From the NCBI RefSeq assembly GCF_003633755.1, contig NZ_RBIL01000001.1, positions 2,837,426 to 2,901,425 of the forward strand: a stretch of DNA of 64,000 nucleotides, read 5' to 3'. The position numbers and the translations under genes are program-made. Source of the stretch: Solirubrobacter pauli (GTDB lineage: Bacteria > Actinomycetota > Thermoleophilia > Solirubrobacterales > Solirubrobacteraceae). Below the pieces are notes generated by a model. The model had not been told where the DNA came from. It made no database searches and saw only the letters and a program-made list of their open reading frames with translations. Positions 1 through 64,000 of the stretch are shown piece after piece; the first letter of the stretch is position 1, and every line of letters begins with the position of its first letter.

Positions 1-126
1 GTCCGCCAGACGGGCGGCGGGCGCGGTGTTCGACATGGTGTTCAGCGTGCTCACTGCGACTCCTAACGCGGCCGGTGACGGAAAGTCGCGTCGAAGGTCG
101 GTGATGGTGACACAACCGGCCCCACG

Positions 127-132
127 TACCAT
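127..132 (+). promoter_or_regulatory. -10 box TACCAT, leaderless type
   Basis: TACCAT ends 7 bases before ATG 140, so transcription should begin at or next to that start codon. This decides the start of the methyltransferase over the ATG at 104. Confidence 0.5.
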
Positions 133-139
133 CTTCGCG

Positions 140-901
140 ATGCCGGATCCAATGCCTGCACGTCTGCGCCCGACCGACGCGACGCTCGACACCGCGCTGC
201 GCTACGACGCCGTGCTGGCGTTGCTGCGCGACCGCTGGCGCGCGGACGCGAAGGTGCTGGAGGTCGGCTCCGGGTCGGGTGGCGTGACCGAGTGGCTGGA
301 GCATCCCGTGGTGGGCGTGGACCGGGCGTTCGAGCGCACCGCCGAGCGCGAGACGCCGCTGCTGGAGCCGCGTGAGGGCTCGGCGACCGCCCTGCCCGTG
401 GCCGACGGCGAGTTCGACTTCGTGCTGAGCCTGGAGATGCTCGAGCACCTCGCGCCGGACGAGCGCGAGCCGGCGCTGCGCGAGATGCTGCGCGCGCTGC
501 GGCCGGGCGGGCGGCTCGTCGTCACGTTCCCGGCGGACGAGACCGGCGAGCGGCTGGACCTGTGGCTCAACGGCGCGTTCAAGGCCGCCACGGGCGAGGA
601 CCACCCGTGGGTGGCCGAGCACATCGCGAACGGGCTGCCGCGCAGCGAGGCGGTCCGCCGGACCGCGCTGTCGGTCGCCGGGCCGGGCGCGACGGCGCGC
701 GTGGAGCCGCACCTGTCGCCGAACGCCTTCCGCACGCTGCACGGGCTCTACGGCGTCCGCCGCTGGTACCGGCTCACGTGGCCGCTCGGGCTGCACACGC
801 GCCCGGCGGTCGGGGTCGTGTTCAAGGCGCTGCGTCGCAACCGGCCGGCGGCGGGACGCGCGTACCGCGCGATCCTCGTGGTGGACAAGCCCGCTTCGTG
901 A
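140..901 (+). CDS. class I SAM-dependent methyltransferase
   Basis: Predicted 253-residue cytoplasmic methyltransferase. SAM-binding motif I reads VLEVGSGSG at about residues 39-47, followed by FDFVLSLEMLEHL and the LRPGGRLVVTFP strand typical of the Methyltransf_11 group. It probably methylates a sugar or lipid-linked glycan intermediate, because the next gene is a GT2 glycosyltransferase whose GTG start overlaps its stop (GTGA). The frame is open upstream to position 26. An ATG at 104 has a GAAGG five to six bases upstream, so a start there is possible; I prefer 140 because of the -10 box placed just before it. The acceptor is unknown. Confidence 0.8.
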   Translation: MPDPMPARLRPTDATLDTALRYDAVLALLRDRWRADAKVLEVGSGSGGVTEWLEHPVVGVDRAFERTAERETPLLEPREGSATALPVADGEFDFVLSLEMLEHLAPDEREPALREMLRALRPGGRLVVTFPADETGERLDLWLNGAFKAATGEDHPWVAEHIANGLPRSEAVRRTALSVAGPGATARVEPHLSPNAFRTLHGLYGVRRWYRLTWPLGLHTRPAVGVVFKALRRNRPAAGRAYRAILVVDKPAS

Positions 902-1887
902 GCCTGCGGGTCTCCGTCGTCGTCCCGACCTGGAACGGGCGGCACCACCTCGACGTGCTGCTGCCCTCTTTGGCCGCGCAGACGACGACCGCCTTCGAGA
1001 CGGTCGTCGTGGACAACGCGTCCACGGACGGGACCGTGGACTGGCTGGCGGCCGAGTGGCCGGACGTGCGGGTGGTCGCGCTACCGGAGAACGCGGGCTT
1101 CGCCGGGCCGGTCAACCGCGGGATCGAGGCCGCGCGCGGCGAGCACGTGGCGCTCGTCAACAACGACGTCGAGCTCGATCCGCGCTTCCTGGAGGCGCTG
1201 CTGGCGACGCTGGACGCCCACCCGCGCGCCGGGTCGGTGGCGGCGCGGATGGTCGTGTTCGGCGATCGCGACGTGCTCGACGGCGCGGGCGACGAGCTGT
1301 TCTGGCAGGGCACCGCGCACCCACGCGGACGCGGCGAGCCCGTCGCACGCTGGGACGAGCCGGGCGAGGTGTTCAGCGCGAGCGGCGGCGCCGCGCTCTA
1401 CCGCGGCGCGGCGCTGGCCGAGGTCGGGTTGCTCGACGAGGACTTCTTCGCCTACCAGGAGGACGTCGACTGGGGCTTCCGGGCGCGCCTGGCGGGCTGG
1501 AGCTGCCGCTACGAGCCGGGCGCGATCGCCTACCACGTCGGCGGCGGCACGACCGAGAGCAAGGCCGCGGCGCACCCGCTCGTGTACCGGCTCAACCGAC
1601 GCAACGGCGTCGCGCTCGTGCTCAAGAACTACCCGGCCCGCGCGCTGCTGCGGCATGGGCCGCTCGTGCTGTGGGGGATGGCGCTCGCGCTGGTCGGGTC
1701 GGCCCGCGTCGGGATGCTCCGCGTGCACCTGCAGGCGCTGGCGGAGGCCGGGCGCGCCCTGCCCGCGACGCTGCGCAAGCGCCGCGCGGTCCAGGCGACC
1801 CGCCGCGTCCCCGTCAGCGAGCTCGAGCGCGTCGTGCGGCGTCCGCGTGGCTGGCGGCTCACGCCCGGCGGCGACCGGGAAGCCTGA
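898..1887 (+). CDS. GT2 family glycosyltransferase
   Basis: 329-residue GT-A fold enzyme resembling WbbL-type rhamnosyltransferases. The N-terminus has the VVVPTWNG strand, VVDNASTDGT follows at about 37-46 and the metal/nucleotide-binding NND at 88-90. The acceptor-side EDVDWGFR motif is preserved. The GTG start at 898 overlaps the stop of the methyltransferase, which indicates translational coupling. The C-terminal 80 residues contain a hydrophobic stretch and are Arg-rich, suggesting membrane association. Its end overlaps the convergent flippase gene by 29 bases. It is close in sequence style to the GT2 at 4165; sugar specificity cannot be read from the sequence. Confidence 0.85.
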   Translation: MSLRVSVVVPTWNGRHHLDVLLPSLAAQTTTAFETVVVDNASTDGTVDWLAAEWPDVRVVALPENAGFAGPVNRGIEAARGEHVALVNNDVELDPRFLEALLATLDAHPRAGSVAARMVVFGDRDVLDGAGDELFWQGTAHPRGRGEPVARWDEPGEVFSASGGAALYRGAALAEVGLLDEDFFAYQEDVDWGFRARLAGWSCRYEPGAIAYHVGGGTTESKAAAHPLVYRLNRRNGVALVLKNYPARALLRHGPLVLWGMALALVGSARVGMLRVHLQALAEAGRALPATLRKRRAVQATRRVPVSELERVVRRPRGWRLTPGGDREA

Positions 1888-3343
1888 TCCCGAGCTCCTC
1901 GAGCCCGTCCGTCGTGAGCACGACGAACGCGGCGAGGGCGACCGCGGCGCCGAGCCCGATCGGGACGAGCGCGACGAGGCGCGGCAGCAGGAGCGCCATC
2001 GCGGTGCCCCAGGCGCCGGCGAGGGCAGCGGTGCCGAGCGCCGCGGCGATCACGCGCGGCTGGATCGCGGGCGGGCTGTCGGCCGGGCGCGGCGGCAGGA
2101 TCGGGTGCACCCGCCAGAAGAACACGATCGTGATCACCGTGTAGGCGATCGACGTGGCGGTGACGACGCCGATCGCGCCGAAGGCGATCCCGAGCACGAC
2201 CGTGAGCACCACGTTGGCCGCGATCAGCCCGAGGCCGAGCAGCGCCTCGGGGTTGATCCGGCCGATCGCCCGCAGGTAGGCGAGCGCGGGCCCGCTGAGG
2301 ACGCTCACGCAGTAGCCGAAGGTCAGGATCGTCGCGAACTGCGCAGCGTCGCCGGTGTCCTCGCCGACCCAGGCGATGATCAGCGCGGGCATCAGCGCCG
2401 TCGCCAGCGCCGTGATGCCGATGTTCACGCGGATCCAGATGTTCTCGAGCCGGTGGTAGAGCGCGGCGAGGCCGCCACCGTCGCCGGTGCCGTGCACCAC
2501 GGCCAGGCGCGCGTTGATCGGCCCGAGCGCGGCGCCGAGGAAGAAGCGCACGGCCTCGGCGGCCTGCGAGGCGATGCCGACCGCGCCGAGCGTCGCGTTG
2601 CTGGCCACGAGGCCGACGACGAGCTTGTCCGTCTGCGAGTTGATCAGCGTGGAGGCGACGTTCACCTGCAGCCGTGCGGAGAACGACACGAGCTCACGCG
2701 CCTCGCCGCGCGTGATCCAGCCGGGCCGCGTGGAGGCGAGGACGTCGCGGATCATCCACACCCGGACGACGACGCCGGCGGCCTGCTGGGCGAGCGCGGC
2801 GAGCGCCAGGCCCTTGAGCCCGTAGTCGGCGGCGAGGAGGATCGGCGCGGCGATCAGGAAGACGACGGCGGCGATGGTGGTGGCGACCGTCGCGGCGACG
2901 AAGCGCTCCAGCCCCTGGAGGACGTTGGCGAGGCCGCCCGCGAGCAGCGCGAGCAGCATCACGACGCCCGTGACGCGGAACATCTCGACCGCGTCCGCAC
3001 GCAAGGCCCGGTCGACGTCGAACAGGCGGACGATCGCCGGTGCGAGCAGGACCGTCGCCGCGCCGACCGCCGCTCCGAGCGCCGTGTAGAGGGCCGACGC
3101 CGACCAGATCAGCCGCGCGGCCTGCTTGAGCTCACCCGTGCCGCGCGCGACCGAGATGAACCGCTGCAGCGCCGGCCCGATCCCCGTCTCCGCGGTGGCG
3201 ACGTAGAACAGCGCGGTCTGCGCGAGCGTCCAGACGCCGAACCCGTTGAGGCCGACGAAGTGCAGCGCCAGCGGGACCGTGATCGCCGCGAGCAGGATCG
3301 ACGCCGCGGCATTGAGGATGTTGACGAGGACGTTGCGTGACAG
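1859..3343 (-). CDS. Wzx/MATE-like polysaccharide flippase, probable CTG start
   Basis: Polytopic membrane protein of about 494 residues expected to flip lipid-linked oligosaccharide across the cytoplasmic membrane. The first ATG, GTG or TTG in the frame is a TTG at 3004, which would give only 381 residues. The 113 codons before it, however, encode an unmistakable flippase N-terminus (SRNVLVNILNAAASILLAAI, then a PLALHFVGLNGFGVW stretch). The frame closes upstream with TGA at 3349-3347, which is the stop of the methyltransferase gene, in the same reading frame. The only start-like codon between is CTG at 3343-3341, exactly where the methionine of related proteins would sit. I therefore annotate a CTG start six bases after the upstream stop, probably by reinitiation; stop readthrough or a sequence error are alternatives. 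Confidence 0.75.
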   Translation of the reverse strand: MSRNVLVNILNAAASILLAAITVPLALHFVGLNGFGVWTLAQTALFYVATAETGIGPALQRFISVARGTGELKQAARLIWSASALYTALGAAVGAATVLLAPAIVRLFDVDRALRADAVEMFRVTGVVMLLALLAGGLANVLQGLERFVAATVATTIAAVVFLIAAPILLAADYGLKGLALAALAQQAAGVVVRVWMIRDVLASTRPGWITRGEARELVSFSARLQVNVASTLINSQTDKLVVGLVASNATLGAVGIASQAAEAVRFFLGAALGPINARLAVVHGTGDGGGLAALYHRLENIWIRVNIGITALATALMPALIIAWVGEDTGDAAQFATILTFGYCVSVLSGPALAYLRAIGRINPEALLGLGLIAANVVLTVVLGIAFGAIGVVTATSIAYTVITIVFFWRVHPILPPRPADSPPAIQPRVIAAALGTAALAGAWGTAMALLLPRLVALVPIGLGAAVALAAFVVLTTDGLEELGIRLPGRRRA

Positions 3344-3346
3344 GGC

Positions 3347-4120
3347 TCAGGCCGTTCGTCGCAGGATCGCGATGAACTCGTGGCGCACCGGGACGATGCC
3401 CTCGATCTCGAGGCCGATCCCCGCCTCACGACGCGCGTGCACGAGCAGGTCCGTGAACGACGCCGGCGTGAAGACGTGGAAGTGGATCGAGTAGTCCATC
3501 GCGTCGAGCTCGCGCGCCCGCTCGACCACGCGATCCTCGGGCACCTTCTCGACGTGGCGCGCCCACTCCTCGAAGTGGCTGCCGCGGCTGCCCTGCGGAC
3601 CGTCGGCCGCGTCCTGGACGTGGTGCTCGAGCGGCGTCACCGGGCGGTCGCGGTCGAACGTCGCGCGCTTGTCCGGGACGGCCATGAACAGGACGCCGCC
3701 GGGGTGCAGCACGCGCGCGTGGGCGCGCAGCGTCGCGAGCGGGTCCTCGGTGTGCTCGATGAAGTGGTTCGCGATCACGAAGTCGACCGAGTCGTCGGCG
3801 ATCGTGGCGAGCGTCTCACCGTTGTCGATCACGTCGACGTCGACGAGCGGGCGGCCGGCGAGGTCCGCGTACTCGCGCCGGAGCGCGTCCGCGTCCATCC
3901 GGTCCACGTAGCGCACCGAGGCGCCGCGCGGGAGCGCGAGCGGCATGTGCAGGGCGCCGATCTCGACCCCCTGGCCCTTCAGGAAGCGCCCGGCGAGCCG
4001 TCGGCGGACCCACCGGACCTCGTGCTCGGCGGGGGAGGCGTAGCGCACCGCGGTCTGCAACCAGGGGCGGCCGGTCGCCTCGCGGGCGAGCCGTTGCTTG
4101 AGGACTTCCACGCTCGGCAT
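3347..4120 (-). CDS. class I methyltransferase (Methyltransf_11-like)
   Basis: 257-residue protein. Its SAM-binding segment is the variant GVEIGALHMPL, seen in methyltransferases of glycan loci. Then come FVIANHFIEHTEDP, an acidic/aromatic motif IV region, and a LHPGGVLFMAVPDKR strand. It probably methylates a sugar of the surface glycan. It is transcribed divergently from the GT2 at 4165 out of a 44-base gap, and its stop lies six bases before the probable CTG start of the flippase in the same frame, so the two genes are likely one operon. Acceptor unknown. Confidence 0.8.
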   Translation of the reverse strand: MPSVEVLKQRLAREATGRPWLQTAVRYASPAEHEVRWVRRRLAGRFLKGQGVEIGALHMPLALPRGASVRYVDRMDADALRREYADLAGRPLVDVDVIDNGETLATIADDSVDFVIANHFIEHTEDPLATLRAHARVLHPGGVLFMAVPDKRATFDRDRPVTPLEHHVQDAADGPQGSRGSHFEEWARHVEKVPEDRVVERARELDAMDYSIHFHVFTPASFTDLLVHARREAGIGLEIEGIVPVRHEFIAILRRTA

Positions 4121-4129
4121 CGGCCGATC

Positions 4130-4135
4130 ACCCTA
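4130..4135 (-). promoter_or_regulatory. -10 box TAGGGT for the 4120 methyltransferase
   Basis: On the minus strand TAGGGT ends 9 bases before ATG 4120. It faces the plus-strand box at 4152-4157. Confidence 0.5.
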
Positions 4136-4151
4136 GTAGAGGGACCTGCAC

Positions 4152-4157
4152 TAGCAT
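4152..4157 (+). promoter_or_regulatory. -10 box TAGCAT, leaderless type
   Basis: TAGCAT ends 7 bases before ATG 4165. There is no Shine-Dalgarno sequence in the remaining space. Confidence 0.55.
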
Positions 4158-4164
4158 CGTCGGC

Positions 4165-5112
4165 ATGAGCGCGCAGGCGGGCGGCGGCCCCAGGGTGACC
4201 GCCATCGTCCCGTCGTGGAACGGCCGCGACATGCTCGACCTGATCCTGCCGACGCTCGAGGGCGAGCGGGTGCTGGTGGTGGACAACGGGTCCACGGACG
4301 GCTCCGTCGAGCACGTGCGGGACGCCTACCCGTGGGTGGAGCTCCTGGCGCTGCCGGCGAACGTGGGCTTCGCGCCGGCCGTCAACGCGGGCATCGCGGC
4401 GGCCGACACGGAGTACGTGGCGTTGCTCAACAACGACATGACCGTCGAGCCCGGCTGTCTCGAGGCGCTGGCGCGCGCCCTGGACTCGCACCCCGAGGCG
4501 GGCTCGGCCACGGCGAAGATGCTGATGCTGCGCGAGCCGGGCGTGGTCGACGGCGCGGGCGACACGCTGACGTGGTTCGGCGGTCCCTGGCGGCGCGGGC
4601 ACGGCACGCCGGACGACGGCCGCTGGGACGAGCCGGGCGAGGTGCTGTCGGCCTGTGGCGGCGCGGCGCTGTACCGGCGCACCGCCCTGGACGCTGTCGG
4701 CCCGTTCGACGACTCGTTCTTCGCCTACCTCGAGGACGTCGACTGGGGCGTGCGCGCGCAGCTGCAGGGCTGGCGCTGCCGCTACGTCCCGAGCGCGGTG
4801 GTCAACCACCTCGGCGGCGCCACCAGCAAGCGCATGGGCCAGCTCGAGGCGTACCTGATCCACCGCAACCTGATCGCGCTGGTGCTGAAGACGTTCCCGC
4901 CGCGGCGGCTGGCGCTGCTCGCGCCGGTACTCCTGGCCTACCAGGCCTGGCTGCTCGCGCAGGGCATCCGCGCCGGACGCGGCCGCACGGTGCTGCGGGC
5001 CTGGCGCGACGCCGGGCGCCGGCTGCCGTCGACGCTGCGCGCCCGCCGCGAGGTGCAGTCGCGCCGGACGAGCGACCTGCGCCACGCGCTCACGTGGCGC
5101 CCCTCAGAGTGA
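4165..5112 (+). CDS. GT2 family glycosyltransferase
   Basis: 315-residue GT-A enzyme with TAIVPSWNGRD near the N-terminus, VVDNGSTDGS at about 38-47, LLNNDM with NND at 89-91, and FFAYLEDVDWGVR as the acceptor-side motif. It is very similar in layout to the GT2 at 898 (rhamnosyltransferase/WbbL-like group), and the pair may be an old duplication. The last 60 residues are hydrophobic then basic. Its 3' end overlaps the convergent GT4 gene by 9 bases. Confidence 0.85.
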   Translation: MSAQAGGGPRVTAIVPSWNGRDMLDLILPTLEGERVLVVDNGSTDGSVEHVRDAYPWVELLALPANVGFAPAVNAGIAAADTEYVALLNNDMTVEPGCLEALARALDSHPEAGSATAKMLMLREPGVVDGAGDTLTWFGGPWRRGHGTPDDGRWDEPGEVLSACGGAALYRRTALDAVGPFDDSFFAYLEDVDWGVRAQLQGWRCRYVPSAVVNHLGGATSKRMGQLEAYLIHRNLIALVLKTFPPRRLALLAPVLLAYQAWLLAQGIRAGRGRTVLRAWRDAGRRLPSTLRARREVQSRRTSDLRHALTWRPSE

Positions 5113-6333
5113 GGGCCAGCGGCCCAGGACGCGCAGCGCGGCGCGGAAGGCCGCGTCGCGTGGCCTGAACGCGCCGCGCCCGCGCACGCGGGCCGGCGCG
5201 GGCGTGACCAGCCACTTGACGATCGGCGCGACGGTCCGGCTCCAGGCGAAGGCGTCGGCCGCCTCGGCGAGCGCCGGGGCGTAGGCCGCGCGACCGCGCT
5301 GAAGGACCTGCTCCAGCGCCGCCGCCGTGCCGGCGACGTCACCGGGCGCGGCCACGGCGCCCAGGCCGTCGCGGGCCACGCGCTCGGCGAGGTCGTCGCC
5401 GGCGCTGGCGACCACCGGCAGCCCGGCCCAGAAGCAGTCCAGCAACCGCGTGCGGAAGGCGAAGCGCGTCTCGAGGTGGTCACGGTGCGTGGAGATCGCG
5501 CAGTCGGCCTCCAGCAGCCAGGTGGCGCGCTGCTCGTACGGCACCCACGTCTCGTTGAAGACGACCGGGCCGGGCACCGCCCGCGCCTCGGCGACCGCGC
5601 GCTCCGCCGGTCCCGAACCGCCCTTGCCCGACATGAACACGAGCGTCGCGTCGCGGCCCAGCTCGGCGACGGCGCGGATCGCGGTCGGCGCGTCGAGCCA
5701 GGGCCACACGCCGCCGTTCCAGAGGACGAGGTCGCCCTCGATCCCGAACCGCTCGCGCGGCCCCGGGCCGTCCGCCACGGGCGCCTGCGCCGAGACGCCG
5801 AACGGGACGACGCCCAGCCGTGAGCGCAGCGTCGGGTCGGCGTCGTAGACGCCGGGCGGCAGCAGCCGCTCGGCCAGCAGCATCCCCAGCCACAGCGACC
5901 GCTGGGTCTCGGAGGCGCAGATGAAGTGGTCGCCCGCGCGCAGCGCGGCCGCGAACCGGTCGAGCGTCAGCGTCGACACCGCCCGGCGCACCAGCGCGCC
6001 GCGCCCGGCCAGCAGCTCCAGGTTCTCCAGCGGCTCGGGGTCGTAGAGGTCGAAGATCAGCCGCGCGTCCGAGCGGCGCAGCTCCGCCATCACGTGCGGC
6101 CAGGGCGGCTGCGTGATCACGAAGTCGGCCCGGGCGAGCAGTGGCCGCAGCGCCCGCGCGTCGTCGCGCGCGAACTCCAGGTCGGCCGACCCGTCGCCGC
6201 CCTCCGGCGCGGCCACCAGCACCTCCGCGTGCGGGCGCAGCGCCCGCGCCAGCTCGTACGCCCGGATGGCCGACCCGAGCATCGCGCCGCCGATGGGCTC
6301 GGCGGAGATGACGAGCACCCGCGTCACGCGCAC
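5104..6333 (-). CDS. GT4-like (GT-B fold) glycosyltransferase
   Basis: 409-residue retaining-type GT-B protein. The N-terminal Rossmann half starts VTRVLVISAEPIGG and has a Gly-rich loop. The C-terminal nucleotide-sugar half has DLVLWNGGVWPWLDAP and a FAFRTRLLDCFWAGLPVVAS segment, which is the usual donor-binding helix although the classic EX7E glutamates are not obvious. A GGGGG tract precedes the start; spacing favours the second GTG at 6327, with 6333 possible. It lies 61 bases after the GT2 gene 6395-7333 and is probably the last gene of the operon running from 11694. Confidence 0.75.
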   Translation of the reverse strand: MRVTRVLVISAEPIGGAMLGSAIRAYELARALRPHAEVLVAAPEGGDGSADLEFARDDARALRPLLARADFVITQPPWPHVMAELRRSDARLIFDLYDPEPLENLELLAGRGALVRRAVSTLTLDRFAAALRAGDHFICASETQRSLWLGMLLAERLLPPGVYDADPTLRSRLGVVPFGVSAQAPVADGPGPRERFGIEGDLVLWNGGVWPWLDAPTAIRAVAELGRDATLVFMSGKGGSGPAERAVAEARAVPGPVVFNETWVPYEQRATWLLEADCAISTHRDHLETRFAFRTRLLDCFWAGLPVVASAGDDLAERVARDGLGAVAAPGDVAGTAAALEQVLQRGRAAYAPALAEAADAFAWSRTVAPIVKWLVTPAPARVRGRGAFRPRDAAFRAALRVLGRWPSL

Positions 6334-6394
6334 GCACCCCCTGGCCGGCGGCGCCGGCCGCCGATCGGGCGCCGGAAGGTGCGGGCCGGGCGCG

Positions 6395-7333
6395 TCATGC
6401 GCGCAGGCGCTCCAGGCGGCGCTGCTCGTGCATCGCGGTTCGCAGGCCGACCAGCTTGCGCGCCGCGGCGGCGCGCTGCGCGGGCGTGCGGTCGCGGCGC
6501 GCGGCCGCCACCAGCGCGAGCCCGTCGCGCCAGCCGCGCAGGATCGCGCGCGCGGCCCACGCCCTGCGGACCTGCAGCAGCGAGGCCAGATCGAACGCGG
6601 CCGACGCGGCCACCGAGACCGCGAACGGCCACGGCGGCAGATGGCGGGCGGCGAGGATCAAGCGGTTGCGGGACGGCCAGTACAGCCGCGTCTCGGACTG
6701 GCGCGGTCCCGACGCGTGGCCGTTCTCGTGCCGGATGGCGCTGCCGGGGTGCAGGACCACGCGCCCGCTCAGCCGCAGCGCGTAGTCGGCCTCCTCGCCG
6801 TACATCCAGATCAGCTCGTCGAACCCGAGGAACTCCGACCGGCGCACGACGGTGAGCGCGCCGGAGGCCGCGACGACGTCGACCGGCCCGGCCGGAGCCG
6901 CCGCGCGCGGCAGGCCCTCCATCCGCCCGTAGGTGGCGGTGTTGGGCGCGATCTCCAGCCCGACCGCCTCCAGCGTCGCCCCGTCGGGCGTGACGAGCAG
7001 CCCGGTCGCGACGGCGATCCCCGGGTCCTCGCGCAGCAGGTTCAGCAGCGGCTCGTCCCAGCCGTCCTCGACGGAGGCGTCGAAGTTGATGAACGCGACG
7101 TACTCGCCCGTCGCCGCTTCCGCGCCGCGGTTGCAGCCCGCCGAGAAGCCCACGTTCTTCTCGTGGCGCAGCACGCGGACCCCGTCGAGGTCCCGCCAGG
7201 AGCCGTCGGTGGAGGCCGAGTCGACGACGATGATCTCGTGCTCGGCCCGCGTGCCGGCGCGCAACGCCGCGAGCGTCGCGGGCAGGCAGTCCGCGCCGTT
7301 GTGGTTGACGAGCACGACGCTCAGCTCCGGCAT
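6395..7333 (-). CDS. GT2 family glycosyltransferase
   Basis: 312-residue GT-A enzyme: ELSVVLVNHNGADC at the start, VVDSASTDGSW, GFSAGCNRG, and the donor/metal site AFINFDASVED (DXD-like NFD). The EEADYALRL motif follows before a hydrophobic C-terminal stretch. ATG 7333 begins one base after the stop of the preceding membrane-protein gene. Related in layout to the GT2 genes at 9491 and 37060. Sugar unknown. Confidence 0.85.
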   Translation of the reverse strand: MPELSVVLVNHNGADCLPATLAALRAGTRAEHEIIVVDSASTDGSWRDLDGVRVLRHEKNVGFSAGCNRGAEAATGEYVAFINFDASVEDGWDEPLLNLLREDPGIAVATGLLVTPDGATLEAVGLEIAPNTATYGRMEGLPRAAAPAGPVDVVAASGALTVVRRSEFLGFDELIWMYGEEADYALRLSGRVVLHPGSAIRHENGHASGPRQSETRLYWPSRNRLILAARHLPPWPFAVSVAASAAFDLASLLQVRRAWAARAILRGWRDGLALVAAARRDRTPAQRAAAARKLVGLRTAMHEQRRLERLRA

Positions 7334-7334
7334 C

Positions 7335-8003
7335 TCACTCCTCGAGCCCGCGCACGGCACGGACGAGCAGCACCGGCACGGCCACGAGCACGAGCGCGCC
7401 GAGCAGCCAGAAGGTCCACGCGCCGAACCAACTGACCTTGAAGAGCGCCGCGCGCGCGGCGAACGCGCCCACCAGCGACAGCAGCGACCGCGGAGACCGC
7501 TCGAAGCGCAGCGCCAGGTCGACGCCCGCGCCGACTCCGTCGATCTCGGCGGTGGTCGGCAACGACGCCGCGTCCGGGTTGCCGAAGATCGCCATGCGGG
7601 TGGGGCCGTCGTTGCGGACGCAGGCCGCGACCGAGCTGCTGGCCGGCACCTCGCCGACCCGCACGACGTGCTGGGGCTCGCGTTGGACGTCGGCATAGCC
7701 GGCGGCGAGCGTTCCCCGGGCCAGTACCCGGCGACTCGCCGAGTCCCGGATCTCCACCGCCAGCTCGGGCCCGGGCCGGCCGTAGGTGCCGACCTTGAAC
7801 GCGACGCGATCGAAGTTCCCGCTCGGCGGGACCCGGATGCGCTCCTGGCACGCCTCCTGGCCCGGGTCGAGCGGGACCACCGGAAGCGCGGCGGCGACCC
7901 CGAGGGTGAAGCTCTCGTCCGTGCGCTTGAACGCGCTCACCAGCAGGAGCGCGACCACTGCGAGCCCGCACACGGCGGCGCAGATGCGTGCGGGACTACG
8001 CAT
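7335..8003 (-). CDS. uncharacterised membrane-anchored protein
   Basis: 222 residues, function not recognised. A hydrophobic segment at about 7-25 is followed by a roughly 150-residue extracytoplasmic domain with scattered beta-strand-like stretches (FDRVAFKVGTYG, LAVEIRDSASRRVLARG) and two Cys. A second hydrophobic segment lies at about 193-215. This N-in/C-in two-helix topology with a beta-rich domain resembles proteins encoded next to DUF2142 proteins in actinobacterial glycan loci. It overlaps the DUF2142 gene by 8 bases and is followed one base later by a GT2 gene, so the three are probably co-translated. Confidence 0.7.
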   Translation of the reverse strand: MRSPARICAAVCGLAVVALLLVSAFKRTDESFTLGVAAALPVVPLDPGQEACQERIRVPPSGNFDRVAFKVGTYGRPGPELAVEIRDSASRRVLARGTLAAGYADVQREPQHVVRVGEVPASSSVAACVRNDGPTRMAIFGNPDAASLPTTAEIDGVGAGVDLALRFERSPRSLLSLVGAFAARAALFKVSWFGAWTFWLLGALVLVAVPVLLVRAVRGLEE

Positions 8004-9498
8004 AAAACCGCTCCACGATCAGCGCGAGCGAGAAGATCTGCAGTGCGAACAGCCCGCTGAGCACGACGGCCACGGCGGTCGCGCGCCGGCGTGCCGGCAC
8101 CACGCACAGGGCGGCAGCGACGACGACACCCGCGATCGCCACCAGCGGCAGCAGGTAACGACCCTGCATGAATAGGCCCGCTCCGCTGAGCACGAGCCGG
8201 TACTCCTGCCAGTGCAATCCCGCCAGCAGGGTGAGGGCGACGACCGCCAGGAACGCCAACACCGCGCGATCCAGGCCGCGCCGCAACCGCCAGAGCGCGC
8301 TCCCGGCGAGCACGACGGTCGCGATCGTCACCGCGGTGAGCGCCCAGTACACGGGCTCGGGGAACGCGATCTCGAGCCAGCCGAAGCGGCCCCATGCGCC
8401 CTGCAGCATCGTGTCGTAGACCGGCAGCGTGACCGGCACCTTGGCGAAGAAGTCCTGCATGAACCACAGACGCGGGAGGTAGAACTGCCACAAGTAGGAC
8501 GCGAGCTCGCGTGGATCGAGGCCGCTCGCGGTCGCGACGCTGGTCAGCTGCTCAGAGGCCGGGCGGGCCAGCGCTCGTGCGAGCACCACCCACCCACCGA
8601 CGCTCACCGCGAGCGCCGCCAGGCCCGGGACGGCGAGCCGCACGGGGGCGGCGCGTCGCGCACGCCACAGCGCCCAGCCGAACGCCACCAGGGCGCCCGG
8701 GATCAGTCCGTAGCTCGTCGCCTTGATCCAGCACGCCAGGCCGACAGCGACCATGAAGGCCACGCCTCGGCTGACCGTGAGTCCGCGCACGAGCACCCGC
8801 GCTCCCAGCCAGAAGGCCACCGACCAGGCTGCGAAGAGCATCGCGTCCGGCGTGACCGAGGCGCTGACGAACATCGGCATGGGGGCTAGCGCCGGCACGG
8901 CGGCGGCGCCCAGCTGCAGCACCGGCCGACGGCCGAAGACCTCGCCGGCGAGCGCCCAGGTAGCGAGCACCGCGACGAGCAGCCACAGCACGCCGACGAG
9001 CCGCATCGCCACCAGACGGTCGAACGGGTCCGCGCCGGAGAAGGCGGCGTACGGCGCCGCGTAGACGAGGTACGCCAACGGCGGGTTCGAGCGAGCCGGG
9101 TTCGGTCCGCCGCCATCCGAGCGCTGCGCATCCGGACGCTTGGCCCACTCCGCGCGCCAAGCGTCGTAGGCGCGCGGATCCCACTCGGGCTTGGTCGACG
9201 GCGCGGCGGCCGTCTGGTTGGCGTTGGCGGCGTCGGCCGAGAACAGCTGCTCGGTCGAGAACATCAGGTGATCGGGTTCGCCCGGGAGCCCGGGCCCGTC
9301 GACGAGCGACTGCACGTAGCCGTAGTGCGAGTTCTCGTCGGGCGCCTGCCAGGCGGGCAGGAGCAGCGCCCACGCGACGCCTAGCAGTGCGCACGCGGCC
9401 AGCAGCGCCGCCAGCGGACGAGGCGGCGCCCAGCGGCGCCGGTGCCCGACAACGGGCACCTCGGCCACGCGCGTGGTCGACTCGACGGTCTCAGCCAT
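7996..9498 (-). CDS. DUF2142 polytopic membrane protein (GT-C-like)
   Basis: 500 residues with about 11 predicted membrane helices. After the first helix comes the extracytoplasmic motif PAWQAPDENSHYGYVQSL, whose acidic DE pair fits the DUF2142 family, a group with the general organisation of GT-C glycosyltransferases that use polyprenyl-phosphate sugars. I infer an outer-face sugar transferase or related glycan-handling role. It overlaps both neighbours (GT2 at 9491, membrane protein at 8003) and sits in the same operon as the polyprenyl-phosphate sugar synthase-like GT2 at 10933, a plausible source of its donor. Confidence 0.75.
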   Translation of the reverse strand: MAETVESTTRVAEVPVVGHRRRWAPPRPLAALLAACALLGVAWALLLPAWQAPDENSHYGYVQSLVDGPGLPGEPDHLMFSTEQLFSADAANANQTAAAPSTKPEWDPRAYDAWRAEWAKRPDAQRSDGGGPNPARSNPPLAYLVYAAPYAAFSGADPFDRLVAMRLVGVLWLLVAVLATWALAGEVFGRRPVLQLGAAAVPALAPMPMFVSASVTPDAMLFAAWSVAFWLGARVLVRGLTVSRGVAFMVAVGLACWIKATSYGLIPGALVAFGWALWRARRAAPVRLAVPGLAALAVSVGGWVVLARALARPASEQLTSVATASGLDPRELASYLWQFYLPRLWFMQDFFAKVPVTLPVYDTMLQGAWGRFGWLEIAFPEPVYWALTAVTIATVVLAGSALWRLRRGLDRAVLAFLAVVALTLLAGLHWQEYRLVLSGAGLFMQGRYLLPLVAIAGVVVAAALCVVPARRRATAVAVVLSGLFALQIFSLALIVERFYA

Positions 9499-10528
9499 GC
9501 GCGCCCCCCACGACCCGGCGCGCGAACGCCCAGTAACCGGCTTGGAGCGCGCGCACCGGTCCCAGCTCCGCGACCGGCCCGAGGAACGGCGAGTCCAGCG
9601 CGGGGCTCAGCGCGCCGACGAGCGCCTGCTCGCCTCCGGCGCGGCGCGTGCGCTGGACTCGGCGCCGGCGGCGCAGCGCCCACGGCAGCGAGCGCAGCAC
9701 TGCCGCCTGCGCGCGGAGCTTCTCCGGCAGCCAGCCACCCCGTGCGGCCACCGCCAGCAGCGCGAGCTCGGCGCCGAGCAGCGCCGGCAGGAGCGCGAGC
9801 AGCAACGGCCCGGGATACGCCCCGATGACCGTCCACCAGCGGTTGCGCTCGAGCAGGAACCACTTGTACGAGCCCTTGTCGAAGTCGTACGCGTGCTCGA
9901 CGCGCGCCTGCGGCGCGATCCCGACGCCCCAGCCCGCGAGCCGGAGGCGCAACGAGAGATCCAGGTCCTCGCAGTACATGAAGTAGGCCGCGTCGAACCC
10001 GTCGACCTCTTCCCATGCCTCGCGACGGACCATGAGCGCCGCGCCGGAGGCGAAGGACACCTCGTGCAGCTCTGGCTCCACCGCGTCGACCGAGGCGCCG
10101 TAGGCGCCCGCCCAGCCCATGCCGAGCCAGTGGGTGATCCCGCCGGACGTGTTCACCTCGCGACCTCCGGGCAGGGTCACGAGTGCCTGCCAAGCGCCCC
10201 AGCGCGGCTTCAACGTCGCCGCGGCGCGCAAGGCGGAGAGCGTGCCCGGAGCGACCTCGCAATCGGGATTGCAGAAGAACAGCAGCGGCGCCGTGGTCGC
10301 TTCGGCTCCGGCGCGGCACCCGCCCGCGAAGCCGACGTTGCGCTCCAGCTCGATCACGCGCGCACCGGCGGCGCGGGCGATCTCCGCGCTGGCGTCGGCG
10401 GACGCGTTGTCGACCACGACGAGATCGTCCCCCGGCTCGAGCTGCGCCCGCAACGCGGCCAGGGTCTGGGGGAGCTCACGCTCGGAGCCGTAGGCGACAA
10501 CGATGGTCGCCAGCGACGGTTCAGCCAC
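9491..10528 (-). CDS. GT2 family glycosyltransferase
   Basis: 345 residues. N-terminal SLATIVVAYGSERELPQTL, VVDNASADAS, GFAGGCRAG, then LLFFCNPDCEV as the DXD-equivalent and YFMYCEDLDLSLRLR as the acceptor motif. Hydrophobic residues around 230-260 suggest a membrane-attached tail, followed by a very basic segment. It starts 3 bases after the DUF2304 stop. Rhamnosyl- or similar transfer is likely from family resemblance only. Confidence 0.85.
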   Translation of the reverse strand: MAEPSLATIVVAYGSERELPQTLAALRAQLEPGDDLVVVDNASADASAEIARAAGARVIELERNVGFAGGCRAGAEATTAPLLFFCNPDCEVAPGTLSALRAAATLKPRWGAWQALVTLPGGREVNTSGGITHWLGMGWAGAYGASVDAVEPELHEVSFASGAALMVRREAWEEVDGFDAAYFMYCEDLDLSLRLRLAGWGVGIAPQARVEHAYDFDKGSYKWFLLERNRWWTVIGAYPGPLLLALLPALLGAELALLAVAARGGWLPEKLRAQAAVLRSLPWALRRRRRVQRTRRAGGEQALVGALSPALDSPFLGPVAELGPVRALQAGYWAFARRVVGGAHG

Positions 10529-10531
10529 AGC

Positions 10532-10933
10532 TCAGGTCCGGGGGCCGGGCAGCGCTTCGACTTCGCGGGGCTCCTCGGTGCGCTGCTCGGCGACGAGCGC
10601 GTCCACCTTCTGCTGGAGCAGCCCGAGCCGCTGCGCGAGCCGCTTGTTCTCGTCGACGATGCGCGAGATGACGAGCGAGTAGTGCAGCAGCATGAGAAGC
10701 ACGAAACCGAATGCGATGACAAACAGGGCAGACGGCGGATACGCGACGCCGATCAGGCCCGCCGCCTCTTCCAGCGCGCCGCGCCAGATCGAGAGCCCGA
10801 GCATGACCGCCGCGGACAGGAGCCACAGCAGGGCGTAGCGCTCCAGCAACCGGCGCCGGCGCACCAGCTCGAACACCACCGCGAAGCCCACGGCGGTGGC
10901 GATGATGGCGACGATCTGGATCCGGTTGTCCAT
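10532..10933 (-). CDS. DUF2304 small membrane protein
   Basis: 133 residues with three predicted membrane helices (about 5-22, 35-55, 66-90) and a charged C-terminal helix with heptad-like spacing (ENKRLAQRLGLLQQKVDALV). This matches DUF2304, which is regularly encoded beside polyprenyl-phosphate sugar synthase-like GT2 genes. Its ATG overlaps the GT2 stop at 10933 (ATGA). A paralogous GT2-DUF2304 pair lies at 22085-23199, which supports an obligate partnership; the role, perhaps membrane recruitment of the GT2, is inference. Confidence 0.8.
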   Translation of the reverse strand: MDNRIQIVAIIATAVGFAVVFELVRRRRLLERYALLWLLSAAVMLGLSIWRGALEEAAGLIGVAYPPSALFVIAFGFVLLMLLHYSLVISRIVDENKRLAQRLGLLQQKVDALVAEQRTEEPREVEALPGPRT

Positions 10934-11694
10934 CAGAGCGTCTGCTGGGCGGTGACCGCCGCCGGGTCGCCGGCCTCCACGACCGGGCGCGCCCGCAGGA
11001 GGCCGACGAAGATGGCCAACAGCACCTTGACCATGTAGTAGACCGAGCGGCTGGCGTTGATGGAGGACACGCCGGTCGTGCGGGGGCGCATGCGCACCGG
11101 CACCTCGGCGCCCTCGAGCTTGTGGAAGTGCAGCAGCAACACGGCTTCCACCTCGGGATAGTCGTGCGGGTAGTCGCGAGCGAACAGCTCCACACCGCGG
11201 CCGCGGACCATCCGGAAGCCCGACGTCGGGTCGGTCACCTTGCGGCCGACAAGCCGCGAGAGCACCCAGGCGAACATGCGGATGCCCGCGCGGCGCGACG
11301 TCGACGAGCGATACCCGTCCTCGTCGCTCTCGGCCATGAAGCGCGAGCCCGTGACCATGCCGAGATTCGTGTTCGCCCGCAGGTGCTCGAGCAGGACGTT
11401 GATGTGGCGGGCGTCGTGCTGGCCGTCGCCGTCGACCTGGACCGCGATGTCATACCCGTTGTCCAACGCGTACTGGTAGCCGGCCTGGACCGCGCCGCCG
11501 ATGCCGAGGTTGAAAGGCAGCTGGACGACCGCCGCGCCCGCCGCGCGGGCCCGGACCGCCGTGTCGTCCGTCGACCCGTCGTCGATCACGAGCACGTCGA
11601 AGTCCGGCGCGTGCTCGAGCACGTCCGCAACCGTCGCGCCGATGGCGCCACGCTCGTTGTAAGCGGGGATGATCGCGAGGTGACGGGGCATCAC
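10933..11694 (-). CDS. polyprenyl-phosphate sugar synthase-like GT2
   Basis: 253-residue GT2 of the dolichyl-phosphate-mannose-synthase type: LAIIPAYNERGAIGATV, VIDDGSTDDT, NLGIGGAVQAGYQYA, the donor/metal motif VDGDGQHDARH, then TGSRF and DPTSGFRMV. It probably charges a polyprenyl phosphate with a sugar for outer-face GT-C-like enzymes. Start is GTG 11694, with ATG 11691 equally possible. An 81-base gap upstream holds a hairpin and a TAGGCT hexamer, so a new transcript may begin here. Paralogous to 22085. Confidence 0.85.
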   Translation of the reverse strand: MMPRHLAIIPAYNERGAIGATVADVLEHAPDFDVLVIDDGSTDDTAVRARAAGAAVVQLPFNLGIGGAVQAGYQYALDNGYDIAVQVDGDGQHDARHINVLLEHLRANTNLGMVTGSRFMAESDEDGYRSSTSRRAGIRMFAWVLSRLVGRKVTDPTSGFRMVRGRGVELFARDYPHDYPEVEAVLLLHFHKLEGAEVPVRMRPRTTGVSSINASRSVYYMVKVLLAIFVGLLRARPVVEAGDPAAVTAQQTL

Positions 11695-11703
11695 TGGCTG
11701 AAA

Positions 11704-11735
11704 CGGGCGAGATCCGCAGGAGTTCCGCTCGCCCG
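11704..11735 (-). terminator. hairpin between 11776 gene and GT2 gene
   Basis: A perfect 8-bp inverted repeat (CGGGCGAG / CTCGCCCG) with a 16-base loop. On the minus strand it is followed directly by TTT. It could terminate the upstream operon or fold in the leader of the downstream one. Confidence 0.35.
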
Positions 11736-11749
11736 GGTAGCGACGGCTC

Positions 11750-11755
11750 AGCCTA
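11750..11755 (-). promoter_or_regulatory. candidate -10 box TAGGCT
   Basis: TAGGCT on the minus strand, about 56 bases before GTG 11694. It matches the hexamers used elsewhere in the window, but here a leader containing the 11704-11735 hairpin would be transcribed. Confidence 0.3.
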
Positions 11756-11775
11756 GCGGGTCATCCGGCGGCGGT

Positions 11776-14700
11776 TCAGCGCCTCCGGAGCACGTAGACG
11801 TCCTGGTTGTCACTGTTCTGGCCCACCGCGAAGTCCTCCAGCGACCACGCTGGCAGGGCCACGCGTGACAGCCACTCGGGCGTGAAGAAGGCGGTTCCCC
11901 ACTCCGCGTGCTTGACGCCCCAGTCGCCCTCCTCGCCGAACTCCGCCGCGAACCAGTGGTCGCGCCGGTACAGCGCGCGGCGGATCTGCGCGAGCTGCGC
12001 GGGTGAACGCTCGCCGGTCTGAGCGTAGTAGGAGACCGAGTGCAGGCCGTGCGTGGAGAAGACGAGCCGGCCACCGGGCCGGATAATCCGGTGCATCTCC
12101 TCGAGCCAGCGGAGCGCCGCGCCCTCGGCGTAGTGCGACCAGATCGAGATAGCAAACACGAGGTCGAAGTGCGCGTCGGGGTAGGCGAGCGGCGGGTCCT
12201 GCGGCGAGACGCTGAAGGCGATGCCCGGCAGGTGCTCGAGCGCCCAGCCGATCGCCGCCTCGTTCGGGTCCACGCCGTGCCACTCCGCCTGCGGGTACGC
12301 CGCCTCGAGCACGCGGACGACGCGACCGGACGAGCAGCCGAAGTCCAGACCGCGCTCGACGTTCGCGAGCGAGCCGCCGACGCGGACCAGCGCGTCTTCC
12401 AGCAGGTCGGCGAAGTAGATCGCGCCGCCACCCGCCAACGGGCCGCGCGCCATCGCGTGCACGTCCTCCGGCGGCTGCTCCGGGCGCAGCCCGGTCTTGG
12501 CCAGCACGGAGGGAACCTCGTAGTAGGTGCCGAGGATCAGCGCCAGCGAGGCGCGCTCGGCGTCGTCGACGCGCTCCCAGTGCTCGACCAGGTCCGGCTC
12601 CAGCCGCTCGCGGACGGCGGCGACGTCCGCCGCGGATAGCCGCGCGAACAGCGCGTTCGTGACCCGGTGTGAGCCGATCCGCTCGAGCGGGATCGCGCGG
12701 GCGCTCTGCTCCCACGCGGGCGGCAGTGCCGCCGCCAGCGGCGGCACGAGCGCCTCCTCGGGCTGTGCGATCTCGCGCTCCCACAGCGCGTCGCGCAGAC
12801 CTTGCTGGACCTCGGTGGCGGCGACCTCCCAGTTGTGGCCCGCGACGAATGCGAGCCCGTCCTGCGAGCGCCGCTCCCAGACGACCGGGTCCTCCAGGAG
12901 GCGTTCCATCGCGTCCGCGAGCTCGACCGGGTCGGCGGCCGCGAGCTCGAGCGGCCCGTCGGACCCGTACACCGTCTCGATGCTGCGGCCCGCGAGCTCC
13001 ACACACGGCAGGCCGCAGGCGAGCATCTCCTGCGGGATCAACGAGTAGTTGGTCAGCGACAGCGACAGCCCGACCCGCGCCTCCGAGTACGCGAAGGACA
13101 GCTCCTCCGGCGTCGCGATCCCGAGGTCCTCGTAGTCGAACGGCGCTTTGATCGGCTGGTCGTTGCCGAACAACACGACACGCACCTCCGGGTGGCGGCG
13201 CTTGAGCTCTGCAAGGGCGAGCAGCCCGAGCGGAACCGCACGGCGCGGCGTGACGTCGCGGGCGTAGAAGATCACGGTATCGGTGCGGCGCTCGACCGGG
13301 CGCGGATGGTAGATCGTCGGCTCCGCGGCCAGCTGGAACGTGCGGCCACGGCCGCCGTAGCGGCCCGTGACCAGGTTCAACAGCCACGGGCTCGCGGCGA
13401 TCACGTACAAGTCCTCGGCGTAAGTGCGCTCGGCGAACACCGACTGCGCCGAGGTCGCGAAGAACTCGGGCTCATGGTCTTGGACGAGGTAAGCGCGCGC
13501 CCGGCAGTGCGGCAGACGCTGGACGGCATAGACTGTGTCCCACCCCGTGGCGAGGGCCACGTCGGCGCCGTACCACTCGTCGAAGCCCTTGTAGACCGGG
13601 CCGTCGACCGGGCGGAAGTACTCGCGGAGGTTGCTGCGGATGACCGCCGGCCACTCGCTCGCCATCCGGCCCTCGGGGTCGTGGATCCACGTCGAAACGG
13701 TGTGGCCGCGTTCCTCGAGCCGGGACATGAGGTTGTAGATCGTCGAGTGCCCGCCGCTGCCACGCCGAAAGGGCGGGATGACGACCGCCACGTGCAGGTT
13801 GCCCGCGTGCATGCCGCTCATGGGCGGCGCGAGTCGGACCGGCCCGTCGCGCAGGACGTCGAGCACCGGCTGGTACGGGCTGGGGCCGGTCGCCGGGCGG
13901 TGGACCGTCGGCTTCGGGCCCGCGGGTGGGGCGGTGGCGCGGCGCTCGAGTGAAATCGCGCGCTCGACGCCCGCCGGCAGCTTGTGGGCGTGGGAGCCGA
14001 GCGTGGCAGCGAGCTTGCGCGTCGTGTGGTGCAACGCGGAACGGCCTGTGGCGGCGGCGCGCCTGCCGGGCGTCCAGCCCTGCTCGACCATCCAGCGGTG
14101 GTCGGCGCGCACGAGGCCGCGGACGTCGCGGACCGTCGAGCGGACGCCGATGTGCTCCACATGGCCGGCCGTCTCGCGCAGCCCGCGGTACTCGTCGAAG
14201 TAGCGGCGGGCGAAGCCGAGCGGCGAGAAGTCGTGCGCGTGCAGGACGCCCGCGTCGGGCACGTAGGCGCGGAGCCAGCCGTGCTCGCCCATCGCGCGCG
14301 CGAAGGCTTGGTCCTCGGCGTAGGCGACGTCCGCGAAGCGCACCTGCTCCCAGCACGCGCGGCGGTAGCAGGCGTTGACGTTGGAGAGGAACACCGGGTC
14401 GTCCGCGTCGTGCGCGCCGGGGCGGACGCCGGCGAAGAAGTCGGTCAGCTCACGCGCGATCATCACCGACGTGTCCGGACGCGGCAGGTGCGGCCCGAAC
14501 GCCGCGCCGACCCGCACGTCGGCGGCGAACGCGGCCGCGTAGGCGTCCAGCCAGCCCGGCAGCGGGGTCGCGTCCTGCGTGAGGAAGCAGATCAGCTCGC
14601 CGGTCGTGTGCTCGGCGGCGAGGTTGCGGGTGCGGCCGTGCCCGAACTCAGCGTTCGGGATCTCGATCACCTTCGCACCGGCCTCGGCGGCGATCGTCAC

Positions 14701-14829
14701 CGAGCCGTCGGCCGAACCGGAGTCGACGACGAGCACCTCGACGTCATGGCCCTGAGCGAAGACCGCCTCCAGCAGCTCCGGCAGGTAGCGCGCCCCGTTC
14801 AGCACCGGGACTACCACGGAGAACGTCAT
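11776..14829 (-). CDS. three-domain GT2 / GT4-like / methyltransferase protein
   Basis: 1017 residues. A GT2 domain occupies about 1-240 (FSVVVPVLNGARY, VVDSGSADGS, FLTQDATPLPG, AEDQAF). After a linker comes a GT-B domain at about 345-680 resembling WsaF-type rhamnosyltransferases (HVAVVIPPFRRGSGGHSTI; FFATSAQSVF; SLIPQEMLACGLPCVEL). The C-terminal third has a class I methyltransferase with motif I GLDFGCSSGRVVR at about 827-839 and FDLVFAISIWSHY. One polypeptide could therefore add two sugars and a methyl group. ATG 14829 overlaps the stop of a coiled-coil gene, itself coupled to Wzm/Wzt; this suggests synthesis and methyl-capping of the exported chain. Confidence 0.85.
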   Translation of the reverse strand: MTFSVVVPVLNGARYLPELLEAVFAQGHDVEVLVVDSGSADGSVTIAAEAGAKVIEIPNAEFGHGRTRNLAAEHTTGELICFLTQDATPLPGWLDAYAAAFAADVRVGAAFGPHLPRPDTSVMIARELTDFFAGVRPGAHDADDPVFLSNVNACYRRACWEQVRFADVAYAEDQAFARAMGEHGWLRAYVPDAGVLHAHDFSPLGFARRYFDEYRGLRETAGHVEHIGVRSTVRDVRGLVRADHRWMVEQGWTPGRRAAATGRSALHHTTRKLAATLGSHAHKLPAGVERAISLERRATAPPAGPKPTVHRPATGPSPYQPVLDVLRDGPVRLAPPMSGMHAGNLHVAVVIPPFRRGSGGHSTIYNLMSRLEERGHTVSTWIHDPEGRMASEWPAVIRSNLREYFRPVDGPVYKGFDEWYGADVALATGWDTVYAVQRLPHCRARAYLVQDHEPEFFATSAQSVFAERTYAEDLYVIAASPWLLNLVTGRYGGRGRTFQLAAEPTIYHPRPVERRTDTVIFYARDVTPRRAVPLGLLALAELKRRHPEVRVVLFGNDQPIKAPFDYEDLGIATPEELSFAYSEARVGLSLSLTNYSLIPQEMLACGLPCVELAGRSIETVYGSDGPLELAAADPVELADAMERLLEDPVVWERRSQDGLAFVAGHNWEVAATEVQQGLRDALWEREIAQPEEALVPPLAAALPPAWEQSARAIPLERIGSHRVTNALFARLSAADVAAVRERLEPDLVEHWERVDDAERASLALILGTYYEVPSVLAKTGLRPEQPPEDVHAMARGPLAGGGAIYFADLLEDALVRVGGSLANVERGLDFGCSSGRVVRVLEAAYPQAEWHGVDPNEAAIGWALEHLPGIAFSVSPQDPPLAYPDAHFDLVFAISIWSHYAEGAALRWLEEMHRIIRPGGRLVFSTHGLHSVSYYAQTGERSPAQLAQIRRALYRRDHWFAAEFGEEGDWGVKHAEWGTAFFTPEWLSRVALPAWSLEDFAVGQNSDNQDVYVLRRR

Positions 14830-15095
14830 CGCAGCAGCTTGCGCTTCGCCCGACGCACGTTCCGGATGGCCTCGCGCACGACGCGGATCGCGAAGCGGAA
14901 CTCGGCGGCCCCGGGCCGCTCCATCAGCCCGTTGAGGTCCAGGTGCCAGCGGTCCAGCCAGTAGGCGCGCTCCTGCGCTGCGGCAACGGCTCGGTTGGTG
15001 GCCGCGACCTGCTCGAAGCGCTCGCGCTCCAACTCCTCCACCCGCGCCCGCAGCTGGATCAGCTCGGCGCGCTCGGCATCGCTCAACTCACTCAT
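14826..15095 (-). CDS. small coiled-coil protein of the ABC export operon
   Basis: 89 residues, no recognised family. Residues about 4-45 form a heptad-rich helix (ERAELIQLRARVEELERERF, then ATNRAVAAAQERAYWLDRW), followed by a basic tail ending in RRAKRKLLR. ATG 15095 overlaps the Wzm stop (ATGA) and its own stop overlaps the start of the 1017-residue enzyme. Position between an exporter and a chain-modifying enzyme suggests an adaptor or part of a length-measuring device; this is inference. Confidence 0.7.
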   Translation of the reverse strand: MSELSDAERAELIQLRARVEELERERFEQVAATNRAVAAAQERAYWLDRWHLDLNGLMERPGAAEFRFAIRVVREAIRNVRRAKRKLLR

Positions 15096-15922
15096 AGGTT
15101 TTCGGCCACGCGCGGCGCCTCGCGCACGAACGCCCACGCGCCGAGCACGGCGGTGCCGACGATGATCGCGAGCGGGATCAGCAGGTACACGGCGCCACCC
15201 ATCAGGTCGGCGGCGCTCGGCGCGGTCGAGTCGACTACTGCGTGGCGCATCTGGGTGAAGATCGTGGACAGCGGGTTCATCAGGTACCAACGCTCGTAGT
15301 TGTCGGGCACCGCGGTCGCGACGTAGAGGATCGGCGATGCGTAGAAGAGCATCTGGCTGCCCACGTCCCAGATCGGCTTCATGTCGCGGAAGCGCACGAA
15401 CAGCACGCTCAGCAGCAGACCCAGGCCGGTGGAGAACAGCATCAGGAGCCCGAGGATCGGCACCAGCTCCAGCCAGCCCCAGTCGGGGTAGACGCCGAGC
15501 AGCAGGAGAAACACGAACACCGCCGCGAGCGTGCCGACGAGGTCCAGCAGGCTCGCCAGGGTGACCGCTAGCGGGATAACCAAGCGTGGGAAACGGATCT
15601 TGCGCAGGAGGCTCTGGCGGTCCACGAGGCACGTGAGGCTCGCGGCGACGACGCCCCCGAAGAACTGGAACAGCACGAGCGCCATGAGGATGTACGCGGG
15701 ATAGTTCTTGACGCCCTCGCCCGCGCCGACGATCTCGGCGAACACGAGCCAGATCACGCCGAAGAACGCGAACGGGCGCACCAGCGTCCACGCGTAGCCG
15801 AGCACCGAGCCGTAGAAGCGCAGCTTGAAGTCGGTCGTGGCAAGCGTCAGCGTGAGCTGCCAGAAGCGGCGAGCGTCGCGCCCGAGAACCAGCGGGCGAT
15901 GACGGGTGGAAACGGTGCTCAT
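15092..15922 (-). CDS. wzm: ABC-2 type polysaccharide export permease
   Basis: 276 residues with six predicted membrane helices. An amphipathic N-terminus leads to FYGSVLGYAWTLVRPFAFFG, which is the conserved start of O-antigen/teichoic-acid export permeases (Wzm/TagG). The segments RKIRFPRLVIPLAV and VLFVRFRDMKPIWDVGSQML are also typical. It forms the membrane channel for a lipid-linked polysaccharide with the ATPase encoded immediately upstream; start and stop codons overlap (ATGA). Confidence 0.88.
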   Translation of the reverse strand: MSTVSTRHRPLVLGRDARRFWQLTLTLATTDFKLRFYGSVLGYAWTLVRPFAFFGVIWLVFAEIVGAGEGVKNYPAYILMALVLFQFFGGVVAASLTCLVDRQSLLRKIRFPRLVIPLAVTLASLLDLVGTLAAVFVFLLLLGVYPDWGWLELVPILGLLMLFSTGLGLLLSVLFVRFRDMKPIWDVGSQMLFYASPILYVATAVPDNYERWYLMNPLSTIFTQMRHAVVDSTAPSAADLMGGAVYLLIPLAIIVGTAVLGAWAFVREAPRVAENL

Positions 15923-17166
15923 CCCCGCTCCACGCGCAACTGGTGCGGCACGTCCACGAGACCGCCGGTGCGGCGTGCGCCGTGCACGACGACGGCGGCG
16001 AGGTCCTCGCGCAGGTCGATCAGGTCGTCGCCCGTGCCCGGCTGGGACACGGACGGGCTGATCGTGTAGCGCTGTGGCGCGAACCAGTTCTCGAAGCGCA
16101 CGAAGACGCGCGCGCTCTCGCCCGCCGCGAACGACCCGACTGGTTCCGGATCCCACGCGGTGGTCGTCGTGAACACCGTGTGCCGCGGCTCGTTGCGGAC
16201 GTGAAAGCCGAATACGGGCTCGTCGATCGCCTGATGGAAGTAGACCTCCATGCCCATCGTGCACGGCGCGCCGAGCGGAAGGTCCTTGATGCGCTCGCCG
16301 CTGTCGTCCTGGAACCAGGCGTCCTTAATCTCGGCCGCCGCGTGGTCGCCGTAGCGGCCCTCTTCGTTGTGCTGACCCTCGACGAGTCGGCCGAAGTTGA
16401 GCTCGTTGTAGGCGAGCGCGATCTCGTGCGGGCCGCCGATGGTCAGCAGGTTGCCGCGGTCGATCAGCATCGCGCGGTCGCAGAAGCGCTGGACGGCCGT
16501 CATGTCGTGCGTGACGAGCACGATCGTCCGGCCCTCGCGCTTGAGCTGCTCGAACTGCTGGAAGCACTTCTGCTGAAACGCGGCGTCGCCAACGGCGAGC
16601 ACCTCGTCGATCAGCAGCACCTCGGCGTCGACCTCGACGGTCACCGCGAACGCCAGCCGCACCGTCATGCCGCTCGAGTAGTTCTTGAGCGGGAGGTCGA
16701 TGAACTCCTCCAGCTCGGCGAACTCGATGATCTTGTCGAAGCGCTCACGCGCCTGCTTACGCGTGAGGCCGAGCATGATCGCGTTGAGCATCACGTTGTC
16801 GCGCGCCGTCAGGTCCGGGTTGAACCCGACGCCCAGCTCGATGAAAGGCGACAGCCGCCCCTCGAGCGACACATGGCCGGCGTCGCTGTTGTAGATGCCG
16901 GCCAGGCACTTCAAGAGCGTGCTCTTGCCCGAGCCGTTGCGGCCGACGATGCCGAAGAACTCGCCCTGGGCGACCTCGAAGGAGATGTCGTTGACGGCGC
17001 GCAGCTCGTCGTACGTGCTGGCGCTGAACGGGTGCAGCACGCGTTCCTTCAGCGTCGAGTACTTCCGGTGCGGAAGGCGGAACGTCTTCTCGAGATGCTC
17101 GACCACGATCGCGGGTGCGGGTGTGGCCGACGCCTCCACAGGCGGATTGTCCAGGGTCGTCGACAA
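15919..17166 (-). CDS. wzt: polysaccharide ABC exporter ATPase with Wzt C-terminal domain
   Basis: 415 residues. The nucleotide-binding domain has Walker A GRNGSGKS at 75-82, signature YSSGM at 163-167, Walker B VLLIDE at 183-188 and H-loop His220. Residues about 255-415 form a beta-rich Wzt-type C-terminal domain (GDHAAAEIKDAWF), which in characterised systems binds the modified non-reducing end of the glycan and gates export. Start is TTG 17166, supported by a TAGCGT box 8 bases upstream. With a methyltransferase in the same operon, recognition of a methylated chain end is a reasonable inference. Confidence 0.9.
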   Translation of the reverse strand: MSTTLDNPPVEASATPAPAIVVEHLEKTFRLPHRKYSTLKERVLHPFSASTYDELRAVNDISFEVAQGEFFGIVGRNGSGKSTLLKCLAGIYNSDAGHVSLEGRLSPFIELGVGFNPDLTARDNVMLNAIMLGLTRKQARERFDKIIEFAELEEFIDLPLKNYSSGMTVRLAFAVTVEVDAEVLLIDEVLAVGDAAFQQKCFQQFEQLKREGRTIVLVTHDMTAVQRFCDRAMLIDRGNLLTIGGPHEIALAYNELNFGRLVEGQHNEEGRYGDHAAAEIKDAWFQDDSGERIKDLPLGAPCTMGMEVYFHQAIDEPVFGFHVRNEPRHTVFTTTTAWDPEPVGSFAAGESARVFVRFENWFAPQRYTISPSVSQPGTGDDLIDLREDLAAVVVHGARRTGGLVDVPHQLRVERG

Positions 17167-17174
17167 GCGGCTTC

Positions 17175-17180
17175 ACGCTA
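17175..17180 (-). promoter_or_regulatory. -10 box TAGCGT, leaderless type
   Basis: TAGCGT ends 8 bases before TTG 17166, supporting TTG as the start of the ATPase and a transcript covering wzt-wzm-coiled coil-11776. Confidence 0.5.
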
Positions 17181-17212
17181 GCAACGGGCCTCGTGACGTT
17201 TGGTTGCGCGGT

Positions 17213-19024
17213 TCAGCGCTTGGCGGCCTTGCGCGCGGCACCCAGCAGCGCCAGGAGGGGGCGGCGGGAAGCCGGGCGCTGGAGCAGCGCGGCCAATGCC
17301 CGCTGCTCCTCCTCGGGCAACAGCCGCTCCTCACCGCTGACGAGCGAGAGGCCGGTCGGGCCGATGCCGTTGAACAGCGTCCAGTACCGGTGCTCCCACT
17401 CGCGGCGCTCGGCTTCGACCTGCAGCGCCGACCAGCCGAGGTCGGCCGGGAGCGCGAGGCTCTCCTCGTAGACGGGCAGCAGCGCCTGGGCGGTCGCGTC
17501 CCACGTGAGGCGCTGCGCGGCGGCCCGCACGGCGTCGACGAGCCGCTGCCGCTCGGGGCCGGCGTCGAGCAGCGGACGGACGCGGGCTGCGCTGGCCTGC
17601 GCGTCCCACGGCACCAGCGTGTCGTGGCCGTGGAGCGTCTCGACGAGCGACGCCTGGGGCGCGAACAGGCACGGCACGCCGTGGACGGCGGCCTCGAAGG
17701 GGATCAGGCCGAAGCCCTCGTAGGTCGTGGGGTAGACGACGCCGGCGGCGTGGGCGTACAGCCACGCCTTCTCGGGCTCGTCGGGCGTGCCGGCGTCGAC
17801 CACGTGCGTTGCGAGGTCGGGGTGCGCGGCGAGGATCGCGGCCTCCGCCTCCGTGGAAGAGCCGGCGGCGACGGGCGGACCGGCGAGGACAAGGCTGCCG
17901 TCCCAGCCGAGCGCGCGCAGCTCGCGCAGCAGGTGCATCGCGAACGGGCGGTTCTTGTGCCGCAGGTCGGTGCCGAGGCACAGCAGGTACGGCGCGGACG
18001 GGGGCGACTGCGGTGCCCGCGGCCTGGCCGCGAGCTCGGTGAGCCGGTGGTCGACGCCGATGTGCACGACGCGCAGGCGGTCCTCGGACACTAGGTCCTC
18101 GGCGGTGAGGTCGGCGCCCACGTGGTGGGAGAAGGCCACGACCCGGTGCGCGGCCGCGAGCGCCGTGCGCGTGAGCTGCCGGAAGGCGAGGAAGTGCTCA
18201 CGGTCCAGGTGATAGGTCGGGTTGTGGTAGCCGATCAGGTCCTGGTGGGTCACCACGAGCCGCTCGCCCACGTGGCGCAGCGTGAGCAGGTCGGGCGCGC
18301 TCGAGATCTGGTAGGGCCTGTGCACGACCGCGCTCTCAGGCACCTCGAGCACATCGGCCTGGTTGACGTACTCGAGCCCGTCGAGCGTGTCCAGCACGGC
18401 CCGCGCGGTGTCCGTGACCGACTCCGCGAGCAGCACCCGCAGCCGCAGCGCCTGGGTGCGGTGCAGCGCCGCGAGCAGTTCGAGCGTGTGGACCTGCGTG
18501 CCGGCGATCGAGTCGCGCAGGATGCGGCCGTCGAACGTGACGGTCAGCGGCCCGGACGCGCGCTGGCGGGCGCGCCAGCGGGCCCGCGCGGCGGGCTCGG
18601 GCTCGTCCTTTGGCGCCGGGGGCTCGGCCGCCTGGACGATCACGTCGTCGGCCAGCACGTGCAGCAGGCCGGCCGCGCTCGCGCGCTCGGCGAATCCGTC
18701 GTCGTACGGCCCGCACAGGTCCAGCGCTGCACGCGTGACGAGCACGCAGCCCGCGATCGGGGCGAGCACGCGTGGACGCAGCGGCGCGTCCAGCAGCCGC
18801 GCTTCGCCGGCCGCCGTGACCGCACTCACGGTGGCGACCGTGCCGTCGTCGCCGCGGGCGGCGGCCAGCGCCTCGACCGCGCCGTCCGCGATCGTCGCCG
18901 AGGGCTCCAGGACTACGACGTCCGCGGCTCCCGCGTGGGCGATCGTCGCGACCACGGGCACACCGCCAGGGGCGCTCCCCGCATCGCGTGTGCAGATGAC
19001 CACCGACCCGCGCTCGAAGCTCAT
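17213..19024 (-). CDS. GT4 glycosyltransferase with degenerate GT2-like N-terminus
   Basis: 603 residues. About 160-560 is a GT4 domain: LTVTFDGRILRDSIAGTQVH, ELLAAL, LLCLGTDLRHKNRPF, and the donor site VVYPTTYEGFGLIPFEAAVH containing the EX7E spacing. The first 150 residues look like an eroded GT2 fold: VVICTRDAGSA at the start and GCVLVTRAALDLCGPYDDGF where a GT2 acceptor motif would be, but no DXD between. It may be an inactive binding domain. A charged C-terminal tail follows. It is divergent from the methyltransferase at 19067 across 42 bases. Confidence 0.8.
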   Translation of the reverse strand: MSFERGSVVICTRDAGSAPGGVPVVATIAHAGAADVVVLEPSATIADGAVEALAAARGDDGTVATVSAVTAAGEARLLDAPLRPRVLAPIAGCVLVTRAALDLCGPYDDGFAERASAAGLLHVLADDVIVQAAEPPAPKDEPEPAARARWRARQRASGPLTVTFDGRILRDSIAGTQVHTLELLAALHRTQALRLRVLLAESVTDTARAVLDTLDGLEYVNQADVLEVPESAVVHRPYQISSAPDLLTLRHVGERLVVTHQDLIGYHNPTYHLDREHFLAFRQLTRTALAAAHRVVAFSHHVGADLTAEDLVSEDRLRVVHIGVDHRLTELAARPRAPQSPPSAPYLLCLGTDLRHKNRPFAMHLLRELRALGWDGSLVLAGPPVAAGSSTEAEAAILAAHPDLATHVVDAGTPDEPEKAWLYAHAAGVVYPTTYEGFGLIPFEAAVHGVPCLFAPQASLVETLHGHDTLVPWDAQASAARVRPLLDAGPERQRLVDAVRAAAQRLTWDATAQALLPVYEESLALPADLGWSALQVEAERREWEHRYWTLFNGIGPTGLSLVSGEERLLPEEEQRALAALLQRPASRRPLLALLGAARKAAKR

Positions 19025-19053
19025 GGCGAGGCAGCTTGGCAGGCGGTGGTCGG

Positions 19054-19059
19054 CATACT
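19054..19059 (+). promoter_or_regulatory. weak -10 box CATACT
   Basis: CATACT ends 7 bases before ATG 19067. The spacing fits the window-wide pattern although the first base is not T. Confidence 0.35.
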
Positions 19060-19066
19060 GGCCGCC

Positions 19067-19747
19067 ATGAACCGCGACCAGATCCGCCGCCGCGTCGAAG
19101 AGCTCGCGCCGTGGTACCAGAACATCGACCTCGGGGACGGCGTCTGGACGAAGGACCTCGAAGGCTCCCGGGACATCTTCTCCGGCCACGACATCCCCGG
19201 CCCCCTCTGGCGGGTGATCGCGCGTGACCTGCCGGCCGACCTGAGCGGTCATCGCGTGCTCGACATCGGCTGCAACGCGGGTTACATGTCGTTCCAGACC
19301 AAGCAGATGGGCGCCGACTACGTGCTCGGCATCGACTCCAACCTCGGTGCCGGCACTTCGTTCATCCACCAGGCCGAGTTCTGCCGCTCCGTCCTGGGGC
19401 TCGACGTCGACTTCCGCGAGCAGTCCTTCTTCGACTACACGCCCGAGCAGCCGTTCACGCTCGTGCTCTTCTGCGGCGTCCTCTACCACCTCGAGGACTT
19501 CGCCACGGCGCTCGACAAGGTCATGACCTTCGCCGTCCCGGACACCGGGCTGATCGTCCTGGAGACCGCGGTCGAGCCGATCACGCAGACGCGCCCGGGC
19601 CTGCGCGACTACAACGGCGACACCTCGACGTTCTTCGTGCCGTCGGTCGGCGTGCTCACCGAGCTCGTGCGCGAGCGCGGCCTGCGGATTGAGATCGTCC
19701 GCACGCTGGGCACGCGTGCGGTCGTCTTCATGCGCCCGCCGCTCTAG
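19067..19747 (+). CDS. class I methyltransferase, CmoB/DUF1698-like
   Basis: 226 residues. An N-terminal helical segment containing PWYQNIDLGDGVWTKD precedes motif I HRVLDIGCNAGYMSFQ at about 63-78, and FTLVLFCGVLYHLEDFATAL follows. The PWYHxxxL-like entry and motif set resemble the tRNA mo5U34 methyltransferase-like group, members of which also occur in glycan loci. With glycosyltransferases on both sides I favour sugar or lipid methylation over tRNA modification. It stands alone as a plus-strand gene between minus-strand genes and overlaps the next by 4 bases. Confidence 0.75.
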   Translation: MNRDQIRRRVEELAPWYQNIDLGDGVWTKDLEGSRDIFSGHDIPGPLWRVIARDLPADLSGHRVLDIGCNAGYMSFQTKQMGADYVLGIDSNLGAGTSFIHQAEFCRSVLGLDVDFREQSFFDYTPEQPFTLVLFCGVLYHLEDFATALDKVMTFAVPDTGLIVLETAVEPITQTRPGLRDYNGDTSTFFVPSVGVLTELVRERGLRIEIVRTLGTRAVVFMRPPL

Positions 19748-22029
19748 CTCCCGCCCTCGAGCGTGTAGTAGTCGACCAGTTGCCCGCACGCCTCGCTGAG
19801 CGGGACGGTCTTCTCGCCGAAGTCCGGCACCGCCAGGACGGTCGTCGGGAAGGCGACCTGCGAGGAGGGAGTGAGCCAGTCCGTCTGCGGCGTGATCTTC
19901 ACCTCGACAGTTTGCGCGCGGGCGACCGCCACCTTGCCCGCGAAGTAGCGCGGGCCGGGGCGGTCCATGTTCGGCGGAAGCACGACTCGTGAGCCCGGCG
20001 CGGTGACCTCGAGCGGCTGCCGGCTGATGTACGGCAACGCGAGCTCCCAGGTTCCGGGGGTCAGCCGGAGCTTGACCGTGGCGCTGTGGCCTGGCGCGAT
20101 CGGCTGGACCTCGACGCCGACCGGCCCACGCCGGACCTCGGCCGTGCCGTCCTGGCGCGAGAGGCTCCGACCCTCGGGCGTGGAGCAGTCGAGCTTCGCC
20201 GCGGGGGACCCGCCCTCCGCGAGCAGCCCCCGCGGCTCGACCGCGCCTGTGCGGCGATAGAGCGCAAAGCTCGGCGTCTCGCGCACGAGCCGCAGCTGTG
20301 GCGGCAGCTCGCTGGCGGCGGGGTCGCGCGGGACGATCACGTAGTCGTAGCCGTTGATCACGGACGCGTCGAGGGCGTCGATGTCGAGGTTGGCTCCGTA
20401 CGTCCATTGCTTCTCAGGGCGCACCGGCAGCACCTGATACCCGACCAGCGGTGCCTGCGCGCGTAGCCCCGACAACTCCCAGATCAAGTAGTCGTCGTTG
20501 CCGAGGAAGAGCGTGGGTTTGCCGTCCAGGAGCGGGCGGAGGCTGCGCAGTTCCTCCATGTGCGCCCGCGGGCCGACGGACGCCGTTCGCACCGCGCGCC
20601 AGGTCGACGTGCCGGCCAGCACGAAGAGCAGCGCGGCGAGCACAGGCGCGGCAAAAGGCCACCAACGCGGCGTCTCCGGCCGCCAAGAGCGGACGACGAG
20701 CGGGCGAACCGCGAGCAGCATCACGAACGGCGTGCAGAGCATGAGCGCCTTCGCCGTCACGTAGGGGATCTGAGTGCGGTCCGAGTACGCCCAGATCGCC
20801 CAGACGCCGGCAGTGGCGGCGACGGGTACCCAGTCGCCGCGCCTGAGCCACCAGACCGCGCCGATCAGCATCAGCACGAGGACGAGGCCAGCGAGCATCC
20901 CGATCTCGTACGGGTCCGCCGCGGGCAAGCGATAGTCGGGGTTGTCCCAGATTCCGAACGCCTCCCACACTGGGAGTGGCGCGACCAGGTTGCCGAGCGC
21001 ACCCGCGCCGCCCGGATCGATGCCGGTGCCCCCGGCGCCCAGCGTCGAGTCGGCGAAGCGGCCCAGGCGGGGGATCTGCGGGACGATCAGCACGACGAGC
21101 GCGCCGAGGCCCAGTGCCAAGGGGGCGAGCTCGGCGCGCACGGCCGCCCAGGTCGGCCCGACGAACGGCCGGCCGCGAAGCAACGCCAGCACGAGGAGAC
21201 CCGCGAGCCACGCGCCGCCGATCGCGAAAGGCCACGCGATGCCCTGGACTGAGTAGACGCTGAGCGTGCCTGCCAGCAACACCGCCATCGGCAACCAGCG
21301 CAGGCGGCCGCTCGCAGGGTCGAAGCGTCGCAACTCGAGCGCGAAGGCCACGATGAGCAGTGCCTGAATCAGCTCTTTGAACGAACCCTGGCTGTAGTAG
21401 CCCGCGACGAGGAAGGGCAGCCCGACAAGCGTCGCCAGGATCATCTTCGCCGGCCAGCGGGCGCCCGGCCCGAACACCGACAGCGCGGTCAGTCCGAGCA
21501 GGACCGGGATCGCGGCGGTGAGTCCGGCGAAAACCAGGTCGACGTCGAAGTCGAACGCCTCTGAGAGCGCGGCGACGAGGGTATGCGGACCGATCGGGTA
21601 CGACGCGTTGAGCCCGTTGGCCGCCGCCACGTCGGCGAAGCGGTAGGTCTCGGCGACCAGCATGTGCGATGCCATGTCGTTGTTGACCGAGACGCCGAGC
21701 GTGCCGGCGTACCCTGACGACAGGAACGGGATCGCGACCAGAAGGGCGACCGGGAGGCCGGCGGCGAGGCCGGTCAACGGCGGTCGCAGCGCAGGTTCGC
21801 GCACGAGCAGCGCCAAGCTGCCCACGCAGAGCAGGCCGATGACGAGCGCAGTCGTGATCGTGCGGCCGGGGACGTGCAGCGCAGGCGTCGACACCAGCAT
21901 GAGCACGGAGAGGCCGACTGCACCTGACTGCCAGCTCCATTCGCGCACGCCGCGGACGCGCAGGACGCCCTGGCCGACGGCCAACGAGGCTGCGCACACC
22001 ACGAGGGCGCTGACAAGGATCGCGAGCAC
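19744..22029 (-). CDS. large polytopic membrane protein, GT-C-like
   Basis: About 761 residues. Roughly 12 hydrophobic helices fill the first 450 residues; a long extracytoplasmic loop includes GVSVNNDMASHMLVAETYRF, an acidic loop as in GT-C enzymes. The last 300 residues are mainly soluble and beta-rich and would face outside. I infer an outer-face glycosyltransferase using polyprenyl-linked sugar, without family assignment. The frame is open to 22110, but GTG 22029 lies 6 bases after a TATCCT box and directly precedes the first membrane helix, so I take it as the start. It is divergent from the polyprenyl-phosphate sugar synthase-like gene at 22085. Confidence 0.7.
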   Translation of the reverse strand: MLAILVSALVVCAASLAVGQGVLRVRGVREWSWQSGAVGLSVLMLVSTPALHVPGRTITTALVIGLLCVGSLALLVREPALRPPLTGLAAGLPVALLVAIPFLSSGYAGTLGVSVNNDMASHMLVAETYRFADVAAANGLNASYPIGPHTLVAALSEAFDFDVDLVFAGLTAAIPVLLGLTALSVFGPGARWPAKMILATLVGLPFLVAGYYSQGSFKELIQALLIVAFALELRRFDPASGRLRWLPMAVLLAGTLSVYSVQGIAWPFAIGGAWLAGLLVLALLRGRPFVGPTWAAVRAELAPLALGLGALVVLIVPQIPRLGRFADSTLGAGGTGIDPGGAGALGNLVAPLPVWEAFGIWDNPDYRLPAADPYEIGMLAGLVLVLMLIGAVWWLRRGDWVPVAATAGVWAIWAYSDRTQIPYVTAKALMLCTPFVMLLAVRPLVVRSWRPETPRWWPFAAPVLAALLFVLAGTSTWRAVRTASVGPRAHMEELRSLRPLLDGKPTLFLGNDDYLIWELSGLRAQAPLVGYQVLPVRPEKQWTYGANLDIDALDASVINGYDYVIVPRDPAASELPPQLRLVRETPSFALYRRTGAVEPRGLLAEGGSPAAKLDCSTPEGRSLSRQDGTAEVRRGPVGVEVQPIAPGHSATVKLRLTPGTWELALPYISRQPLEVTAPGSRVVLPPNMDRPGPRYFAGKVAVARAQTVEVKITPQTDWLTPSSQVAFPTTVLAVPDFGEKTVPLSEACGQLVDYYTLEGGS

Positions 22030-22035
22030 CGTCGG

Positions 22036-22041
22036 AGGATA
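22036..22041 (-). promoter_or_regulatory. -10 box TATCCT, leaderless type
   Basis: Minus-strand TATCCT ends 6 bases before GTG 22029 and decides that start. Confidence 0.5.
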
Positions 22042-22070
22042 GGGGCGTGATACGGCGCCGCCCTTCCCGC

Positions 22071-22076
22071 TAGTGT
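22071..22076 (+). promoter_or_regulatory. -10 box TAGTGT, leaderless type
   Basis: TAGTGT ends 8 bases before GTG 22085; no Shine-Dalgarno sequence is present. Confidence 0.5.
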
Positions 22077-22084
22077 GACACCGC

Positions 22085-22801
22085 GTGGATGGACGCATCC
22101 TCATCACCATTCCCGCCTACAACGAGGCGGGGCGCGTCGGCGCGGTCGTGCGCGACGTGCACTCCGTGCTGCCCGAAGCCGACGTCCTCGTCATCGACGA
22201 CGGCTCGAAGGACACCACGGCCGCCGAGGCGCACGAAGCCGGCGCGGCGGTCCTGTCGCTGCCGGTGAACTCGGGCTACGGCGCCGCGCTGCAGACCGGG
22301 TACAAGTACGCGGTCCGCCACGGCTATCCGGTGCTCGGCCAGATCGACGCCGACGGCCAGCACCAGGCCGAGTACCTGACCAAGATGCTCGCCCAGCTCG
22401 AGGATCCGGAGATCGACGTGGTTATCGGCTCCCGCTTCCTGGACAAGGACGGGCACTACCGCGCGCCGGCCGCCCGCCGCGCCGGCATCGCGCTCTTCTC
22501 GCGGATCGCCACGCTCGTGACCCGCCAGCACGTGTCGGATCCGACGTCCGGCTTCCAAGTCATGCGCGGCTCGGTCGCCCGCTTCTTCTGCACGGACGTC
22601 TACCCGGTCGACTATCCCGACGTGGACATCCTCATCCTGCTCCATCGCTCCGGCTTCCGCGTGTGCGAAGTGCCGGTCCAGATGCGCCCGAGCACGAACG
22701 TCTCGATGCACTCTGGCCACAAGAGCCTCTATTACATCTACAAGATGTTCCTCTCGATCCTGGTCACGCTGCTGCGGCCGAAGGCGCGTGAGGTCCGATG
22801 A
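22085..22801 (+). CDS. polyprenyl-phosphate sugar synthase-like GT2
   Basis: 238-residue GT2 of the dolichyl-phosphate-mannose-synthase type: ILITIPAYNEAGRVGAVV, VIDDGSKDTT, NSGYGAALQTGYKYA, donor site IDADGQHQAEY, then GSRFLDKDG and DPTSGFQVM. It lacks C-terminal membrane helices, and the adjoining DUF2304 protein may provide membrane attachment. Expected product is a polyprenyl-phosphate hexose used outside by a GT-C-like enzyme; the divergent gene 19744 encodes a candidate. Paralogue of the gene at 10933. Confidence 0.85.
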   Translation: MDGRILITIPAYNEAGRVGAVVRDVHSVLPEADVLVIDDGSKDTTAAEAHEAGAAVLSLPVNSGYGAALQTGYKYAVRHGYPVLGQIDADGQHQAEYLTKMLAQLEDPEIDVVIGSRFLDKDGHYRAPAARRAGIALFSRIATLVTRQHVSDPTSGFQVMRGSVARFFCTDVYPVDYPDVDILILLHRSGFRVCEVPVQMRPSTNVSMHSGHKSLYYIYKMFLSILVTLLRPKAREVR

Positions 22802-23199
22802 GCGCCGCCACCAAGACGCAGATCATCGCCGTGCTCGGCAGCCTCGTGCTGCTGCTGCTGGTGATCGACCTCGTTCGTCGTCGGCGGCTGAAGGAGGAGT
22901 ACTCCGTCCTCTGGGTCATCACCGCCGTGGCCCTGCTCGTGCTGGCCGCCTGGTTGGATCTGCTGCGCTGGCTGACGGAGGCGATCGGCGGCGTCGCGCC
23001 CAGCTCGACGATCTTCTTCTTCGCACTGCTGTTCGTGTTTTGCATGCTCCTGCACTTCTCCGTGCGCGTGAGCGCGCTTGAGCGGCGGCTGACCGCGCTT
23101 GTGCAGGAGATCGGAATCATGGCCGTGCGGTCACCGGACGCGGACGCGAAGGTACCGGTCGAGCCGGCCAAGGCCGAAGAGCCCGCCGAGCAACCGTGA
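22798..23199 (+). CDS. DUF2304 small membrane protein
   Basis: 133 residues, the same length as its paralogue at 10532. Three predicted helices (about 9-22, 36-58, 68-92) and a short acidic C-terminal tail. The RRRRLKEEYSVLWVITAVAL segment matches the RRRRLLERYALLWLLSAAV of the paralogue, showing a conserved basic loop. ATG overlaps the GT2 stop (ATGA), and its own stop overlaps the next GT2 start (GTGA). Likely an accessory of the GT2 at 22085. Confidence 0.8.
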   Translation: MSAATKTQIIAVLGSLVLLLLVIDLVRRRRLKEEYSVLWVITAVALLVLAAWLDLLRWLTEAIGGVAPSSTIFFFALLFVFCMLLHFSVRVSALERRLTALVQEIGIMAVRSPDADAKVPVEPAKAEEPAEQP

Positions 23200-24029
23200 A
23201 CGCCGCACAGCCGCGCGTGGCGGTGATCGTGCCGTGCTTCAACGACGGCGCGCTGGCCGAGGAGGCGGTCGCCTCTGTGGTCGAGGAAGAGCCGGTCGAG
23301 ATCGTCGTCGTCGACGACGGCTCCACCGACCCGGTGGCGCTCGAGCGCTTGGAGGCGCTGCGGGCGCGCGGGGTGCGCGTCGTGCGGCGCGAGAACGGCG
23401 GCCTCGGCGCCGCGCGGATGACCGGCGTGGAAGCGACCACTGCCCCGTTCCTCTACCCGCTGGACGCCGACGACCGGGTGGAGACCGGCGCGCTGGCCGC
23501 GCTCGCCGACGCGCTCGAGGCCGCGCCGGAAGCCGCGTTCGCGTGGGGGGACTACGTGCTCTTCGGTGACCAGGAGGGGCGCTACAGATCGCCGACCCGC
23601 TGGTTGCCGTGGACGCTCACGTACGTGAACCCGTACCCCGTCTGCTCGATGTTCCGGCGCACGACGATCGAGCGCACCGGCGGCTGGCAGATGCGCGCGT
23701 ACGAGGACTGGGACCTGTGGCTGCGGATGACGGGGCTCGGCCTCGAGGGTATCCCGGTAGGCCGGGTCGTCTACCGCCGCCGGCTGCATGGCGACTCGCG
23801 CCTGCTGGCCGAGGCCCGCCGCAAGCACCAGCGGCTCTACGCGGAGATCCAGCAGCGCAACCCGACCGTGTTCGCGCGCCGCGACGAGTGGCGCCGGCGC
23901 GAGCGTCCGGCCGCCTGGAAGCGGGCCGCCTACCCGGTGCTGTTCGGCGCCCGCAAGGTGGTGCCGTTCCGCGTCGAGGCGTTCCTGCAGCGCACGATGA
24001 TGCGCCTCGGCACGGGCCTTCCGGGCTAG
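23196..24029 (+). CDS. GT2 family glycosyltransferase
   Basis: 277 residues. VAVIVPCFNDGALAEEAVAS, VVDDGSTDP, NGGLGAARMTG, then FLYPLDADDRVETGAL with the DXD-type DADD, and MRAYEDWDLWLRM as acceptor-side motif. There is no clear membrane segment. The GTG start overlaps the DUF2304 stop, giving a three-gene coupled unit with 22085 and 22798. Its end overlaps the convergent methyltransferase by 4 bases. Confidence 0.85.
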   Translation: MNAAQPRVAVIVPCFNDGALAEEAVASVVEEEPVEIVVVDDGSTDPVALERLEALRARGVRVVRRENGGLGAARMTGVEATTAPFLYPLDADDRVETGALAALADALEAAPEAAFAWGDYVLFGDQEGRYRSPTRWLPWTLTYVNPYPVCSMFRRTTIERTGGWQMRAYEDWDLWLRMTGLGLEGIPVGRVVYRRRLHGDSRLLAEARRKHQRLYAEIQQRNPTVFARRDEWRRRERPAAWKRAAYPVLFGARKVVPFRVEAFLQRTMMRLGTGLPG

Positions 24030-24781
24030 TCGCCGGCGACCCAGAAGGTCAGGGCCTCGCCCGCCTCCGTAGGATGCGGTTCGTCGCGCAGCTTGCGCAG
24101 GTTGGCCGCCCAGCCGAAGTGCTCATGCATCGTCGCGTCGTTGATCGCGACAGGCTCGGTCACGGTGGCGGGGTGATAGTTGACCTGCAGCCGGAGCCGG
24201 CCGCCGGGCTTGAGCACGCGCCGCATCTCGCGCGCGACGGCGCCGAAGTCATCGACGTGGTCGATCGCGTTGACCGACACCACGACGTCGAAGTGCCCGT
24301 CCGGGAACGGCATCGTCTCGGCTGGTGCGTCGTGGTACGTGATGCCCTCCGCCGTCCACTCGTCGAGCGGGTAGCCCGCGGCGCGGTAGCGGTCCACGAG
24401 CGGGTCCAGCCCGTGTCGCTCGCAGTCCTCGAAGACGAGCAGGTTGGGCATCGGCCCGCAGCCGACGTCGAGCACGCGGGCTCCCGCGAGGCCGTCCGGG
24501 GCAAGGTCGAGCGCGTCCAGGTACCGCGGGTACTGCGCGACCCGCGCCCACGTCATGGCCGCGTTGATCGACGGCGTGTGGCCGGTGACCTTCTGCTCGA
24601 CCGTCGGCGGGGAAAAGCCGTAGAGGTCCTCCCTGCCGTCGTACCAGGCGACCATGCTCTCGAGCGCGGCCTTCCAGAAGAAGACCTCGGCCCGGCCTTT
24701 CACACGCCGGACGATCGGCGCCGGGACGATGTAGGTGAACCGCCGGAGCTTCTCGACGGCCAGAGGTCTCAGACCCTTCAC
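24026..24781 (-). CDS. class I methyltransferase (Methyltransf_11-like)
   Basis: 251 residues from GTG 24781. After a basic N-terminus (RRVKGRAEVFFWKAALESM) motif I is ARVLDVGCGPMPNLLVFED at about 109-126, then FDVVVSVNAIDHVDDFGAV and LKPGGRLRLQVNYHP. The frame continues to 24964, but that extension would overlap the divergent flippase; a TACGGT box 8 bases upstream supports GTG 24781. Probably modifies a sugar of the glycan; acceptor unknown. Confidence 0.8.
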   Translation of the reverse strand: MKGLRPLAVEKLRRFTYIVPAPIVRRVKGRAEVFFWKAALESMVAWYDGREDLYGFSPPTVEQKVTGHTPSINAAMTWARVAQYPRYLDALDLAPDGLAGARVLDVGCGPMPNLLVFEDCERHGLDPLVDRYRAAGYPLDEWTAEGITYHDAPAETMPFPDGHFDVVVSVNAIDHVDDFGAVAREMRRVLKPGGRLRLQVNYHPATVTEPVAINDATMHEHFGWAANLRKLRDEPHPTEAGEALTFWVAGD

Positions 24782-24789
24782 GGCGGGAC

Positions 24790-24795
24790 ACCGTA
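24790..24795 (-). promoter_or_regulatory. -10 box TACGGT, leaderless type
   Basis: Minus-strand TACGGT ends 8 bases before GTG 24781. Confidence 0.5.
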
Positions 24796-24817
24796 GCGGA
24801 CCCTCGGAGGGCGCCGA

Positions 24818-24823
24818 TAGTGT
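24818..24823 (+). promoter_or_regulatory. -10 box TAGTGT, leaderless type
   Basis: TAGTGT ends 7 bases before ATG 24831; identical hexamer to the one before 22085. Confidence 0.55.
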
Positions 24824-24830
24824 CAACGGG

Positions 24831-26348
24831 ATGGCCGCTGCCGCCGAGATCAGTGATGTGCCGACGCCGACTGGCCGGCAAACCGCGCTCGTCGCCGTCT
24901 CGCAGGCCATGGTGCTGGCGCTCGGCGCGGTCATCGCGCTGCTTGTGGCGCAGTTCTTCGGCAAGGACGCCGAGACCGACGCGTTCTTCGCCGCGTACGG
25001 CTTCTATGGCGTCGGGATGACGTTCGCCCAGACGTTTCGGCTGACCACGGTCTCGAGCATCGTCAGCTCGGGGCCGGAGACGATCACCCGCTTGCTCGGC
25101 GCCGTGGGGTTGCTGTGCGTGGTGCTGGCGGCGCCGATGGTGGTGCTCGCTGATCCGCTCGGGCGGGTGCTCGTGGAGTCAGACCCTACGAACATCGCGC
25201 CGTTGACGCTCCGCATGCTGTGGGTCGCGCTGTCCGGCCAGCTGATCGCCGCGATCCTGGCAACCGTCCTCGCCGTCCGTGGGCGCTTCACCGAGATCGG
25301 CGTCGGCACGCTCGTGGCCAGCGTCGTCAGCGTGGTCGTGTTCGCAGCTATGCAGTCGTTCCTCGGCGTGCCGGCGGCGGCGCTCGGGCTCGTCGTCAGC
25401 GCCTTGTTCCTGCTCGCTGTGTTCGCCATCGTGCTCTGGCGTAGCGGCGAGCGGCTCGCGCGACCGTCCCACGCACTGCACGGGATCGCGCACGAAGCGG
25501 GCCGGCTCGGGTTCGCGGGCGTCACGTTCTTCGGCACCACCGTCGGATACGTGATCTGCATCTCCGTCAGCGCGCGGCTGGGCGCGGGGCAAGCAACGGT
25601 CTTCGCCTACGGTTACATGCTTGCCGCGGTGCTCGTCGGCGTGACCGCGAACGTGAGTGCCATGGTGCGCTCGCCGGCGTTGGTGGCGAGCGCCGACCGC
25701 GCGCGCGAGATCGCGGGCGCGGCCCTGTGGAGCTTCCGCTTCGCGCTCGTGCTGATCGGACCCGTGCTCGGGTTCGCCGTGCTGCTGGGCCCACCTGTGA
25801 TCGGCGCCGTTCTCGGTGCGGACTTCGGGGCGTCAGACGTCGACCAGATGATCACGACGCTGCTGGCCCTGATCCCCTGGGTTCTCGGCTCGGCCGCGGG
25901 GGTGTTCGCGGTCGTGGAGCTCCTCGCCCGGGGGGAGCTGCGGCGGCTCGCGCTGCTGACCGCGGCCCAGATGCTGTTGCTGGTGCCGCTGACGCTCGGG
26001 GCCCGCACGATCGGCGCCGGGCTCGAGGGCATCGCCGGAGGCTTTTCCATCGTGATGGCGGGCGGGGCCCTCGTGCAGTTGCACTGGGCGTTCCCGCGGG
26101 CGTGGAGCATGACGGTCGCAGCCATGGGCCGGGCACTGGGCCGCGAGGTGGCGGTCGTCGCAGCGGCGTTCGTGCCGTCGGCCGTGCTGCTGCGTGCGCT
26201 CGGCGACGCCGCTGCGGTGACGGCCGGGGCATCGCTGCTTGCGGCGGTGCTCGCGGTCGGCGCCTCGTACGTCGCCTGGCCCCGAGAAGTCGGCGCGCTG
26301 CTGGCGATCGTGGGTCGCGGCCCGGGCGCCGCGACCGCTGACGGCTAG
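24831..26348 (+). CDS. MurJ/Wzx-like lipid-linked glycan flippase
   Basis: 505 residues, about 13-14 predicted membrane helices. The N-terminal ALVAVSQAMVLALGAVIALL and FFGKDAETDAFFAAYGFYG segments match the MurJ/MviN-type entry to the transport cavity, where the acidic DAETDAFF element is characteristic. It presumably flips an undecaprenyl-linked saccharide. It is distinct from the Wzx-like protein at 1859, so the locus has two flippases plus an ABC exporter. Its TAG stop is the first half of the -10 box of the next gene. Confidence 0.8.
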   Translation: MAAAAEISDVPTPTGRQTALVAVSQAMVLALGAVIALLVAQFFGKDAETDAFFAAYGFYGVGMTFAQTFRLTTVSSIVSSGPETITRLLGAVGLLCVVLAAPMVVLADPLGRVLVESDPTNIAPLTLRMLWVALSGQLIAAILATVLAVRGRFTEIGVGTLVASVVSVVVFAAMQSFLGVPAAALGLVVSALFLLAVFAIVLWRSGERLARPSHALHGIAHEAGRLGFAGVTFFGTTVGYVICISVSARLGAGQATVFAYGYMLAAVLVGVTANVSAMVRSPALVASADRAREIAGAALWSFRFALVLIGPVLGFAVLLGPPVIGAVLGADFGASDVDQMITTLLALIPWVLGSAAGVFAVVELLARGELRRLALLTAAQMLLLVPLTLGARTIGAGLEGIAGGFSIVMAGGALVQLHWAFPRAWSMTVAAMGRALGREVAVVAAAFVPSAVLLRALGDAAAVTAGASLLAAVLAVGASYVAWPREVGALLAIVGRGPGAATADG

Positions 26349-26351
26349 GCT
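26346..26351 (+). promoter_or_regulatory. -10 box TAGGCT built on a stop codon
   Basis: The first three bases are the stop codon of the flippase; the hexamer ends 9 bases before ATG 26361. Confidence 0.45.
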
Positions 26352-26360
26352 CGCTGCCCG

Positions 26361-27551
26361 ATGACGCGCAAGGTCCAGCTCCACTTCGGGCGCTACGTGC
26401 ACCCGATCTATCGCGAGCAGCTGCACTCGGTCCCCTCTGGGTGGGAGTACGCGTACACGCACCCCGCGCTGAGCGACCAGACCGTTGGCACCAAGCGCAT
26501 CGTCGAGTCGGCGTCCAGGCTCGCGCCAGCCAAGGCGCTGGCGGAGCGCACGGCGCTGCGGGTGCTGTCCGAGGCGGGCTACGTGCACCAGGTGCGCGCC
26601 GAGCCGCTGCCTGGGACCGAGCTCTTCCACTCGGCCGAGCGGTTGCTGTGGCGCTCGCCGCGACCGTACGTCCTCGACCTCGAGCACGCCGAGCTGTTCG
26701 TGCTCTACCAGCGGGCGGCCTTCGACCGGCCGTGGGCGCGCGAGGTGCTCGAGCGCGCGCTGCTGGACCCGCGTCTGAAGTTCCTGCTGCCGTGGAGCGA
26801 CGCGGCGCGCAGGAGCGTCCTCGAGGTCGTCTCACCCGAGACGGCCCGCAAGCTCGAACCCAAGCTGCAGACCGTCAGCCCCGCGATCCGCCCGCACGCC
26901 GAGCGGCCGCGCGAACGGCCCGACGGTCCGCTGCGCGTGCTGTTCGTCGGCACCTACTTCTACGAGAAGGGGGGCGTCGAGGCGCTGCGGGCGGTCCAGG
27001 CCGCGCGGCGCACGCACGACGTGACGCTCGACATCCTCACCTTCGCACCGCCCGAGTATGTCCAGCGCTTGACCGACGAGCCGGGCGTCACCGTGCACGC
27101 CCCCGGCGGCGCGGACCTCGTGCAGCGCCTGTATGCGAAAGCCGACGTGTTGCTGTTCCCGTCGCACATGGACACGTTCGGCTACGTGGTGATGGAGGCG
27201 ATGGCGCACGCGTTGCCGGTATTGGCGCCCCGGCACCTCGCGCTCACGGAGACGATCCACGACGAGGTCACCGGGCTGCTGTTCGCGCCGGAGAACATGC
27301 TCTACGAGGCGGACACGCGCTGTGCGTTCCGGCACGTGCTGCCGCCGCCCCAGCGCTACCTAAGAGCGCTGCGCGACCCGAGTGACGCCTACGTGCAGTC
27401 GGTTGCCTCGGCGATCACGCGGCTCGCCGAGGATCGCGAGCTGCACGCGCGGCTGAGCCAGGGCTCGCTGGACGCCGTCCGCACCGGGCACCTGTCGATC
27501 GGGCGCCGCCAGGAGCTCCTCGGTCGACTCTACGCCGCGGCCACCGACTAG
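26361..27551 (+). CDS. GT4 family glycosyltransferase
   Basis: 396-residue GT-B enzyme. The N-terminal half is divergent (HFGRYVHPIYREQLHSVPSG). The C-terminal half is clear GT4: RVLFVGTYFYEKGGVEALRA, LFPSHMDTFGYVVMEAMAHA with the donor-binding EX7E region shifted to a DTFGYVVMEA form, then LPVLAPRHLALTETI. It starts 12 bases after the flippase stop. The sugar cannot be deduced. Confidence 0.82.
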   Translation: MTRKVQLHFGRYVHPIYREQLHSVPSGWEYAYTHPALSDQTVGTKRIVESASRLAPAKALAERTALRVLSEAGYVHQVRAEPLPGTELFHSAERLLWRSPRPYVLDLEHAELFVLYQRAAFDRPWAREVLERALLDPRLKFLLPWSDAARRSVLEVVSPETARKLEPKLQTVSPAIRPHAERPRERPDGPLRVLFVGTYFYEKGGVEALRAVQAARRTHDVTLDILTFAPPEYVQRLTDEPGVTVHAPGGADLVQRLYAKADVLLFPSHMDTFGYVVMEAMAHALPVLAPRHLALTETIHDEVTGLLFAPENMLYEADTRCAFRHVLPPPQRYLRALRDPSDAYVQSVASAITRLAEDRELHARLSQGSLDAVRTGHLSIGRRQELLGRLYAAATD

Positions 27552-27554
27552 CCT
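27549..27554 (+). promoter_or_regulatory. -10 box TAGCCT built on a stop codon
   Basis: TAG is the stop of the GT4 gene; the hexamer ends 8 bases before ATG 27563. Confidence 0.45.
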
Positions 27555-27562
27555 GAGCGCGC

Positions 27563-28345
27563 ATGTCGGTTGACCGCAGCCAACTCCGCGAGCGCGCGCA
27601 GAAGCTCCCGCCGGTGATCCCGCAGCTCGGCCTGAAGGCGCTTCAGGCCTCGGTCGTCGTGCCCGGCGCGGTGCGCTACCTGCGTGACCGGAGGGCGTAC
27701 CGCGCGCTGCCGGAGGCCGAGCGCTTGCGCTGGCGTGACGCGTTCCCGAAGCTCGGCGACCGCATGTCGACGTCGCCCTACGACGCCCACTACCTGCACC
27801 AGGACACGTGGGCGGCGAACCGGGTGGCGGACGCTCAGCCGAGCCGCCACGTGGACGTCGGCTCGCGCGTGGACTACGTGTGCTTCCTCACCGCGGTGAC
27901 CAACGTCGCGTTCGTCGACATCCGGCCCTTGACGGCCAACGTCGAGAAGTTGGAGAGCATCGAAGGCTCGATCCTCGACATGCCGTTCGAGGACCAGTCG
28001 CTGGAGTCCGTCAGCTGCCTGCACGTCGTCGAGCACATCGGCCTGGGCCGTTACGGCGATCCGCTCGACCCACTGGGCTCGCGGAAGGGCATGGCGGAGC
28101 TGCAGCGCGTGGTCGCTCCGGGCGGGCAGCTGCTCTTCTCCACGCCGGTCGGCGCGCCGCGGGTGTGCTTCAACGCCCACCGCATTCACGACCCGCAGGA
28201 TCTGCGCGAGCAGTTCGGGGAGCTGGAGCTCGTCGAGTTCGCGGGTGTGGACGACGCCGGGCAGTTCCGCCGCCATCGCGAGCTGGATGAACTCGCCGGC
28301 TCGGCGTACGCCTGCGGCATGTACCACTTCAGACGACCGCTCTAG
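27563..28345 (+). CDS. DUF268-family methyltransferase-like protein
   Basis: 260 residues. The Rossmann-like core begins PSRHVDVGSRVDYVCFLTAV, followed by VAFVDIRPL, GSILDMPFEDQSLESVSCLHVVEHIGLG (cited in parts: GSILDMPF, SVSCLHVVEH) and the conserved RYGDPLDPLGSRKGM motif of DUF268. The glycine-rich loop is replaced by DVGSR, so SAM binding is plausible but less certain. DUF268 genes are common in surface polysaccharide loci. It probably acts on the same glycan as its neighbours. Confidence 0.75.
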   Translation: MSVDRSQLRERAQKLPPVIPQLGLKALQASVVVPGAVRYLRDRRAYRALPEAERLRWRDAFPKLGDRMSTSPYDAHYLHQDTWAANRVADAQPSRHVDVGSRVDYVCFLTAVTNVAFVDIRPLTANVEKLESIEGSILDMPFEDQSLESVSCLHVVEHIGLGRYGDPLDPLGSRKGMAELQRVVAPGGQLLFSTPVGAPRVCFNAHRIHDPQDLREQFGELELVEFAGVDDAGQFRRHRELDELAGSAYACGMYHFRRPL

Positions 28346-28348
28346 CAT
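28343..28348 (+). promoter_or_regulatory. -10 box TAGCAT built on a stop codon
   Basis: TAG is the stop of the DUF268 gene; the hexamer ends 8 bases before ATG 28357. The same hexamer precedes 4165. Confidence 0.45.
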
Positions 28349-28356
28349 CTCCGCGC

Positions 28357-29004
28357 ATGGGATCAGTCGACCTCCAGCTCGCGTCCGACCTCAAAACCGC
28401 CCTCGGCCTTCGGCGGGCGGTCGAGACGGGTACCTTCCGCGGCCAGACGGCTCGCGGACTCGCGGGCGTGTTCGAGAGCGTCCTGACGATCGAGCTGTCG
28501 GTCGAGCTGCACCGGTCGGCGCAGGAAGCACTGCGCGACACGCCGGCGGTGACCGCGCTGCAGGGCCATTCGGTGCCGGTTCTCGAGCAGGTCGCGGACC
28601 CCGCGCTACCGACGCTGTTCTTCCTCGACGGACATTGGAGCGGTGGTCCGACCGCCGGCGCTGACGACGAGTGCCCGGTGTTGGAGGAGCTCGCCGCGAT
28701 CGGCACCGGCCATCCGGACGACTGCATCCTGATCGACGACGCGCGGCTCTTCACGGCTTCGCCGCCGCCCCCGCACAAGCCCGAGGCGTGGCCGACGCTG
28801 CTCGAGACGATCGACGCGCTGCGCGCGCAGCACCCCGAGCACCACATCACGCTGCTCGACGACCAGGTCATCGCGGTCCCGGCTCGTGCGCGCAGGGTCA
28901 TAGACGCGTACGGCCTGCGTGTGCAGGAGGACTCCAAGCCTCTGGTCGCGCGCGCCAAGGACATCGCCTTCAGCGCTCGCGAGCGCCTCACCAGCCGTCA
29001 CTAG
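28357..29004 (+). CDS. class I methyltransferase-like protein
   Basis: 215 residues. Motif I is the variant AVETGTFRGQTARGLA at about 21-36, then SVLTIELSVELHRSA (ribose-binding acidic residue) and LFFLDGHWSGG. The motif CPVLEEL and the metal-site-like CILIDDAR (about 125-132) resemble the cephalosporin-hydroxylase/Methyltransf_24 type group. Substrate unknown. Its stop overlaps the epimerase start by one base (TAGTG), so the two are translationally coupled. Confidence 0.65.
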   Translation: MGSVDLQLASDLKTALGLRRAVETGTFRGQTARGLAGVFESVLTIELSVELHRSAQEALRDTPAVTALQGHSVPVLEQVADPALPTLFFLDGHWSGGPTAGADDECPVLEELAAIGTGHPDDCILIDDARLFTASPPPPHKPEAWPTLLETIDALRAQHPEHHITLLDDQVIAVPARARRVIDAYGLRVQEDSKPLVARAKDIAFSARERLTSRH

Positions 29005-29939
29005 TGCGCGCGCTCGTCACCGGCGGAGCCGGGTTCATCGGCTCGCACCTCGTCGACGCGCTCGTCGCGCGAGGCGACGAGGTCACGGTCGTCGACCACC
29101 TGTCGCGCGGCCACGCCGACAACCTCGACGACGCCCGGTCCAAGGCCCACGTGGAGATCGTCCGCGCCGACGTCACCGACGTGCCCACGATGCTGGACGC
29201 CTTCCGCGCGGCGCGGCCGGAGGCCGTGTACCACCTCGCCGCGCAGATCGACGTGCGCAAGTCCGTGGACGATCCGTCGACGGACGCGCACGTCAACATC
29301 GGCGGCACCGCCGCCGTACTCGAGGCGGCGCGCGACACGGGGGCCAAGCGCGTGGTGCTGGCGTCCACCGCGGGCGTCTACGGTGATCCCGAGGCCGTGC
29401 CGACGAGCGAGCGGGCGCCGGTCGCGCCGCTGTCGCCCTACGGCGCGGGCAAGGCCGCCGCCGAGACGTACCTGAACCTCTTCAGCCGCTTGTACGGCAT
29501 CTCGACGCTGTCGCTGCGGATGGCCAACGTCTACGGCCCGCGGCAGAACCCGCACGGCGAGGCGGGAGTCATCGCGATCTTCTGCGCGCTGGCGCTGGAG
29601 GGCGAGCGCGCGACGATCTTCGGCGACGGCGAACAGACCCGCGACTTCGTGTACGTCGAGGACGTCGTGCAGGCCTTCGTGACCGCCGGGCGCTCGACCG
29701 TCGGAGGGGCGTTCAACGTGTCCACCGGGACCGAGACGTCCCTGCTGGAGCTAGCCTCCGCGCTCGAGCTCCGGACGACCCAGGGCGAGGCCCGCCTGGG
29801 CGAGATCCGCCGCTCGTGCCTGGACCCCGGAGCGGTCGCCGAGCGGCTGGGGTGGCGCGCCCAGACCTCGCTTGAGACTGGGCTGCAGAAGACGATGCTC
29901 GCCCAGCGTGCCGCGGCTGTCCGCGTGTCCGCCTCCTAG
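29004..29939 (+). CDS. NAD-dependent sugar epimerase (GalE-like SDR)
   Basis: 311 residues from GTG 29004. The N-terminal TGGAGFIG nucleotide-binding loop is at 6-13, VYHLAAQIDVRKSV follows, and the catalytic YGAGK (YxxxK) and the STAGVYGDP serine are intact. FGDGEQTRDFVYVEDV in the sugar-binding half is typical of UDP-glucose 4-epimerases and dTDP-/UDP-hexose epimerases. It likely supplies a galacto- or related sugar nucleotide for the adjacent glycosyltransferases; exact substrate not determined. The stop TAG forms the start of the next -10 box. Confidence 0.82.
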   Translation: MRALVTGGAGFIGSHLVDALVARGDEVTVVDHLSRGHADNLDDARSKAHVEIVRADVTDVPTMLDAFRAARPEAVYHLAAQIDVRKSVDDPSTDAHVNIGGTAAVLEAARDTGAKRVVLASTAGVYGDPEAVPTSERAPVAPLSPYGAGKAAAETYLNLFSRLYGISTLSLRMANVYGPRQNPHGEAGVIAIFCALALEGERATIFGDGEQTRDFVYVEDVVQAFVTAGRSTVGGAFNVSTGTETSLLELASALELRTTQGEARLGEIRRSCLDPGAVAERLGWRAQTSLETGLQKTMLAQRAAAVRVSAS

Positions 29940-29942
29940 GAT
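29937..29942 (+). promoter_or_regulatory. -10 box TAGGAT built on a stop codon
   Basis: TAG is the epimerase stop; the hexamer ends 10 bases before TTG 29953. Confidence 0.4.
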
Positions 29943-29952
29943 CCGGTCCGCC

Positions 29953-32900
29953 TTGGACGCCTGCACCATCATCGCCAAGAACTACCTGGCGCACGCCCGC
30001 ACGCTGGCCGCCTCGTACGTCGAGCACCACCCGGACGCGACGTTCTACGTCCTGATCATCGACGACGTCGAGGGCTTCATCGACCCGGCCTCCGAGCCGT
30101 TCGAGCTGGTCGCGCCGGCCGACCTCGACATACCGTCGTTCGAGCGCATGGCCGTCATCTACGACGTGATGGAACTCTCGACGGCGGTCAAGCCGTGGTT
30201 GCTGCGCTGGCTGCTCGCCCGCAGCGCCGAGGGCGCGCTCTACCTGGACCCGGACATGCGGCTGTATCTGCCGCTGGACAACGTGTTCGACGCGGTCCGC
30301 GAACACAAGCTCGTGCTCAGCCCGCACAACATCGAGCCGATGCCGCGCGACGGCAAGCGGCCGAACGAGCAGGACATCCTGATCGCGGGCGTCTACAACC
30401 TCGGGTTCATCGGGATCGGCTCGGGCGAGTTCGCCGACATGCTGCTGGACTGGTGGGGCGAGCGGCTCGAGCGCGACTGCATCAACGACCCCGAGCGCGG
30501 CTTCTTCGTCGACCAGCGCTGGATCGACCTCGTCCCGTCGCTCACCGACAGCTTCCACCTGCTGCGCGACGCGGGCTTCAACGTCGCCTACTGGAACCTG
30601 GCGACGCGTCCGGTCAGCTTCCGCGAGGGGCAGTGGTGGGTCAAGGACGACGTCCCGCTGCGGCTGTTTCACTTCAGCGGCTACGACGCCAACCGGCCCG
30701 CGTCGCTGTCCAAGCACCAGAACCGGATCCAGCTCGACGAGCTCCCCGAGCTGCGCACGCTCTGCGACGGCTACGGCGAGGAGCTGCGCGCGAACGGCGT
30801 CAACGAGGTCGCCAAGCTGCCGTACACGTACGCGACCACCGCGTCCGGCATCCAGCTCAACAACGCGATGCGGCGCATCCATCGCGACCTGTTCACGTCC
30901 GACTTCGAGGAGTCGGTCTTCGAGCCCGAGGGCGAACGGGCGTTCATCGCCGCGCTCAACGAGCCCGCCGAGGTCGGTGGGAACTTCGGCGTCACGCGTT
31001 ACCTGTCCGCGCTCTATGACCGTCGTCCGGACCTGCAGAACGCGTACCCGAACCTCGGCGCCGACGCGTCCGGCTTCCTGGACTGGGTGAACCTGTTCGG
31101 CCGCCGCGAGGTACCGATCCCGCCCGCGCTGCTGCCGGGCGACGTGTTCAGCCGCGAGCCGGGCACGCCGGTGACCGAGTTCGACCCGGTCGGGCCCCTC
31201 GGCGTCAACGTCGCCGGCTACCTGCAGTCCGAGCTCGGCGTGGGCGAGGTCGCCCGGCAGGCGATCGAGGCGCTCGACATCGCCGGCGTGCCGACGCTGC
31301 CGGTGTCGATCCCGGCGCCGCTCAGCCGCCAGGGCCACCACTTCAACCACATCCGGCCGTACGCCGAGAGCTACCCGGTCAACCTGATGTGCGTCAACGC
31401 GGACATGCTGCCGGACTTCGTCGGGCGCGCTGGCAGCGCGTTCTTCCACCGCCGCTACAGCATCGGTTGGTGGTGGTGGGAGGTCTCGAAGTTCCCCGAG
31501 CGCTGGATGGACGCGTTCGCGCACGTCGACGAGGTGTGGGCCGGCAGCCAGTTCGTCGCCGACGCGCTCGCGGCGGTCTCGCCCGTGCCCGTGGTGCACG
31601 TCCCGACGCCGGTCACCAAGCCGGTCGTCGGCCCGGTCAGCCGGGCGGAGCTGGGGCTCCCCGAGGGCTTCCTGTTCCTGTTCATGTACGACTTCAACTC
31701 GGTCTTCGCTCGCAAGAACCCGCTCGGCACGCTCGAGGCGTTCCTGCGCGCGTTCCCCGAGGACGACGCCGGCCCGCAGCTTGTGCTCAAAAGCATCAAC
31801 GCCGAGCACCATCCGGTCGACCACGAGCGGCTCAAGCGGGCCGCGGCCGGGCACGCGCACGTGCACCTCGTGGACCGCTACGTAACGCCGTCCGAGAAGA
31901 ACGGCTTCGTGGCCGCCAGCGACTGCTACGTCTCGCTGCACCGCTCTGAGGGCTTCGGGTTCGGCATGGCCGAGGCGATGCTGCTTGGCAAGCCGGTGAT
32001 CGCCACGGGCTACTCCGGCAACATGGACTTCATGACAGGGGCCAACAGCTACCCCGTCGACTTCGCGATGGCGCCGATCGGCCCGGGCGCGGACCCGTAC
32101 CCGGCCGAGGCCGAGTGGGCCGAGCCGGACCTCGAGCACGCGGCGCAGCTGATGCGCGACGTGGTGGCGAACCGCGAGGAGGCGGCCCGCCGGGGCGCCA
32201 AGGCCGCCGAGGACGTCGCGCGGACCAACTCGTCCGCGGCCGCCGGCGCCGTCATGGCGCAGCGCGTGAAGGCCGCCCACGCCGGGCTCAAGCTGCCCAA
32301 GTCCCAGCCGGCGGGCGCGGCGGCGCTCGAGCGTGCCGGTGCGGCCGAAGCGCTGCTGCGCGGCGGCTCGCGACCGGCCGGGAACGGCCGGCTCGGCAAG
32401 GTCCGCCAGGTCCCGCGCAAGGGCGTGCTGCGGGCCATGCGCCCACACACCGCGCACCAGCGCCAGCTCGACGACCAGCTCACGACCGGCCTGCGCAACG
32501 CGGCCGACGAGCTCGTGTACCTGCGTGGCCGCCACGAGGAGCTCCTGCAGCGGCACATCGAGTCCCAGGCTGCGGTCCTGTTGGAGCTGCGCCGCGTCAA
32601 CGACCGGCTCGGGCGGCTGGAGGCGGCGCGCCTGGACGACCGCCTGGTGAGCACCGACGCGCGCATCGACGACCTCGCGCAGCAGGTCAACGCGCTGCGC
32701 GCGGGCGCGACGCTCTCCGGTGACGCCGGCGACCCGGACACGGTCGCGAGCGAGGCGACGGGTCCGTACCCCAGCGCGCCGCAGGAGCCGTGGAGCGAGC
32801 CGTACAACGAGGCGCACGCCGCGTTCGTCGCGCGTGAGCTCGAGGACGCGGACCTCGCCGAGACGCTCCGCTCCGGCGGCGCGTTGCCCGAGCGCTTCGG

Positions 32901-33555
32901 CCGTGGCTTCGACGAGCGCGTCGTCGAATTCCCGTGGGTTGGCAGCCAGCAGCTGTCCGGGCGCGTGCTCGACGCCGGCTCCGCGCTCAACCACGCGCAC
33001 GTGCTGCAACGGCTGCGCCCGCGGATGGATGACCTGCACGTAGTCACCCTCGAGCCCGAGCCCGAGTCGTTCCCGAAGCTGCACATCTCGTATCTGTACG
33101 CGGACCTGCGCGACCTGCCGATGCGCGACGGCTCCTACGACCACGCGGTGTCGATCTCGACCTTCGAGCACATCGGCCTCGACAACGCCTACTACGGCAG
33201 CGACGTCGCCAAGGCCTCGGACCCTCAGGCCGAGTGCGTGCGCGCGCTGACGGAGGTGCGGCGTGTCCTCACGCCGGGCGGCAGCCTCTACCTGACCGTG
33301 CCGATCGGCAAGGGCGAGCGCTTCGAGTGGGTGCGGACGCTCACCCCCGACGAGCTCGACGAGCTGATTGCAGGGTTCGGCTCCGCGGACGCGACCGTGC
33401 GCTACTTCCGCCACGACGGCGGCTGGCGGACCGCCTCACGCGAGGAGGTCGCGGACGCGCGCTACCGCGACCACTTCTCCAGCGGTCCACCCGGCCCCGA
33501 CCGCGTCGTCGCGGCCGAAGCGGTCGCGTGCGTGCACCTCCTCAAGCGCGGCTGA
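29953..33555 (+). CDS. giant GT / GT4 / coiled-coil / methyltransferase protein
   Basis: 1200 residues from TTG 29953. Residues 1-290 are a GT-A type domain with IIAKNYLAHARTLAASY at the start and a GT8-like donor motif ALYLDPDMRLY at about 95-105. Residues about 412-775 form a GT4 domain (GVNVAGYLQSELGVGE; SDCYVSLHRSEGFGFGMAEA, donor EX7E region; AEAMLLGKPVIATGYSGN). A basic linker and a heptad-rich helix at about 835-915 follow. The last 250 residues contain a methyltransferase-like domain with GRVLDAGSALNHA and SISTFEHIGLDN. Domain order parallels the 11776 protein but adds a coiled coil, suggesting a self-contained glycan extending and methylating enzyme with spacer. Confidence 0.82.
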   Translation: MDACTIIAKNYLAHARTLAASYVEHHPDATFYVLIIDDVEGFIDPASEPFELVAPADLDIPSFERMAVIYDVMELSTAVKPWLLRWLLARSAEGALYLDPDMRLYLPLDNVFDAVREHKLVLSPHNIEPMPRDGKRPNEQDILIAGVYNLGFIGIGSGEFADMLLDWWGERLERDCINDPERGFFVDQRWIDLVPSLTDSFHLLRDAGFNVAYWNLATRPVSFREGQWWVKDDVPLRLFHFSGYDANRPASLSKHQNRIQLDELPELRTLCDGYGEELRANGVNEVAKLPYTYATTASGIQLNNAMRRIHRDLFTSDFEESVFEPEGERAFIAALNEPAEVGGNFGVTRYLSALYDRRPDLQNAYPNLGADASGFLDWVNLFGRREVPIPPALLPGDVFSREPGTPVTEFDPVGPLGVNVAGYLQSELGVGEVARQAIEALDIAGVPTLPVSIPAPLSRQGHHFNHIRPYAESYPVNLMCVNADMLPDFVGRAGSAFFHRRYSIGWWWWEVSKFPERWMDAFAHVDEVWAGSQFVADALAAVSPVPVVHVPTPVTKPVVGPVSRAELGLPEGFLFLFMYDFNSVFARKNPLGTLEAFLRAFPEDDAGPQLVLKSINAEHHPVDHERLKRAAAGHAHVHLVDRYVTPSEKNGFVAASDCYVSLHRSEGFGFGMAEAMLLGKPVIATGYSGNMDFMTGANSYPVDFAMAPIGPGADPYPAEAEWAEPDLEHAAQLMRDVVANREEAARRGAKAAEDVARTNSSAAAGAVMAQRVKAAHAGLKLPKSQPAGAAALERAGAAEALLRGGSRPAGNGRLGKVRQVPRKGVLRAMRPHTAHQRQLDDQLTTGLRNAADELVYLRGRHEELLQRHIESQAAVLLELRRVNDRLGRLEAARLDDRLVSTDARIDDLAQQVNALRAGATLSGDAGDPDTVASEATGPYPSAPQEPWSEPYNEAHAAFVARELEDADLAETLRSGGALPERFGRGFDERVVEFPWVGSQQLSGRVLDAGSALNHAHVLQRLRPRMDDLHVVTLEPEPESFPKLHISYLYADLRDLPMRDGSYDHAVSISTFEHIGLDNAYYGSDVAKASDPQAECVRALTEVRRVLTPGGSLYLTVPIGKGERFEWVRTLTPDELDELIAGFGSADATVRYFRHDGGWRTASREEVADARYRDHFSSGPPGPDRVVAAEAVACVHLLKRG

Positions 33556-33558
33556 TCC

Positions 33559-34983
33559 ATGGTCTTCTCCTCGATCGAGTTCATCTGGCTGTTCATGCCG
33601 GTCGTGCTCGCGGGGTACCTCGCGCTGGCGCCGCGCTGGCGCAACGTGCTGCTCGCCGTCGTCAGCCTCGGCTTCTACGTGTGGGGGGCGCACGCGTTCC
33701 TGTTCGTCTTCCTCTTCAGCATCGGGCTGAACTTCGTCGCGGGCGCGATCATCGGGCGGCTGAAGGCCGGCCCGAACCCCGAGCGGGCGAAGACCGCGCT
33801 GCTCGTCGCGATCGTCTTCAACCTCGCGCTGCTGTTCGCCTGGAAGTACACGGTCTTCGTCGCCCAGCAGATCGACGCCGTCCTAGGCGACGGCGTAATC
33901 CCGGTGCCAGAGATCACGCTGCCGATCGGCATCTCGTTCTTCACGTTCCACGCGATCTCGTACATCGTGGACATCTACCGCGGCCAGGCGCGGCCGATGC
34001 GCTCGGTGGCGGACTACACGCAGTACATGGCGTTCTTCCCGCAGCTGATCGCGGGCCCGATCGTCCGCTACCACGAGATCGAGGACCAGATCCGCCACCC
34101 TCCGCCGCGCTCGAGCCGGCTGGACGACATCGCGGAGGGCTTCCCGCGCTTCGCGCTCGGCCTCTCGAAGAAGGTCGTTGTCGCCGATCCTGCCGGCCGC
34201 GTCGCCGACGCCGCGTTCGCCGTCAGCGCGAATCCCACCTCGGGCACGGCCTGGATCGGCGCGCTGGCCTACACGGTGCAGATCTACTTCGACTTCTCCG
34301 GCTACAGCGACATGGCGATCGGCATGGCCCGGATGTTCGGCCTGCGCTTCCCGGAGAACTTCAACCGCCCGTACTCCTCGGTCTCGATGACGGACTTCTG
34401 GCGTCGCTGGCACATGACGCTGTCGCGCTGGTTCCGCGACTACGTGTACATCCCGCTCGGCGGGTCCCGCGGCACGCAGGCGCACACGGTCCGCAACCTG
34501 ATGTTCGTGTTCCTGCTCACGGGAGCCTGGCACGGCGCGGCGTGGACGTTCGTGCTGTGGGGTGTCTACAACGGCCTGCTGCTCGTGGGTGAGCGGCTGG
34601 CGGGCATCAACCGCTGGTCCGACGACCGCTGGATGTGGCCGCGCCGGCTCGTGACCTTCGTGCTGGTCGTGTTCGGCTGGGTCCTGTTCCGGGCGACCGA
34701 CCTCGGGCAGGCGATCGACTTCATGGTCGCGATGGTGTCGTTCGACTTCAGCGGGATCGACCCGCGCGTCGAAGCCGCCCTGCAGGGCCAGGCGGTGCTG
34801 GCGCTCGTCGTCGGCCTGGCGAGCGTGCTCCTGCCACGCGATCTCGTCTTCGGGCGCGTCGTCATGGACCGCTGGGCGGGGACGCCGCTCTACGCGCGCT
34901 TCGCCGTGCTCGTGCTCGTGCCCTACGCGGCCGTCGTGGTTGCCGCTGGCTCCTTCAGCCCCTTCCTGTACTTCCAGTTCTGA
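33559..34983 (+). CDS. MBOAT-family O-acyltransferase (AlgI-like)
   Basis: 474 residues, about 10-12 membrane helices. Conserved MBOAT features are present: WRRWHMTLSRWFRDYVYIPL with His285, and TGAWHGAAWTF with the invariant His325. IYFDFSGYSDMAIG is the typical AlgI/DltB middle motif. It should move acyl groups, usually acetyl, across the membrane onto an acceptor for glycan O-acylation. It begins three bases after the giant 29953 gene and overlaps the AlgJ-like gene by one base. Confidence 0.9.
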   Translation: MVFSSIEFIWLFMPVVLAGYLALAPRWRNVLLAVVSLGFYVWGAHAFLFVFLFSIGLNFVAGAIIGRLKAGPNPERAKTALLVAIVFNLALLFAWKYTVFVAQQIDAVLGDGVIPVPEITLPIGISFFTFHAISYIVDIYRGQARPMRSVADYTQYMAFFPQLIAGPIVRYHEIEDQIRHPPPRSSRLDDIAEGFPRFALGLSKKVVVADPAGRVADAAFAVSANPTSGTAWIGALAYTVQIYFDFSGYSDMAIGMARMFGLRFPENFNRPYSSVSMTDFWRRWHMTLSRWFRDYVYIPLGGSRGTQAHTVRNLMFVFLLTGAWHGAAWTFVLWGVYNGLLLVGERLAGINRWSDDRWMWPRRLVTFVLVVFGWVLFRATDLGQAIDFMVAMVSFDFSGIDPRVEAALQGQAVLALVVGLASVLLPRDLVFGRVVMDRWAGTPLYARFAVLVLVPYAAVVVAAGSFSPFLYFQF

Positions 34984-36206
34984 TGCGCAAGCTGGTCGCG
35001 GCCTTCGCCCTCCTGTTCTTCTTCGCCCCGCTGTTGCTGTGGGTCGCCGGGGTGCGGGCACGGCCGTTCGAGAACCGGCCGATGGCGTCGCGGCCGCAGC
35101 TGTCGCAGGGCTGGGAGGCGTTCGACGGCGCCACGCGCTTCTTCGTCGACCGGCTGCCGCTGCGCGAGCAGGCGGTGCGCGCCAACACGTGGGTGTCGCT
35201 GAACGTCTTCGACACGACGCCGGACTACGGCGGCAACCAGACCGCGGGCGGGAACCCGTCGCGCGACGCGCTGCCGTTCGGCGAGCCCGACCAGCCGGCC
35301 AAGCCCGAGCCGACCGCCGGCGCGAACCCGGGCGCCACGGACACGACAGTGCTCAAGGGCAAGGACGGTTGGCTCTTCCTTCAGGGTGAGCTGGCGCGCG
35401 CGTGCGCCGAGTACATCCCATGGGCGCGGGCGATGCAGCGCTGGGAGCGGATGCTGTCGATCATCCGCGCGAGCGGCCGTGACGTCGTGCTCGTCGTGCC
35501 GCCCGACAAGTCGACGATCTACCCGGAGTACCTGCCCGACGCCTTCGCGGAGAAGGACTGCTACAAGCCGGGCCGGGCCAAGGCGTGGAAGGCGCTGGAG
35601 GGTACGGGCAACGACGACGTGCTGCCGCTGCGCGAGGCCGAGCTTGCCGTCAAGGCCGCGCCCCCGGAGGAGACGTACCACCCGGAGGACACGCACTGGA
35701 ACTCCAAGGGCGCCGCGCTTGGCGTACGCGCGCTGTTGCGCCATCTGGGCGGCCCGGCGCAGCTCCGCGACGCGGACCTCCAGAAGGGCCGCGTCGACTA
35801 CCAGGGCGATCTGTCGGGCCTCGTCGGCACGCCGAAGAAGCGCGACGCGCCGTTGTGGACGGTCAAGCGCAACGACGAGCAGCCCGAGGTGACCAAGCAG
35901 CAGGTCGGCGACGTGGAGCTGACGACTCAGCGCTGGCCGGACGTGGGCGACCCGCTGCGCGAAGGCCGCACGGTGTTCGTGCAGGACTCGTTCGGCGTGG
36001 CGATGCTCGACGCGCTCGGCCCCTACTTCAGCGAGCTGCAGAACGTGCCGTGGTTCGGCACGCCGACCGCGGACCTGCTTGCCTCGATCGAGGCCGCGGA
36101 CACGGTGATCCTCGAGAAGGTCGAGCGCGACATCAACTTCTTCGCCTCCGACGGCGGGATGCTGACGGAGGCGTTCCTCGGCGACCTCGAGGCCGCGCTG
36201 AGGTAG
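34983..36206 (+). CDS. AlgJ/AlgX-like SGNH O-acyltransferase
   Basis: 407 residues with an N-terminal membrane anchor (about 4-23). The extracytoplasmic domain has the AlgJ/AlgX pattern: WLFLQGELA, DTHWNSKG carrying the catalytic Asp236/His238 pair, and VQDSFG with the probable nucleophile Ser336. It would receive acyl groups from the MBOAT partner and O-acylate the polysaccharide outside the membrane. ATG overlaps the MBOAT stop (TGATG). A Pro/Thr-rich segment lies at about 100-120. It is convergent with the FkbM gene, 9 bases apart. Confidence 0.85.
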   Translation: MRKLVAAFALLFFFAPLLLWVAGVRARPFENRPMASRPQLSQGWEAFDGATRFFVDRLPLREQAVRANTWVSLNVFDTTPDYGGNQTAGGNPSRDALPFGEPDQPAKPEPTAGANPGATDTTVLKGKDGWLFLQGELARACAEYIPWARAMQRWERMLSIIRASGRDVVLVVPPDKSTIYPEYLPDAFAEKDCYKPGRAKAWKALEGTGNDDVLPLREAELAVKAAPPEETYHPEDTHWNSKGAALGVRALLRHLGGPAQLRDADLQKGRVDYQGDLSGLVGTPKKRDAPLWTVKRNDEQPEVTKQQVGDVELTTQRWPDVGDPLREGRTVFVQDSFGVAMLDALGPYFSELQNVPWFGTPTADLLASIEAADTVILEKVERDINFFASDGGMLTEAFLGDLEAALR

Positions 36207-36215
36207 CGGGCGGCT

Positions 36216-37046
36216 TCAGTCGAGTCGCGCGTGGAGGTCCCACCACGCGACCGGCTTGTTCGCCGCCTTGCGCAGGTTCGCGTAGGCGCGGACCGGACGG
36301 GTGTGGGCGAAGCGCATGCCGACGCCGACGACCTTCTGGAACGCCCGCATGCGCTGCGCGCGCGAGTAGGCGGTAGTGACCGTGACCCACTCGTCGGGCA
36401 GGTCGTCGCCGAACAGGCCCGAGCCCGTGTTCTCCATCTTCAGGCCGCTGTGGCGGCCTTCGCGCGCGGGGTTGGGCTCCAGCGTGATCGCATGGTTGCC
36501 CTGCTGCACATACTGGAAGCCGCGATAGCCGAGCGTCCATAGCTCGGCCAGCTCGTCGAAGGCCTCCTCGATCGGCGCCGAGGCGGCCTGCGCCTTGGTT
36601 TCGATGGACACGAAGCGCGGACGCTGGTCGAAGTCGCGCAGTGCCCGCACGGGCAGCATGTCCAGGCCTTCGATGTCGATCTTCAGGTAACGCGGGATCC
36701 CGACGTCGGCCAGGATGTCCTGGAAGCGCAGGGCCGGGACCTCGAGCTCGCGCAGCTTGACGCCGATCGTCTCGTTGCGGGCGATGAAGTCCGGCGACGC
36801 CGAGCTCCACTCCGTCAAGTCGTCGGCGACCGCGAGCTGCACGGTGCCGGAATGCTCGGTGACGGCGGCGTGGACGATGCGCAACCGTCCGTCTGCGATC
36901 TCCGCGGCGAACTTCGCCTGGTTCTGCTCGACGAGGGTCGGGTTGGCCTCGACCGCGACGACGTCGAAGCCCTTGGCGAGGTAAAGCGCCGTGTCCTCGC
37001 CGGTGTGCATGCCGACGTCGATGATGAGGTTCTCGTTACGGCCCAA
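36216..37046 (-). CDS. FkbM-family methyltransferase
   Basis: 276 residues from TTG 37046. ENLIIDVGMHTGEDTALYLA at 5-24 is the FkbM motif I, VVAVEANPTLVEQN carries the ribose-binding Glu, and RYLKIDIEGLDMLPVRAL is the diagnostic KIDIEG signature. FkbM enzymes O-methylate hydroxyls of sugars and macrolides; here a glycan sugar is likely. It follows the GT2 gene by 13 bases in the same direction and has its own TAAGCT box overlapping that gene's stop. Confidence 0.88.
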   Translation of the reverse strand: MGRNENLIIDVGMHTGEDTALYLAKGFDVVAVEANPTLVEQNQAKFAAEIADGRLRIVHAAVTEHSGTVQLAVADDLTEWSSASPDFIARNETIGVKLRELEVPALRFQDILADVGIPRYLKIDIEGLDMLPVRALRDFDQRPRFVSIETKAQAASAPIEEAFDELAELWTLGYRGFQYVQQGNHAITLEPNPAREGRHSGLKMENTGSGLFGDDLPDEWVTVTTAYSRAQRMRAFQKVVGVGMRFAHTRPVRAYANLRKAANKPVAWWDLHARLD

Positions 37047-37056
37047 GTGGCGGCAG

Positions 37057-37062
37057 AGCTTA
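37057..37062 (-). promoter_or_regulatory. -10 box TAAGCT built on a stop codon
   Basis: TAA is the stop of the GT2 gene 37060-38067; the hexamer ends 10 bases before TTG 37046. Confidence 0.4.
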
Positions 37063-38067
37063 GACGAGCCCGCCTGCGGCCAGAGCCCGCGCGAGGTCGC
37101 GCGGCGGCGCGCTCAGCTCGACGTCGTAGTGGTGCGCGCGGGCCGCGGCCGCGTGTTCGTCGATCAGCTCGACGCCACGGGCCAGCCACGTCTCGTCCCC
37201 ACCGACGAGGCTGACGCGGGCGAACGGTCGCGCGGCCAGCAGGGCGTCGAGCACAGCCGGGTCGCGGACCAGGACGCGCCCGTCGGCGGGCGCGTCTCGA
37301 GCCGCGAGGAGCAGGGGCGGCGTCGGGCGCGCGAGCGTGCTCGGCCGGCCGGCCAGGCGCTCGTGCCAGCGGGCGGCGAAAAACGCGCGGTGGCGGTCCG
37401 ACAGCTGTTGCGCGAGCTCGTTCCCGCCCGACGCCTTCTTCGCGTGGCGGATGGTGGCGGCGGGGACGTAGAGGGTGCGGCCGGCGAGTGCGAGGCACAG
37501 GTCGGCGTCCTCGTAGTAGGCGGGCGCGTACGCGGCGTCGAAGCCGCCCGCAGCGCGGAACGCCTCGGCGCGCACGGCCAGGCAGGCGCCGGGCCCGAAG
37601 TCGACGGCCCGTGGGAAACGGTACGCCGGGTCGCGCGGGTCCGCGCCGTTGCCGTGCTCGATCACGGTCCCGTCGCGGCCGAGCAGCGCACCCGCGCACT
37701 GGATCCGCCCGTCGAGCTCGAGCACGAGCGGCACGGCGGCGGCGACGCCGGGCGTGGCGACCGCGTCCAACAACGGCTGGTCCCAGCCCGCTTCGACGAG
37801 CGCGTCCGTGTTCAGGAAGACGAGGACGGGCGCGCGGGCCGCCTCCGCTCCCTCGTTGCTCGCCGGCCCGAAACCCCGGTTCTCCGCGTTCTCGATCAGG
37901 CGGACGGGCAGCTCGCGCAGCCGCTGAGGCGTGCCGTCGGTGGAGGCGTTGTCGACCACGATGACCTCGTGCACCGCGCGCGTGTGCTCGGCGACGGCCG
38001 CCAGCGCCCGCTCGGTCCATCCGAGCGCGCCGTGGCTGACCATGACGATCGACAGCGCGGGCGTCAT
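37060..38067 (-). CDS. GT2 family glycosyltransferase
   Basis: 335 residues. LSIVMVSHGALGWTERAL, VVDNASTDGT, GFGPASNEG, VLVFLNTDALVEAG (donor DXD-equivalent NTD) and PAYYEDADLCLAL. The C-terminal third is not the usual hydrophobic tail but a soluble Ala-rich domain that could be a second small binding module. Start ATG overlaps the stop of the coiled-coil gene (ATGA). Resembles the 6395 and 9491 enzymes. Confidence 0.82.
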   Translation of the reverse strand: MTPALSIVMVSHGALGWTERALAAVAEHTRAVHEVIVVDNASTDGTPQRLRELPVRLIENAENRGFGPASNEGAEAARAPVLVFLNTDALVEAGWDQPLLDAVATPGVAAAVPLVLELDGRIQCAGALLGRDGTVIEHGNGADPRDPAYRFPRAVDFGPGACLAVRAEAFRAAGGFDAAYAPAYYEDADLCLALAGRTLYVPAATIRHAKKASGGNELAQQLSDRHRAFFAARWHERLAGRPSTLARPTPPLLLAARDAPADGRVLVRDPAVLDALLAARPFARVSLVGGDETWLARGVELIDEHAAAARAHHYDVELSAPPRDLARALAAGGLV

Positions 38068-38315
38068 CGTCGCCGCAGCCGCCCCCGGCGCGGCGTGGCC
38101 TCGAGCGCGTCGGCGCGCTCGCGCTGGGCGATCGCCTCGCGTTCGGTCGCGTCCGCCCGCGCCCGCTGCGCGTTCGCCTCGCGCTCATGGCCGGCCGCCT
38201 CGGCGCGCGCATGCTCGAGCGCGCTCGTCAACTCCGCCAGCTCGGCCCGCAGCTCGGCCACCTGGCGCGCACGCGCGGCCAGGGCGAGATCGTGTAGCTC
38301 AGCGTCTTCGGGCAC
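38064..38315 (-). CDS. small coiled-coil protein
   Basis: 83 residues, unrecognised. Almost the whole chain is a charged heptad helix (QVAELRAELAELTSALEHAR; then repeated EREANAQRARADATEREAIA-like units), ending in a basic RRGRLRRR tail. GTG 38315 follows a TAAGGT box by 6 bases. Coupled to a GT2 gene, as the 89-residue coiled-coil gene at 14826 is coupled to an enzyme gene; a scaffolding or membrane-tether role is inference. Confidence 0.65.
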   Translation of the reverse strand: MPEDAELHDLALAARARQVAELRAELAELTSALEHARAEAAGHEREANAQRARADATEREAIAQRERADALEATPRRGRLRRR

Positions 38316-38321
38316 GGCGCG

Positions 38322-38327
38322 ACCTTA
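38322..38327 (-). promoter_or_regulatory. -10 box TAAGGT, leaderless type
   Basis: Minus-strand TAAGGT ends 6 bases before GTG 38315. Confidence 0.5.
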
Positions 38328-38340
38328 GCGAGAAGGCGGC

Positions 38341-38346
38341 TAGGCT
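38341..38346 (+). promoter_or_regulatory. -10 box TAGGCT, leaderless type
   Basis: TAGGCT ends 6 bases before GTG 38353. With 38322-38327 it makes a compact divergent promoter pair. Confidence 0.5.
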
Positions 38347-38352
38347 CGGCGC

Positions 38353-39243
38353 GTGCTCAACTGGCTCACACGGTATGCGGTCCTGGTGGACGACCTCGGT
38401 CCGGGGCGGCCGAGCGTGCTCGACGTCGGGTGCGGGCCAGTCGGCCTCTACAGCGTGCTCCCGGACCTGCCGTTCGCGGGCCAGGACATCGCGTTCCCGG
38501 GCCGTGTGGCCGACACGATGTTCGCCGTGCGCACCGCGCCGGGGCCGTTCCCGTGGAAGGACGGGGCCTTCGACACGATCGCCTGCCTCGACACGCTCGA
38601 GCACATGCCCGCGGACGTCCGTGGCCCGTTCGTCGCCGAGCTGGCCCGCGTGGCCGCCCGCCGCGTGTTCGTGTCGTGCCCGCTCGCCGAGGCCGGCGAC
38701 CTCGACACGATGTTCCGGCAGATGTACGAGGCCGCCGGGCTGGACGCTCCCGACTGGCTGGACGAGCACGCCGAGCACGGGCTGCCGACCGGGGCGGAGG
38801 TCGCCGAGGCGTGCGCGCACGCGACCGGCTTCCGCGTGGAGCCCTGGGCGCAGGTCAACGGCGTCCTCTCGACACTCGCCGTCGTCGCCGACGTGCACCC
38901 CGAGCTCGCAGCGAAGGGCGCGACCGAGTACCGCGACCACCACGACCAGTGGCTGCGGATGATGCGCGAGAGCCGCTTCGGCGACTCCTACCGGGTCGGG
39001 TTCGTGCTCACGCGCGAGGCGCCGCTGACGCCCACCGTGACGGTCGACGACTTCGCGAGCACCGTCGTGCGCGCGCTGCGCTGCCCGGCATGCAGCGAGA
39101 CGAGGCTGGAGCGCACCGAGACCGGCTTGCGCTGCTCGGCGTGCACGCTGGAGCTCGTCCCGGACGAGACGGGGGCGTACGACCTGCGCCCGACGTCGTC
39201 GCCGCCCGCGCCCAAGCGGTCGCGGCTGCCCTGGCGACGCTAG
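38353..39243 (+). CDS. class I methyltransferase with C-terminal zinc ribbon
   Basis: 296 residues. Motif I RPSVLDVGCGPVGLYSVL at about 20-37, then FDTIACLDTLEHMPADVRGP. After the catalytic domain, residues about 235-285 carry LRCPACSETRLE and GLRCSACTLEL, two CPxC/CSxC knuckles of a Trm112-like zinc ribbon. A self-contained zinc ribbon may stabilise the enzyme or bind a partner. It overlaps the convergent GT2 gene by 4 bases. Substrate unknown; glycan modification is inferred from context. Confidence 0.78.
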   Translation: MLNWLTRYAVLVDDLGPGRPSVLDVGCGPVGLYSVLPDLPFAGQDIAFPGRVADTMFAVRTAPGPFPWKDGAFDTIACLDTLEHMPADVRGPFVAELARVAARRVFVSCPLAEAGDLDTMFRQMYEAAGLDAPDWLDEHAEHGLPTGAEVAEACAHATGFRVEPWAQVNGVLSTLAVVADVHPELAAKGATEYRDHHDQWLRMMRESRFGDSYRVGFVLTREAPLTPTVTVDDFASTVVRALRCPACSETRLERTETGLRCSACTLELVPDETGAYDLRPTSSPPAPKRSRLPWRR

Positions 39244-40196
39244 GCCTCGGGGCCGCTGACGGTCTGCCAACCGGTGCCGCGGTAGTAGTCGACGACGATG
39301 TCGTCGATCATGCCCATACGGACACCGAGGCGCATCATGCGACGGATCCGCGACCAGTCGCCGGGGACGTCGAACAGCGCGTCGCCGAGCTCGAAGACGA
39401 TGAACCGCATGTCCCTGTGCATGAGCGACGCCTGCATGTTGACGGCGCCGAGCGCGGGTGGGAACCGGCAGACGAGCCGGTCAGGGGTGTCCGGCACGTG
39501 CTCGAGGATCTGGCCGTAGCAGAACTCCAGCCGACGCTCGCGCGCAGCCTTCAGCAACAGCTCGATCCGTCCGGGACGGCACGCGTCGTCGTCGTCCATC
39601 TGGGCGACCCAGCGTCCGCGCGCCAGCCGCAACGCCTCGTTGGCCGGCGGTCCGCCCGCGACGTACCACAGCCGATCGGCGACTTCGTCGTATGGGCCGC
39701 GCAGCGTCTGGTTGTAGAAGCGCACACGCGGATCGCGGACGCTCTTGACGGCGCGCTCGATCTCAGGGGCGGCAGCGTCGCCGACGATCACGATCTCGAA
39801 GCGCTCGTAGGTCTGCGCCAGCATCGACGGGAGCGAGCGCTCCATCAGCGCCTCGACGTTGGTGTACGTGGTCACGACGAAGCTGACCAGCGGCTCGTCT
39901 TCCTCGAACGCGAGCTCGTACTCCGGTGCCTCGCGGATGCGCCAGAGGCGTTGGCGGTTCGCGGGCTCGTCGTCGTGCACGAGCCGCAGCAACTGCCTGG
40001 TCTCAGCCTGATCGGCGGTTGCCTGGGCGCTCAGCGCCTGCAACCTCTCGGCGAGCTGGGTGTTCAGCTCGGCCAGCTCGGCGACCTGCGCCTTGAGGTC
40101 GCTGAGCTCCGCGACCTGCGCCGTGAGCGCTTCCACCCCGGCCCGTGTGTCGTAGATCCGCTGCGCCGCGTTGCGAACCGCACGAAGGGGTCTCAA
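39240..40196 (-). CDS. GT2 glycosyltransferase with N-terminal coiled coil
   Basis: 318 residues from TTG 40196 (GTG 40220 gives 326). Residues about 17-70 are a heptad helix (EALTAQVAELSDLKAQVAEL repeated-type). The GT2 domain starts near 103 with PLVSFVVTTYTNVEALMERS, and has RWVAQMDDDDACRPGRIEL with an acidic DXD-type run. The TAGCGT box 7 bases before TTG 40196 favours that start. It is divergent from the aminotransferase operon across 40 bases. The coiled coil could dock with the other coiled-coil proteins of the locus. Confidence 0.8.
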   Translation of the reverse strand: MRPLRAVRNAAQRIYDTRAGVEALTAQVAELSDLKAQVAELAELNTQLAERLQALSAQATADQAETRQLLRLVHDDEPANRQRLWRIREAPEYELAFEEDEPLVSFVVTTYTNVEALMERSLPSMLAQTYERFEIVIVGDAAAPEIERAVKSVRDPRVRFYNQTLRGPYDEVADRLWYVAGGPPANEALRLARGRWVAQMDDDDACRPGRIELLLKAARERRLEFCYGQILEHVPDTPDRLVCRFPPALGAVNMQASLMHRDMRFIVFELGDALFDVPGDWSRIRRMMRLGVRMGMIDDIVVDYYRGTGWQTVSGPEA

Positions 40197-40203
40197 GGGG
40201 CGA

Positions 40204-40209
40204 ACGCTA
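40204..40209 (-). promoter_or_regulatory. -10 box TAGCGT, leaderless type
   Basis: Minus-strand TAGCGT ends 7 bases before TTG 40196; the same hexamer serves the wzt TTG start. Confidence 0.45.
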
Positions 40210-40222
40210 CCACGGGTCACGT

Positions 40223-40228
40223 TAACCT
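40223..40228 (+). promoter_or_regulatory. -10 box TAACCT, leaderless type
   Basis: TAACCT ends 8 bases before GTG 40237 and would drive the amino-sugar operon 40237-44888. Confidence 0.5.
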
Positions 40229-40236
40229 CCAGACGC

Positions 40237-41373
40237 GTGAGCCCCGTGTCCAGTGCCGTCGCGACCGTGCGCTACCAACGCCCCTGGTTGCCGCCCGCGG
40301 AGCGCGTGCTGGAGTACTACCGGCTCGCGGAAGAGGCGCGGTACTTCTCCAACGGCGGGCCTTGCGTGCGGGAGCTCGAGACGCGCCTGGGCGCCCGGCT
40401 CGGCGGGGTCGAGTGCGTCACCGTCGCCAACTGCACGCTCGCGATCGTCATCGCGCTGCGGGCGCTCTGCGACCCGCGCCGGCGGCTGATCGCGACGCCG
40501 GCCTACTCCTTCACGGCGACGGCGTGCGCGGTCGAGGCGGCCGGCTTCGAGCCCCTGTTCGTCGACGTCGACGCCGAGAGCTGGCAGATGGACGGTGCCG
40601 AGCTGGCCGCGGCGCTGGAGGCGCACGCCGGCGAGGTGGCGGGTGTGCTCGGGAGCTCGACCTTCGGCACGCCGCCGACGGCCGGGACGCGTGCGGCGTG
40701 GCGCGCGACCGCGGAGGCGCACGACGTGCCGCTCGTGCTGGACTCGGCCGCCGCGTTCGGCGCGGTCGACGACGAGGGCCGGGCCGCGGGCACGGCCGGG
40801 GAAGTCGAGCTGTTCTCCTTCCACGCGACCAAGCCGTTCGCGATCGGCGAGGGCGGGTTGCTCGTCACGGCGGACCCCGAGCTGGCGGCGCGCGTCCGTC
40901 GCCTGCAGAACTTCGGCCTGGACCCGGTGACGCGGGTGAGCGTCGAGACGGGTACGAACGCGAAGCTGTCGGAGCTCGCGGGTGCCTGCGGGCTCGCGAT
41001 GTTGGACGCGTTCGACGAGCAGCTCGGCCTGCGTCGCGGCTGCGCGCGCGAGCTGCGGGACGCGCTGGACGGGCTTCCGGTCGCGTGGCAGGCTGGCGCG
41101 GACGGCTCCACGTGGCAGGTCGCGCCGGTCCGTGTGCGCGACGCCGCGAGCCGCGCCGCGGTGCTGGCCGCGGCGGCCGCCACGGGCGTGGAGGTCCGGA
41201 CCCCGTTCGATCCGCCGCTGCACCGGCATCCGGCATTCGCGGGCGCCAGACGCCATGGGACGTTGCCGGTGAGCGACGAGCTGGGGGCTCGCACGGTCGC
41301 CCTGCCCATGGCGAACGACCTCACCGCCGACGAGCTCGCGCGGATCGCCGGGGCCGTACGGCGGAGCCTGTGA
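40237..41373 (+). CDS. DegT/DnrJ/EryC1-type sugar aminotransferase
   Basis: 378 residues, fold type I PLP enzyme. PLP-binding Asp169 in PLVLDSAAAFGA and Schiff-base Lys199 in ELFSFHATKPFAIGEGG are intact; FSNGGPCVRELETRLG and FVDVDAESW are typical. It should transaminate a nucleotide-linked keto-sugar, giving the amino group that the downstream formyltransferase could acylate. Its stop overlaps the next start (GTGA). First gene of a four-gene unit. No keto-sugar dehydratase such as RmlB is present in the window, so the substrate must be made elsewhere. Confidence 0.88.
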   Translation: MSPVSSAVATVRYQRPWLPPAERVLEYYRLAEEARYFSNGGPCVRELETRLGARLGGVECVTVANCTLAIVIALRALCDPRRRLIATPAYSFTATACAVEAAGFEPLFVDVDAESWQMDGAELAAALEAHAGEVAGVLGSSTFGTPPTAGTRAAWRATAEAHDVPLVLDSAAAFGAVDDEGRAAGTAGEVELFSFHATKPFAIGEGGLLVTADPELAARVRRLQNFGLDPVTRVSVETGTNAKLSELAGACGLAMLDAFDEQLGLRRGCARELRDALDGLPVAWQAGADGSTWQVAPVRVRDAASRAAVLAAAAATGVEVRTPFDPPLHRHPAFAGARRHGTLPVSDELGARTVALPMANDLTADELARIAGAVRRSL

Positions 41374-42935
41374 GCGCACCGCGGGTCGTCGCGCTCGCCG
41401 GAGGCCCGGTCGGCGTGGCGATGCTCGACGTCCTGGCTGCGCACGGCGTGGGGCCGGTCGGCGTGATCGCCAGCCACGCGGGCGGCGGCAGCGGCCGGGC
41501 GTGCCCGTTCACCGTCGCGTGGTGCGAGCGCAACGACGTCGAGCACGCCTACTTCCCGCGGTTGCGCGGGGTCGCGGAGCCCGCGCGGTGGCTGGAAGCG
41601 CGAGCGCCGGACCTGCTGCTCTCGCTGTCGTACGATCTGATCCTGCCGGACGAGCTGCTTGCCTTGGCGCCGCGCGCGATCAACGTCCACCGCGGGATCG
41701 CGCCCGACTTCCGCGGCGCCTACTCGACGATCTGGGCGCTGGCGCGAGGCGCGGGCGAGCTCGGCGTCACAGTGCACGCGATGGTCCCGGACGTCGACGC
41801 CGGGCCGATCCTCGCCCAGCGGCGACTCCCGGTCGGGAGCGAGCTCACGGCCGCGGAGGCGATCCCGCTCGTCGAGCGTACGGCCGTCGAGCTCCTCGAC
41901 GCGGTCCTGGACGACCTGATCGCGGATCGGCTGCCCGCGCGCCCGCAACCGCCGGGAGGCCAGGTATTCGGGCGCGAGCTGCCCGCCGCGGAGCTGATCG
42001 GCGCAGCCGACGTCCTGCGGGCGCGCTTCAACCCACCGTACCCGGGGCCGTTCGTCACGCTCGGCGAGCGCCGGTTCGAGCTGGTGGAGGCGCCGCCGCC
42101 CGCCTCGGAGGCCGAAGGCCCGCTGACCGCTCTGCCACGCCTGGTGGCGCCCGCCCGGTGGCACAACGCGCGGGACTTCACCCGCGGCCTGCCGGCGGTC
42201 TGGACCGCGCGGCCCGAAGCCGCCGCGGCGCTGACGCTGGACGGTCCGGTCGCCCTGCCGACGTGCATGAGCCCGGCGATCGCCGACGCCGCGCGCGGCC
42301 TGGACGTCGTCACCTACGCGCTCGACGCGCTGCTCGACCCGTCTCCCGGCTCGCTGGCCGACGCGGCGCCGGGGCGGACCGTGGTTCTGAGCTGGACCTG
42401 CGGCCGTCCGCCGTCCGCGCGTGCCCGGCGGATCGCGGCCGAGCACGGCGCGCGGGTGGTCGAGGACCGCACGGGCGCGCTGCTCAGCCGCGACCCGATC
42501 GAGGGCACCGCCGTTCTCGACCTGGCGACCTGGACCGGCAGCCGCGACGGCGCGGCGCTAGTGCACGGCGGGACGCACATCGCCGCCGACACGATCAGCG
42601 CGGATGGTGCCCGCGAAGCGCTGACGGTGTTCGACGCGGCCACGGCGCGCGCCCGCATGGAGCGCGCGGCCACCCGCTACATGGCGGCGCTCGGTCCGGT
42701 CGCCGCGTTCACGCACTGGCCGCCCGGGACGGTCGCCCACGGCTTTCCGATCATCATCGAGGACGCCGCCCTGCGCGAGCGGATCGACGCTGCGCTGCCG
42801 GGCCTCGTCACGCGGCCGCTCATGGGGCACGAGCGCGCACAGGCGGTGCTCGCGTTGCCCTGCCACGCGGGCGTCACCGATGCGCACGTGGACACCGTCC
42901 TATCCGCGCTTTGCGACGCCGGGGTCGGGGCGTGA
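41370..42935 (+). CDS. sugar N-formyltransferase fused to PLP-less aminotransferase-like domain
   Basis: 521 residues. Residues 1-240 are a formyltransferase: the catalytic Asn105, His107 (INVHRGIAPDFRG) and Asp143 (DVDAGPIL) have the same spacing as the triad of ArnA. It should use N10-formyl-tetrahydrofolate to formylate a nucleotide-linked amino sugar. Residues about 290-521 resemble the DegT aminotransferase fold: ARVVEDRTGALLS keeps the PLP-type Asp366 and VLALPCHAGVTDAHVDTVLS matches the C-terminal LALPMAADLTEAEIARI motif of its neighbours. The Lys segment reads LATWTGSRDGAALV, with no lysine. The second domain is therefore probably non-catalytic, perhaps for substrate binding or pairing with the neighbouring aminotransferases. 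Confidence 0.8.
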   Translation: MSAPRVVALAGGPVGVAMLDVLAAHGVGPVGVIASHAGGGSGRACPFTVAWCERNDVEHAYFPRLRGVAEPARWLEARAPDLLLSLSYDLILPDELLALAPRAINVHRGIAPDFRGAYSTIWALARGAGELGVTVHAMVPDVDAGPILAQRRLPVGSELTAAEAIPLVERTAVELLDAVLDDLIADRLPARPQPPGGQVFGRELPAAELIGAADVLRARFNPPYPGPFVTLGERRFELVEAPPPASEAEGPLTALPRLVAPARWHNARDFTRGLPAVWTARPEAAAALTLDGPVALPTCMSPAIADAARGLDVVTYALDALLDPSPGSLADAAPGRTVVLSWTCGRPPSARARRIAAEHGARVVEDRTGALLSRDPIEGTAVLDLATWTGSRDGAALVHGGTHIAADTISADGAREALTVFDAATARARMERAATRYMAALGPVAAFTHWPPGTVAHGFPIIIEDAALRERIDAALPGLVTRPLMGHERAQAVLALPCHAGVTDAHVDTVLSALCDAGVGA

Positions 42936-42984
42936 CCACTCGCCACGGCCGGCTGGTCGGCGCGCCACGCGGCGGGAGCGCGTC

Positions 42985-43815
42985 ATGACCGCGGCCGCCG
43001 GTGGGCTCTTCGGCTCCGCGGCGTATCTCGAGGCGAGCGCGCGCCACGACGGCGGGACGCCCGACACGCTCGTGCTCGGCGGGGTGCAGCTTCCGGTCGT
43101 GGTCGAGCCCGGTGGGGCGCTGCACACGCCGTACGGGTACCCGCAGCCCACGGGCGACACGTCCGCGGAAGCGCTCTCGGCCGCCGCGGAGCTCGCGGCG
43201 CGGCATCCGCGGCCATGGCGGCTCGCGCTCGCGCCCGTCGGCGCCGGCGAGGCGTTCGCGGCGGCGTTGGCGGCGCACGCGCCAGCGGTTTCGTCGCGGC
43301 CCATCGCCGTGCACGACTTCGACGGCGGCGACCCGGTGGAGCGGTTCAAAGGTGAGACGCGCACGATGGTCCGGCGCGCGCTGCGCAGTGGGGCGCGCGT
43401 CGAGTCCGGGCCGGTGACCCCCGCGTTCGGAGCGCTCTACCGAGCCGCGATGGACGCGCTCGCCGCGCCCGCGCACTACCGCTTCGACGACACGTACCTG
43501 CTCGCGCTCGACGGGGCGGGCGCGGTCCAGTGGGAGCTGCACGACGCACACGGACTCGCTGCGGCGGCGCTTTTCCTCGTCGTGGGCGAGGAAGCGACCT
43601 ACCACCTGAGCGCGAGGCGCCGCACGCCCGACCCGCCGCCGGGCGCGGCCAACCTGCTGATCGCGGAAGGCCTGCGACACTGCCGGGACGCGGGCGCCGA
43701 GCTCTGCTATCTCGGCGGCGGCCGCAGCGGGGCCGCCGACGACCCGCTGCTGCGCTTCAAACGCACGATGGCCACGCGAATCGTCGATCGCCCCACCTTC
43801 GAGCACGCTCCATGA
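42985..43815 (+). CDS. FemAB-like / GNAT-fold acyltransferase
   Basis: 276 residues. The C-terminal half has the FemAB/Acetyltransf_6 pattern: YRFDDTYLLALDGAGAVQ, AAALFLVVGEEATYHL and LCYLGGGRSGAADDPLLRFK with the terminal FKR motif. Such enzymes transfer amino acids or acyl groups to amines in cell-wall and glycan precursors. Embedded in an amino-sugar operon, it may acylate the same 4-amino-type sugar. A GGGAG Shine-Dalgarno sits 6 bases before ATG 42985, unusual in this window. The 49 bases before it are the only gap in the operon. Confidence 0.75.
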   Translation: MTAAAGGLFGSAAYLEASARHDGGTPDTLVLGGVQLPVVVEPGGALHTPYGYPQPTGDTSAEALSAAAELAARHPRPWRLALAPVGAGEAFAAALAAHAPAVSSRPIAVHDFDGGDPVERFKGETRTMVRRALRSGARVESGPVTPAFGALYRAAMDALAAPAHYRFDDTYLLALDGAGAVQWELHDAHGLAAAALFLVVGEEATYHLSARRRTPDPPPGAANLLIAEGLRHCRDAGAELCYLGGGRSGAADDPLLRFKRTMATRIVDRPTFEHAP

Positions 43816-44888
43816 CGTCCGTCCCGTTCCAGCGGCCCAGCCCGGCCGGGCTCGAGCAGATCGCGGCGCACTACGCGCGGTCGGAGGCGGTCGGCTGGTA
43901 CACGCGCGGCCCCTGCGTCGAGGAGCTGGGCCGGCGCGCCGGGGCGCTCGGCGGTGGGTACGGGGTGCCGGTCAGCTCGGCGACCTCCGGCTTGATGCTC
44001 GCCCTGCGTGCGCTCTCCGGCGCCGGGGACGGGCGGCTCGTCGCGATCCCGAGCTTCACCTGCGCCGCCGTGCCCGGCGCCGTCGAGTGGAGCGGCTTCC
44101 GGCCGCTCTTCGTCGACGTCGAACCGGATGGCTGGCACGTGGACCCTGCCGCGCTCGAGGCCGCTGTGGAGGGGCGCGAGGTGGCGGCGGTGCTCGTGAG
44201 TGCGACGTTCGGCACTCCGCCGCCGGCTGAGCAGCTCGCCGGATGGGCCTCCGTCGCTGGAGCGCACGGGCTTCCACTGATCTACGACGCCGCGGCCGGT
44301 CTCGGCGCGGCGGACCCGTTCGGCGCGCTGACGGCCTACTCGTTCGAAGCGACGAAGCCGGCCGGGTTCGGTGAGGGCGGCGTGCTCGTCACACCCGACC
44401 CCAAGCTGGCCGAAGAGCTACGCCGGCTCGCGAATTACGGTCTGCGCGACGGCGTGGTGAACACGACCGTCGGCATCAACGCGAAGCTGTCCGAGCTCGG
44501 GGCGGCCGCCGGCCTGGCGGCGATGGATGGGCTTGAACACCTCGTCGCCGAGCGCCGGGCGCGCGGCCTTGCGCTGCAGGAAGCGCTGCGTGGCGCAGAC
44601 GTTCGCTTCCAACACGGTTGTGAGCATTCGGCATGGAGTGCCACCCATGTGGTGGTGGGTTCCCCGCGGAAGCGCGACGCGGCGCTCACACGCGCTCGCT
44701 CGCTGGGCGTCGAGACCCGTACCTTGTGGGACCCGCCGTTGCATCGTCACGCCGCCTGGTCACACGCCGAGCATGGTGGGCTCGCGGTGACGGAGCACCT
44801 GGCGGCACGGTCGCTGGCGTTGCCCATGGCCGCCGACCTCACCGAGGCCGAGATCGCGCGAATCGCGGAGGTGTTCGTTGCGGCCTAG
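43812..44888 (+). CDS. DegT/DnrJ/EryC1-type sugar aminotransferase
   Basis: 358 residues. Intact PLP site: Asp159 in PLIYDAAAGLGA and Lys182 in TAYSFEATKPAGFGEGG. It is clearly paralogous to the enzyme at 40237 (shared TRGPCVEEL-type entry, RPLFVDVEPDGWH, TLWDPPLHRH and LALPMAADLTEAE). Two active aminotransferases in one operon suggest two amino positions or two amino sugars. ATG overlaps the FemAB-like stop (ATGA). Its TAG stop begins a TAGAGT hexamer. Confidence 0.87.
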   Translation: MTSVPFQRPSPAGLEQIAAHYARSEAVGWYTRGPCVEELGRRAGALGGGYGVPVSSATSGLMLALRALSGAGDGRLVAIPSFTCAAVPGAVEWSGFRPLFVDVEPDGWHVDPAALEAAVEGREVAAVLVSATFGTPPPAEQLAGWASVAGAHGLPLIYDAAAGLGAADPFGALTAYSFEATKPAGFGEGGVLVTPDPKLAEELRRLANYGLRDGVVNTTVGINAKLSELGAAAGLAAMDGLEHLVAERRARGLALQEALRGADVRFQHGCEHSAWSATHVVVGSPRKRDAALTRARSLGVETRTLWDPPLHRHAAWSHAEHGGLAVTEHLAARSLALPMAADLTEAEIARIAEVFVAA

Positions 44889-44891
44889 AGT
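44886..44891 (+). promoter_or_regulatory. candidate -10 box TAGAGT built on a stop codon
   Basis: TAG is the aminotransferase stop. The next convincing start, ATG 44991, is 99 bases away, so this box would give a leader for ctaA. A TTGTCC / CAGAAT pair with 16-base spacing at 44952-44979 is an alternative promoter. Confidence 0.3.
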
Positions 44892-44990
44892 CCGGGGTGT
44901 TCGGCACGACCTGCACACGGTCATTTCACGGTCCACGCGGAAGAGACGGTCTTGTCCGCCTGGGTCGATGCGGCAGAATGGTTCGGCTCC

Positions 44991-45959
44991 ATGACGTTCC
45001 TGCGCCGTAACTTCTCACCGCATGAAGTCCGCCTCGTCGCGTATGCGGCGCTCGTGGTCTGCGCGGTGATCGTCTTCTCGGGTGCCGCCGTGCGCCTGAC
45101 GGGCTCCGGCCTGGGCTGCTCGGACTGGCCGCGCTGCAACGGCACGAGCCTCACGCCGGAGCTCAGCTACCACGCCCTGGTCGAGTTCGGCAACCGGCTG
45201 ATGACGAGCGTCGTCCTGATCCCGTGCCTGCTCGCGGTGTGGGCGACGGCACGCCGGCGGCCGTTCCGGCGCGACCTGCTGCTGATCGCCGTGCTGCTGC
45301 CGGTCGGCGTGCTCGCGCAGGCGGTCTGGGGCGGGCTCACGGTCATCTTCGACCTGTCGCCCGGCTGGGTGATCATGCACTTCCTGCTGTCGATGCTGTT
45401 GCTCGTGGCAAACGTCGCGCTGGCCTGGCGGGCGACCTTCGAGCCGGGCGTACGGCCGCCGGCTCGCGACAAGGTGAGCACCTGGGCGGTGCGCCTGCTG
45501 GTGGTGCCGGGCTTCGTCTCGCTCACGGGCGGCACGATCGTCACCGCCGCCGGTCCGCACGCGGGCGGTGCGGGAACCGGCGACGTCGTCGAGCGGATCA
45601 CGTGGCACGGCCCGGGGGAGACGCTCAACTGGGCGATCGAGCGTCACTCGACGATGGGCGCGATCCTTGGGTTTTTGAGCGTCGCCGTGTGGGTGATCGT
45701 TCGGCGCCGCGACCGGGACCCGCTGATCCGCCGCGCCACGACCGTCGTCTGCATCCTCCTGGCCTGCCAGGGCGCCGTCGGCGCCCTGCAGTGGCAGCTC
45801 CACCTGCCAGCCGGGCTCGTCTGGGTCCACGTAACGCTGGCGACGCTGACGTGGGTCGCGATCCTGACGGCGGCCGCCACGGGCGGCCGCATCAGCGCCC
45901 CCACGGCGTCGCCGGACGTGCCCGCTCCTTCGCGCGAGCACGAGGTGGCGCTGTCCTAG
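44991..45959 (+). CDS. ctaA: heme A synthase, CtaA/COX15 family
   Basis: 322 residues, eight predicted membrane helices. FSGAAVRLTGSGLGCSDWPRC is quoted in parts: the GAAVRLTGSG motif is diagnostic, and Cys43/Cys49 form the extracellular Cys pair seen in Bacillus-type CtaA. Candidate heme-ligand histidines are His61 (HALVEFGNR), His130 (VIMHFLLS), His219 (ERHSTMGAI) and His280 (VWVHVTLA). It converts heme O to heme A for cytochrome c oxidase. It is metabolically unrelated to the surrounding glycan genes and is convergent with the membrane protein at 45956 (4-base overlap). Confidence 0.9.
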   Translation: MTFLRRNFSPHEVRLVAYAALVVCAVIVFSGAAVRLTGSGLGCSDWPRCNGTSLTPELSYHALVEFGNRLMTSVVLIPCLLAVWATARRRPFRRDLLLIAVLLPVGVLAQAVWGGLTVIFDLSPGWVIMHFLLSMLLLVANVALAWRATFEPGVRPPARDKVSTWAVRLLVVPGFVSLTGGTIVTAAGPHAGGAGTGDVVERITWHGPGETLNWAIERHSTMGAILGFLSVAVWVIVRRRDRDPLIRRATTVVCILLACQGAVGALQWQLHLPAGLVWVHVTLATLTWVAILTAAATGGRISAPTASPDVPAPSREHEVALS

Positions 45960-47608
45960 ACGGCGCAGATGCGCACGGGCGCGCCGCTGACGCGCAGCGT
46001 CCACGGCTCGCGCAGCGCGTCCTTGGGGAGCTCGAGGATCGCGGGCGCGTTCGCGGCGAGCGGCGTCGGGGCCTCGTCGGCGCGGACGTCGGTCGCCAGG
46101 CGTCGCAGCTGCACACCGGCCGCGGCCCGGCTCGTGAGCAGGTAACGGCGCCCTGGCTCGAGCGTCGCGTCCTGGCCGGCGGTGGTCTCCGCGCACTGGC
46201 CGCCGGTCGGCGTGCCCGCGGGCGCCGGCTTGGGGCCGATCCCGGTGATCGCGAGGTAGTAGATGTCGAACGTCGCCTTGGCGCCCTGGTTGTCTCGGCG
46301 CAGGTCGTCGAGCGACGGGCCGGCAGGCCCGAACTTCTCGACCGCGCTCAGGTAGCTGCGGATGTCGATGTCGGGCGAGTAGTCACGGTCGATCTGCAGG
46401 TCGCCGTTGACGGTCTGGCCCAGCGCGGCGTCGGCGGCGGTGAGCTTAGGCAGCAGGCCCGCCGCGTTCAGGCGCGGCACGGCCGGGCCGCTCTGGAACA
46501 GGCCGGCCGCGCTCACGCAGGCCACGACGGTGGCCGCAGCGAGCACCCAGCCCATGGCGCGGGTCACGCGGGTGCCGGCAAGCACGGTGACGCCGATCAG
46601 CAGCAGGAAGACGGCGCTCTCGTACGTGTAGCGGCTCGTGTCCGGCGGCAGCCCGGGGATCTCTGCCCGTCCGGAGCCGATCAGCAGCCAGTAGGCGACG
46701 GCACCGAGCAGCAGCGCCGCGAGCCGCGCGTCGAGCACGACGCGGCCGCGCCGGAGGCCGAGCACGAGGCCGACGACCGCCAGGACGAGCAGCGAGCGCC
46801 CCCAGTTCACGCCGACCGCGCCGCACACCGCGCCGAAGCCGGCGGCGGCCATCTCGAGCCCCCAGCGCATCGCCGCGGACGGTGAGGCGTAGGTGGACTG
46901 CGCGTCACCGCCGTAGCCGATGACCGAGATGGCGAAGGCGAGCGCGGGCACGACGACGACCCACAGCCGGGGCAGCGGCCGCGGCTGCGTGAGGATGACG
47001 ATCGCCACCACCAGCAGGAACGGCAGGCCGATGCCGGCACTGGTGCACGACACCACGAGCGCCAGGCACGTCAGCCAGTCGCGCCGGCGCCCACCGTCGA
47101 GCGCGAGCAACGCGGCGACGCCGAACGTCACGGCGCCGATGAAGCCCACCTGGAAGCCCCACATCACGTCCTCCCAGGCGGCGCCCAGGAAGAACATGAT
47201 CGCCGCGGGGATCAGCGCGAGCCGCGCGCCCACGCGGCGGCGGGCGTAGAAGTACACGAACACGCCGCACAGCAGGTGCAGCAGCGCCACGACGATCCGG
47301 TACGGCAGGTAGCTGTCCATCCCGAAGACGGCCAGCAGCAGCTTGTAGCTGGCGACCGGGCCCACCGACGGGTGCTGGTTGTGCGGGGCGAGGAACGTCT
47401 CCAGCGAGATCCCGCGCCGGTGCAGCAGGAAGGCCCACTCGTCGCCGAAGAAGAACAGGCCGCGGCCCGCGCGCAGGATGACGACGAACGCCAGCAGTGC
47501 CAGCAGCGCCAGCACGACGCTGGGCGCGCGCGGGTGCAGCCAAAGGCGCTCGGCCTTCAGCCGGACGCGGTTCAGGGCATGGGTACGGGACGCCGAAGGG
47601 GTCGACAT
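45956..47608 (-). CDS. polytopic membrane protein, GT-C-like
   Basis: About 550 residues from ATG 47608. Around ten hydrophobic helices. After the first helix comes GRGLFFFGDEWAFLLHRRGI with an acidic DE pair, then LAPHNQHPSVGPVASYKLLL, a loop layout seen in outer-face GT-C mannosyl-/arabinosyltransferase-like proteins. The last 150 residues are mostly extracytoplasmic. I infer a polyprenyl-sugar-dependent transferase or a related glycan protein. It is divergent from the epimerase at 47631, and the two -10 boxes overlap. Confidence 0.7.
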   Translation of the reverse strand: MSTPSASRTHALNRVRLKAERLWLHPRAPSVVLALLALLAFVVILRAGRGLFFFGDEWAFLLHRRGISLETFLAPHNQHPSVGPVASYKLLLAVFGMDSYLPYRIVVALLHLLCGVFVYFYARRRVGARLALIPAAIMFFLGAAWEDVMWGFQVGFIGAVTFGVAALLALDGGRRRDWLTCLALVVSCTSAGIGLPFLLVVAIVILTQPRPLPRLWVVVVPALAFAISVIGYGGDAQSTYASPSAAMRWGLEMAAAGFGAVCGAVGVNWGRSLLVLAVVGLVLGLRRGRVVLDARLAALLLGAVAYWLLIGSGRAEIPGLPPDTSRYTYESAVFLLLIGVTVLAGTRVTRAMGWVLAAATVVACVSAAGLFQSGPAVPRLNAAGLLPKLTAADAALGQTVNGDLQIDRDYSPDIDIRSYLSAVEKFGPAGPSLDDLRRDNQGAKATFDIYYLAITGIGPKPAPAGTPTGGQCAETTAGQDATLEPGRRYLLTSRAAAGVQLRRLATDVRADEAPTPLAANAPAILELPKDALREPWTLRVSGAPVRICAV

Positions 47609-47617
47609 GCGGTGTGC

Positions 47618-47624
47618 GAGTCTA
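47618..47624. promoter_or_regulatory. overlapping divergent -10 boxes
   Basis: Minus strand TAGACT (47624-47619) ends 10 bases before ATG 47608. Plus strand GAGTCT (47618-47623) ends 7 bases before ATG 47631. The two hexamers share five base pairs, so one melted region may serve both directions. Confidence 0.45.
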
Positions 47625-47630
47625 GGGCGC

Positions 47631-48680
47631 ATGGCCCATCGCGTCCTGATCACCGGCGGCAGCGGGTTCGTGGGTGCGAACCTGTGCATCGGCCTCGCCG
47701 AGCGGCATCCCGACTGGGAGATCGTGGCCTTCGACAACCTCAAGCGCCGCGGCTCGGAGCTGAACCTGCCGCGCCTGCGCGCGGCCGGCGTGCGCTTCGT
47801 CCACGGCGACGTGCGCTCGCCCGGCGACCTGACGGCGCTGGCGAAAGTCGACGCGATCGTCGAGTGCAGCGCCGAGCCGAGCGCGCTGGCCGGCGTGCAC
47901 GACTCACCCGACTACCTCGTCCAGTCGAACCTGTTCGGCGCCTACCACTGCCTCGAGCTGGCCCGTCGCGACTCCGCGCAGGTCGTCTTCATCTCGACCT
48001 CGCGGGTGTATCCGTACGGCGCGCTGGACGCGCTCCCGTTCCGCGAGGCCGAGACCCGCTTCGAGCTGACGGACGCCGCCGGCGTGGCGGAGGACTTCCC
48101 GCTCGAGGGTGCGCGCACGCTCTACGGCGCGACTAAGCTGGCCGCCGAGCACCTCGTCACCGACTACGCGGCCGTGCTGGGCATCCCGACCGTGATCAAC
48201 CGCTGCGGCGTCATCGCGGGGCCGTGGCAGATGGGCAAGGTCGACCAGGGCGTCTTCACCTACTGGGTGCTGGCGCACCAGACGCGGCGTCCGCTGAGCT
48301 ACATCGGCTACGGCGGCGTCGGCAAGCAGGTGCGTGACCTGATCCACGTCGACGACGTCGTCGACCTGATCGACCGGCAGCTCGGCGCGCCGGAGGAGTG
48401 GGCGGGGCGGCTCGTCAACGTCGGCGGAGGCCGCGAGATCTCGCTGAGCCTCGCCGAGACGACGGCGCTGTGCCGTGAGCTGACCGGCAACGAGGTCCCG
48501 GTCGGGGTGGCCGGCAGCGACCGTCCGGGCGACGTCCGCGTGTATCTGACTGACGCGTCGCGGCTGTATGCGCTCACCGACTGGCGGCCGCAGCGTGACG
48601 CTGCGGACACGCTGGAGGACATCGCGCGCTGGGTGCGCGACAACGAGGCGCTCGTCGTTTCGGCGCTGGCAGGCTCGTAG
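47631..48680 (+). CDS. NAD-dependent epimerase/dehydratase (SDR)
   Basis: 349 residues. TGGSGFVG at 8-15, AIVECSAEPSALAGV, the catalytic YGATK (YxxxK) and VFISTSRVYPYGAL with the serine are intact. VRDLIHVDDVVDLID and a VGVAGSDRPGDVRVYLTD C-terminal motif resemble the CDP-tyvelose/CDP-paratose 2-epimerase and related group. Substrate unknown. It ends 11 bases before another SDR gene of the same general group, suggesting consecutive steps in one sugar-nucleotide pathway. Confidence 0.8.
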   Translation: MAHRVLITGGSGFVGANLCIGLAERHPDWEIVAFDNLKRRGSELNLPRLRAAGVRFVHGDVRSPGDLTALAKVDAIVECSAEPSALAGVHDSPDYLVQSNLFGAYHCLELARRDSAQVVFISTSRVYPYGALDALPFREAETRFELTDAAGVAEDFPLEGARTLYGATKLAAEHLVTDYAAVLGIPTVINRCGVIAGPWQMGKVDQGVFTYWVLAHQTRRPLSYIGYGGVGKQVRDLIHVDDVVDLIDRQLGAPEEWAGRLVNVGGGREISLSLAETTALCRELTGNEVPVGVAGSDRPGDVRVYLTDASRLYALTDWRPQRDAADTLEDIARWVRDNEALVVSALAGS

Positions 48681-48683
48681 ACT
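48678..48683 (+). promoter_or_regulatory. -10 box TAGACT built on a stop codon
   Basis: TAG is the stop of the SDR gene; the hexamer ends 8 bases before ATG 48692. Confidence 0.45.
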
Positions 48684-48691
48684 GGGGCCCG

Positions 48692-49768
48692 ATGTCCACC
48701 GTGATCGTCACTGGATCCGGCGGGCTGATCGGTTCCGAAGCTGTGACGCATTTCGTGCGTGCGGGCCACAACGTGGTCGGCATCGAGAACGACATGCGCT
48801 CGCGGTTCTTCGGCCCTGACGCCTCGACCGGCCGCACCACCGACCGCCTGCGTGAGCAGTTCAGCGCCGAGTTCCGCAGCGAGGAGCTGGACATCCGCGA
48901 CGCCGACGGCGTGCTGCGGCTGTTCCAGAGCATCGGCAACGACCTCGCCGCCGTGATCCACACCGCCGCGCAGCCCAGCCACGACTGGGCCGCGTCCGAT
49001 CCGCCGACGGACTTCGGCGTCAACGCCAACGGCACGATGAACCTGCTCGAGGCGACCCGCAAGGTCAAGCCGGACGCGACGTTCATCTTCACGTCGACGA
49101 ACAAGGTCTACGGCGACACGCCGAACCGCCTGCCGCTCGTCGACATCGGTGAGCGCCTCGAGCTGCCCGAGGATCACCACTACTTCGGCGGCATCGACAC
49201 GTCTATGTCGATCGATGGGTGCATGCACTCGCTCTTCGGCGTGTCCAAGGCCGCGGCGGATCTGATGGTCCAGGAGTACGGCCGCTACTTCGACATGCCG
49301 ACGGTCTGCTTCCGCGGCGGCTGCCTGACGGGTCCGCAGCACGCGGGCACGCAGCTGCACGGCTTCCTCAGCTACCTGATGAAGTGCACCGTCGCCGGCG
49401 ACCCGTACACGGTCTTCGGCTACGACGGCAAGCAGGTCCGCGACAACATCCACACCAACGACGTCAGCGCCGCGATGGAGGCCTTCCACAAGGCCCCGCG
49501 CCCCGGCGCCGTCTACAACCTCGGCGGCGGCCGCGGGCACAGCTGCTCTATGCGCGAGGCGATCGCCGCCTGCGAGCGCATCTCGGGCAAGACGCTGGAC
49601 TGGACCTACTCCGACCAGGCGCGGATGGGCGATCACCGCTGGTGGATCAGCGACCTCAGCCGGTTCGAGGCCGACTACCCGGAGTGGCAGCAGTCCTACG
49701 ACCTCGAGTCGACGCTGCAGGAGATCCACGACGCCAACGTCGAGCGCTGGAGCGCCGCCACGGCCTGA
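48692..49768 (+). CDS. NAD-dependent epimerase, CDP-paratose 2-epimerase-like, with FxxxK
   Basis: 358 residues. GSGGLIG nucleotide loop near 8-14, IHTAAQPSHDWAASDPPTDF, FTSTNKVYGDTPN, and PTVCFRGGCLTGPQHAGTQL with FLSYLMKC, all characteristic of the CDP-paratose 2-epimerase-like branch. The catalytic Tyr of YxxxK is replaced: the segment reads HSLFGVSKAAAD with Phe182 and Lys186. The protein may use another acid/base, or it may be a variant activity. It is coupled to the GT2 at 49768 (TGATG). Confidence 0.8.
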   Translation: MSTVIVTGSGGLIGSEAVTHFVRAGHNVVGIENDMRSRFFGPDASTGRTTDRLREQFSAEFRSEELDIRDADGVLRLFQSIGNDLAAVIHTAAQPSHDWAASDPPTDFGVNANGTMNLLEATRKVKPDATFIFTSTNKVYGDTPNRLPLVDIGERLELPEDHHYFGGIDTSMSIDGCMHSLFGVSKAAADLMVQEYGRYFDMPTVCFRGGCLTGPQHAGTQLHGFLSYLMKCTVAGDPYTVFGYDGKQVRDNIHTNDVSAAMEAFHKAPRPGAVYNLGGGRGHSCSMREAIAACERISGKTLDWTYSDQARMGDHRWWISDLSRFEADYPEWQQSYDLESTLQEIHDANVERWSAATA

Positions 49769-50592
49769 TGAAGCTCTCCGTCGTCATCCCCGCCCACAAC
49801 GAGGCCCTCGTGATCGAGCCGACGCTCCGCGGCTTGATCGACGTGCTCGACAGCGAGGTCGACGACTACGAGCTGGTCGTCGTGGACGACAACTCGACCG
49901 ACGGCACCGCGGACGTCGCGCTGGCCGTCGGCGGGCCGGTCCGCGTCGTCACCAACGAGCCGCCGCACGGCTTCGGCTTCGCGGTCCGCAAGGGCCTGGA
50001 CAGCTTCGAGGGTGACGCCGTCGTGCTCGTGATGGCCGACGGCTCGGACGACCCGCGTGACGTCGTCCTGTACTACCGCGTGCTGCAGGCGGGCTACGAC
50101 TGCGCGTTCGGCTCCCGGTTCATGCCGGGCGCGGTGGTGCGCGACTACCCGCCGCTGAAGCTGTGGATCAACCGGATCGTCAACCAGGGCATCCGGCTGC
50201 TGTTCCGCCACGGCTACAACGACACGACGAACGCCTTCAAGGCCTACCGGCGCGAGGTGATCGAGAACGCGCAGCCGCTGCTCTCGCACCACTTCAACCT
50301 CACGGTCGAGCTGCCGCTGAAGGCCGTCACGCGCGGCTTCAGCTACGCGATCGTGCCGACGTCGTGGACGAACCGGGCGGCGGGCGAGTCCAAGCTCGCC
50401 CTCAACGAGATGGGCAGCCGGTACCTGTTCATCGTGCTCTACGTCTTCCTCGAGCAGCACCTGAGCCGCGGCGACTACCGGCGGCCGCAGCGCGCGGCGG
50501 CCGAGCGCCCCGCGCGGCTCGCGCCGCCGGAGCAGGGAGGGCGGGACCGGCGGCTGCGACGCGCCGCGGGAGCCCGCACGCGCCGGCCGTGA
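49768..50592 (+). CDS. polyprenyl-phosphate sugar synthase-like GT2
   Basis: 274 residues. KLSVVIPAHNEALVIEPTL, VVDDNSTDGTADV, HGFGFAVRKGLDSF, donor site VMADGSDDPRDVV, then GSRFMPGAVVRDYPPLK and NDTTNAFKAYRREV. This is the soluble single-domain dolichyl-phosphate-sugar-synthase type, with a basic disordered tail of about 45 residues. Third such enzyme in the window. Coupled at both ends to its neighbours by one-base overlaps (TGATG), it may supply lipid-linked sugar for the membrane protein at 45956 or another outer-face enzyme. Confidence 0.82.
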   Translation: MKLSVVIPAHNEALVIEPTLRGLIDVLDSEVDDYELVVVDDNSTDGTADVALAVGGPVRVVTNEPPHGFGFAVRKGLDSFEGDAVVLVMADGSDDPRDVVLYYRVLQAGYDCAFGSRFMPGAVVRDYPPLKLWINRIVNQGIRLLFRHGYNDTTNAFKAYRREVIENAQPLLSHHFNLTVELPLKAVTRGFSYAIVPTSWTNRAAGESKLALNEMGSRYLFIVLYVFLEQHLSRGDYRRPQRAAAERPARLAPPEQGGRDRRLRRAAGARTRRP

Positions 50593-51560
50593 TGCGCTGG
50601 GTCCGGCGCTGGCTCGGCCTGGCGGTCTCCGTCGTCTCGCTCGCCGCCGTCGTCTACTGGATGTTGCAGCAGCCGGCGCCCGAGCTGCCCTCGAGCGCGG
50701 AAGGGCTGGCGTGGCTGTCGCTCTCGCTCGTGATGACGCTGGTCGCGCTCGCCCTGCGCGGCTGGCGCTGGCACCGGATCATGGTGCTCGCGCACGTGCC
50801 GCACGCACGCAGCGACGCAATGGCGTTGACCGCCGTGGCTTACATGGGCAACAACGTCCTGCCGGCGCGCGGCGGCGAGATCCTCAAGATCGGGATCCTC
50901 GGAGCCCGCTCGGACGCGCGCCGCCGGGAGATCCTCGGCACGGTGCTCGCCGAGCGCCTGCTGGACGCGATCGTGCTCGCGGGGCTGTTCGTCGTGCTCA
51001 GCCTGGGCCTCGCCGACTCGCCCGCCGGGCGCGGCACGGCGGCGCTGATCGGCGCCGGGCTCGTGCTCGGCTTCGTCGCGCTGGCCGTCTACCTCTACCT
51101 GCGCCGGACCGGGCGCTTCGAGACGTTCGCCGCGACGATCCGGCCGGTGGCGCGCGCGCTGCGGCTGTTCGCGCACCCGTCCGGCATCCCGGTCGTCGGC
51201 CTCAGCGTGGCGATCTGGGTGCTCGAGGGCCTCAACCTCGTCGTGATCGCGCAGTCGCTGTCGCTCTCGCTCTCGCTGCTGGACGGCGTCCTGGTCATCA
51301 CGCTCGCGTCGCTCGCGGCCGCGATCCCCGCCGCGCCCGGCTTCGCCGGCACCTACGACTGGGGCATGATCCTCGGCCTCAAGGCGGCCGGGATCACCGC
51401 GGGAGCCGCCTCCGGCATGCTCATCCTCAGCCGCTTCATGTACTTCGTGCCGCCGACCGTCGTCGGCTTGATCGTGCTGATCAGCCGCTACGGCGGGCTG
51501 AGCACCGCCCGCCGCATCGCCCGCCGGTCGAGCGCCTCGACCGGCCTCGAGCCGGCCTAG
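50592..51560 (+). CDS. lysylphosphatidylglycerol synthase TM-region-like flippase domain protein
   Basis: 322 residues with about 8 membrane helices, matching the LPG_synthase_TM (UPF0104) family. Conserved features are ALTAVAYMGNNVLPARGGEI and the PGFAGTYDWGMILGL segment. It lacks any C-terminal aminoacyltransferase domain, so it is not itself a lysyl-PG synthase. Standalone members occur widely beside polyprenyl-phosphate sugar synthases and are suspected to move lipids. It starts one base inside the GT2 stop. Confidence 0.82.
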   Translation: MRWVRRWLGLAVSVVSLAAVVYWMLQQPAPELPSSAEGLAWLSLSLVMTLVALALRGWRWHRIMVLAHVPHARSDAMALTAVAYMGNNVLPARGGEILKIGILGARSDARRREILGTVLAERLLDAIVLAGLFVVLSLGLADSPAGRGTAALIGAGLVLGFVALAVYLYLRRTGRFETFAATIRPVARALRLFAHPSGIPVVGLSVAIWVLEGLNLVVIAQSLSLSLSLLDGVLVITLASLAAAIPAAPGFAGTYDWGMILGLKAAGITAGAASGMLILSRFMYFVPPTVVGLIVLISRYGGLSTARRIARRSSASTGLEPA

Positions 51561-53395
51561 CGCCGCGCCGCGCGGGCACGCACGCGGCGGCCGAGCTCAC
51601 GCGCGAGCTCGCGCGCCGGGATGCGCGTGCGGTCGAGCCGCTCGACCGCGACCTCGAGCTCCGCGATCCGCTGATCGCGCGCCGCGACCTCGCGGTGCAA
51701 CCAGCGCGCGGTCTCGTGCAGCTCGGGCACCTGACCCGCCGCATCGCGGAACTCCACCTCGCGCGCGCCGAGCACGCCGTCGGCGAGCGGACGTTCGAGC
51801 GACGCGTTCAGGTGCTTGCGGATCGCGGCCTCGGCCGAGGCGTCGCCGACCTCGATCTCCGACAGCAGCCGTGCCTCTTGCGCGCAGATCCACTCCAGGT
51901 CGGCCGCGCGACCGCGCAGCCCACCGTCTCGAGCCAGCGTCGTGAACACGTCCCGCGTGGTGACGCACCCGTCGGGCCACGCCTCGGGCGGCCGGCGGTC
52001 GACGAGCATGAAGACGGCGTTCAACAGCCCGCGCCCGAGCGCGAAGTCCACCCCGAGCTCCCGGTGGAACCACTCCTCGTCGATCGTCACGAGGCTGCGC
52101 TCGGTGGCGCCGAGGACATGCTCGGGCGAGATGTCGACGTTGACCGCGTCGCCGGTGCCGGCCGTCGCTTCGACGTGCCCTCGCCAGAGCGAGACGAGCG
52201 CGGGCAGCGCCGCGGCCGACGCGGTCTCCATCTGCTCGAGCAGCGGCCGGCCGCTGCGGAAGGCGCTGTCGCGCGGCGCGTGCTCGAGTGCGGAGGCCTC
52301 CGCGGCGTCCGCGAGCCGCCGACGGCGCAGCTGTCCCGAGGAGACCACCTCGGTCTGGGTCAGGTAGGGCGCCGCGCGCTCCGTCGACCAGGCGGCCGCT
52401 TCGCGCTCCTCCGGCCACAGGTCCGGCTGGCCGTCGGCGGTCGCGACCACCAGGAACGAGTTGGCGAACTGCCCGCCGAGCCGGCCCTCGACGAGGCTCC
52501 GCCAGAGGTGGTACTCCGACGCGAGGCGTGCGCGGGGGTGCGGCGAGCCGGTGCTGGGGAAGCGCGGGAAGCGCCATGCGAGCGGGCGGCGCGGGCCGTC
52601 CAGGAGCCGGTCGTGGAAGACGAACCGGGCGAACTTGTAGTCCGGGAACAGCCCGAGCACGGTCGTCTGCAGCCCCGCCTCGCGGAACAGGCGCTCGATC
52701 GTCGGACGGTCGAACGTGCGCGCGGGGCCGCTGCGCGGATAGTCCTCGAGCCCCGCGAAGGGCTGCGCCACGTGCTCCTCGGGCGCGCCGGCCAGGTACT
52801 GCGCGCCCAGCCGGTTCTCGATCGCGCACACGACGCTGCCGCCGGGCCGCACGCGCGCCGCGGCGTCTCGCAGGAACCGGACGCGATCGTCCCAGCCGGC
52901 GCTGCCGCCGACGTACTCGAGCACGCCGACCATGACGACGGCGTCGTAGACGGGTTCGAGCGGCACGTCCTCGAGCGAGCCGTGGAAGACCTCGACGCTG
53001 TCGAGGTCCTCGCAGCGCAGCGCGGCCACGCCGGCGCGCACGCCGTTGGGCTCGAGCGCGTCGACGTTCGCGCACGTCTCGCCCAGGTAGCGGGTGACGG
53101 CGCCACAGCCGGCGCCCACCTCCAACACGGTCAGCCCCTCGAGGTCGAGCGCCCGCATCACGTTCGCGCGCGCGGGCGAGAAGTGGTACCGGGTCTCCCA
53201 GGTGCGGCGTGCGCGCCGGATGAGCTCAGGACTCACCGCTGAGCGGTCGTCCACCGCGAGCAGCTCGTCACGGATCTCGGCTTCGGCGCCGTCCAGCCAT
53301 GAGCCTTCGGCGTCTCCGAGCCTCAGCGCGCCGGCCTGGCGCTTCAGGTCGAGGCGTCGCAGCGGTGTGTCTGTGTCAGAGCTCGCAAATCGCAC
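51557..53395 (-). CDS. class I methyltransferase with long uncharacterised C-terminus
   Basis: 612 residues from GTG 53395. An N-terminal 80-residue region precedes motif I LTVLEVGAGCGAVTRYLGE at about 88-106, YDAVVMVGVLEYVGG and VRPGGSVVCAIENRLGAQYL. Residues about 300-560 are a soluble domain I do not recognise (SEYHLWRSLVEGRLGGQFAN; VNVDISPEHVLGATERSLV). The last 60 residues form a short coiled coil with basic tail (ARDQRIAELEVAVERLDRTR). It is typical of large multidomain methyltransferases of actinobacterial glycan loci. It is the last glycan gene before housekeeping genes begin. Confidence 0.75.
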   Translation of the reverse strand: MRFASSDTDTPLRRLDLKRQAGALRLGDAEGSWLDGAEAEIRDELLAVDDRSAVSPELIRRARRTWETRYHFSPARANVMRALDLEGLTVLEVGAGCGAVTRYLGETCANVDALEPNGVRAGVAALRCEDLDSVEVFHGSLEDVPLEPVYDAVVMVGVLEYVGGSAGWDDRVRFLRDAAARVRPGGSVVCAIENRLGAQYLAGAPEEHVAQPFAGLEDYPRSGPARTFDRPTIERLFREAGLQTTVLGLFPDYKFARFVFHDRLLDGPRRPLAWRFPRFPSTGSPHPRARLASEYHLWRSLVEGRLGGQFANSFLVVATADGQPDLWPEEREAAAWSTERAAPYLTQTEVVSSGQLRRRRLADAAEASALEHAPRDSAFRSGRPLLEQMETASAAALPALVSLWRGHVEATAGTGDAVNVDISPEHVLGATERSLVTIDEEWFHRELGVDFALGRGLLNAVFMLVDRRPPEAWPDGCVTTRDVFTTLARDGGLRGRAADLEWICAQEARLLSEIEVGDASAEAAIRKHLNASLERPLADGVLGAREVEFRDAAGQVPELHETARWLHREVAARDQRIAELEVAVERLDRTRIPARELARELGRRVRARAARR

Positions 53396-53404
53396 GGACG
53401 AACG

Positions 53405-53410
53405 AGTCTA
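53405..53410 (-). promoter_or_regulatory. -10 box TAGACT, leaderless type
   Basis: Minus-strand TAGACT ends 9 bases before GTG 53395. Confidence 0.5.
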
Positions 53411-53462
53411 CGATCGTCTGATTAGTGGAGGCTGTCAGGCCGGCGACGAAACCGTGGCGCTC

Positions 53463-53951
53463 TCAGAACACCTCGCGCAAACGCCCGGTGTCCACGTCGT
53501 AGACGAAGCCGCGCGCGTTCTTGTGCTGGATGAAGGCGCTGTTGCGGATGCGGTTGAGCGAGTTGCGGACCTCGGCGTCGAGGTCGGAGAACGACTCGGG
53601 GGACCACGGCGGCTTCATGCCGGTCTCGCTGCGCAGGTTCTCGCGGAACTCGTCGTCGGTGAACGTCAGCATCCCGCACTGGGTGTGGTTGATGACGATG
53701 ATCTCCCGCGTGCCGAGCTTGCGCTGGGAGATGGAGAGCGAGCGGATCACGTCGTCGGTCACGACACCGCCGGCGTTGCGGATGATGTGGGCCTCGCCGT
53801 TGTTGAGGCCGAGCATCGCGAAGATGTCCATGCGCGAGTCCATGCAGGTCACGACCGCCACCTGCTTGCGCGGTGGCGTGGGCAGGTGGCCACTGTCGAA
53901 CCGGATCGCGTAGGCCTGGTTGTTGATCAGGAACTCGTCGGTTGCGCCCAT
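53463..53951 (-). CDS. beta-carbonic anhydrase
   Basis: 162 residues, a short member of the beta class. Zinc ligands Cys36 (TCMDSR), His89 and Cys92 (INHTQCG) and the Asp38/Arg40 dyad are all present; EAHIIRNAGG is the conserved active-site strand. It interconverts carbon dioxide and bicarbonate in the cytoplasm. Length and the HTQCG motif resemble the small mycobacterial-type enzymes. Divergent from the cupin gene, with overlapping -10 boxes. Confidence 0.92.
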   Translation of the reverse strand: MGATDEFLINNQAYAIRFDSGHLPTPPRKQVAVVTCMDSRMDIFAMLGLNNGEAHIIRNAGGVVTDDVIRSLSISQRKLGTREIIVINHTQCGMLTFTDDEFRENLRSETGMKPPWSPESFSDLDAEVRNSLNRIRNSAFIQHKNARGFVYDVDTGRLREVF

Positions 53952-53962
53952 GTTCGCCTGGG

Positions 53963-53972
53963 AGCCTAGACT
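53963..53972. promoter_or_regulatory. overlapping divergent -10 boxes
   Basis: Plus strand TAGACT (53967-53972) ends 9 bases before ATG 53982. Minus strand TAGGCT (53968-53963) ends 11 bases before ATG 53951. The shared TA pair makes AGCCTAGACT a two-way element. Confidence 0.45.
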
Positions 53973-53981
53973 GCTGGGCCG

Positions 53982-54341
53982 ATGCCCGAGTTGATCGAGG
54001 CCCCGTCGCGCGTGGAGGCGGCGGGCACCAAGCCCAAGCTCATCGACGAGTACGTCGGTCGGGTCAACACCGGCGAGGACCGCGTGAGCGTCGCGCACAT
54101 GCGCTCCCCCGCCGGCTGGGTCGAGCCCGGGCAGCGCCCGGACTTCGACGAGTACACCGTCGTGCTGAGCGGCCGCATGGTCGTCGAGCACGAGGGCGGA
54201 ACCCTCGAGGTCCCCGCCGGTCAGGGCGTGCTCACCCGCGCCGGGGAGTGGATCCGCTACTCGACGCCCGAGGGTGCCGAGTACATCGCCGTCTGCCTGC
54301 CCGCCTTCTCCCCGGACACCGTCCACCGCGACGACTCGTGA
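53982..54341 (+). CDS. single-domain cupin protein
   Basis: 119 residues. A cupin barrel with FDEYTVVLSGRMVVEHEGGT as motif 1 and VPAGQGVLTRAGEWIRYSTP as the region leading to motif 2. Metal-binding histidines are reduced: Glu and one His remain, so enzymatic activity is uncertain. It overlaps the NAD kinase start by 4 bases, so the pair is cotranslated. Confidence 0.8.
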   Translation: MPELIEAPSRVEAAGTKPKLIDEYVGRVNTGEDRVSVAHMRSPAGWVEPGQRPDFDEYTVVLSGRMVVEHEGGTLEVPAGQGVLTRAGEWIRYSTPEGAEYIAVCLPAFSPDTVHRDDS

Positions 54342-55207
54342 AGGGTGCCGCCATCGGCGTCGTGCTGCATCCGCGGCGCAACAGCCGCGAGCACGTGGAC
54401 CGGATCGTCGCCTGGGCCGGCCGGCACGGGATGGAGGTGCGCACGCTCGAGGAAGCGACGGACCTCGTCCCGTCCTCGGTCAAGACCGTGCCCGACGAGG
54501 ACCTCGCGATCGACGCGGGCCTCGTGATCGGCCTCGGCGGCGACGGCACGATCCTGCGCGCGCTGAAGGCGGCGACGGCGCACGAGGTGCCGGTGCTCGG
54601 CGTCAACCTCGGGCGGCTGGCGTTCCTGGCGGAGGTCGCCCTGGACGAGCTCGCCGACGCGCTGGACCGGATCGACCGTGGCGAGCACTGGCTCGAGGAG
54701 CGCGCCGTGATGACCGTCAGCGGCACGTGCTTCCCGATGGAGATCACCTCGTTCAACGACTCCGCGCTGTCGCGCATCCCCGGCCACGGGCCCGCGGCAC
54801 TCGCGGTCGAGGTCGAGGAGGAGATCTTCGCCCGCTACACGGCGGACGCGCTCGTGATCGCGACGCCGACCGGCTCCACCGCCTACTCGTTCGCGGCGGG
54901 CGGCCCGATCGTCTCGCCGCGGCATCGCGGACTGCTCGTCACGCCGGTCGCGCCGCACGCGGCCTTCGACCGCGCGGTCTTCCTGCACCCGGACGAGCGC
55001 CTGCGCGTGCACGTGCTGGACCGCTCGGCGCCGCTGCTGCTCGAGGCCGACGGCCAGCGCGTGGCCGAGCTGCGCGAGGGCGACTGCATCGAGTTCTCGC
55101 TCAGCCCGCGGCCGGCGCGGATCCTGCGCCTGCACGCGCAGGGCTTCTACGAGCGGGCGCGCCGGAAGCTGCAGATCGCGGACTCGAGCGAGCTGGCCCC
55201 GCAGTGA
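54338..55207 (+). CDS. nadK: NAD kinase
   Basis: 289 residues from GTG 54338. GLGGDGTILRALK carries the diagnostic GGDGT at 67-71; FNDSALSRIPGHGP follows, then ATPTGSTAYSFAAGGPIVSP, the NAD-binding core. It phosphorylates NAD to NADP, using ATP or polyphosphate depending on the enzyme. It is coupled to the cupin gene upstream and the spermidine-synthase-like gene downstream (GTGA overlaps). Confidence 0.93.
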   Translation: MKGAAIGVVLHPRRNSREHVDRIVAWAGRHGMEVRTLEEATDLVPSSVKTVPDEDLAIDAGLVIGLGGDGTILRALKAATAHEVPVLGVNLGRLAFLAEVALDELADALDRIDRGEHWLEERAVMTVSGTCFPMEITSFNDSALSRIPGHGPAALAVEVEEEIFARYTADALVIATPTGSTAYSFAAGGPIVSPRHRGLLVTPVAPHAAFDRAVFLHPDERLRVHVLDRSAPLLLEADGQRVAELREGDCIEFSLSPRPARILRLHAQGFYERARRKLQIADSSELAPQ

Positions 55208-55977
55208 GGCGGCGCGGGCGGGAGCGGCGCGGGCGGCCGGCTCCGGCGCCCGTCGCGGTCCGCACCGCGTTCGCCGAGGCCGAGGTGATCGCGTCCGACG
55301 CGTCCTCGCGCACGCTGCTGCTCGACGGGCGCGAGGCGGGCGTCGTCGACCTCAAGGACCCGACCCGGCTGACCTTCGGCTACATGCGCCGGATCGCGGA
55401 CCTGATCGACGCCTTCCGGCCGAAGGGGTCGTCCGTGGACGTGCTGCACGTCGGCGGCGGCGCGTGCGCGCTCCCGCGCTACGTGGAGGCGACCCGCCCG
55501 CACTCGCGCCAGCTCGTGTGGGAGATCGACCCGGGGGTGGTCGCGCTCGCGCGCGAGCACCTCGGCCTGCGCGCGTTTCCGCGCCTGCGGGTCAAGGTCG
55601 GCGACGCGGCCGAGCTGATCGCCGGGCGGCCCGACCGGAGCGCCGACCTCGTGATCGGCGATGCGTTCGACGGGCCGCACGTCCCGGCCGCCTTGTCGGT
55701 GGCCGCCTTCGTGGCGCACGTACGCCGCGTGCTCCGGCCGGCGGGCGTCTACGCCCTCAACGTGATCGACGTGCCCGGGCTCGAGGAGGTGCGCGTGCAC
55801 GACGAGCTGATGCGCGCGGTGTTCGGGAACGTCGCCTGGGTGGCGCCACCCGGCGTGCTGCGCGAGCGCGCGCCCGGCAACGTCGTCCTGCTCGGCAGCG
55901 GCGTGCCGCTCCCGCTGGAGACCCTGCGCCGGCGGGCGGCCGCCGCCGTCCCGCGCGAGCAGGTCCTGGAGCGCTGA
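55204..55977 (+). CDS. spermidine-synthase-like Rossmann protein
   Basis: 257 residues. A short basic N-terminus, then the spermidine synthase fold: VDVLHVGGGACALPRYV, LVWEIDPGVVALAREHLGL with the ligand-binding Glu, VKVGDAAELI and DLVIGDAFDGPHVPAALS. The polyamine-specific gate residues are not obvious, so methyltransferase-like or other aminopropyl-type activity is possible. It is in the nadK operon and overlaps the transporter start by one base. Confidence 0.78.
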   Translation: MRRRGRERRGRPAPAPVAVRTAFAEAEVIASDASSRTLLLDGREAGVVDLKDPTRLTFGYMRRIADLIDAFRPKGSSVDVLHVGGGACALPRYVEATRPHSRQLVWEIDPGVVALAREHLGLRAFPRLRVKVGDAAELIAGRPDRSADLVIGDAFDGPHVPAALSVAAFVAHVRRVLRPAGVYALNVIDVPGLEEVRVHDELMRAVFGNVAWVAPPGVLRERAPGNVVLLGSGVPLPLETLRRRAAAAVPREQVLER

Positions 55978-57389
55978 TGGCGCGCAACCGCAAGCAGCTC
56001 GCGCTGGTCGCGGCGATCATGGGCTCGTTCGTCGCGGGCCTGGACGCGACGGTCGTCAACGTCGCGCTCCCGGCGATCCGCGAGGACCTCGGCGGCGGGC
56101 TCGCCGGCCAGCAGTGGGTGTCGAACGCCTATCTGCTGACGCTCGGGTCGCTGATCCTCGTCGCCGGGTCGCTCGGGGACATCTACGGCGAGCGGCGGGT
56201 CTTCTCCGTCGGCGTCGGCGGGTTCGGCGTCGTGAGCGTCCTGTGCGCGCTCGCGCCCTCGATCGAGATCCTCGTGGCGGGCCGCGCGCTCCAGGGCGTG
56301 TTCGGCGCGCTGCTGACGCCGAGCGCGCTGGCGGTGATCATCGCCGCCTTCCCGCCCGACGAGCGCGGCGCCGCCATCGGCTCCTGGACGGCCTGGGCGG
56401 GGATCGCGACGGTCATCGGGCCGCTCGCCGGCGGATGGCTCGTCGACACGCTCAGCTGGCGCTGGATCTTCTTCATCAACGTGCCGTTCGTGCTGATCAC
56501 GCTCGTGCTGGTGGCGATGGCGGTGCCCGCGGCGACCGGTCGGCGCGACGTGCGCCTGGACTGGATCGGCGCGCTGCTGACGGCGTTCGGCCTCGCCGGA
56601 CCCGTCTTCGCCCTGATCAACCCGCCGATGTGGTGGGCGGCCATCGTCGGCGTGGTGCTGCTGGCGGTGTTCGTCTGGCACGAGCGCCGCACCCCCGACC
56701 CGATGCTCCCGCTCGAGCTGTTCTCCCGGCGCAACTTCCTGTTCGGCAACCTGCAGACGTTCTCGATGTACGGCGGCCTCGGCGCGCTGTTCTTCTTCCT
56801 GACGCTGTTCCTTCAACAGGTCGCGGGCTACACGGCCCTGGAGGCGGGCGTCGCGACGATCCCGACGACCCTGGTGATGTTCGCCCTCTCCCGCCGCTTC
56901 GGCGCCCTCGCCGACCGCTTCGGGCCTCGGTACTTCATGGGCTGCGGCCCGCTCGTCAGCGCCGTCGGCGTCGCGTTGATGCTCCGCCTCGACGAGACCG
57001 TCTCCTACTGGACCGACCTCTTCCCGGCCCTGATGCTCTTCTCGCTCGGCCTGACCGCGACCGTCACGCCCTTGACCGCGACGGTCCTGGCGGACGCCGA
57101 CGAGCACAACGCCGGCATCGCCTCCGCCGTCAACAACGCGATCGCCCGCGTGGCCTCGCTGCTGTGCATCGCGGCCGTCGGCGCGGTCGTGGCGTCGGTC
57201 TCCTCCGGCCCGGAAGGCACGTTCGGCGTGTCCGGCTTCCACACGGGCGTCGCGATCTGCGCGGCGCTGCTCGCCGTCGGCGGGGTGCTGGGTCTGACCG
57301 GCATCCGCAACCCGCGCCGCGAGGTCAAGTGCGCGGACTGCCCCTCAGGTGCCCAGTCCGTCCAGGAACCGGTGGTCTCCGCTACCTGA
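55977..57389 (+). CDS. MFS transporter, DHA2 (EmrB/QacA) family
   Basis: 470 residues, 14 predicted helices. MGSFVAGLDATVVNVALPAI is the first-helix signature of DHA2 drug:H+ antiporters; GSLGDIYGERRVF is motif A between helices 2 and 3, and ATVIGPLAGGWLVDTLSWRW is motif C. Likely an efflux pump for small hydrophobic compounds. It is the last gene of the cupin-nadK unit and overlaps the convergent cupredoxin gene by 8 bases. Confidence 0.9.
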   Translation: MARNRKQLALVAAIMGSFVAGLDATVVNVALPAIREDLGGGLAGQQWVSNAYLLTLGSLILVAGSLGDIYGERRVFSVGVGGFGVVSVLCALAPSIEILVAGRALQGVFGALLTPSALAVIIAAFPPDERGAAIGSWTAWAGIATVIGPLAGGWLVDTLSWRWIFFINVPFVLITLVLVAMAVPAATGRRDVRLDWIGALLTAFGLAGPVFALINPPMWWAAIVGVVLLAVFVWHERRTPDPMLPLELFSRRNFLFGNLQTFSMYGGLGALFFFLTLFLQQVAGYTALEAGVATIPTTLVMFALSRRFGALADRFGPRYFMGCGPLVSAVGVALMLRLDETVSYWTDLFPALMLFSLGLTATVTPLTATVLADADEHNAGIASAVNNAIARVASLLCIAAVGAVVASVSSGPEGTFGVSGFHTGVAICAALLAVGGVLGLTGIRNPRREVKCADCPSGAQSVQEPVVSAT

Positions 57390-58461
57390 CGCGGATCGTG
57401 CCCGCCATGCCGCGGTGCAGCGTGCAGACGTACTTATAGGTCCCCTGCTTCGCGAACGTGCGCTTGAACGTGCCGGTCTTCTGGACCTTGGACTTGAAGC
57501 CGGAGCCGACGACGTCGTGGGCCTTCTTGCCGACCCAGCGCCAGGTGACGGTGCCGCCCGCGGCGATCGTGGCGGTCTTGGGGGTGAAGACGTTGTCGCC
57601 GACCCGGACGGTCGCGGTCTTCTGCGCGAGCGAGGCCTTGGCCTGCTTGGCCGGGCGCAGCGTGACCGTGCGGGTCTCGGTCTCGCCGGCGACGGTGAAG
57701 CGCACGGTGACCTTGAGCTTGCCGAGCTTGCGCAGGGCGGCCTTGCCCTTGGCGTTCAGCGGGAGGGTGAACGTCTTGGTGGCGCCGGCGGCGACCGTGT
57801 AGCGCGCGCGGCCGACGCGCACCGGCTTGGCCTTGGCCTTGAGCGCGGCGAGCGTCTCGACCGTCACCGAGGCCGTGGCGGAGCCGCCCTTGATCGAGCC
57901 GGCGACGGCCCGGCCGCGCTGGGAGGCGGCGACGGTGAGCTTCGGCGCGACGACCGCGGGGCCCGGCGTGCTGCCGTCGCTCGTCGGCGGGGTGGTGACG
58001 CCGGGCTGCGGCGTGGGGGACGCGGTCGGCGTCGGGGTGGGCGTCGGCGTCGCCTCCACCGGGAGCGAGCCGTCGGCGTTGGCGACCGTGACCTTGCCGT
58101 CCATGCCGTTGTGGTCGTCGCACACGAAGCGGTACACGCCCGGGCCCGGGAACGTGCAGCTGCCGGTCCAACCGGGACCCTCCGCGGTGGACGGCAGGAC
58201 GGCGCCCGTGGGCCCGGTCTTGCGGCCGGAGAGCTGCGTGCACGTGACGCCCGTGTTGGCGAAGTGCACGTTGTGGGACTCCTCGCCTTCGGCGAACGCG
58301 AAGCGCACCGCGCCGCCGATGCCGACGGTGGAGTCGGCGGGCACGTAGACGTTGTCGCGCACCTCCACGTGCGCCAACAGCGGCGGCTGCTGCGCCTGCG
58401 CGATCGCGACCACGCCCACGAAGAGCGCCGCCACCACTGCTCCGACCCGAAGCGCCTTCAT
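57382..58461 (-). CDS. secreted protein with two cupredoxin domains
   Basis: 359 residues. A signal peptide ends near 24 (ALFVGVVAIAQAQ). Cupredoxin 1 (about 28-127) has ligands His63, Cys114, His117 and Met120 (RFVCDDHNGM). A Pro/Thr-rich linker spans about 137-168. A beta-rich Lys-rich middle domain follows to about 275, then cupredoxin 2 with His315, Cys346, His349 and Met352 (YVCTLHRGMAG). Both copper sites look complete. It probably carries electrons or binds copper outside the membrane. AAAGGGG lies 8 bases before ATG, and an 18-bp palindrome sits just upstream. Confidence 0.85.
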   Translation of the reverse strand: MKALRVGAVVAALFVGVVAIAQAQQPPLLAHVEVRDNVYVPADSTVGIGGAVRFAFAEGEESHNVHFANTGVTCTQLSGRKTGPTGAVLPSTAEGPGWTGSCTFPGPGVYRFVCDDHNGMDGKVTVANADGSLPVEATPTPTPTPTASPTPQPGVTTPPTSDGSTPGPAVVAPKLTVAASQRGRAVAGSIKGGSATASVTVETLAALKAKAKPVRVGRARYTVAAGATKTFTLPLNAKGKAALRKLGKLKVTVRFTVAGETETRTVTLRPAKQAKASLAQKTATVRVGDNVFTPKTATIAAGGTVTWRWVGKKAHDVVGSGFKSKVQKTGTFKRTFAKQGTYKYVCTLHRGMAGTIRVR

Positions 58462-58475
58462 CTGCCGAACCCCTT

Positions 58476-58493
58476 TGTCAAGGTACCTTTACA
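58476..58493. promoter_or_regulatory. 18-bp near-perfect palindrome, candidate operator
   Basis: TGTCAAGGTACCTTTACA: the central AAGGTACCTT is a perfect palindrome and the flanking TGT/ACA also pair, with one mismatch per half. It lies 15 bases before the cupredoxin start and downstream of its -10 box, where a bound dimeric repressor would block transcription. Confidence 0.5.
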
Positions 58494-58506
58494 CCGAATG
58501 GGCGGC

Positions 58507-58512
58507 ATCCTA
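58507..58512 (-). promoter_or_regulatory. candidate -10 box TAGGAT of the cupredoxin gene
   Basis: Minus-strand TAGGAT about 45 bases before ATG 58461. Unlike most boxes here it leaves room for a leader with a Shine-Dalgarno and the palindrome. Confidence 0.35.
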
Positions 58513-58563
58513 GCGCGGACCGACACCTGTCCACTTGGGCGGGTCAGGCTTCAGCACGCGCGC

Positions 58564-58569
58564 TACCGT
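58564..58569 (+). promoter_or_regulatory. -10 box TACCGT, leaderless type
   Basis: TACCGT ends 8 bases before ATG 58578. Confidence 0.45.
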
Positions 58570-58577
58570 CCCGGGCG

Positions 58578-58757
58578 ATGGCCGATGTGACCCAGTCCCT
58601 GCTCGCCGCGGGCTTCGTGGAGACGGTGTTCCACTGCCCGTCCTGTGGCGCGAGCGGCACCTCGCTCTCCCGCCCGGCGGCGCTGCTGGACCGCACCTGC
58701 GCGGACTGCAACGAGCCGGTCGTGACGACCGTGCTCGACCGCTTCAGCCGCGCCTAG
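58578..58757 (+). CDS. 59-residue zinc-ribbon protein
   Basis: A short gene beginning MADVTQSLLAAGFVETVFHC. Two Cys knuckles, CPSC at 20-23 and CADC at 41-44, about 17 residues apart, predict one zinc ribbon. The protein is otherwise mildly acidic with a C-terminal VVTTVLDRFSRA strand-helix. Function unknown; small zinc ribbons often bind nucleic acid or a protein partner. The frame shows strong third-position GC, and the TACCGT box before ATG supports expression. It overlaps the convergent acetyltransferase gene by 14 bases. Confidence 0.65.
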   Translation: MADVTQSLLAAGFVETVFHCPSCGASGTSLSRPAALLDRTCADCNEPVVTTVLDRFSRA

Positions 58758-59307
58758 CCCACTCGCGGGCGAGCAGCGCGTAGATCGCGGTGTCCGTCCA
58801 CTCGCCCTTGGACCACAGGTCCTCGACGAAGTGCGCCTCCTGGCGCATGCCCAGGCGCCGGCAGAGCGCGGCCGAGCTGACGTTGCGCGGATCGAGGTCG
58901 GCGATGATCCGGCGGAGGCCGATGCCGTCGAAGCCCACGCCCAGCACGGCACCGGCCGCCTCGGTCATGAAGCCGCGGCCGTGGAAGTCCGGGTGCAGCG
59001 TCCAGCCGATCTCGCCGGTCTGCTGCTCGACGCTCTTGACCGTGAAGTAGACGTCGCCGATCACGCGGTCGTCGAGCGTGACCGCGATCTGCCAGTAGTC
59101 GCCGTCGACGCTCAGCGTGCGCGCCTGCGCGTGCTGCGCGACCTTCTCGGACACCTGCGCGCGGTCGCGCGGCGGGTACATGAGGTAGCGCGACACGTCC
59201 TCGCGCGACTGGTACGCGTGGATGTCGTCGACGTCGTCGGTGGCCATGAAGCGCAGGACGAGCCGGTCGGTGGCGAGCGGCGAGGGGAACGTGAACGGCA
59301 GCTGCAC
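58744..59307 (-). CDS. GNAT acetyltransferase, RimJ/RimL type
   Basis: 187 residues from GTG 59307. LATDRLVLRFMATDDVDDIH at the start is the RimJ/RimL-type entry; GEIGWTLHPDFHGRGFMTEA holds the acetyl-CoA-binding R/Q-x-x-G-x-A/G-type loop in the form HGRGFM, and IIADLDPRNVSSAALCRRLG is the conserved beta-alpha exit. It acetylates a protein N-terminus or small amine; substrate unknown. Confidence 0.87.
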   Translation of the reverse strand: MQLPFTFPSPLATDRLVLRFMATDDVDDIHAYQSREDVSRYLMYPPRDRAQVSEKVAQHAQARTLSVDGDYWQIAVTLDDRVIGDVYFTVKSVEQQTGEIGWTLHPDFHGRGFMTEAAGAVLGVGFDGIGLRRIIADLDPRNVSSAALCRRLGMRQEAHFVEDLWSKGEWTDTAIYALLAREWARRG

Positions 59308-59315
59308 GCCCGCGA

Positions 59316-59321
59316 ACGGTA
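59316..59321 (-). promoter_or_regulatory. -10 box TACCGT, leaderless type
   Basis: Minus-strand TACCGT ends 8 bases before GTG 59307; the same hexamer precedes 58578. Confidence 0.5.
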
Positions 59322-59580
59322 CGGGACGCGGACGGCCAAGTCAGCGCCCGGACCGGCCGAAAATCCAGAGATCGCGTGTTCATGCGGTCCACCGTCGGGC
59401 CGCTGGACATCTGCGCGGAGTCGTGGATCATGCAACTGCCGTTCCTCCTCACATCGGCGGGGCCGCGCCTCGCCGACACGGGGCGCGGCGCTCCGCACCC
59501 TCGCCGTGGCGGTTGTCCGCCAGCCATCCGGTGTGCTGGCTCCATATCGCCGCTCGGGCCGCTCGAAGAAGCTCGCAGGC
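59322..59580. other. noncoding interval upstream of the globin gene
   Basis: 259 bases between divergent genes, the longest apparently noncoding stretch in the window. Open frames cross it on both strands, but none starts convincingly or resembles a protein family. I see no tRNA, strong hairpin or clear promoter. It should contain the globin promoter and may hold regulatory sites. Confidence 0.4.
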
Positions 59581-60003
59581 ATGGATCTGAACGCCCTCGA
59601 AACGAGCTTCGACCTCGTCGCTCCGCGCGGCGAGGAGCTGGTGGAGCTCTTCTACACCCGCCTGTTCGAGACCGCCCCGGCGGTGCAGCCGCTGTTCGCG
59701 CACACCGACATGGCCCGCCAGCGCCAGATGCTGCTCGCGGCGCTCGTGCTGCTGCGCAGGAGCCTGCGCGACCTGGACGCGGCCGTCCCGACGCTGCGCC
59801 GGCTCGGTGCGCGCCATGTCGAGTACGGCGCCGAGGAGGCCCACTACGCGGTCGTCGGCGCCACGCTGATCGGCGCGATGGCCGAGATCGCCGGCGAGGC
59901 CTGGACGCCCGCCTACGGCGAGGCCTGGACCGAGGCCTTCGGCGTCGTCGCCGGGGTCATGCTGGAGGGCGCCGCCGAAGCCCAGCTCGCGATTGCCGCG
60001 TAG
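59581..60003 (+). CDS. single-domain bacterial hemoglobin
   Basis: 140 residues. The globin fold of the Vgb/flavohemoglobin heme-domain type: Tyr25 at the B10 position (VELFYTRLFE), a Gln-rich E-helix start (MARQRQMLL) and proximal His79 in LGARHVEYGA. No FAD/NAD reductase domain is attached. Likely binds oxygen or nitric oxide in the cytoplasm. Start ATG 59581 has a GAAG upstream. Convergent with the HtrA-type gene across a strong hairpin. Confidence 0.85.
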   Translation: MDLNALETSFDLVAPRGEELVELFYTRLFETAPAVQPLFAHTDMARQRQMLLAALVLLRRSLRDLDAAVPTLRRLGARHVEYGAEEAHYAVVGATLIGAMAEIAGEAWTPAYGEAWTEAFGVVAGVMLEGAAEAQLAIAA

Positions 60004-60008
60004 ATGCG

Positions 60009-60038
60009 CGAAGGGCCGGCGCGCAGGCCGGCCCTTCG
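60009..60038. terminator. bidirectional hairpin between globin and protease genes
   Basis: Perfect 12-bp stem (CGAAGGGCCGGC / GCCGGCCCTTCG) with a 6-base loop, located between the stops of two convergent genes. There is no U-tract on either side, as is common in high-GC actinomycetes. Confidence 0.75.
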
Positions 60039-60060
60039 ACGCTCCTCCCACGGCAGCGGG

Positions 60061-61176
60061 CTACCAACCGCCGCCGAAGCCGGGCACCTCCTGCTGAGGC
60101 TGCTGCTGCTCCTGCTCCTGAGCCGCGGACGTCGTGGTCGTCGGGCGCTCGCCGAGCTTCACCGTCAGCGTCTGCTCCTTGCCCGCCCGGGTGATCTTCA
60201 CCTCGACCGAGTCGCCGGCCTTGTGCTCGTCGACGAGCGAGGACAAGGCGGAGCTGTCGTCGACGGCCTTCCCGCCGAGCGAGGTGATGACGTCGCCGGC
60301 CTGCAGGCCGCCCTGGGCCGCCGGGCCACCCGCCGTGACCGCGCCGACCTGGGCGCCGGCCCCGCTCGCGTCACCGGTCTGCACGCCGAGGTAGGCATGG
60401 CTGACCTTGCCGCTGGTGCGCAGCTGCTCGACGACCGTCTTCACCGTGTTGGACGGGATCGCGAAGCCGATGCCGACGTTGCCGGCCTGGCCGCCGGACG
60501 AGCTCGAGCCCGTGGACTCGATCTGCGAGTTGACGCCGATCACCTGGCCGGCCGCGTTGAACAGCGGGCCGCCCGAGTTGCCCGGGTTGATCGCCGCGTC
60601 GGTCTGGATGACGTCGTCGATCGAGAAGCCGTTGGGCGAGGAGATCTCGCGCTGGAGCGCGCTCACGACGCCGACCGTCAGCGTGCGGTCGAGGCCGAAC
60701 GGGTTGCCGATCGCGTACGCGTTGTCGCCCACCTCGACCGTGCTCGAGTCGGCGAGCTGAAGCGGCTTGAGGCCAGTGGCGGAGACCTTCAGCAGCGCCA
60801 GGTCGGTCGAGGCGTCCTCGCCGACGAGCTTGGCGTCCAGCGTCTTGCCGTCACCGATCTTGGCCTTGATCTGGCCGTTCGCGCCTTCGATCACGTGCGC
60901 GTTGGTGACGATGTAGCCGTCGTTGGACACGACGAAGCCCGAGCCCGTGCCCGAGCCGGTGGTGATGTACGCCACCGAGTCCTTGGCGGACTGGTAGACG
61001 TCGTGCGGGGACAGCGCGGTGGCCGAGTCGGACGGCGTGGCGGCGACGGTGCGCGTGTTGGTGATGGTCCGGACGGAGGGGGTGTCGTCGTGCAGTGCGG
61101 TGGTAGCGACGGCGCCCGCGCCACCGCCGATCACCGCGGCGGCGGCGAGGGGAGCGAAGGGCTTGAGGAGCTTCAT
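60061..61176 (-). CDS. HtrA/DegP-type S1C serine protease with PDZ domain
   Basis: 371 residues. An N-terminal membrane anchor at about 8-27, then a trypsin-like domain with the triad His94 (TNAHVIEG), Asp125 (STDLALL) and Ser201 (NPGNSGGPL). A single PDZ domain lies at about 265-345 (HAYLGVQTG; GGLQAGDVITSLGGKAV), and a Gln-rich tail ends the chain. It degrades misfolded envelope proteins outside the membrane. It follows the SHOCT gene by 91 bases containing an inverted repeat. Confidence 0.93.
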   Translation of the reverse strand: MKLLKPFAPLAAAAVIGGGAGAVATTALHDDTPSVRTITNTRTVAATPSDSATALSPHDVYQSAKDSVAYITTGSGTGSGFVVSNDGYIVTNAHVIEGANGQIKAKIGDGKTLDAKLVGEDASTDLALLKVSATGLKPLQLADSSTVEVGDNAYAIGNPFGLDRTLTVGVVSALQREISSPNGFSIDDVIQTDAAINPGNSGGPLFNAAGQVIGVNSQIESTGSSSSGGQAGNVGIGFAIPSNTVKTVVEQLRTSGKVSHAYLGVQTGDASGAGAQVGAVTAGGPAAQGGLQAGDVITSLGGKAVDDSSALSSLVDEHKAGDSVEVKITRAGKEQTLTVKLGERPTTTTSAAQEQEQQQPQQEVPGFGGGW

Positions 61177-61227
61177 GCTCCACAGCTTCGGCCCGGTCGC
61201 TGAGCGCTTCCTTGCGAACCGCTAAGC

Positions 61228-61266
61228 CCTCGCTCGCGGCTTTATAAGAAGCTCGGAAGAGCGAGG
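61228..61266. repeat. inverted repeat enclosing TATAAA upstream of the protease gene
   Basis: An 8-bp perfect repeat, CCTCGCTC (61228-61235) and GAGCGAGG (61259-61266). The loop contains TATAAA on the minus strand, one of the few AT-rich hexamers of the region, so it may be the protease promoter or a terminator of the SHOCT gene. Confidence 0.35.
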
Positions 61267-61267
61267 C

Positions 61268-61663
61268 TCAGGCGAGCACCTTCGCCTTCAGCGTGTTGAA
61301 CTCGTCCTGCGAGATCGTCCCGCTGTCGAGCAGCTCCTTCGCCTTGGCCAGCTCGGTGGCCGACCCGTTGGAGGAGGCGACGGACTGGACGTAGCCGGCG
61401 AACTGCTCCTGCGCGTGGCGGGAGCGCTCGGCGCCGCGCTCGGCCATGCCGCTGCCGTTGGCGATCAGGTAGACGAGCGCGCCGAGGAAGGGGACGACGA
61501 TGATGAACACGGTCCAGATCGCCTTCGTCCAGCCCGACGCGTCGTGGCGGCGGAAGATGTCGGTGAAGATCCCGACGATCATCCAGATCCACGCCACCCA
61601 GGCGAAGAAGATGATCATCGTCCAGAAGATCTCCATGAACGGATAGTCAGCGGCGAACAGCAC
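61268..61663 (-). CDS. PLDc_N/SHOCT-domain membrane protein
   Basis: 131 residues from GTG 61663. Two membrane helices (about 11-33 and 47-66) form a PLDc_N-like hairpin (WIWMIVGIFTDIFRRHD; AIWTVFIIVVPFLGALVYLI). The C-terminal SHOCT motif is ELAKAKELLDSGTISQDEFN with TLKAKVLA. Role unknown; SHOCT domains are thought to mediate oligomerisation. A GGAGG Shine-Dalgarno lies 7 bases before GTG, one of the few strong ones here. Confidence 0.87.
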   Translation of the reverse strand: MLFAADYPFMEIFWTMIIFFAWVAWIWMIVGIFTDIFRRHDASGWTKAIWTVFIIVVPFLGALVYLIANGSGMAERGAERSRHAQEQFAGYVQSVASSNGSATELAKAKELLDSGTISQDEFNTLKAKVLA

Positions 61664-61684
61664 GGTCAGCCTCCGTGGCTCGGG

Positions 61685-61701
61685 GAGCGCCGACGGCGCT
61701 C
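61685..61701 (-). terminator. short GC-rich hairpin after the MaoC gene
   Basis: GAGCGCC / GGCGCTC, perfect 7-bp stem with 3-base loop, 39 bases after the MaoC-like stop. Probably ends the thiolase-fabG-MaoC transcript. Confidence 0.45.
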
Positions 61702-61739
61702 ATCTGGCCACACTCGACCACGCGCGGGGCGCGCCGACC

Positions 61740-62495
61740 TCATGCGATCCGGGTGAGTTCCCCCTCCAGATGGCCGTGGACGGCGAACCGGTCCTCCGCC
61801 TCGCCGAACGTGACCTTCGACGGCAGCAGGATCGGCTGCTTGAAGCGCACCTCGACCGCGAACGCGTCCGGGAGGCGCAGCGAGGCGAGGCAGCGGGCCT
61901 TGGTCCACATGCCGTGGGCGATCGCGCGGGGGAAGCCGAGCAGCCGCGCGCTGACCGGGTGCAGGTGGATCGGGTTGTGGTCGCCGGAGACCGACGCGTA
62001 GCGGCGGCCGAGGTCGTCGGCCACGCGCCACTGGGCGGTGACGGGCGGCTCCTCGAACGCCGGCGGCTTGGGCACCGACTCGTCGCCCGAGCCGCGCTTG
62101 AGGTTCGTCGAGAAGCCCTGCCAGACGAGCTCGTCGCGCACGCGGGCCTCGGTGACGAAGTTGAACGTCTTCCCGCGCCGGTGCGGCTCGAAGCCCTGCA
62201 CCGAAGCGGTGATCGTCAACGGCTCGCCGAGCAGCAGCGGGCGCTGCTGGACGATCCGGTTGGCGATGTGGACCACGCCCACAGCGCTGAACGGCGCCTT
62301 GGCGAGCAACGCCATGTGCAGCGGGAAGCCGAGCACGTGCGGGTAGGTCGGCGGGAGCTCGTCGCGCAGCGTGAAGCCGCACAGGTGCGCGTAGCCGGCG
62401 AGGTGGTCGGCGTCCACCACCACCTCGCGCGTCAGCCGCTCCTTCGGCAGCCCGGAGCCGCGGCTGGGCAGGGCGGCGCGCAACGTCGTCAGCAT
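61740..62495 (-). CDS. MaoC-like (R)-hydroxyacyl dehydratase, HtdX-like
   Basis: 251 residues from ATG 62495 (GTG 62501 possible). A double hotdog layout: the N-terminal half is degenerate and the C-terminal half has YASVSGDHNPIHLHPVSARL, the hydratase-2 motif with catalytic Asp and His, then GFPRAIAHGMWTKARCLASL. It dehydrates 3-hydroxyacyl-CoA/ACP in fatty-acid metabolism. Order thiolase-fabG4-like-MaoC matches the mycobacterial fadA2/fabG4/htdX neighbourhood. Stop and start of the preceding fabG overlap or nearly touch. Confidence 0.85.
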   Translation of the reverse strand: MLTTLRAALPSRGSGLPKERLTREVVVDADHLAGYAHLCGFTLRDELPPTYPHVLGFPLHMALLAKAPFSAVGVVHIANRIVQQRPLLLGEPLTITASVQGFEPHRRGKTFNFVTEARVRDELVWQGFSTNLKRGSGDESVPKPPAFEEPPVTAQWRVADDLGRRYASVSGDHNPIHLHPVSARLLGFPRAIAHGMWTKARCLASLRLPDAFAVEVRFKQPILLPSKVTFGEAEDRFAVHGHLEGELTRIA

Positions 62496-62497
62496 GC

Positions 62498-63757
62498 TCA
62501 CGCCCCCAGCAGCGACTGGCCGCACACGCGGACGACGTTGCGGTCCACGCCCGAGCCCGCCAGCCACGCGACCGTCTCGGCCACGTCGACCGGCAGCCCG
62601 CCCTGGCGCAGCGAGTTCAGGCGCCGCCCGACCTCGCGCACGCCGACCGGCATCGCCGCGGTCATCGCGGTCTCGATGAAGCCGGGCGCGACCGCGTTGA
62701 CGGTGATCCCGCGCTCGAGCTCCAACCCCGTCACGAGGTCGATCAGCCCCGCCTTGGACGTCGCGTAGTTCGTCTGCCCCGCGTTGCCCGCGATCGCGCT
62801 GAGCGAGGACACGCAGACGATGCGGCCGTCGTCGCGCAGCACCGGCAGCAGCGCGTCGGTGATCCGCTCGGGCGCGAGCAGGTTGACCTCCATCAGCGAC
62901 TGCCAGCGGTCCTCGGGCATCTTCGCCAGCGTCCGGTCCTTGGTCACGCCCGCGTTGTGGACGAGGATGTCGAGGCCGTCGGAGAAGCGCTCCGCGAGCA
63001 CCTCCGGCGCGTCCGGCGCGGTGATGTCGAGCTCGATGTCGGCGTTCTTGAGATCGAGCCGGACGACCGACGCGCCCTCGCGCTCCAGCACGTCCGCGAT
63101 CGCCGCGCCGATCCCCCGTGACCCGCCCGTGACGAGCGCCGTCCGGCCCGCGACCGCGCGCTCGGCTCCGGCGCCGACGCGGATCACCTGCCCGGACACG
63201 TATGCGGAGCGCGGCGTGAGCAGGAAGCGCAGCGTCGGCGCGAGCTGGTCCTCGGCGCCCTCGGCGACGTGGACGAGGTTGACGGTCACGCCACGCGGCC
63301 CGACCTCCTTGCCCAACGACCGCGTGAACCCCTCCAGCGCCCGCCGTCCGCCGCCGAGCACGACGACGCGGCCGGACCGCTGCAGCCGCGCCACCGTCGG
63401 GTAGAAGAACCGCTGCAGCTCCACGAGGTCCGCCGACGACTCGATGCCCGTGGCGTCGAACACGAGCGCCCGGAACTTCTGGTCGGCCGGCGCCTGCGGG
63501 TTGAACACCGCCGCGTCGAGCCCGGCCCGCGCGGCCGACTCCCGCACCGGATCGTCCAGCGCGGTCGCCGCGTCCGCGCCCATCGCCGCCAGCACGCGCG
63601 CGGCCGCCTCGGCCACGCGGCCCGCGCCGCCGAGCAGCACGCGCCCGCCGACGTCGGAGGAGCCGCGCGCCAGCTCGACCGGCTGCGGCAGCCCGATCTT
63701 CTTGCCCACGGTCGAGGTGACCGGCATCCGCATCAGCTGCGAGTAGAGATCGGCCAT
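62498..63757 (-). CDS. fabG: high-molecular-weight 3-oxoacyl-ACP reductase, FabG4-like
   Basis: 419 residues. Residues 1-200 are the flavodoxin-like N-terminal domain of HMw-FabG proteins, ending with an eroded SDR segment (EGFTRSLGKEVGPRGVTVNL). Residues 205-419 are an SDR reductase: TGGSRGIG at 210-217, NAG at 268-270, and catalytic Ser318, Tyr331 and Lys335 (NYATSK). It reduces 3-oxoacyl-CoA/ACP with NADH or NADPH. It lies 3 bases after the thiolase stop. Confidence 0.92.
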   Translation of the reverse strand: MADLYSQLMRMPVTSTVGKKIGLPQPVELARGSSDVGGRVLLGGAGRVAEAAARVLAAMGADAATALDDPVRESAARAGLDAAVFNPQAPADQKFRALVFDATGIESSADLVELQRFFYPTVARLQRSGRVVVLGGGRRALEGFTRSLGKEVGPRGVTVNLVHVAEGAEDQLAPTLRFLLTPRSAYVSGQVIRVGAGAERAVAGRTALVTGGSRGIGAAIADVLEREGASVVRLDLKNADIELDITAPDAPEVLAERFSDGLDILVHNAGVTKDRTLAKMPEDRWQSLMEVNLLAPERITDALLPVLRDDGRIVCVSSLSAIAGNAGQTNYATSKAGLIDLVTGLELERGITVNAVAPGFIETAMTAAMPVGVREVGRRLNSLRQGGLPVDVAETVAWLAGSGVDRNVVRVCGQSLLGA

Positions 63758-63760
63758 CGG

Positions 63761-64000
63761 CTACTTCTCCAGGATCGCAACGACGCCCTGGCCGCCCGCC
63801 GCGCAGATCGAGATCACGCCACGGCCAGAGCCGCGTTCGTCCAGCGCCTTGGCCAGCGAGGCCACGATCCGCCCGCCGGTCGCGGCGAACGGGTGCCCGG
63901 CAGCCAGCGACCCGCCGTTGACGTTGAGCTTCTCCGACGGGATCTCGCCCAGCGGCTTGTCCTGCCCGAGCCGCTCGCGCGCGAACACCGGGTCCCGCCA
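63761..64000 (-). CDS. acetyl-CoA acyltransferase (thiolase), C-terminal part
   Basis: The gene enters from beyond the right edge; the last 79 codons and stop are visible. NVNGGSLAAGHPFAATGGRI holds the conserved catalytic His loop and ISICAAGGQGVVAILE the C-terminal catalytic Cys of degradative thiolases. Expected to cleave 3-ketoacyl-CoA or condense acyl-CoA units; probably FadA2/FadI-like judging by the adjoining fabG4-like and MaoC genes. Confidence 0.88.
   Translation of the reverse strand, partial: WRDPVFARERLGQDKPLGEIPSEKLNVNGGSLAAGHPFAATGGRIVASLAKALDERGSGRGVISICAAGGQGVVAILEK

Follow-up and report, generated by a model that had tools for sequence, protein, structure and literature searches.

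A formyltransferase fused to a degenerate DegT-like domain between two aminotransferase genes of Solirubrobacter pauli

Background

The closest described counterparts of the protein reported here are ArnA, in which the second domain is a decarboxylase/dehydrogenase, and the PRK06988-type formyltransferases. Another described group is the TDP-3-aminoquinovose N-formyltransferase type (PDB 4xd1, 5uij), formed by sugar N-formyltransferases that measure about 400 residues and end in a non-catalytic tail, which we take to be an ankyrin repeat. As for enzymes that have lost their PLP lysine, the LCB1 subunit of serine palmitoyltransferase is a lysine-less protein of PLP fold that pairs with an active subunit.

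Here we describe a gene of Solirubrobacter pauli whose product joins a formyltransferase to a degenerate DegT-like domain (hereafter the C domain); the gene lies in a stretch of 64,000 nucleotides, which as a whole is called the window, between two genes for intact aminotransferases of the DegT/DnrJ/EryC1/StrS family (PF01041). The pairing of the two domains is real and so far singular. With ArnA and the PRK06988-type enzymes this protein shares the Formyl_trans_N domain, the Asn/His/Asp triad and a sugar-cluster setting that includes a DegT aminotransferase; in contrast, its second domain is aminotransferase-like and apparently dead, and in NCBIfam it falls far short of the equivalog cut-offs. 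It resembles the TDP-3-aminoquinovose type as a probable sugar N-formyltransferase with a putatively non-catalytic tail, whereas in this case the tail is DegT-like. Compared with the DegT family itself, the C domain is remotely similar at the profile level, in a collinear way, and keeps Asp366 and the end motif, but it lacks the lysine, the loop that binds the PLP phosphate and the residues of the GxNxR motif, and it is unmatched by curated models. The C domain is similar to LCB1 in having a PLP-enzyme fold (putative in this case) without the lysine, and differs from it in being fused to a different enzyme.

Results

The fusion gene and its coding signal

The coordinates of the features are given in Table 1, and genes are named hereafter by their first position. 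The fusion gene is a single intact open reading frame; its GTG start overlaps by four bases the stop codon of the upstream aminotransferase gene (40237), and the ATG at 43812 likewise overlaps by four bases the stop codon of gene 42985. The G+C content at codon position 3 (GC3) amounts to 0.92 for the N half and 0.93 for the C half, and it stays between 0.82 and 0.96 in each step of at most 150 bases, which indicates that both halves are read in the same frame; a frameshift was ruled out by this stepwise pattern. The earlier note had claimed that the C-terminal half has no PLP lysine, and this holds even for the entire protein, given that none of its 521 residues is a lysine. Two genes of the window are lysine-free, one of them being this gene. 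At the lysine frequency of the window this absence seems unusual (P ~4e-4), but the count covered 55 genes, and the neighbouring aminotransferases are also lysine-poor (2/378 and 4/358 residues). A scan of the sequence for promoters and terminators gave nothing above chance, and the short DNA repeats mostly reflect the two aminotransferase genes.

Table 1. Features of the fusion gene and of its surroundings (positions in the window)
Feature	Position	Strand	Basis
Methyltransferase, shared glycan module	38353..39243	+	weak, below-cut-off matches to Methyltransf_11/23/25
Family 2 glycosyltransferase, shared glycan module	39240..40220	-	PF00535, 1.9e-15
DegT aminotransferase, intact; start possibly further in; lysine in FHATKPF	40237..41373	+	PF01041, 1.3e-69
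Fusion gene, formyltransferase and degenerate DegT-like domain, 521 aa	41370..42935	+	open frame, GC3, GTG overlap
Formyltransferase part, residues 1-254	41370..42131	+	PF00551, ArnA match
Asn105 (41682-41684) and His107 (41688-41690), catalytic triad	41682..41690	+	
Asp143, catalytic triad	41796..41798	+	
C domain, residues 255-521, degenerate DegT-like; boundary approximate	42132..42935	+	HMM, HHalign
Asp366, at the site of the PLP-ring Asp in DegT enzymes	42465..42467	+	4/4 MAFFT settings
Arg392, PLP-lysine column	42543..42545	+	MAFFT, HHalign; gap in hmmalign
LALPCHAGVTDAHVDTV, DegT-like end motif, from residue 494	42849..42899	+	
Putative acyltransferase, FemAB-like by weak evidence	42985..43815	+	PF09924, E 0.04, below cut-off
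Second intact DegT aminotransferase	43812..44888	+	PF01041, 6.4e-63

Genomic setting

The two aminotransferases are 47% identical, and the best NCBIfam model for the 40237 product was TIGR04427 (DesI), below its cut-off. Gene 42985 had been proposed to encode a FemAB-like acyltransferase; one PF09924 match speaks for this label, but weakly, as it is below the cut-off (E 0.04; 13.4 bits against 27.5), and there was no match in NCBIfam. A second N-acylation carried out by the 42985 product would be a guess.

Parts of this cluster are found elsewhere. The 38353 methyltransferase is 49% identical to the gene that adjoins the aminotransferase in locus L101, and the 39240 glycosyltransferase is 41% identical to the gene adjoining the aminotransferase in L102 and 32% identical to a gene in L101; the window has in common with L101 the module of aminotransferase, methyltransferase and glycosyltransferase, and with L102 that of aminotransferase and glycosyltransferase. 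A hexapeptide acyltransferase follows the aminotransferase in L102, and in L104 the gene next to it looks NeuD-like by eye; the aminotransferase type of the neighbours adjoins another acyltransferase in two of the seven related loci (one by Pfam, one by eye). The position beside the aminotransferase is thus taken by another acyltransferase in one related locus or more, and formylation of the aminotransferase product is the step that would naturally be expected here.

Three further observations concern these loci. In the same genus, locus L089 (9076-11672 and 14706-17955) carries two tandem formyltransferases adjoining a PF13480 acyltransferase, with two DegT aminotransferases nearby, which indicates that the combination of formyltransferase, acyltransferase and DegT protein itself recurs; the 42985 product has no sequence similarity with the PF13480 acyltransferase. 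Locus L101 (690-1520, 8055-9218) holds the aminotransferase that, within the phylum sample, comes nearest to the 40237 product (55% identity), and a flagellin-like gene was recognized by eye in the same stretch, so that in L101 the module might act in the glycosylation of flagellin. A gene that by eye resembles heme A synthase (CtaA/COX15) is found near this aminotransferase type in the window (44991-45959), in L104 (11759-12724) and in L105 (8074-9033).

The formyltransferase half

Residues 1-254 make up an ArnA-like formyltransferase, its catalytic domain being followed by an apparently shortened C-terminal formyltransferase subdomain. Formyl_trans_N (PF00551, Pfam) matched residues 63-163 with 63.1 bits against a cut-off of 26.1 (E 3.6e-17), and the best PDB relative of this half was ArnA (E 2.8e-17, residues 77-263). 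The triad Asn105, His107 and Asp143, which had been located by its ArnA-like spacing, is present at the positions given; its catalytic role is presumably the one that these residues have in ArnA. In NCBIfam the fusion protein matched best the PRK06988 formyltransferase (1.4e-26), followed by Fmt and ArnA, all of them below the equivalog cut-offs; the ArnA match reached 65.6 bits against a cut-off of 777 and was confined to the formyltransferase part.

In the genome there are five places with PF00551, corresponding to PurN, PurU, an Fmt-like gene (L003), a PRK06988-like gene and the fusion gene; the Fmt-like and PRK06988-like genes score below their own cut-offs, L003 slightly. Given that these functions have separate genes, the fusion protein need not be a housekeeping enzyme. 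Several of the closest relatives of the N half are of the Fmt type: L078, L079 and L082 score above the Fmt cut-off, and L087 and L088, which surround L008 and L009, hold genes that look Fmt-like by eye, the one in L087 with a deformylase-like gene upstream. Methionyl-tRNA formyltransferase was considered for the fusion protein and rejected on its score (69.5 bits against the Fmt cut-off of 201.5) and on the presence of the other Fmt-like gene, L003. The N half is very probably a working formyltransferase, and its setting with two DegT aminotransferases suggests that the substrate would be a nucleotide-linked amino sugar.

The fusion protein is not the only formyltransferase of this genome to have an unusual tail: in L003 (400-2088; contig C2, around 2149300) the Fmt-like formyltransferase is followed in frame by a match to PRK09687 'putative lyase' (2.1e-35, below cut-off), a model that we take to be HEAT-repeat-like.

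The C domain is a remote relative of DegT aminotransferases

The C domain alone had no Pfam match and was recognized by no NCBIfam model; it was absent from the 26 places returned by a PF01041 search of its own genome with E up to 10, and none of its matches to PDB sequences was significant (best, 2-aminoadipate aminotransferase, E 0.18). A profile built from 22 DegT proteins of this and related genomes scored it at 23.0 bits, the best shuffled sequence reaching 7.3 bits (1905 scored) or 11.6 bits (1889 scored) in two tests for which 2000 shuffles were made (hmmsearch scored those numbers; 500 further shuffles of the first test stand outside the tally), and the reversed C domain giving -0.5 bits. 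The best non-aminotransferase protein among 273 gene calls reached 4.9 bits; these calls include repeats from overlapping loci, aminotransferases, and the fusion gene with its fragments (12.0-26.5 bits), which were excluded as controls. With HHalign the C domain and the 22-sequence profile were collinear over 257 columns with 96.7%, and with the start of the domain placed three residues earlier the value was 95.1% over 182 columns. The result was unstable with three 9-sequence subsets of non-neighbour DegT proteins (23.8, 90.4 and 94.1%), and one of these subsets scored the C domain at 20.8 bits and a shuffle at 14.1 (in this clade and subset test 1000 shuffles were made per profile and 798 to 913 were scored). 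On the basis of these profile comparisons we judge the relation to be real, the C domain being apparently a remote relative of the DegT aminotransferases by common descent.

Some of the weak BLAST matches of the C domain would point to a different assignment. In the class-wide search 3 of the 399 genomes gave a match, namely its own, L039 (7.5e-4, a DegT protein) and L040 (7.6e-4, not DegT), and in the phylum-wide search 6 of the 396 did so, its own and L109-L113, none of the latter five being recognized by the DegT profile. L109, L110 and L111 (E 1.6e-5, 4.3e-5 and 2.0e-4), labelled as Gfo/Idh because they group by BLAST with PF01408 proteins and were recognized by eye, surpass the DegT match L039 of the class search, and the other weak matches L040, L112 and L113 are also unrecognized by the DegT profile; from these the C domain could have another alpha/beta fold, with Gfo/Idh/MocA-like oxidoreductases as the best BLAST candidates. 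However, a profile of 19 Gfo/Idh proteins, L109-L111 included, gave 0.8 bits on the C domain, under its best shuffle (9.3), and 7.2% with HHalign, against 23.0 bits and 95.1% for the DegT profile tested alongside. The Gfo/Idh/MocA identity was ruled out by that score, and the HHpred-type comparison that had been suggested as a check for an unrelated fold sides with DegT (95-97%). We consider another alpha/beta fold very improbable, and we take the matches to L109-L111 as chance similarities between alanine-rich sequences.

Residues kept and lost, and predicted structure

The two landmarks on which the DegT likeness had been based, Asp366 in VVEDRTGALL and the end motif, are both present. The PLP-lysine column has no lysine: seven MAFFT alignments and HHalign place Arg392 in it, and two hmmalign runs leave a gap. 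The SGT phosphate-binding loop of DegT proteins corresponds in the alignments to a gap of about 20 columns in the C domain, HHalign leaves some 30 columns empty from the lysine loop up to the GxNxR motif, the polar residues of this motif are not kept, and the C domain is roughly 100 residues shorter than DegT aminotransferases. The Asp366 site, the lysine and the phosphate-loop positions presumably have the roles seen in DegT structures. The regions that are missing, i.e. the phosphate loop and the some 30 residues after the lysine, help to form the active site of the DegT dimer. Judging from its sequence, with no lysine and with the PLP-phosphate loop and the GxNxR residues lost, the C domain cannot work as an aminotransferase.

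From the single sequence AlphaFold2 gave no usable model (mean pLDDT 40.4); for the C domain aligned with the 22 DegT proteins the value was 66.3, and two stretches of the domain were under 50, namely residues 1-27 and residues 130-162, the latter holding Arg392. When the C-domain model was compared with known structures using Foldseek and VIA-align 2, sugar aminotransferases came first (Foldseek E 1e-6), other PLP-fold enzymes were found too among the Foldseek matches, and most matches start near residue 60 of the matched chain. The comparison with WecE (Z 13.7 over 218 residues, rmsd 4.0) is partly circular, since the model was built on a DegT alignment, and so is the predicted secondary structure, which follows the order of the DegT core. 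Given that the input alignment was made of DegT proteins, the model shows compatibility with the aminotransferase fold and is not independent proof of it.

Relation of the C domain to the neighbouring aminotransferases

The earlier note had aligned the C half by eye with the two neighbouring DegT enzymes. This alignment stands at the level of the DegT family, as the profiles indicate, and fails as a likeness specific to the neighbours: with BLAST the C domain did not match either of them significantly (E 0.36 and 0.52), and a profile of nine aminotransferases of the neighbours' clade gave 2.1 bits, within the shuffles (best 8.8), and 2.7% with HHalign, whereas a profile of the 13 other DegT proteins gave 21.6 bits. 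When the 22 proteins were compared one to one with the C domain using phmmer, the best was L039 (18.4 bits), a LegC-family aminotransferase above the cut-off of that model, and the 40237 product was the last. From the clade split and the phmmer order it follows that the by-eye match reflects the DegT family and not a recent duplication, and a duplication of this kind was rejected as the source of the C domain.

These comparisons bear on the proposal that the pseudo-aminotransferase pairs with an active neighbouring aminotransferase, or holds its product, and passes this product to the formyltransferase. The genes belong to one unit on the + strand with overlapping start and stop codons, and this proposal is also favoured by the fact that DegT enzymes work as dimers and that inactive PLP-fold subunits are known in heteromers. 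However, the C domain is related to other DegT proteins and not specifically to the clade of the neighbours, it lacks regions that help to form the dimer active site, and a formyltransferase was found in none of the seven loci with relatives of the neighbouring aminotransferases (L101-L107, each of 5 to 19 kb; N half as BLAST query, E up to 1). We regard this channelling as improbable.

Occurrence of the fusion

With the whole protein as query, 141 of 146 genomes of the family gave a match, and among the matches listed outside the fusion gene all begin in the formyltransferase part; in 396 genomes of the phylum (E up to 1e-14) 12 genomes matched, those other than its own again in the formyltransferase part. 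Searches with the C domain found the fusion in its own genome only, both among 399 genomes of the class and among 396 of the phylum. The search for this domain architecture that had been called for thus showed the fusion in no genome but its own among the 146, 399 and 396 genomes, samples that overlap. A scan of contigs with six short peptide patterns, which finds close relatives only and in which records of this or near genomes may be absent, gave 67 stretches, two of them confirmed and both in the formyltransferase part; the C domain had no relative in 21 stretches from viral contigs and no match in plasmids. The fusion is represented by one sequence, and a literature search over titles and the openings of abstracts returned no description of it.

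Among 49 distinct formyltransferase frames from the fetched loci, 32 have a tail of more than 40 residues, and an aminotransferase-like tail was seen in one, its own (the 17 frames with a tail of 40 residues or less were unscored, and frames run from stop to stop, some ending with their locus). This result, together with the presence of the fusion in one genome and with the large losses and the absence of several PLP residues, would agree with the C domain being a jobless remnant, in which an aminotransferase gene was fused in frame, shrank and decayed, and was tolerated because the formyltransferase still works. In contrast, the frame and the GC3 value (0.93) are intact through the C domain, and secondary structure in the order of the DegT core is still predicted, with the circularity mentioned above. 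A remnant is conceivable, although we hold it to be unlikely.

Discussion

The explanation that we favour, to which we give about an even chance, is that the fusion protein acts in a glycan cluster as a sugar-nucleotide N-formyltransferase and carries a non-catalytic, PLP-free accessory tail derived from a DegT protein. The sequence shows the gene, its domains, the triad and the missing residues; the substrate, the formylation and any role of the tail are inferred. In the manner of the ArnA and PRK06988-type enzymes, the protein would use Asn105, His107 and Asp143 to formylate the amino group of an amino sugar bound to a nucleotide, with 10-formyltetrahydrofolate as the donor. This amino sugar would be produced by one DegT aminotransferase of the same unit on the + strand, or by both; as one of these is DesI-like, the substrate is perhaps a dTDP-4-amino-4,6-dideoxyhexose. 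Given that an acyltransferase lies beside the aminotransferase in two of seven loci, the fusion protein may fill the N-acylation slot of the glycan cluster. The C domain, without taking part in catalysis, may contribute to stability or oligomerization and perhaps contact the sugar nucleotide. We consider an accessory tail more likely than a remnant, and channelling is less supported. A bolder form of the same idea, in which the retired aminotransferase fold acts as a carrier that, without PLP, either recognizes the nucleotide-linked amino sugar or associates with the active aminotransferases, and hands the amino sugar over at the formylation site, seems decidedly improbable.

Extra tails occur on some sugar N-formyltransferases. 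If the tail were dispensable, this would simply be a fused gene that is decaying; if the carrier idea proved true, a dead enzyme would have been reused as a substrate or docking module, and it would be derived from the kind of enzyme that normally acts one step earlier.
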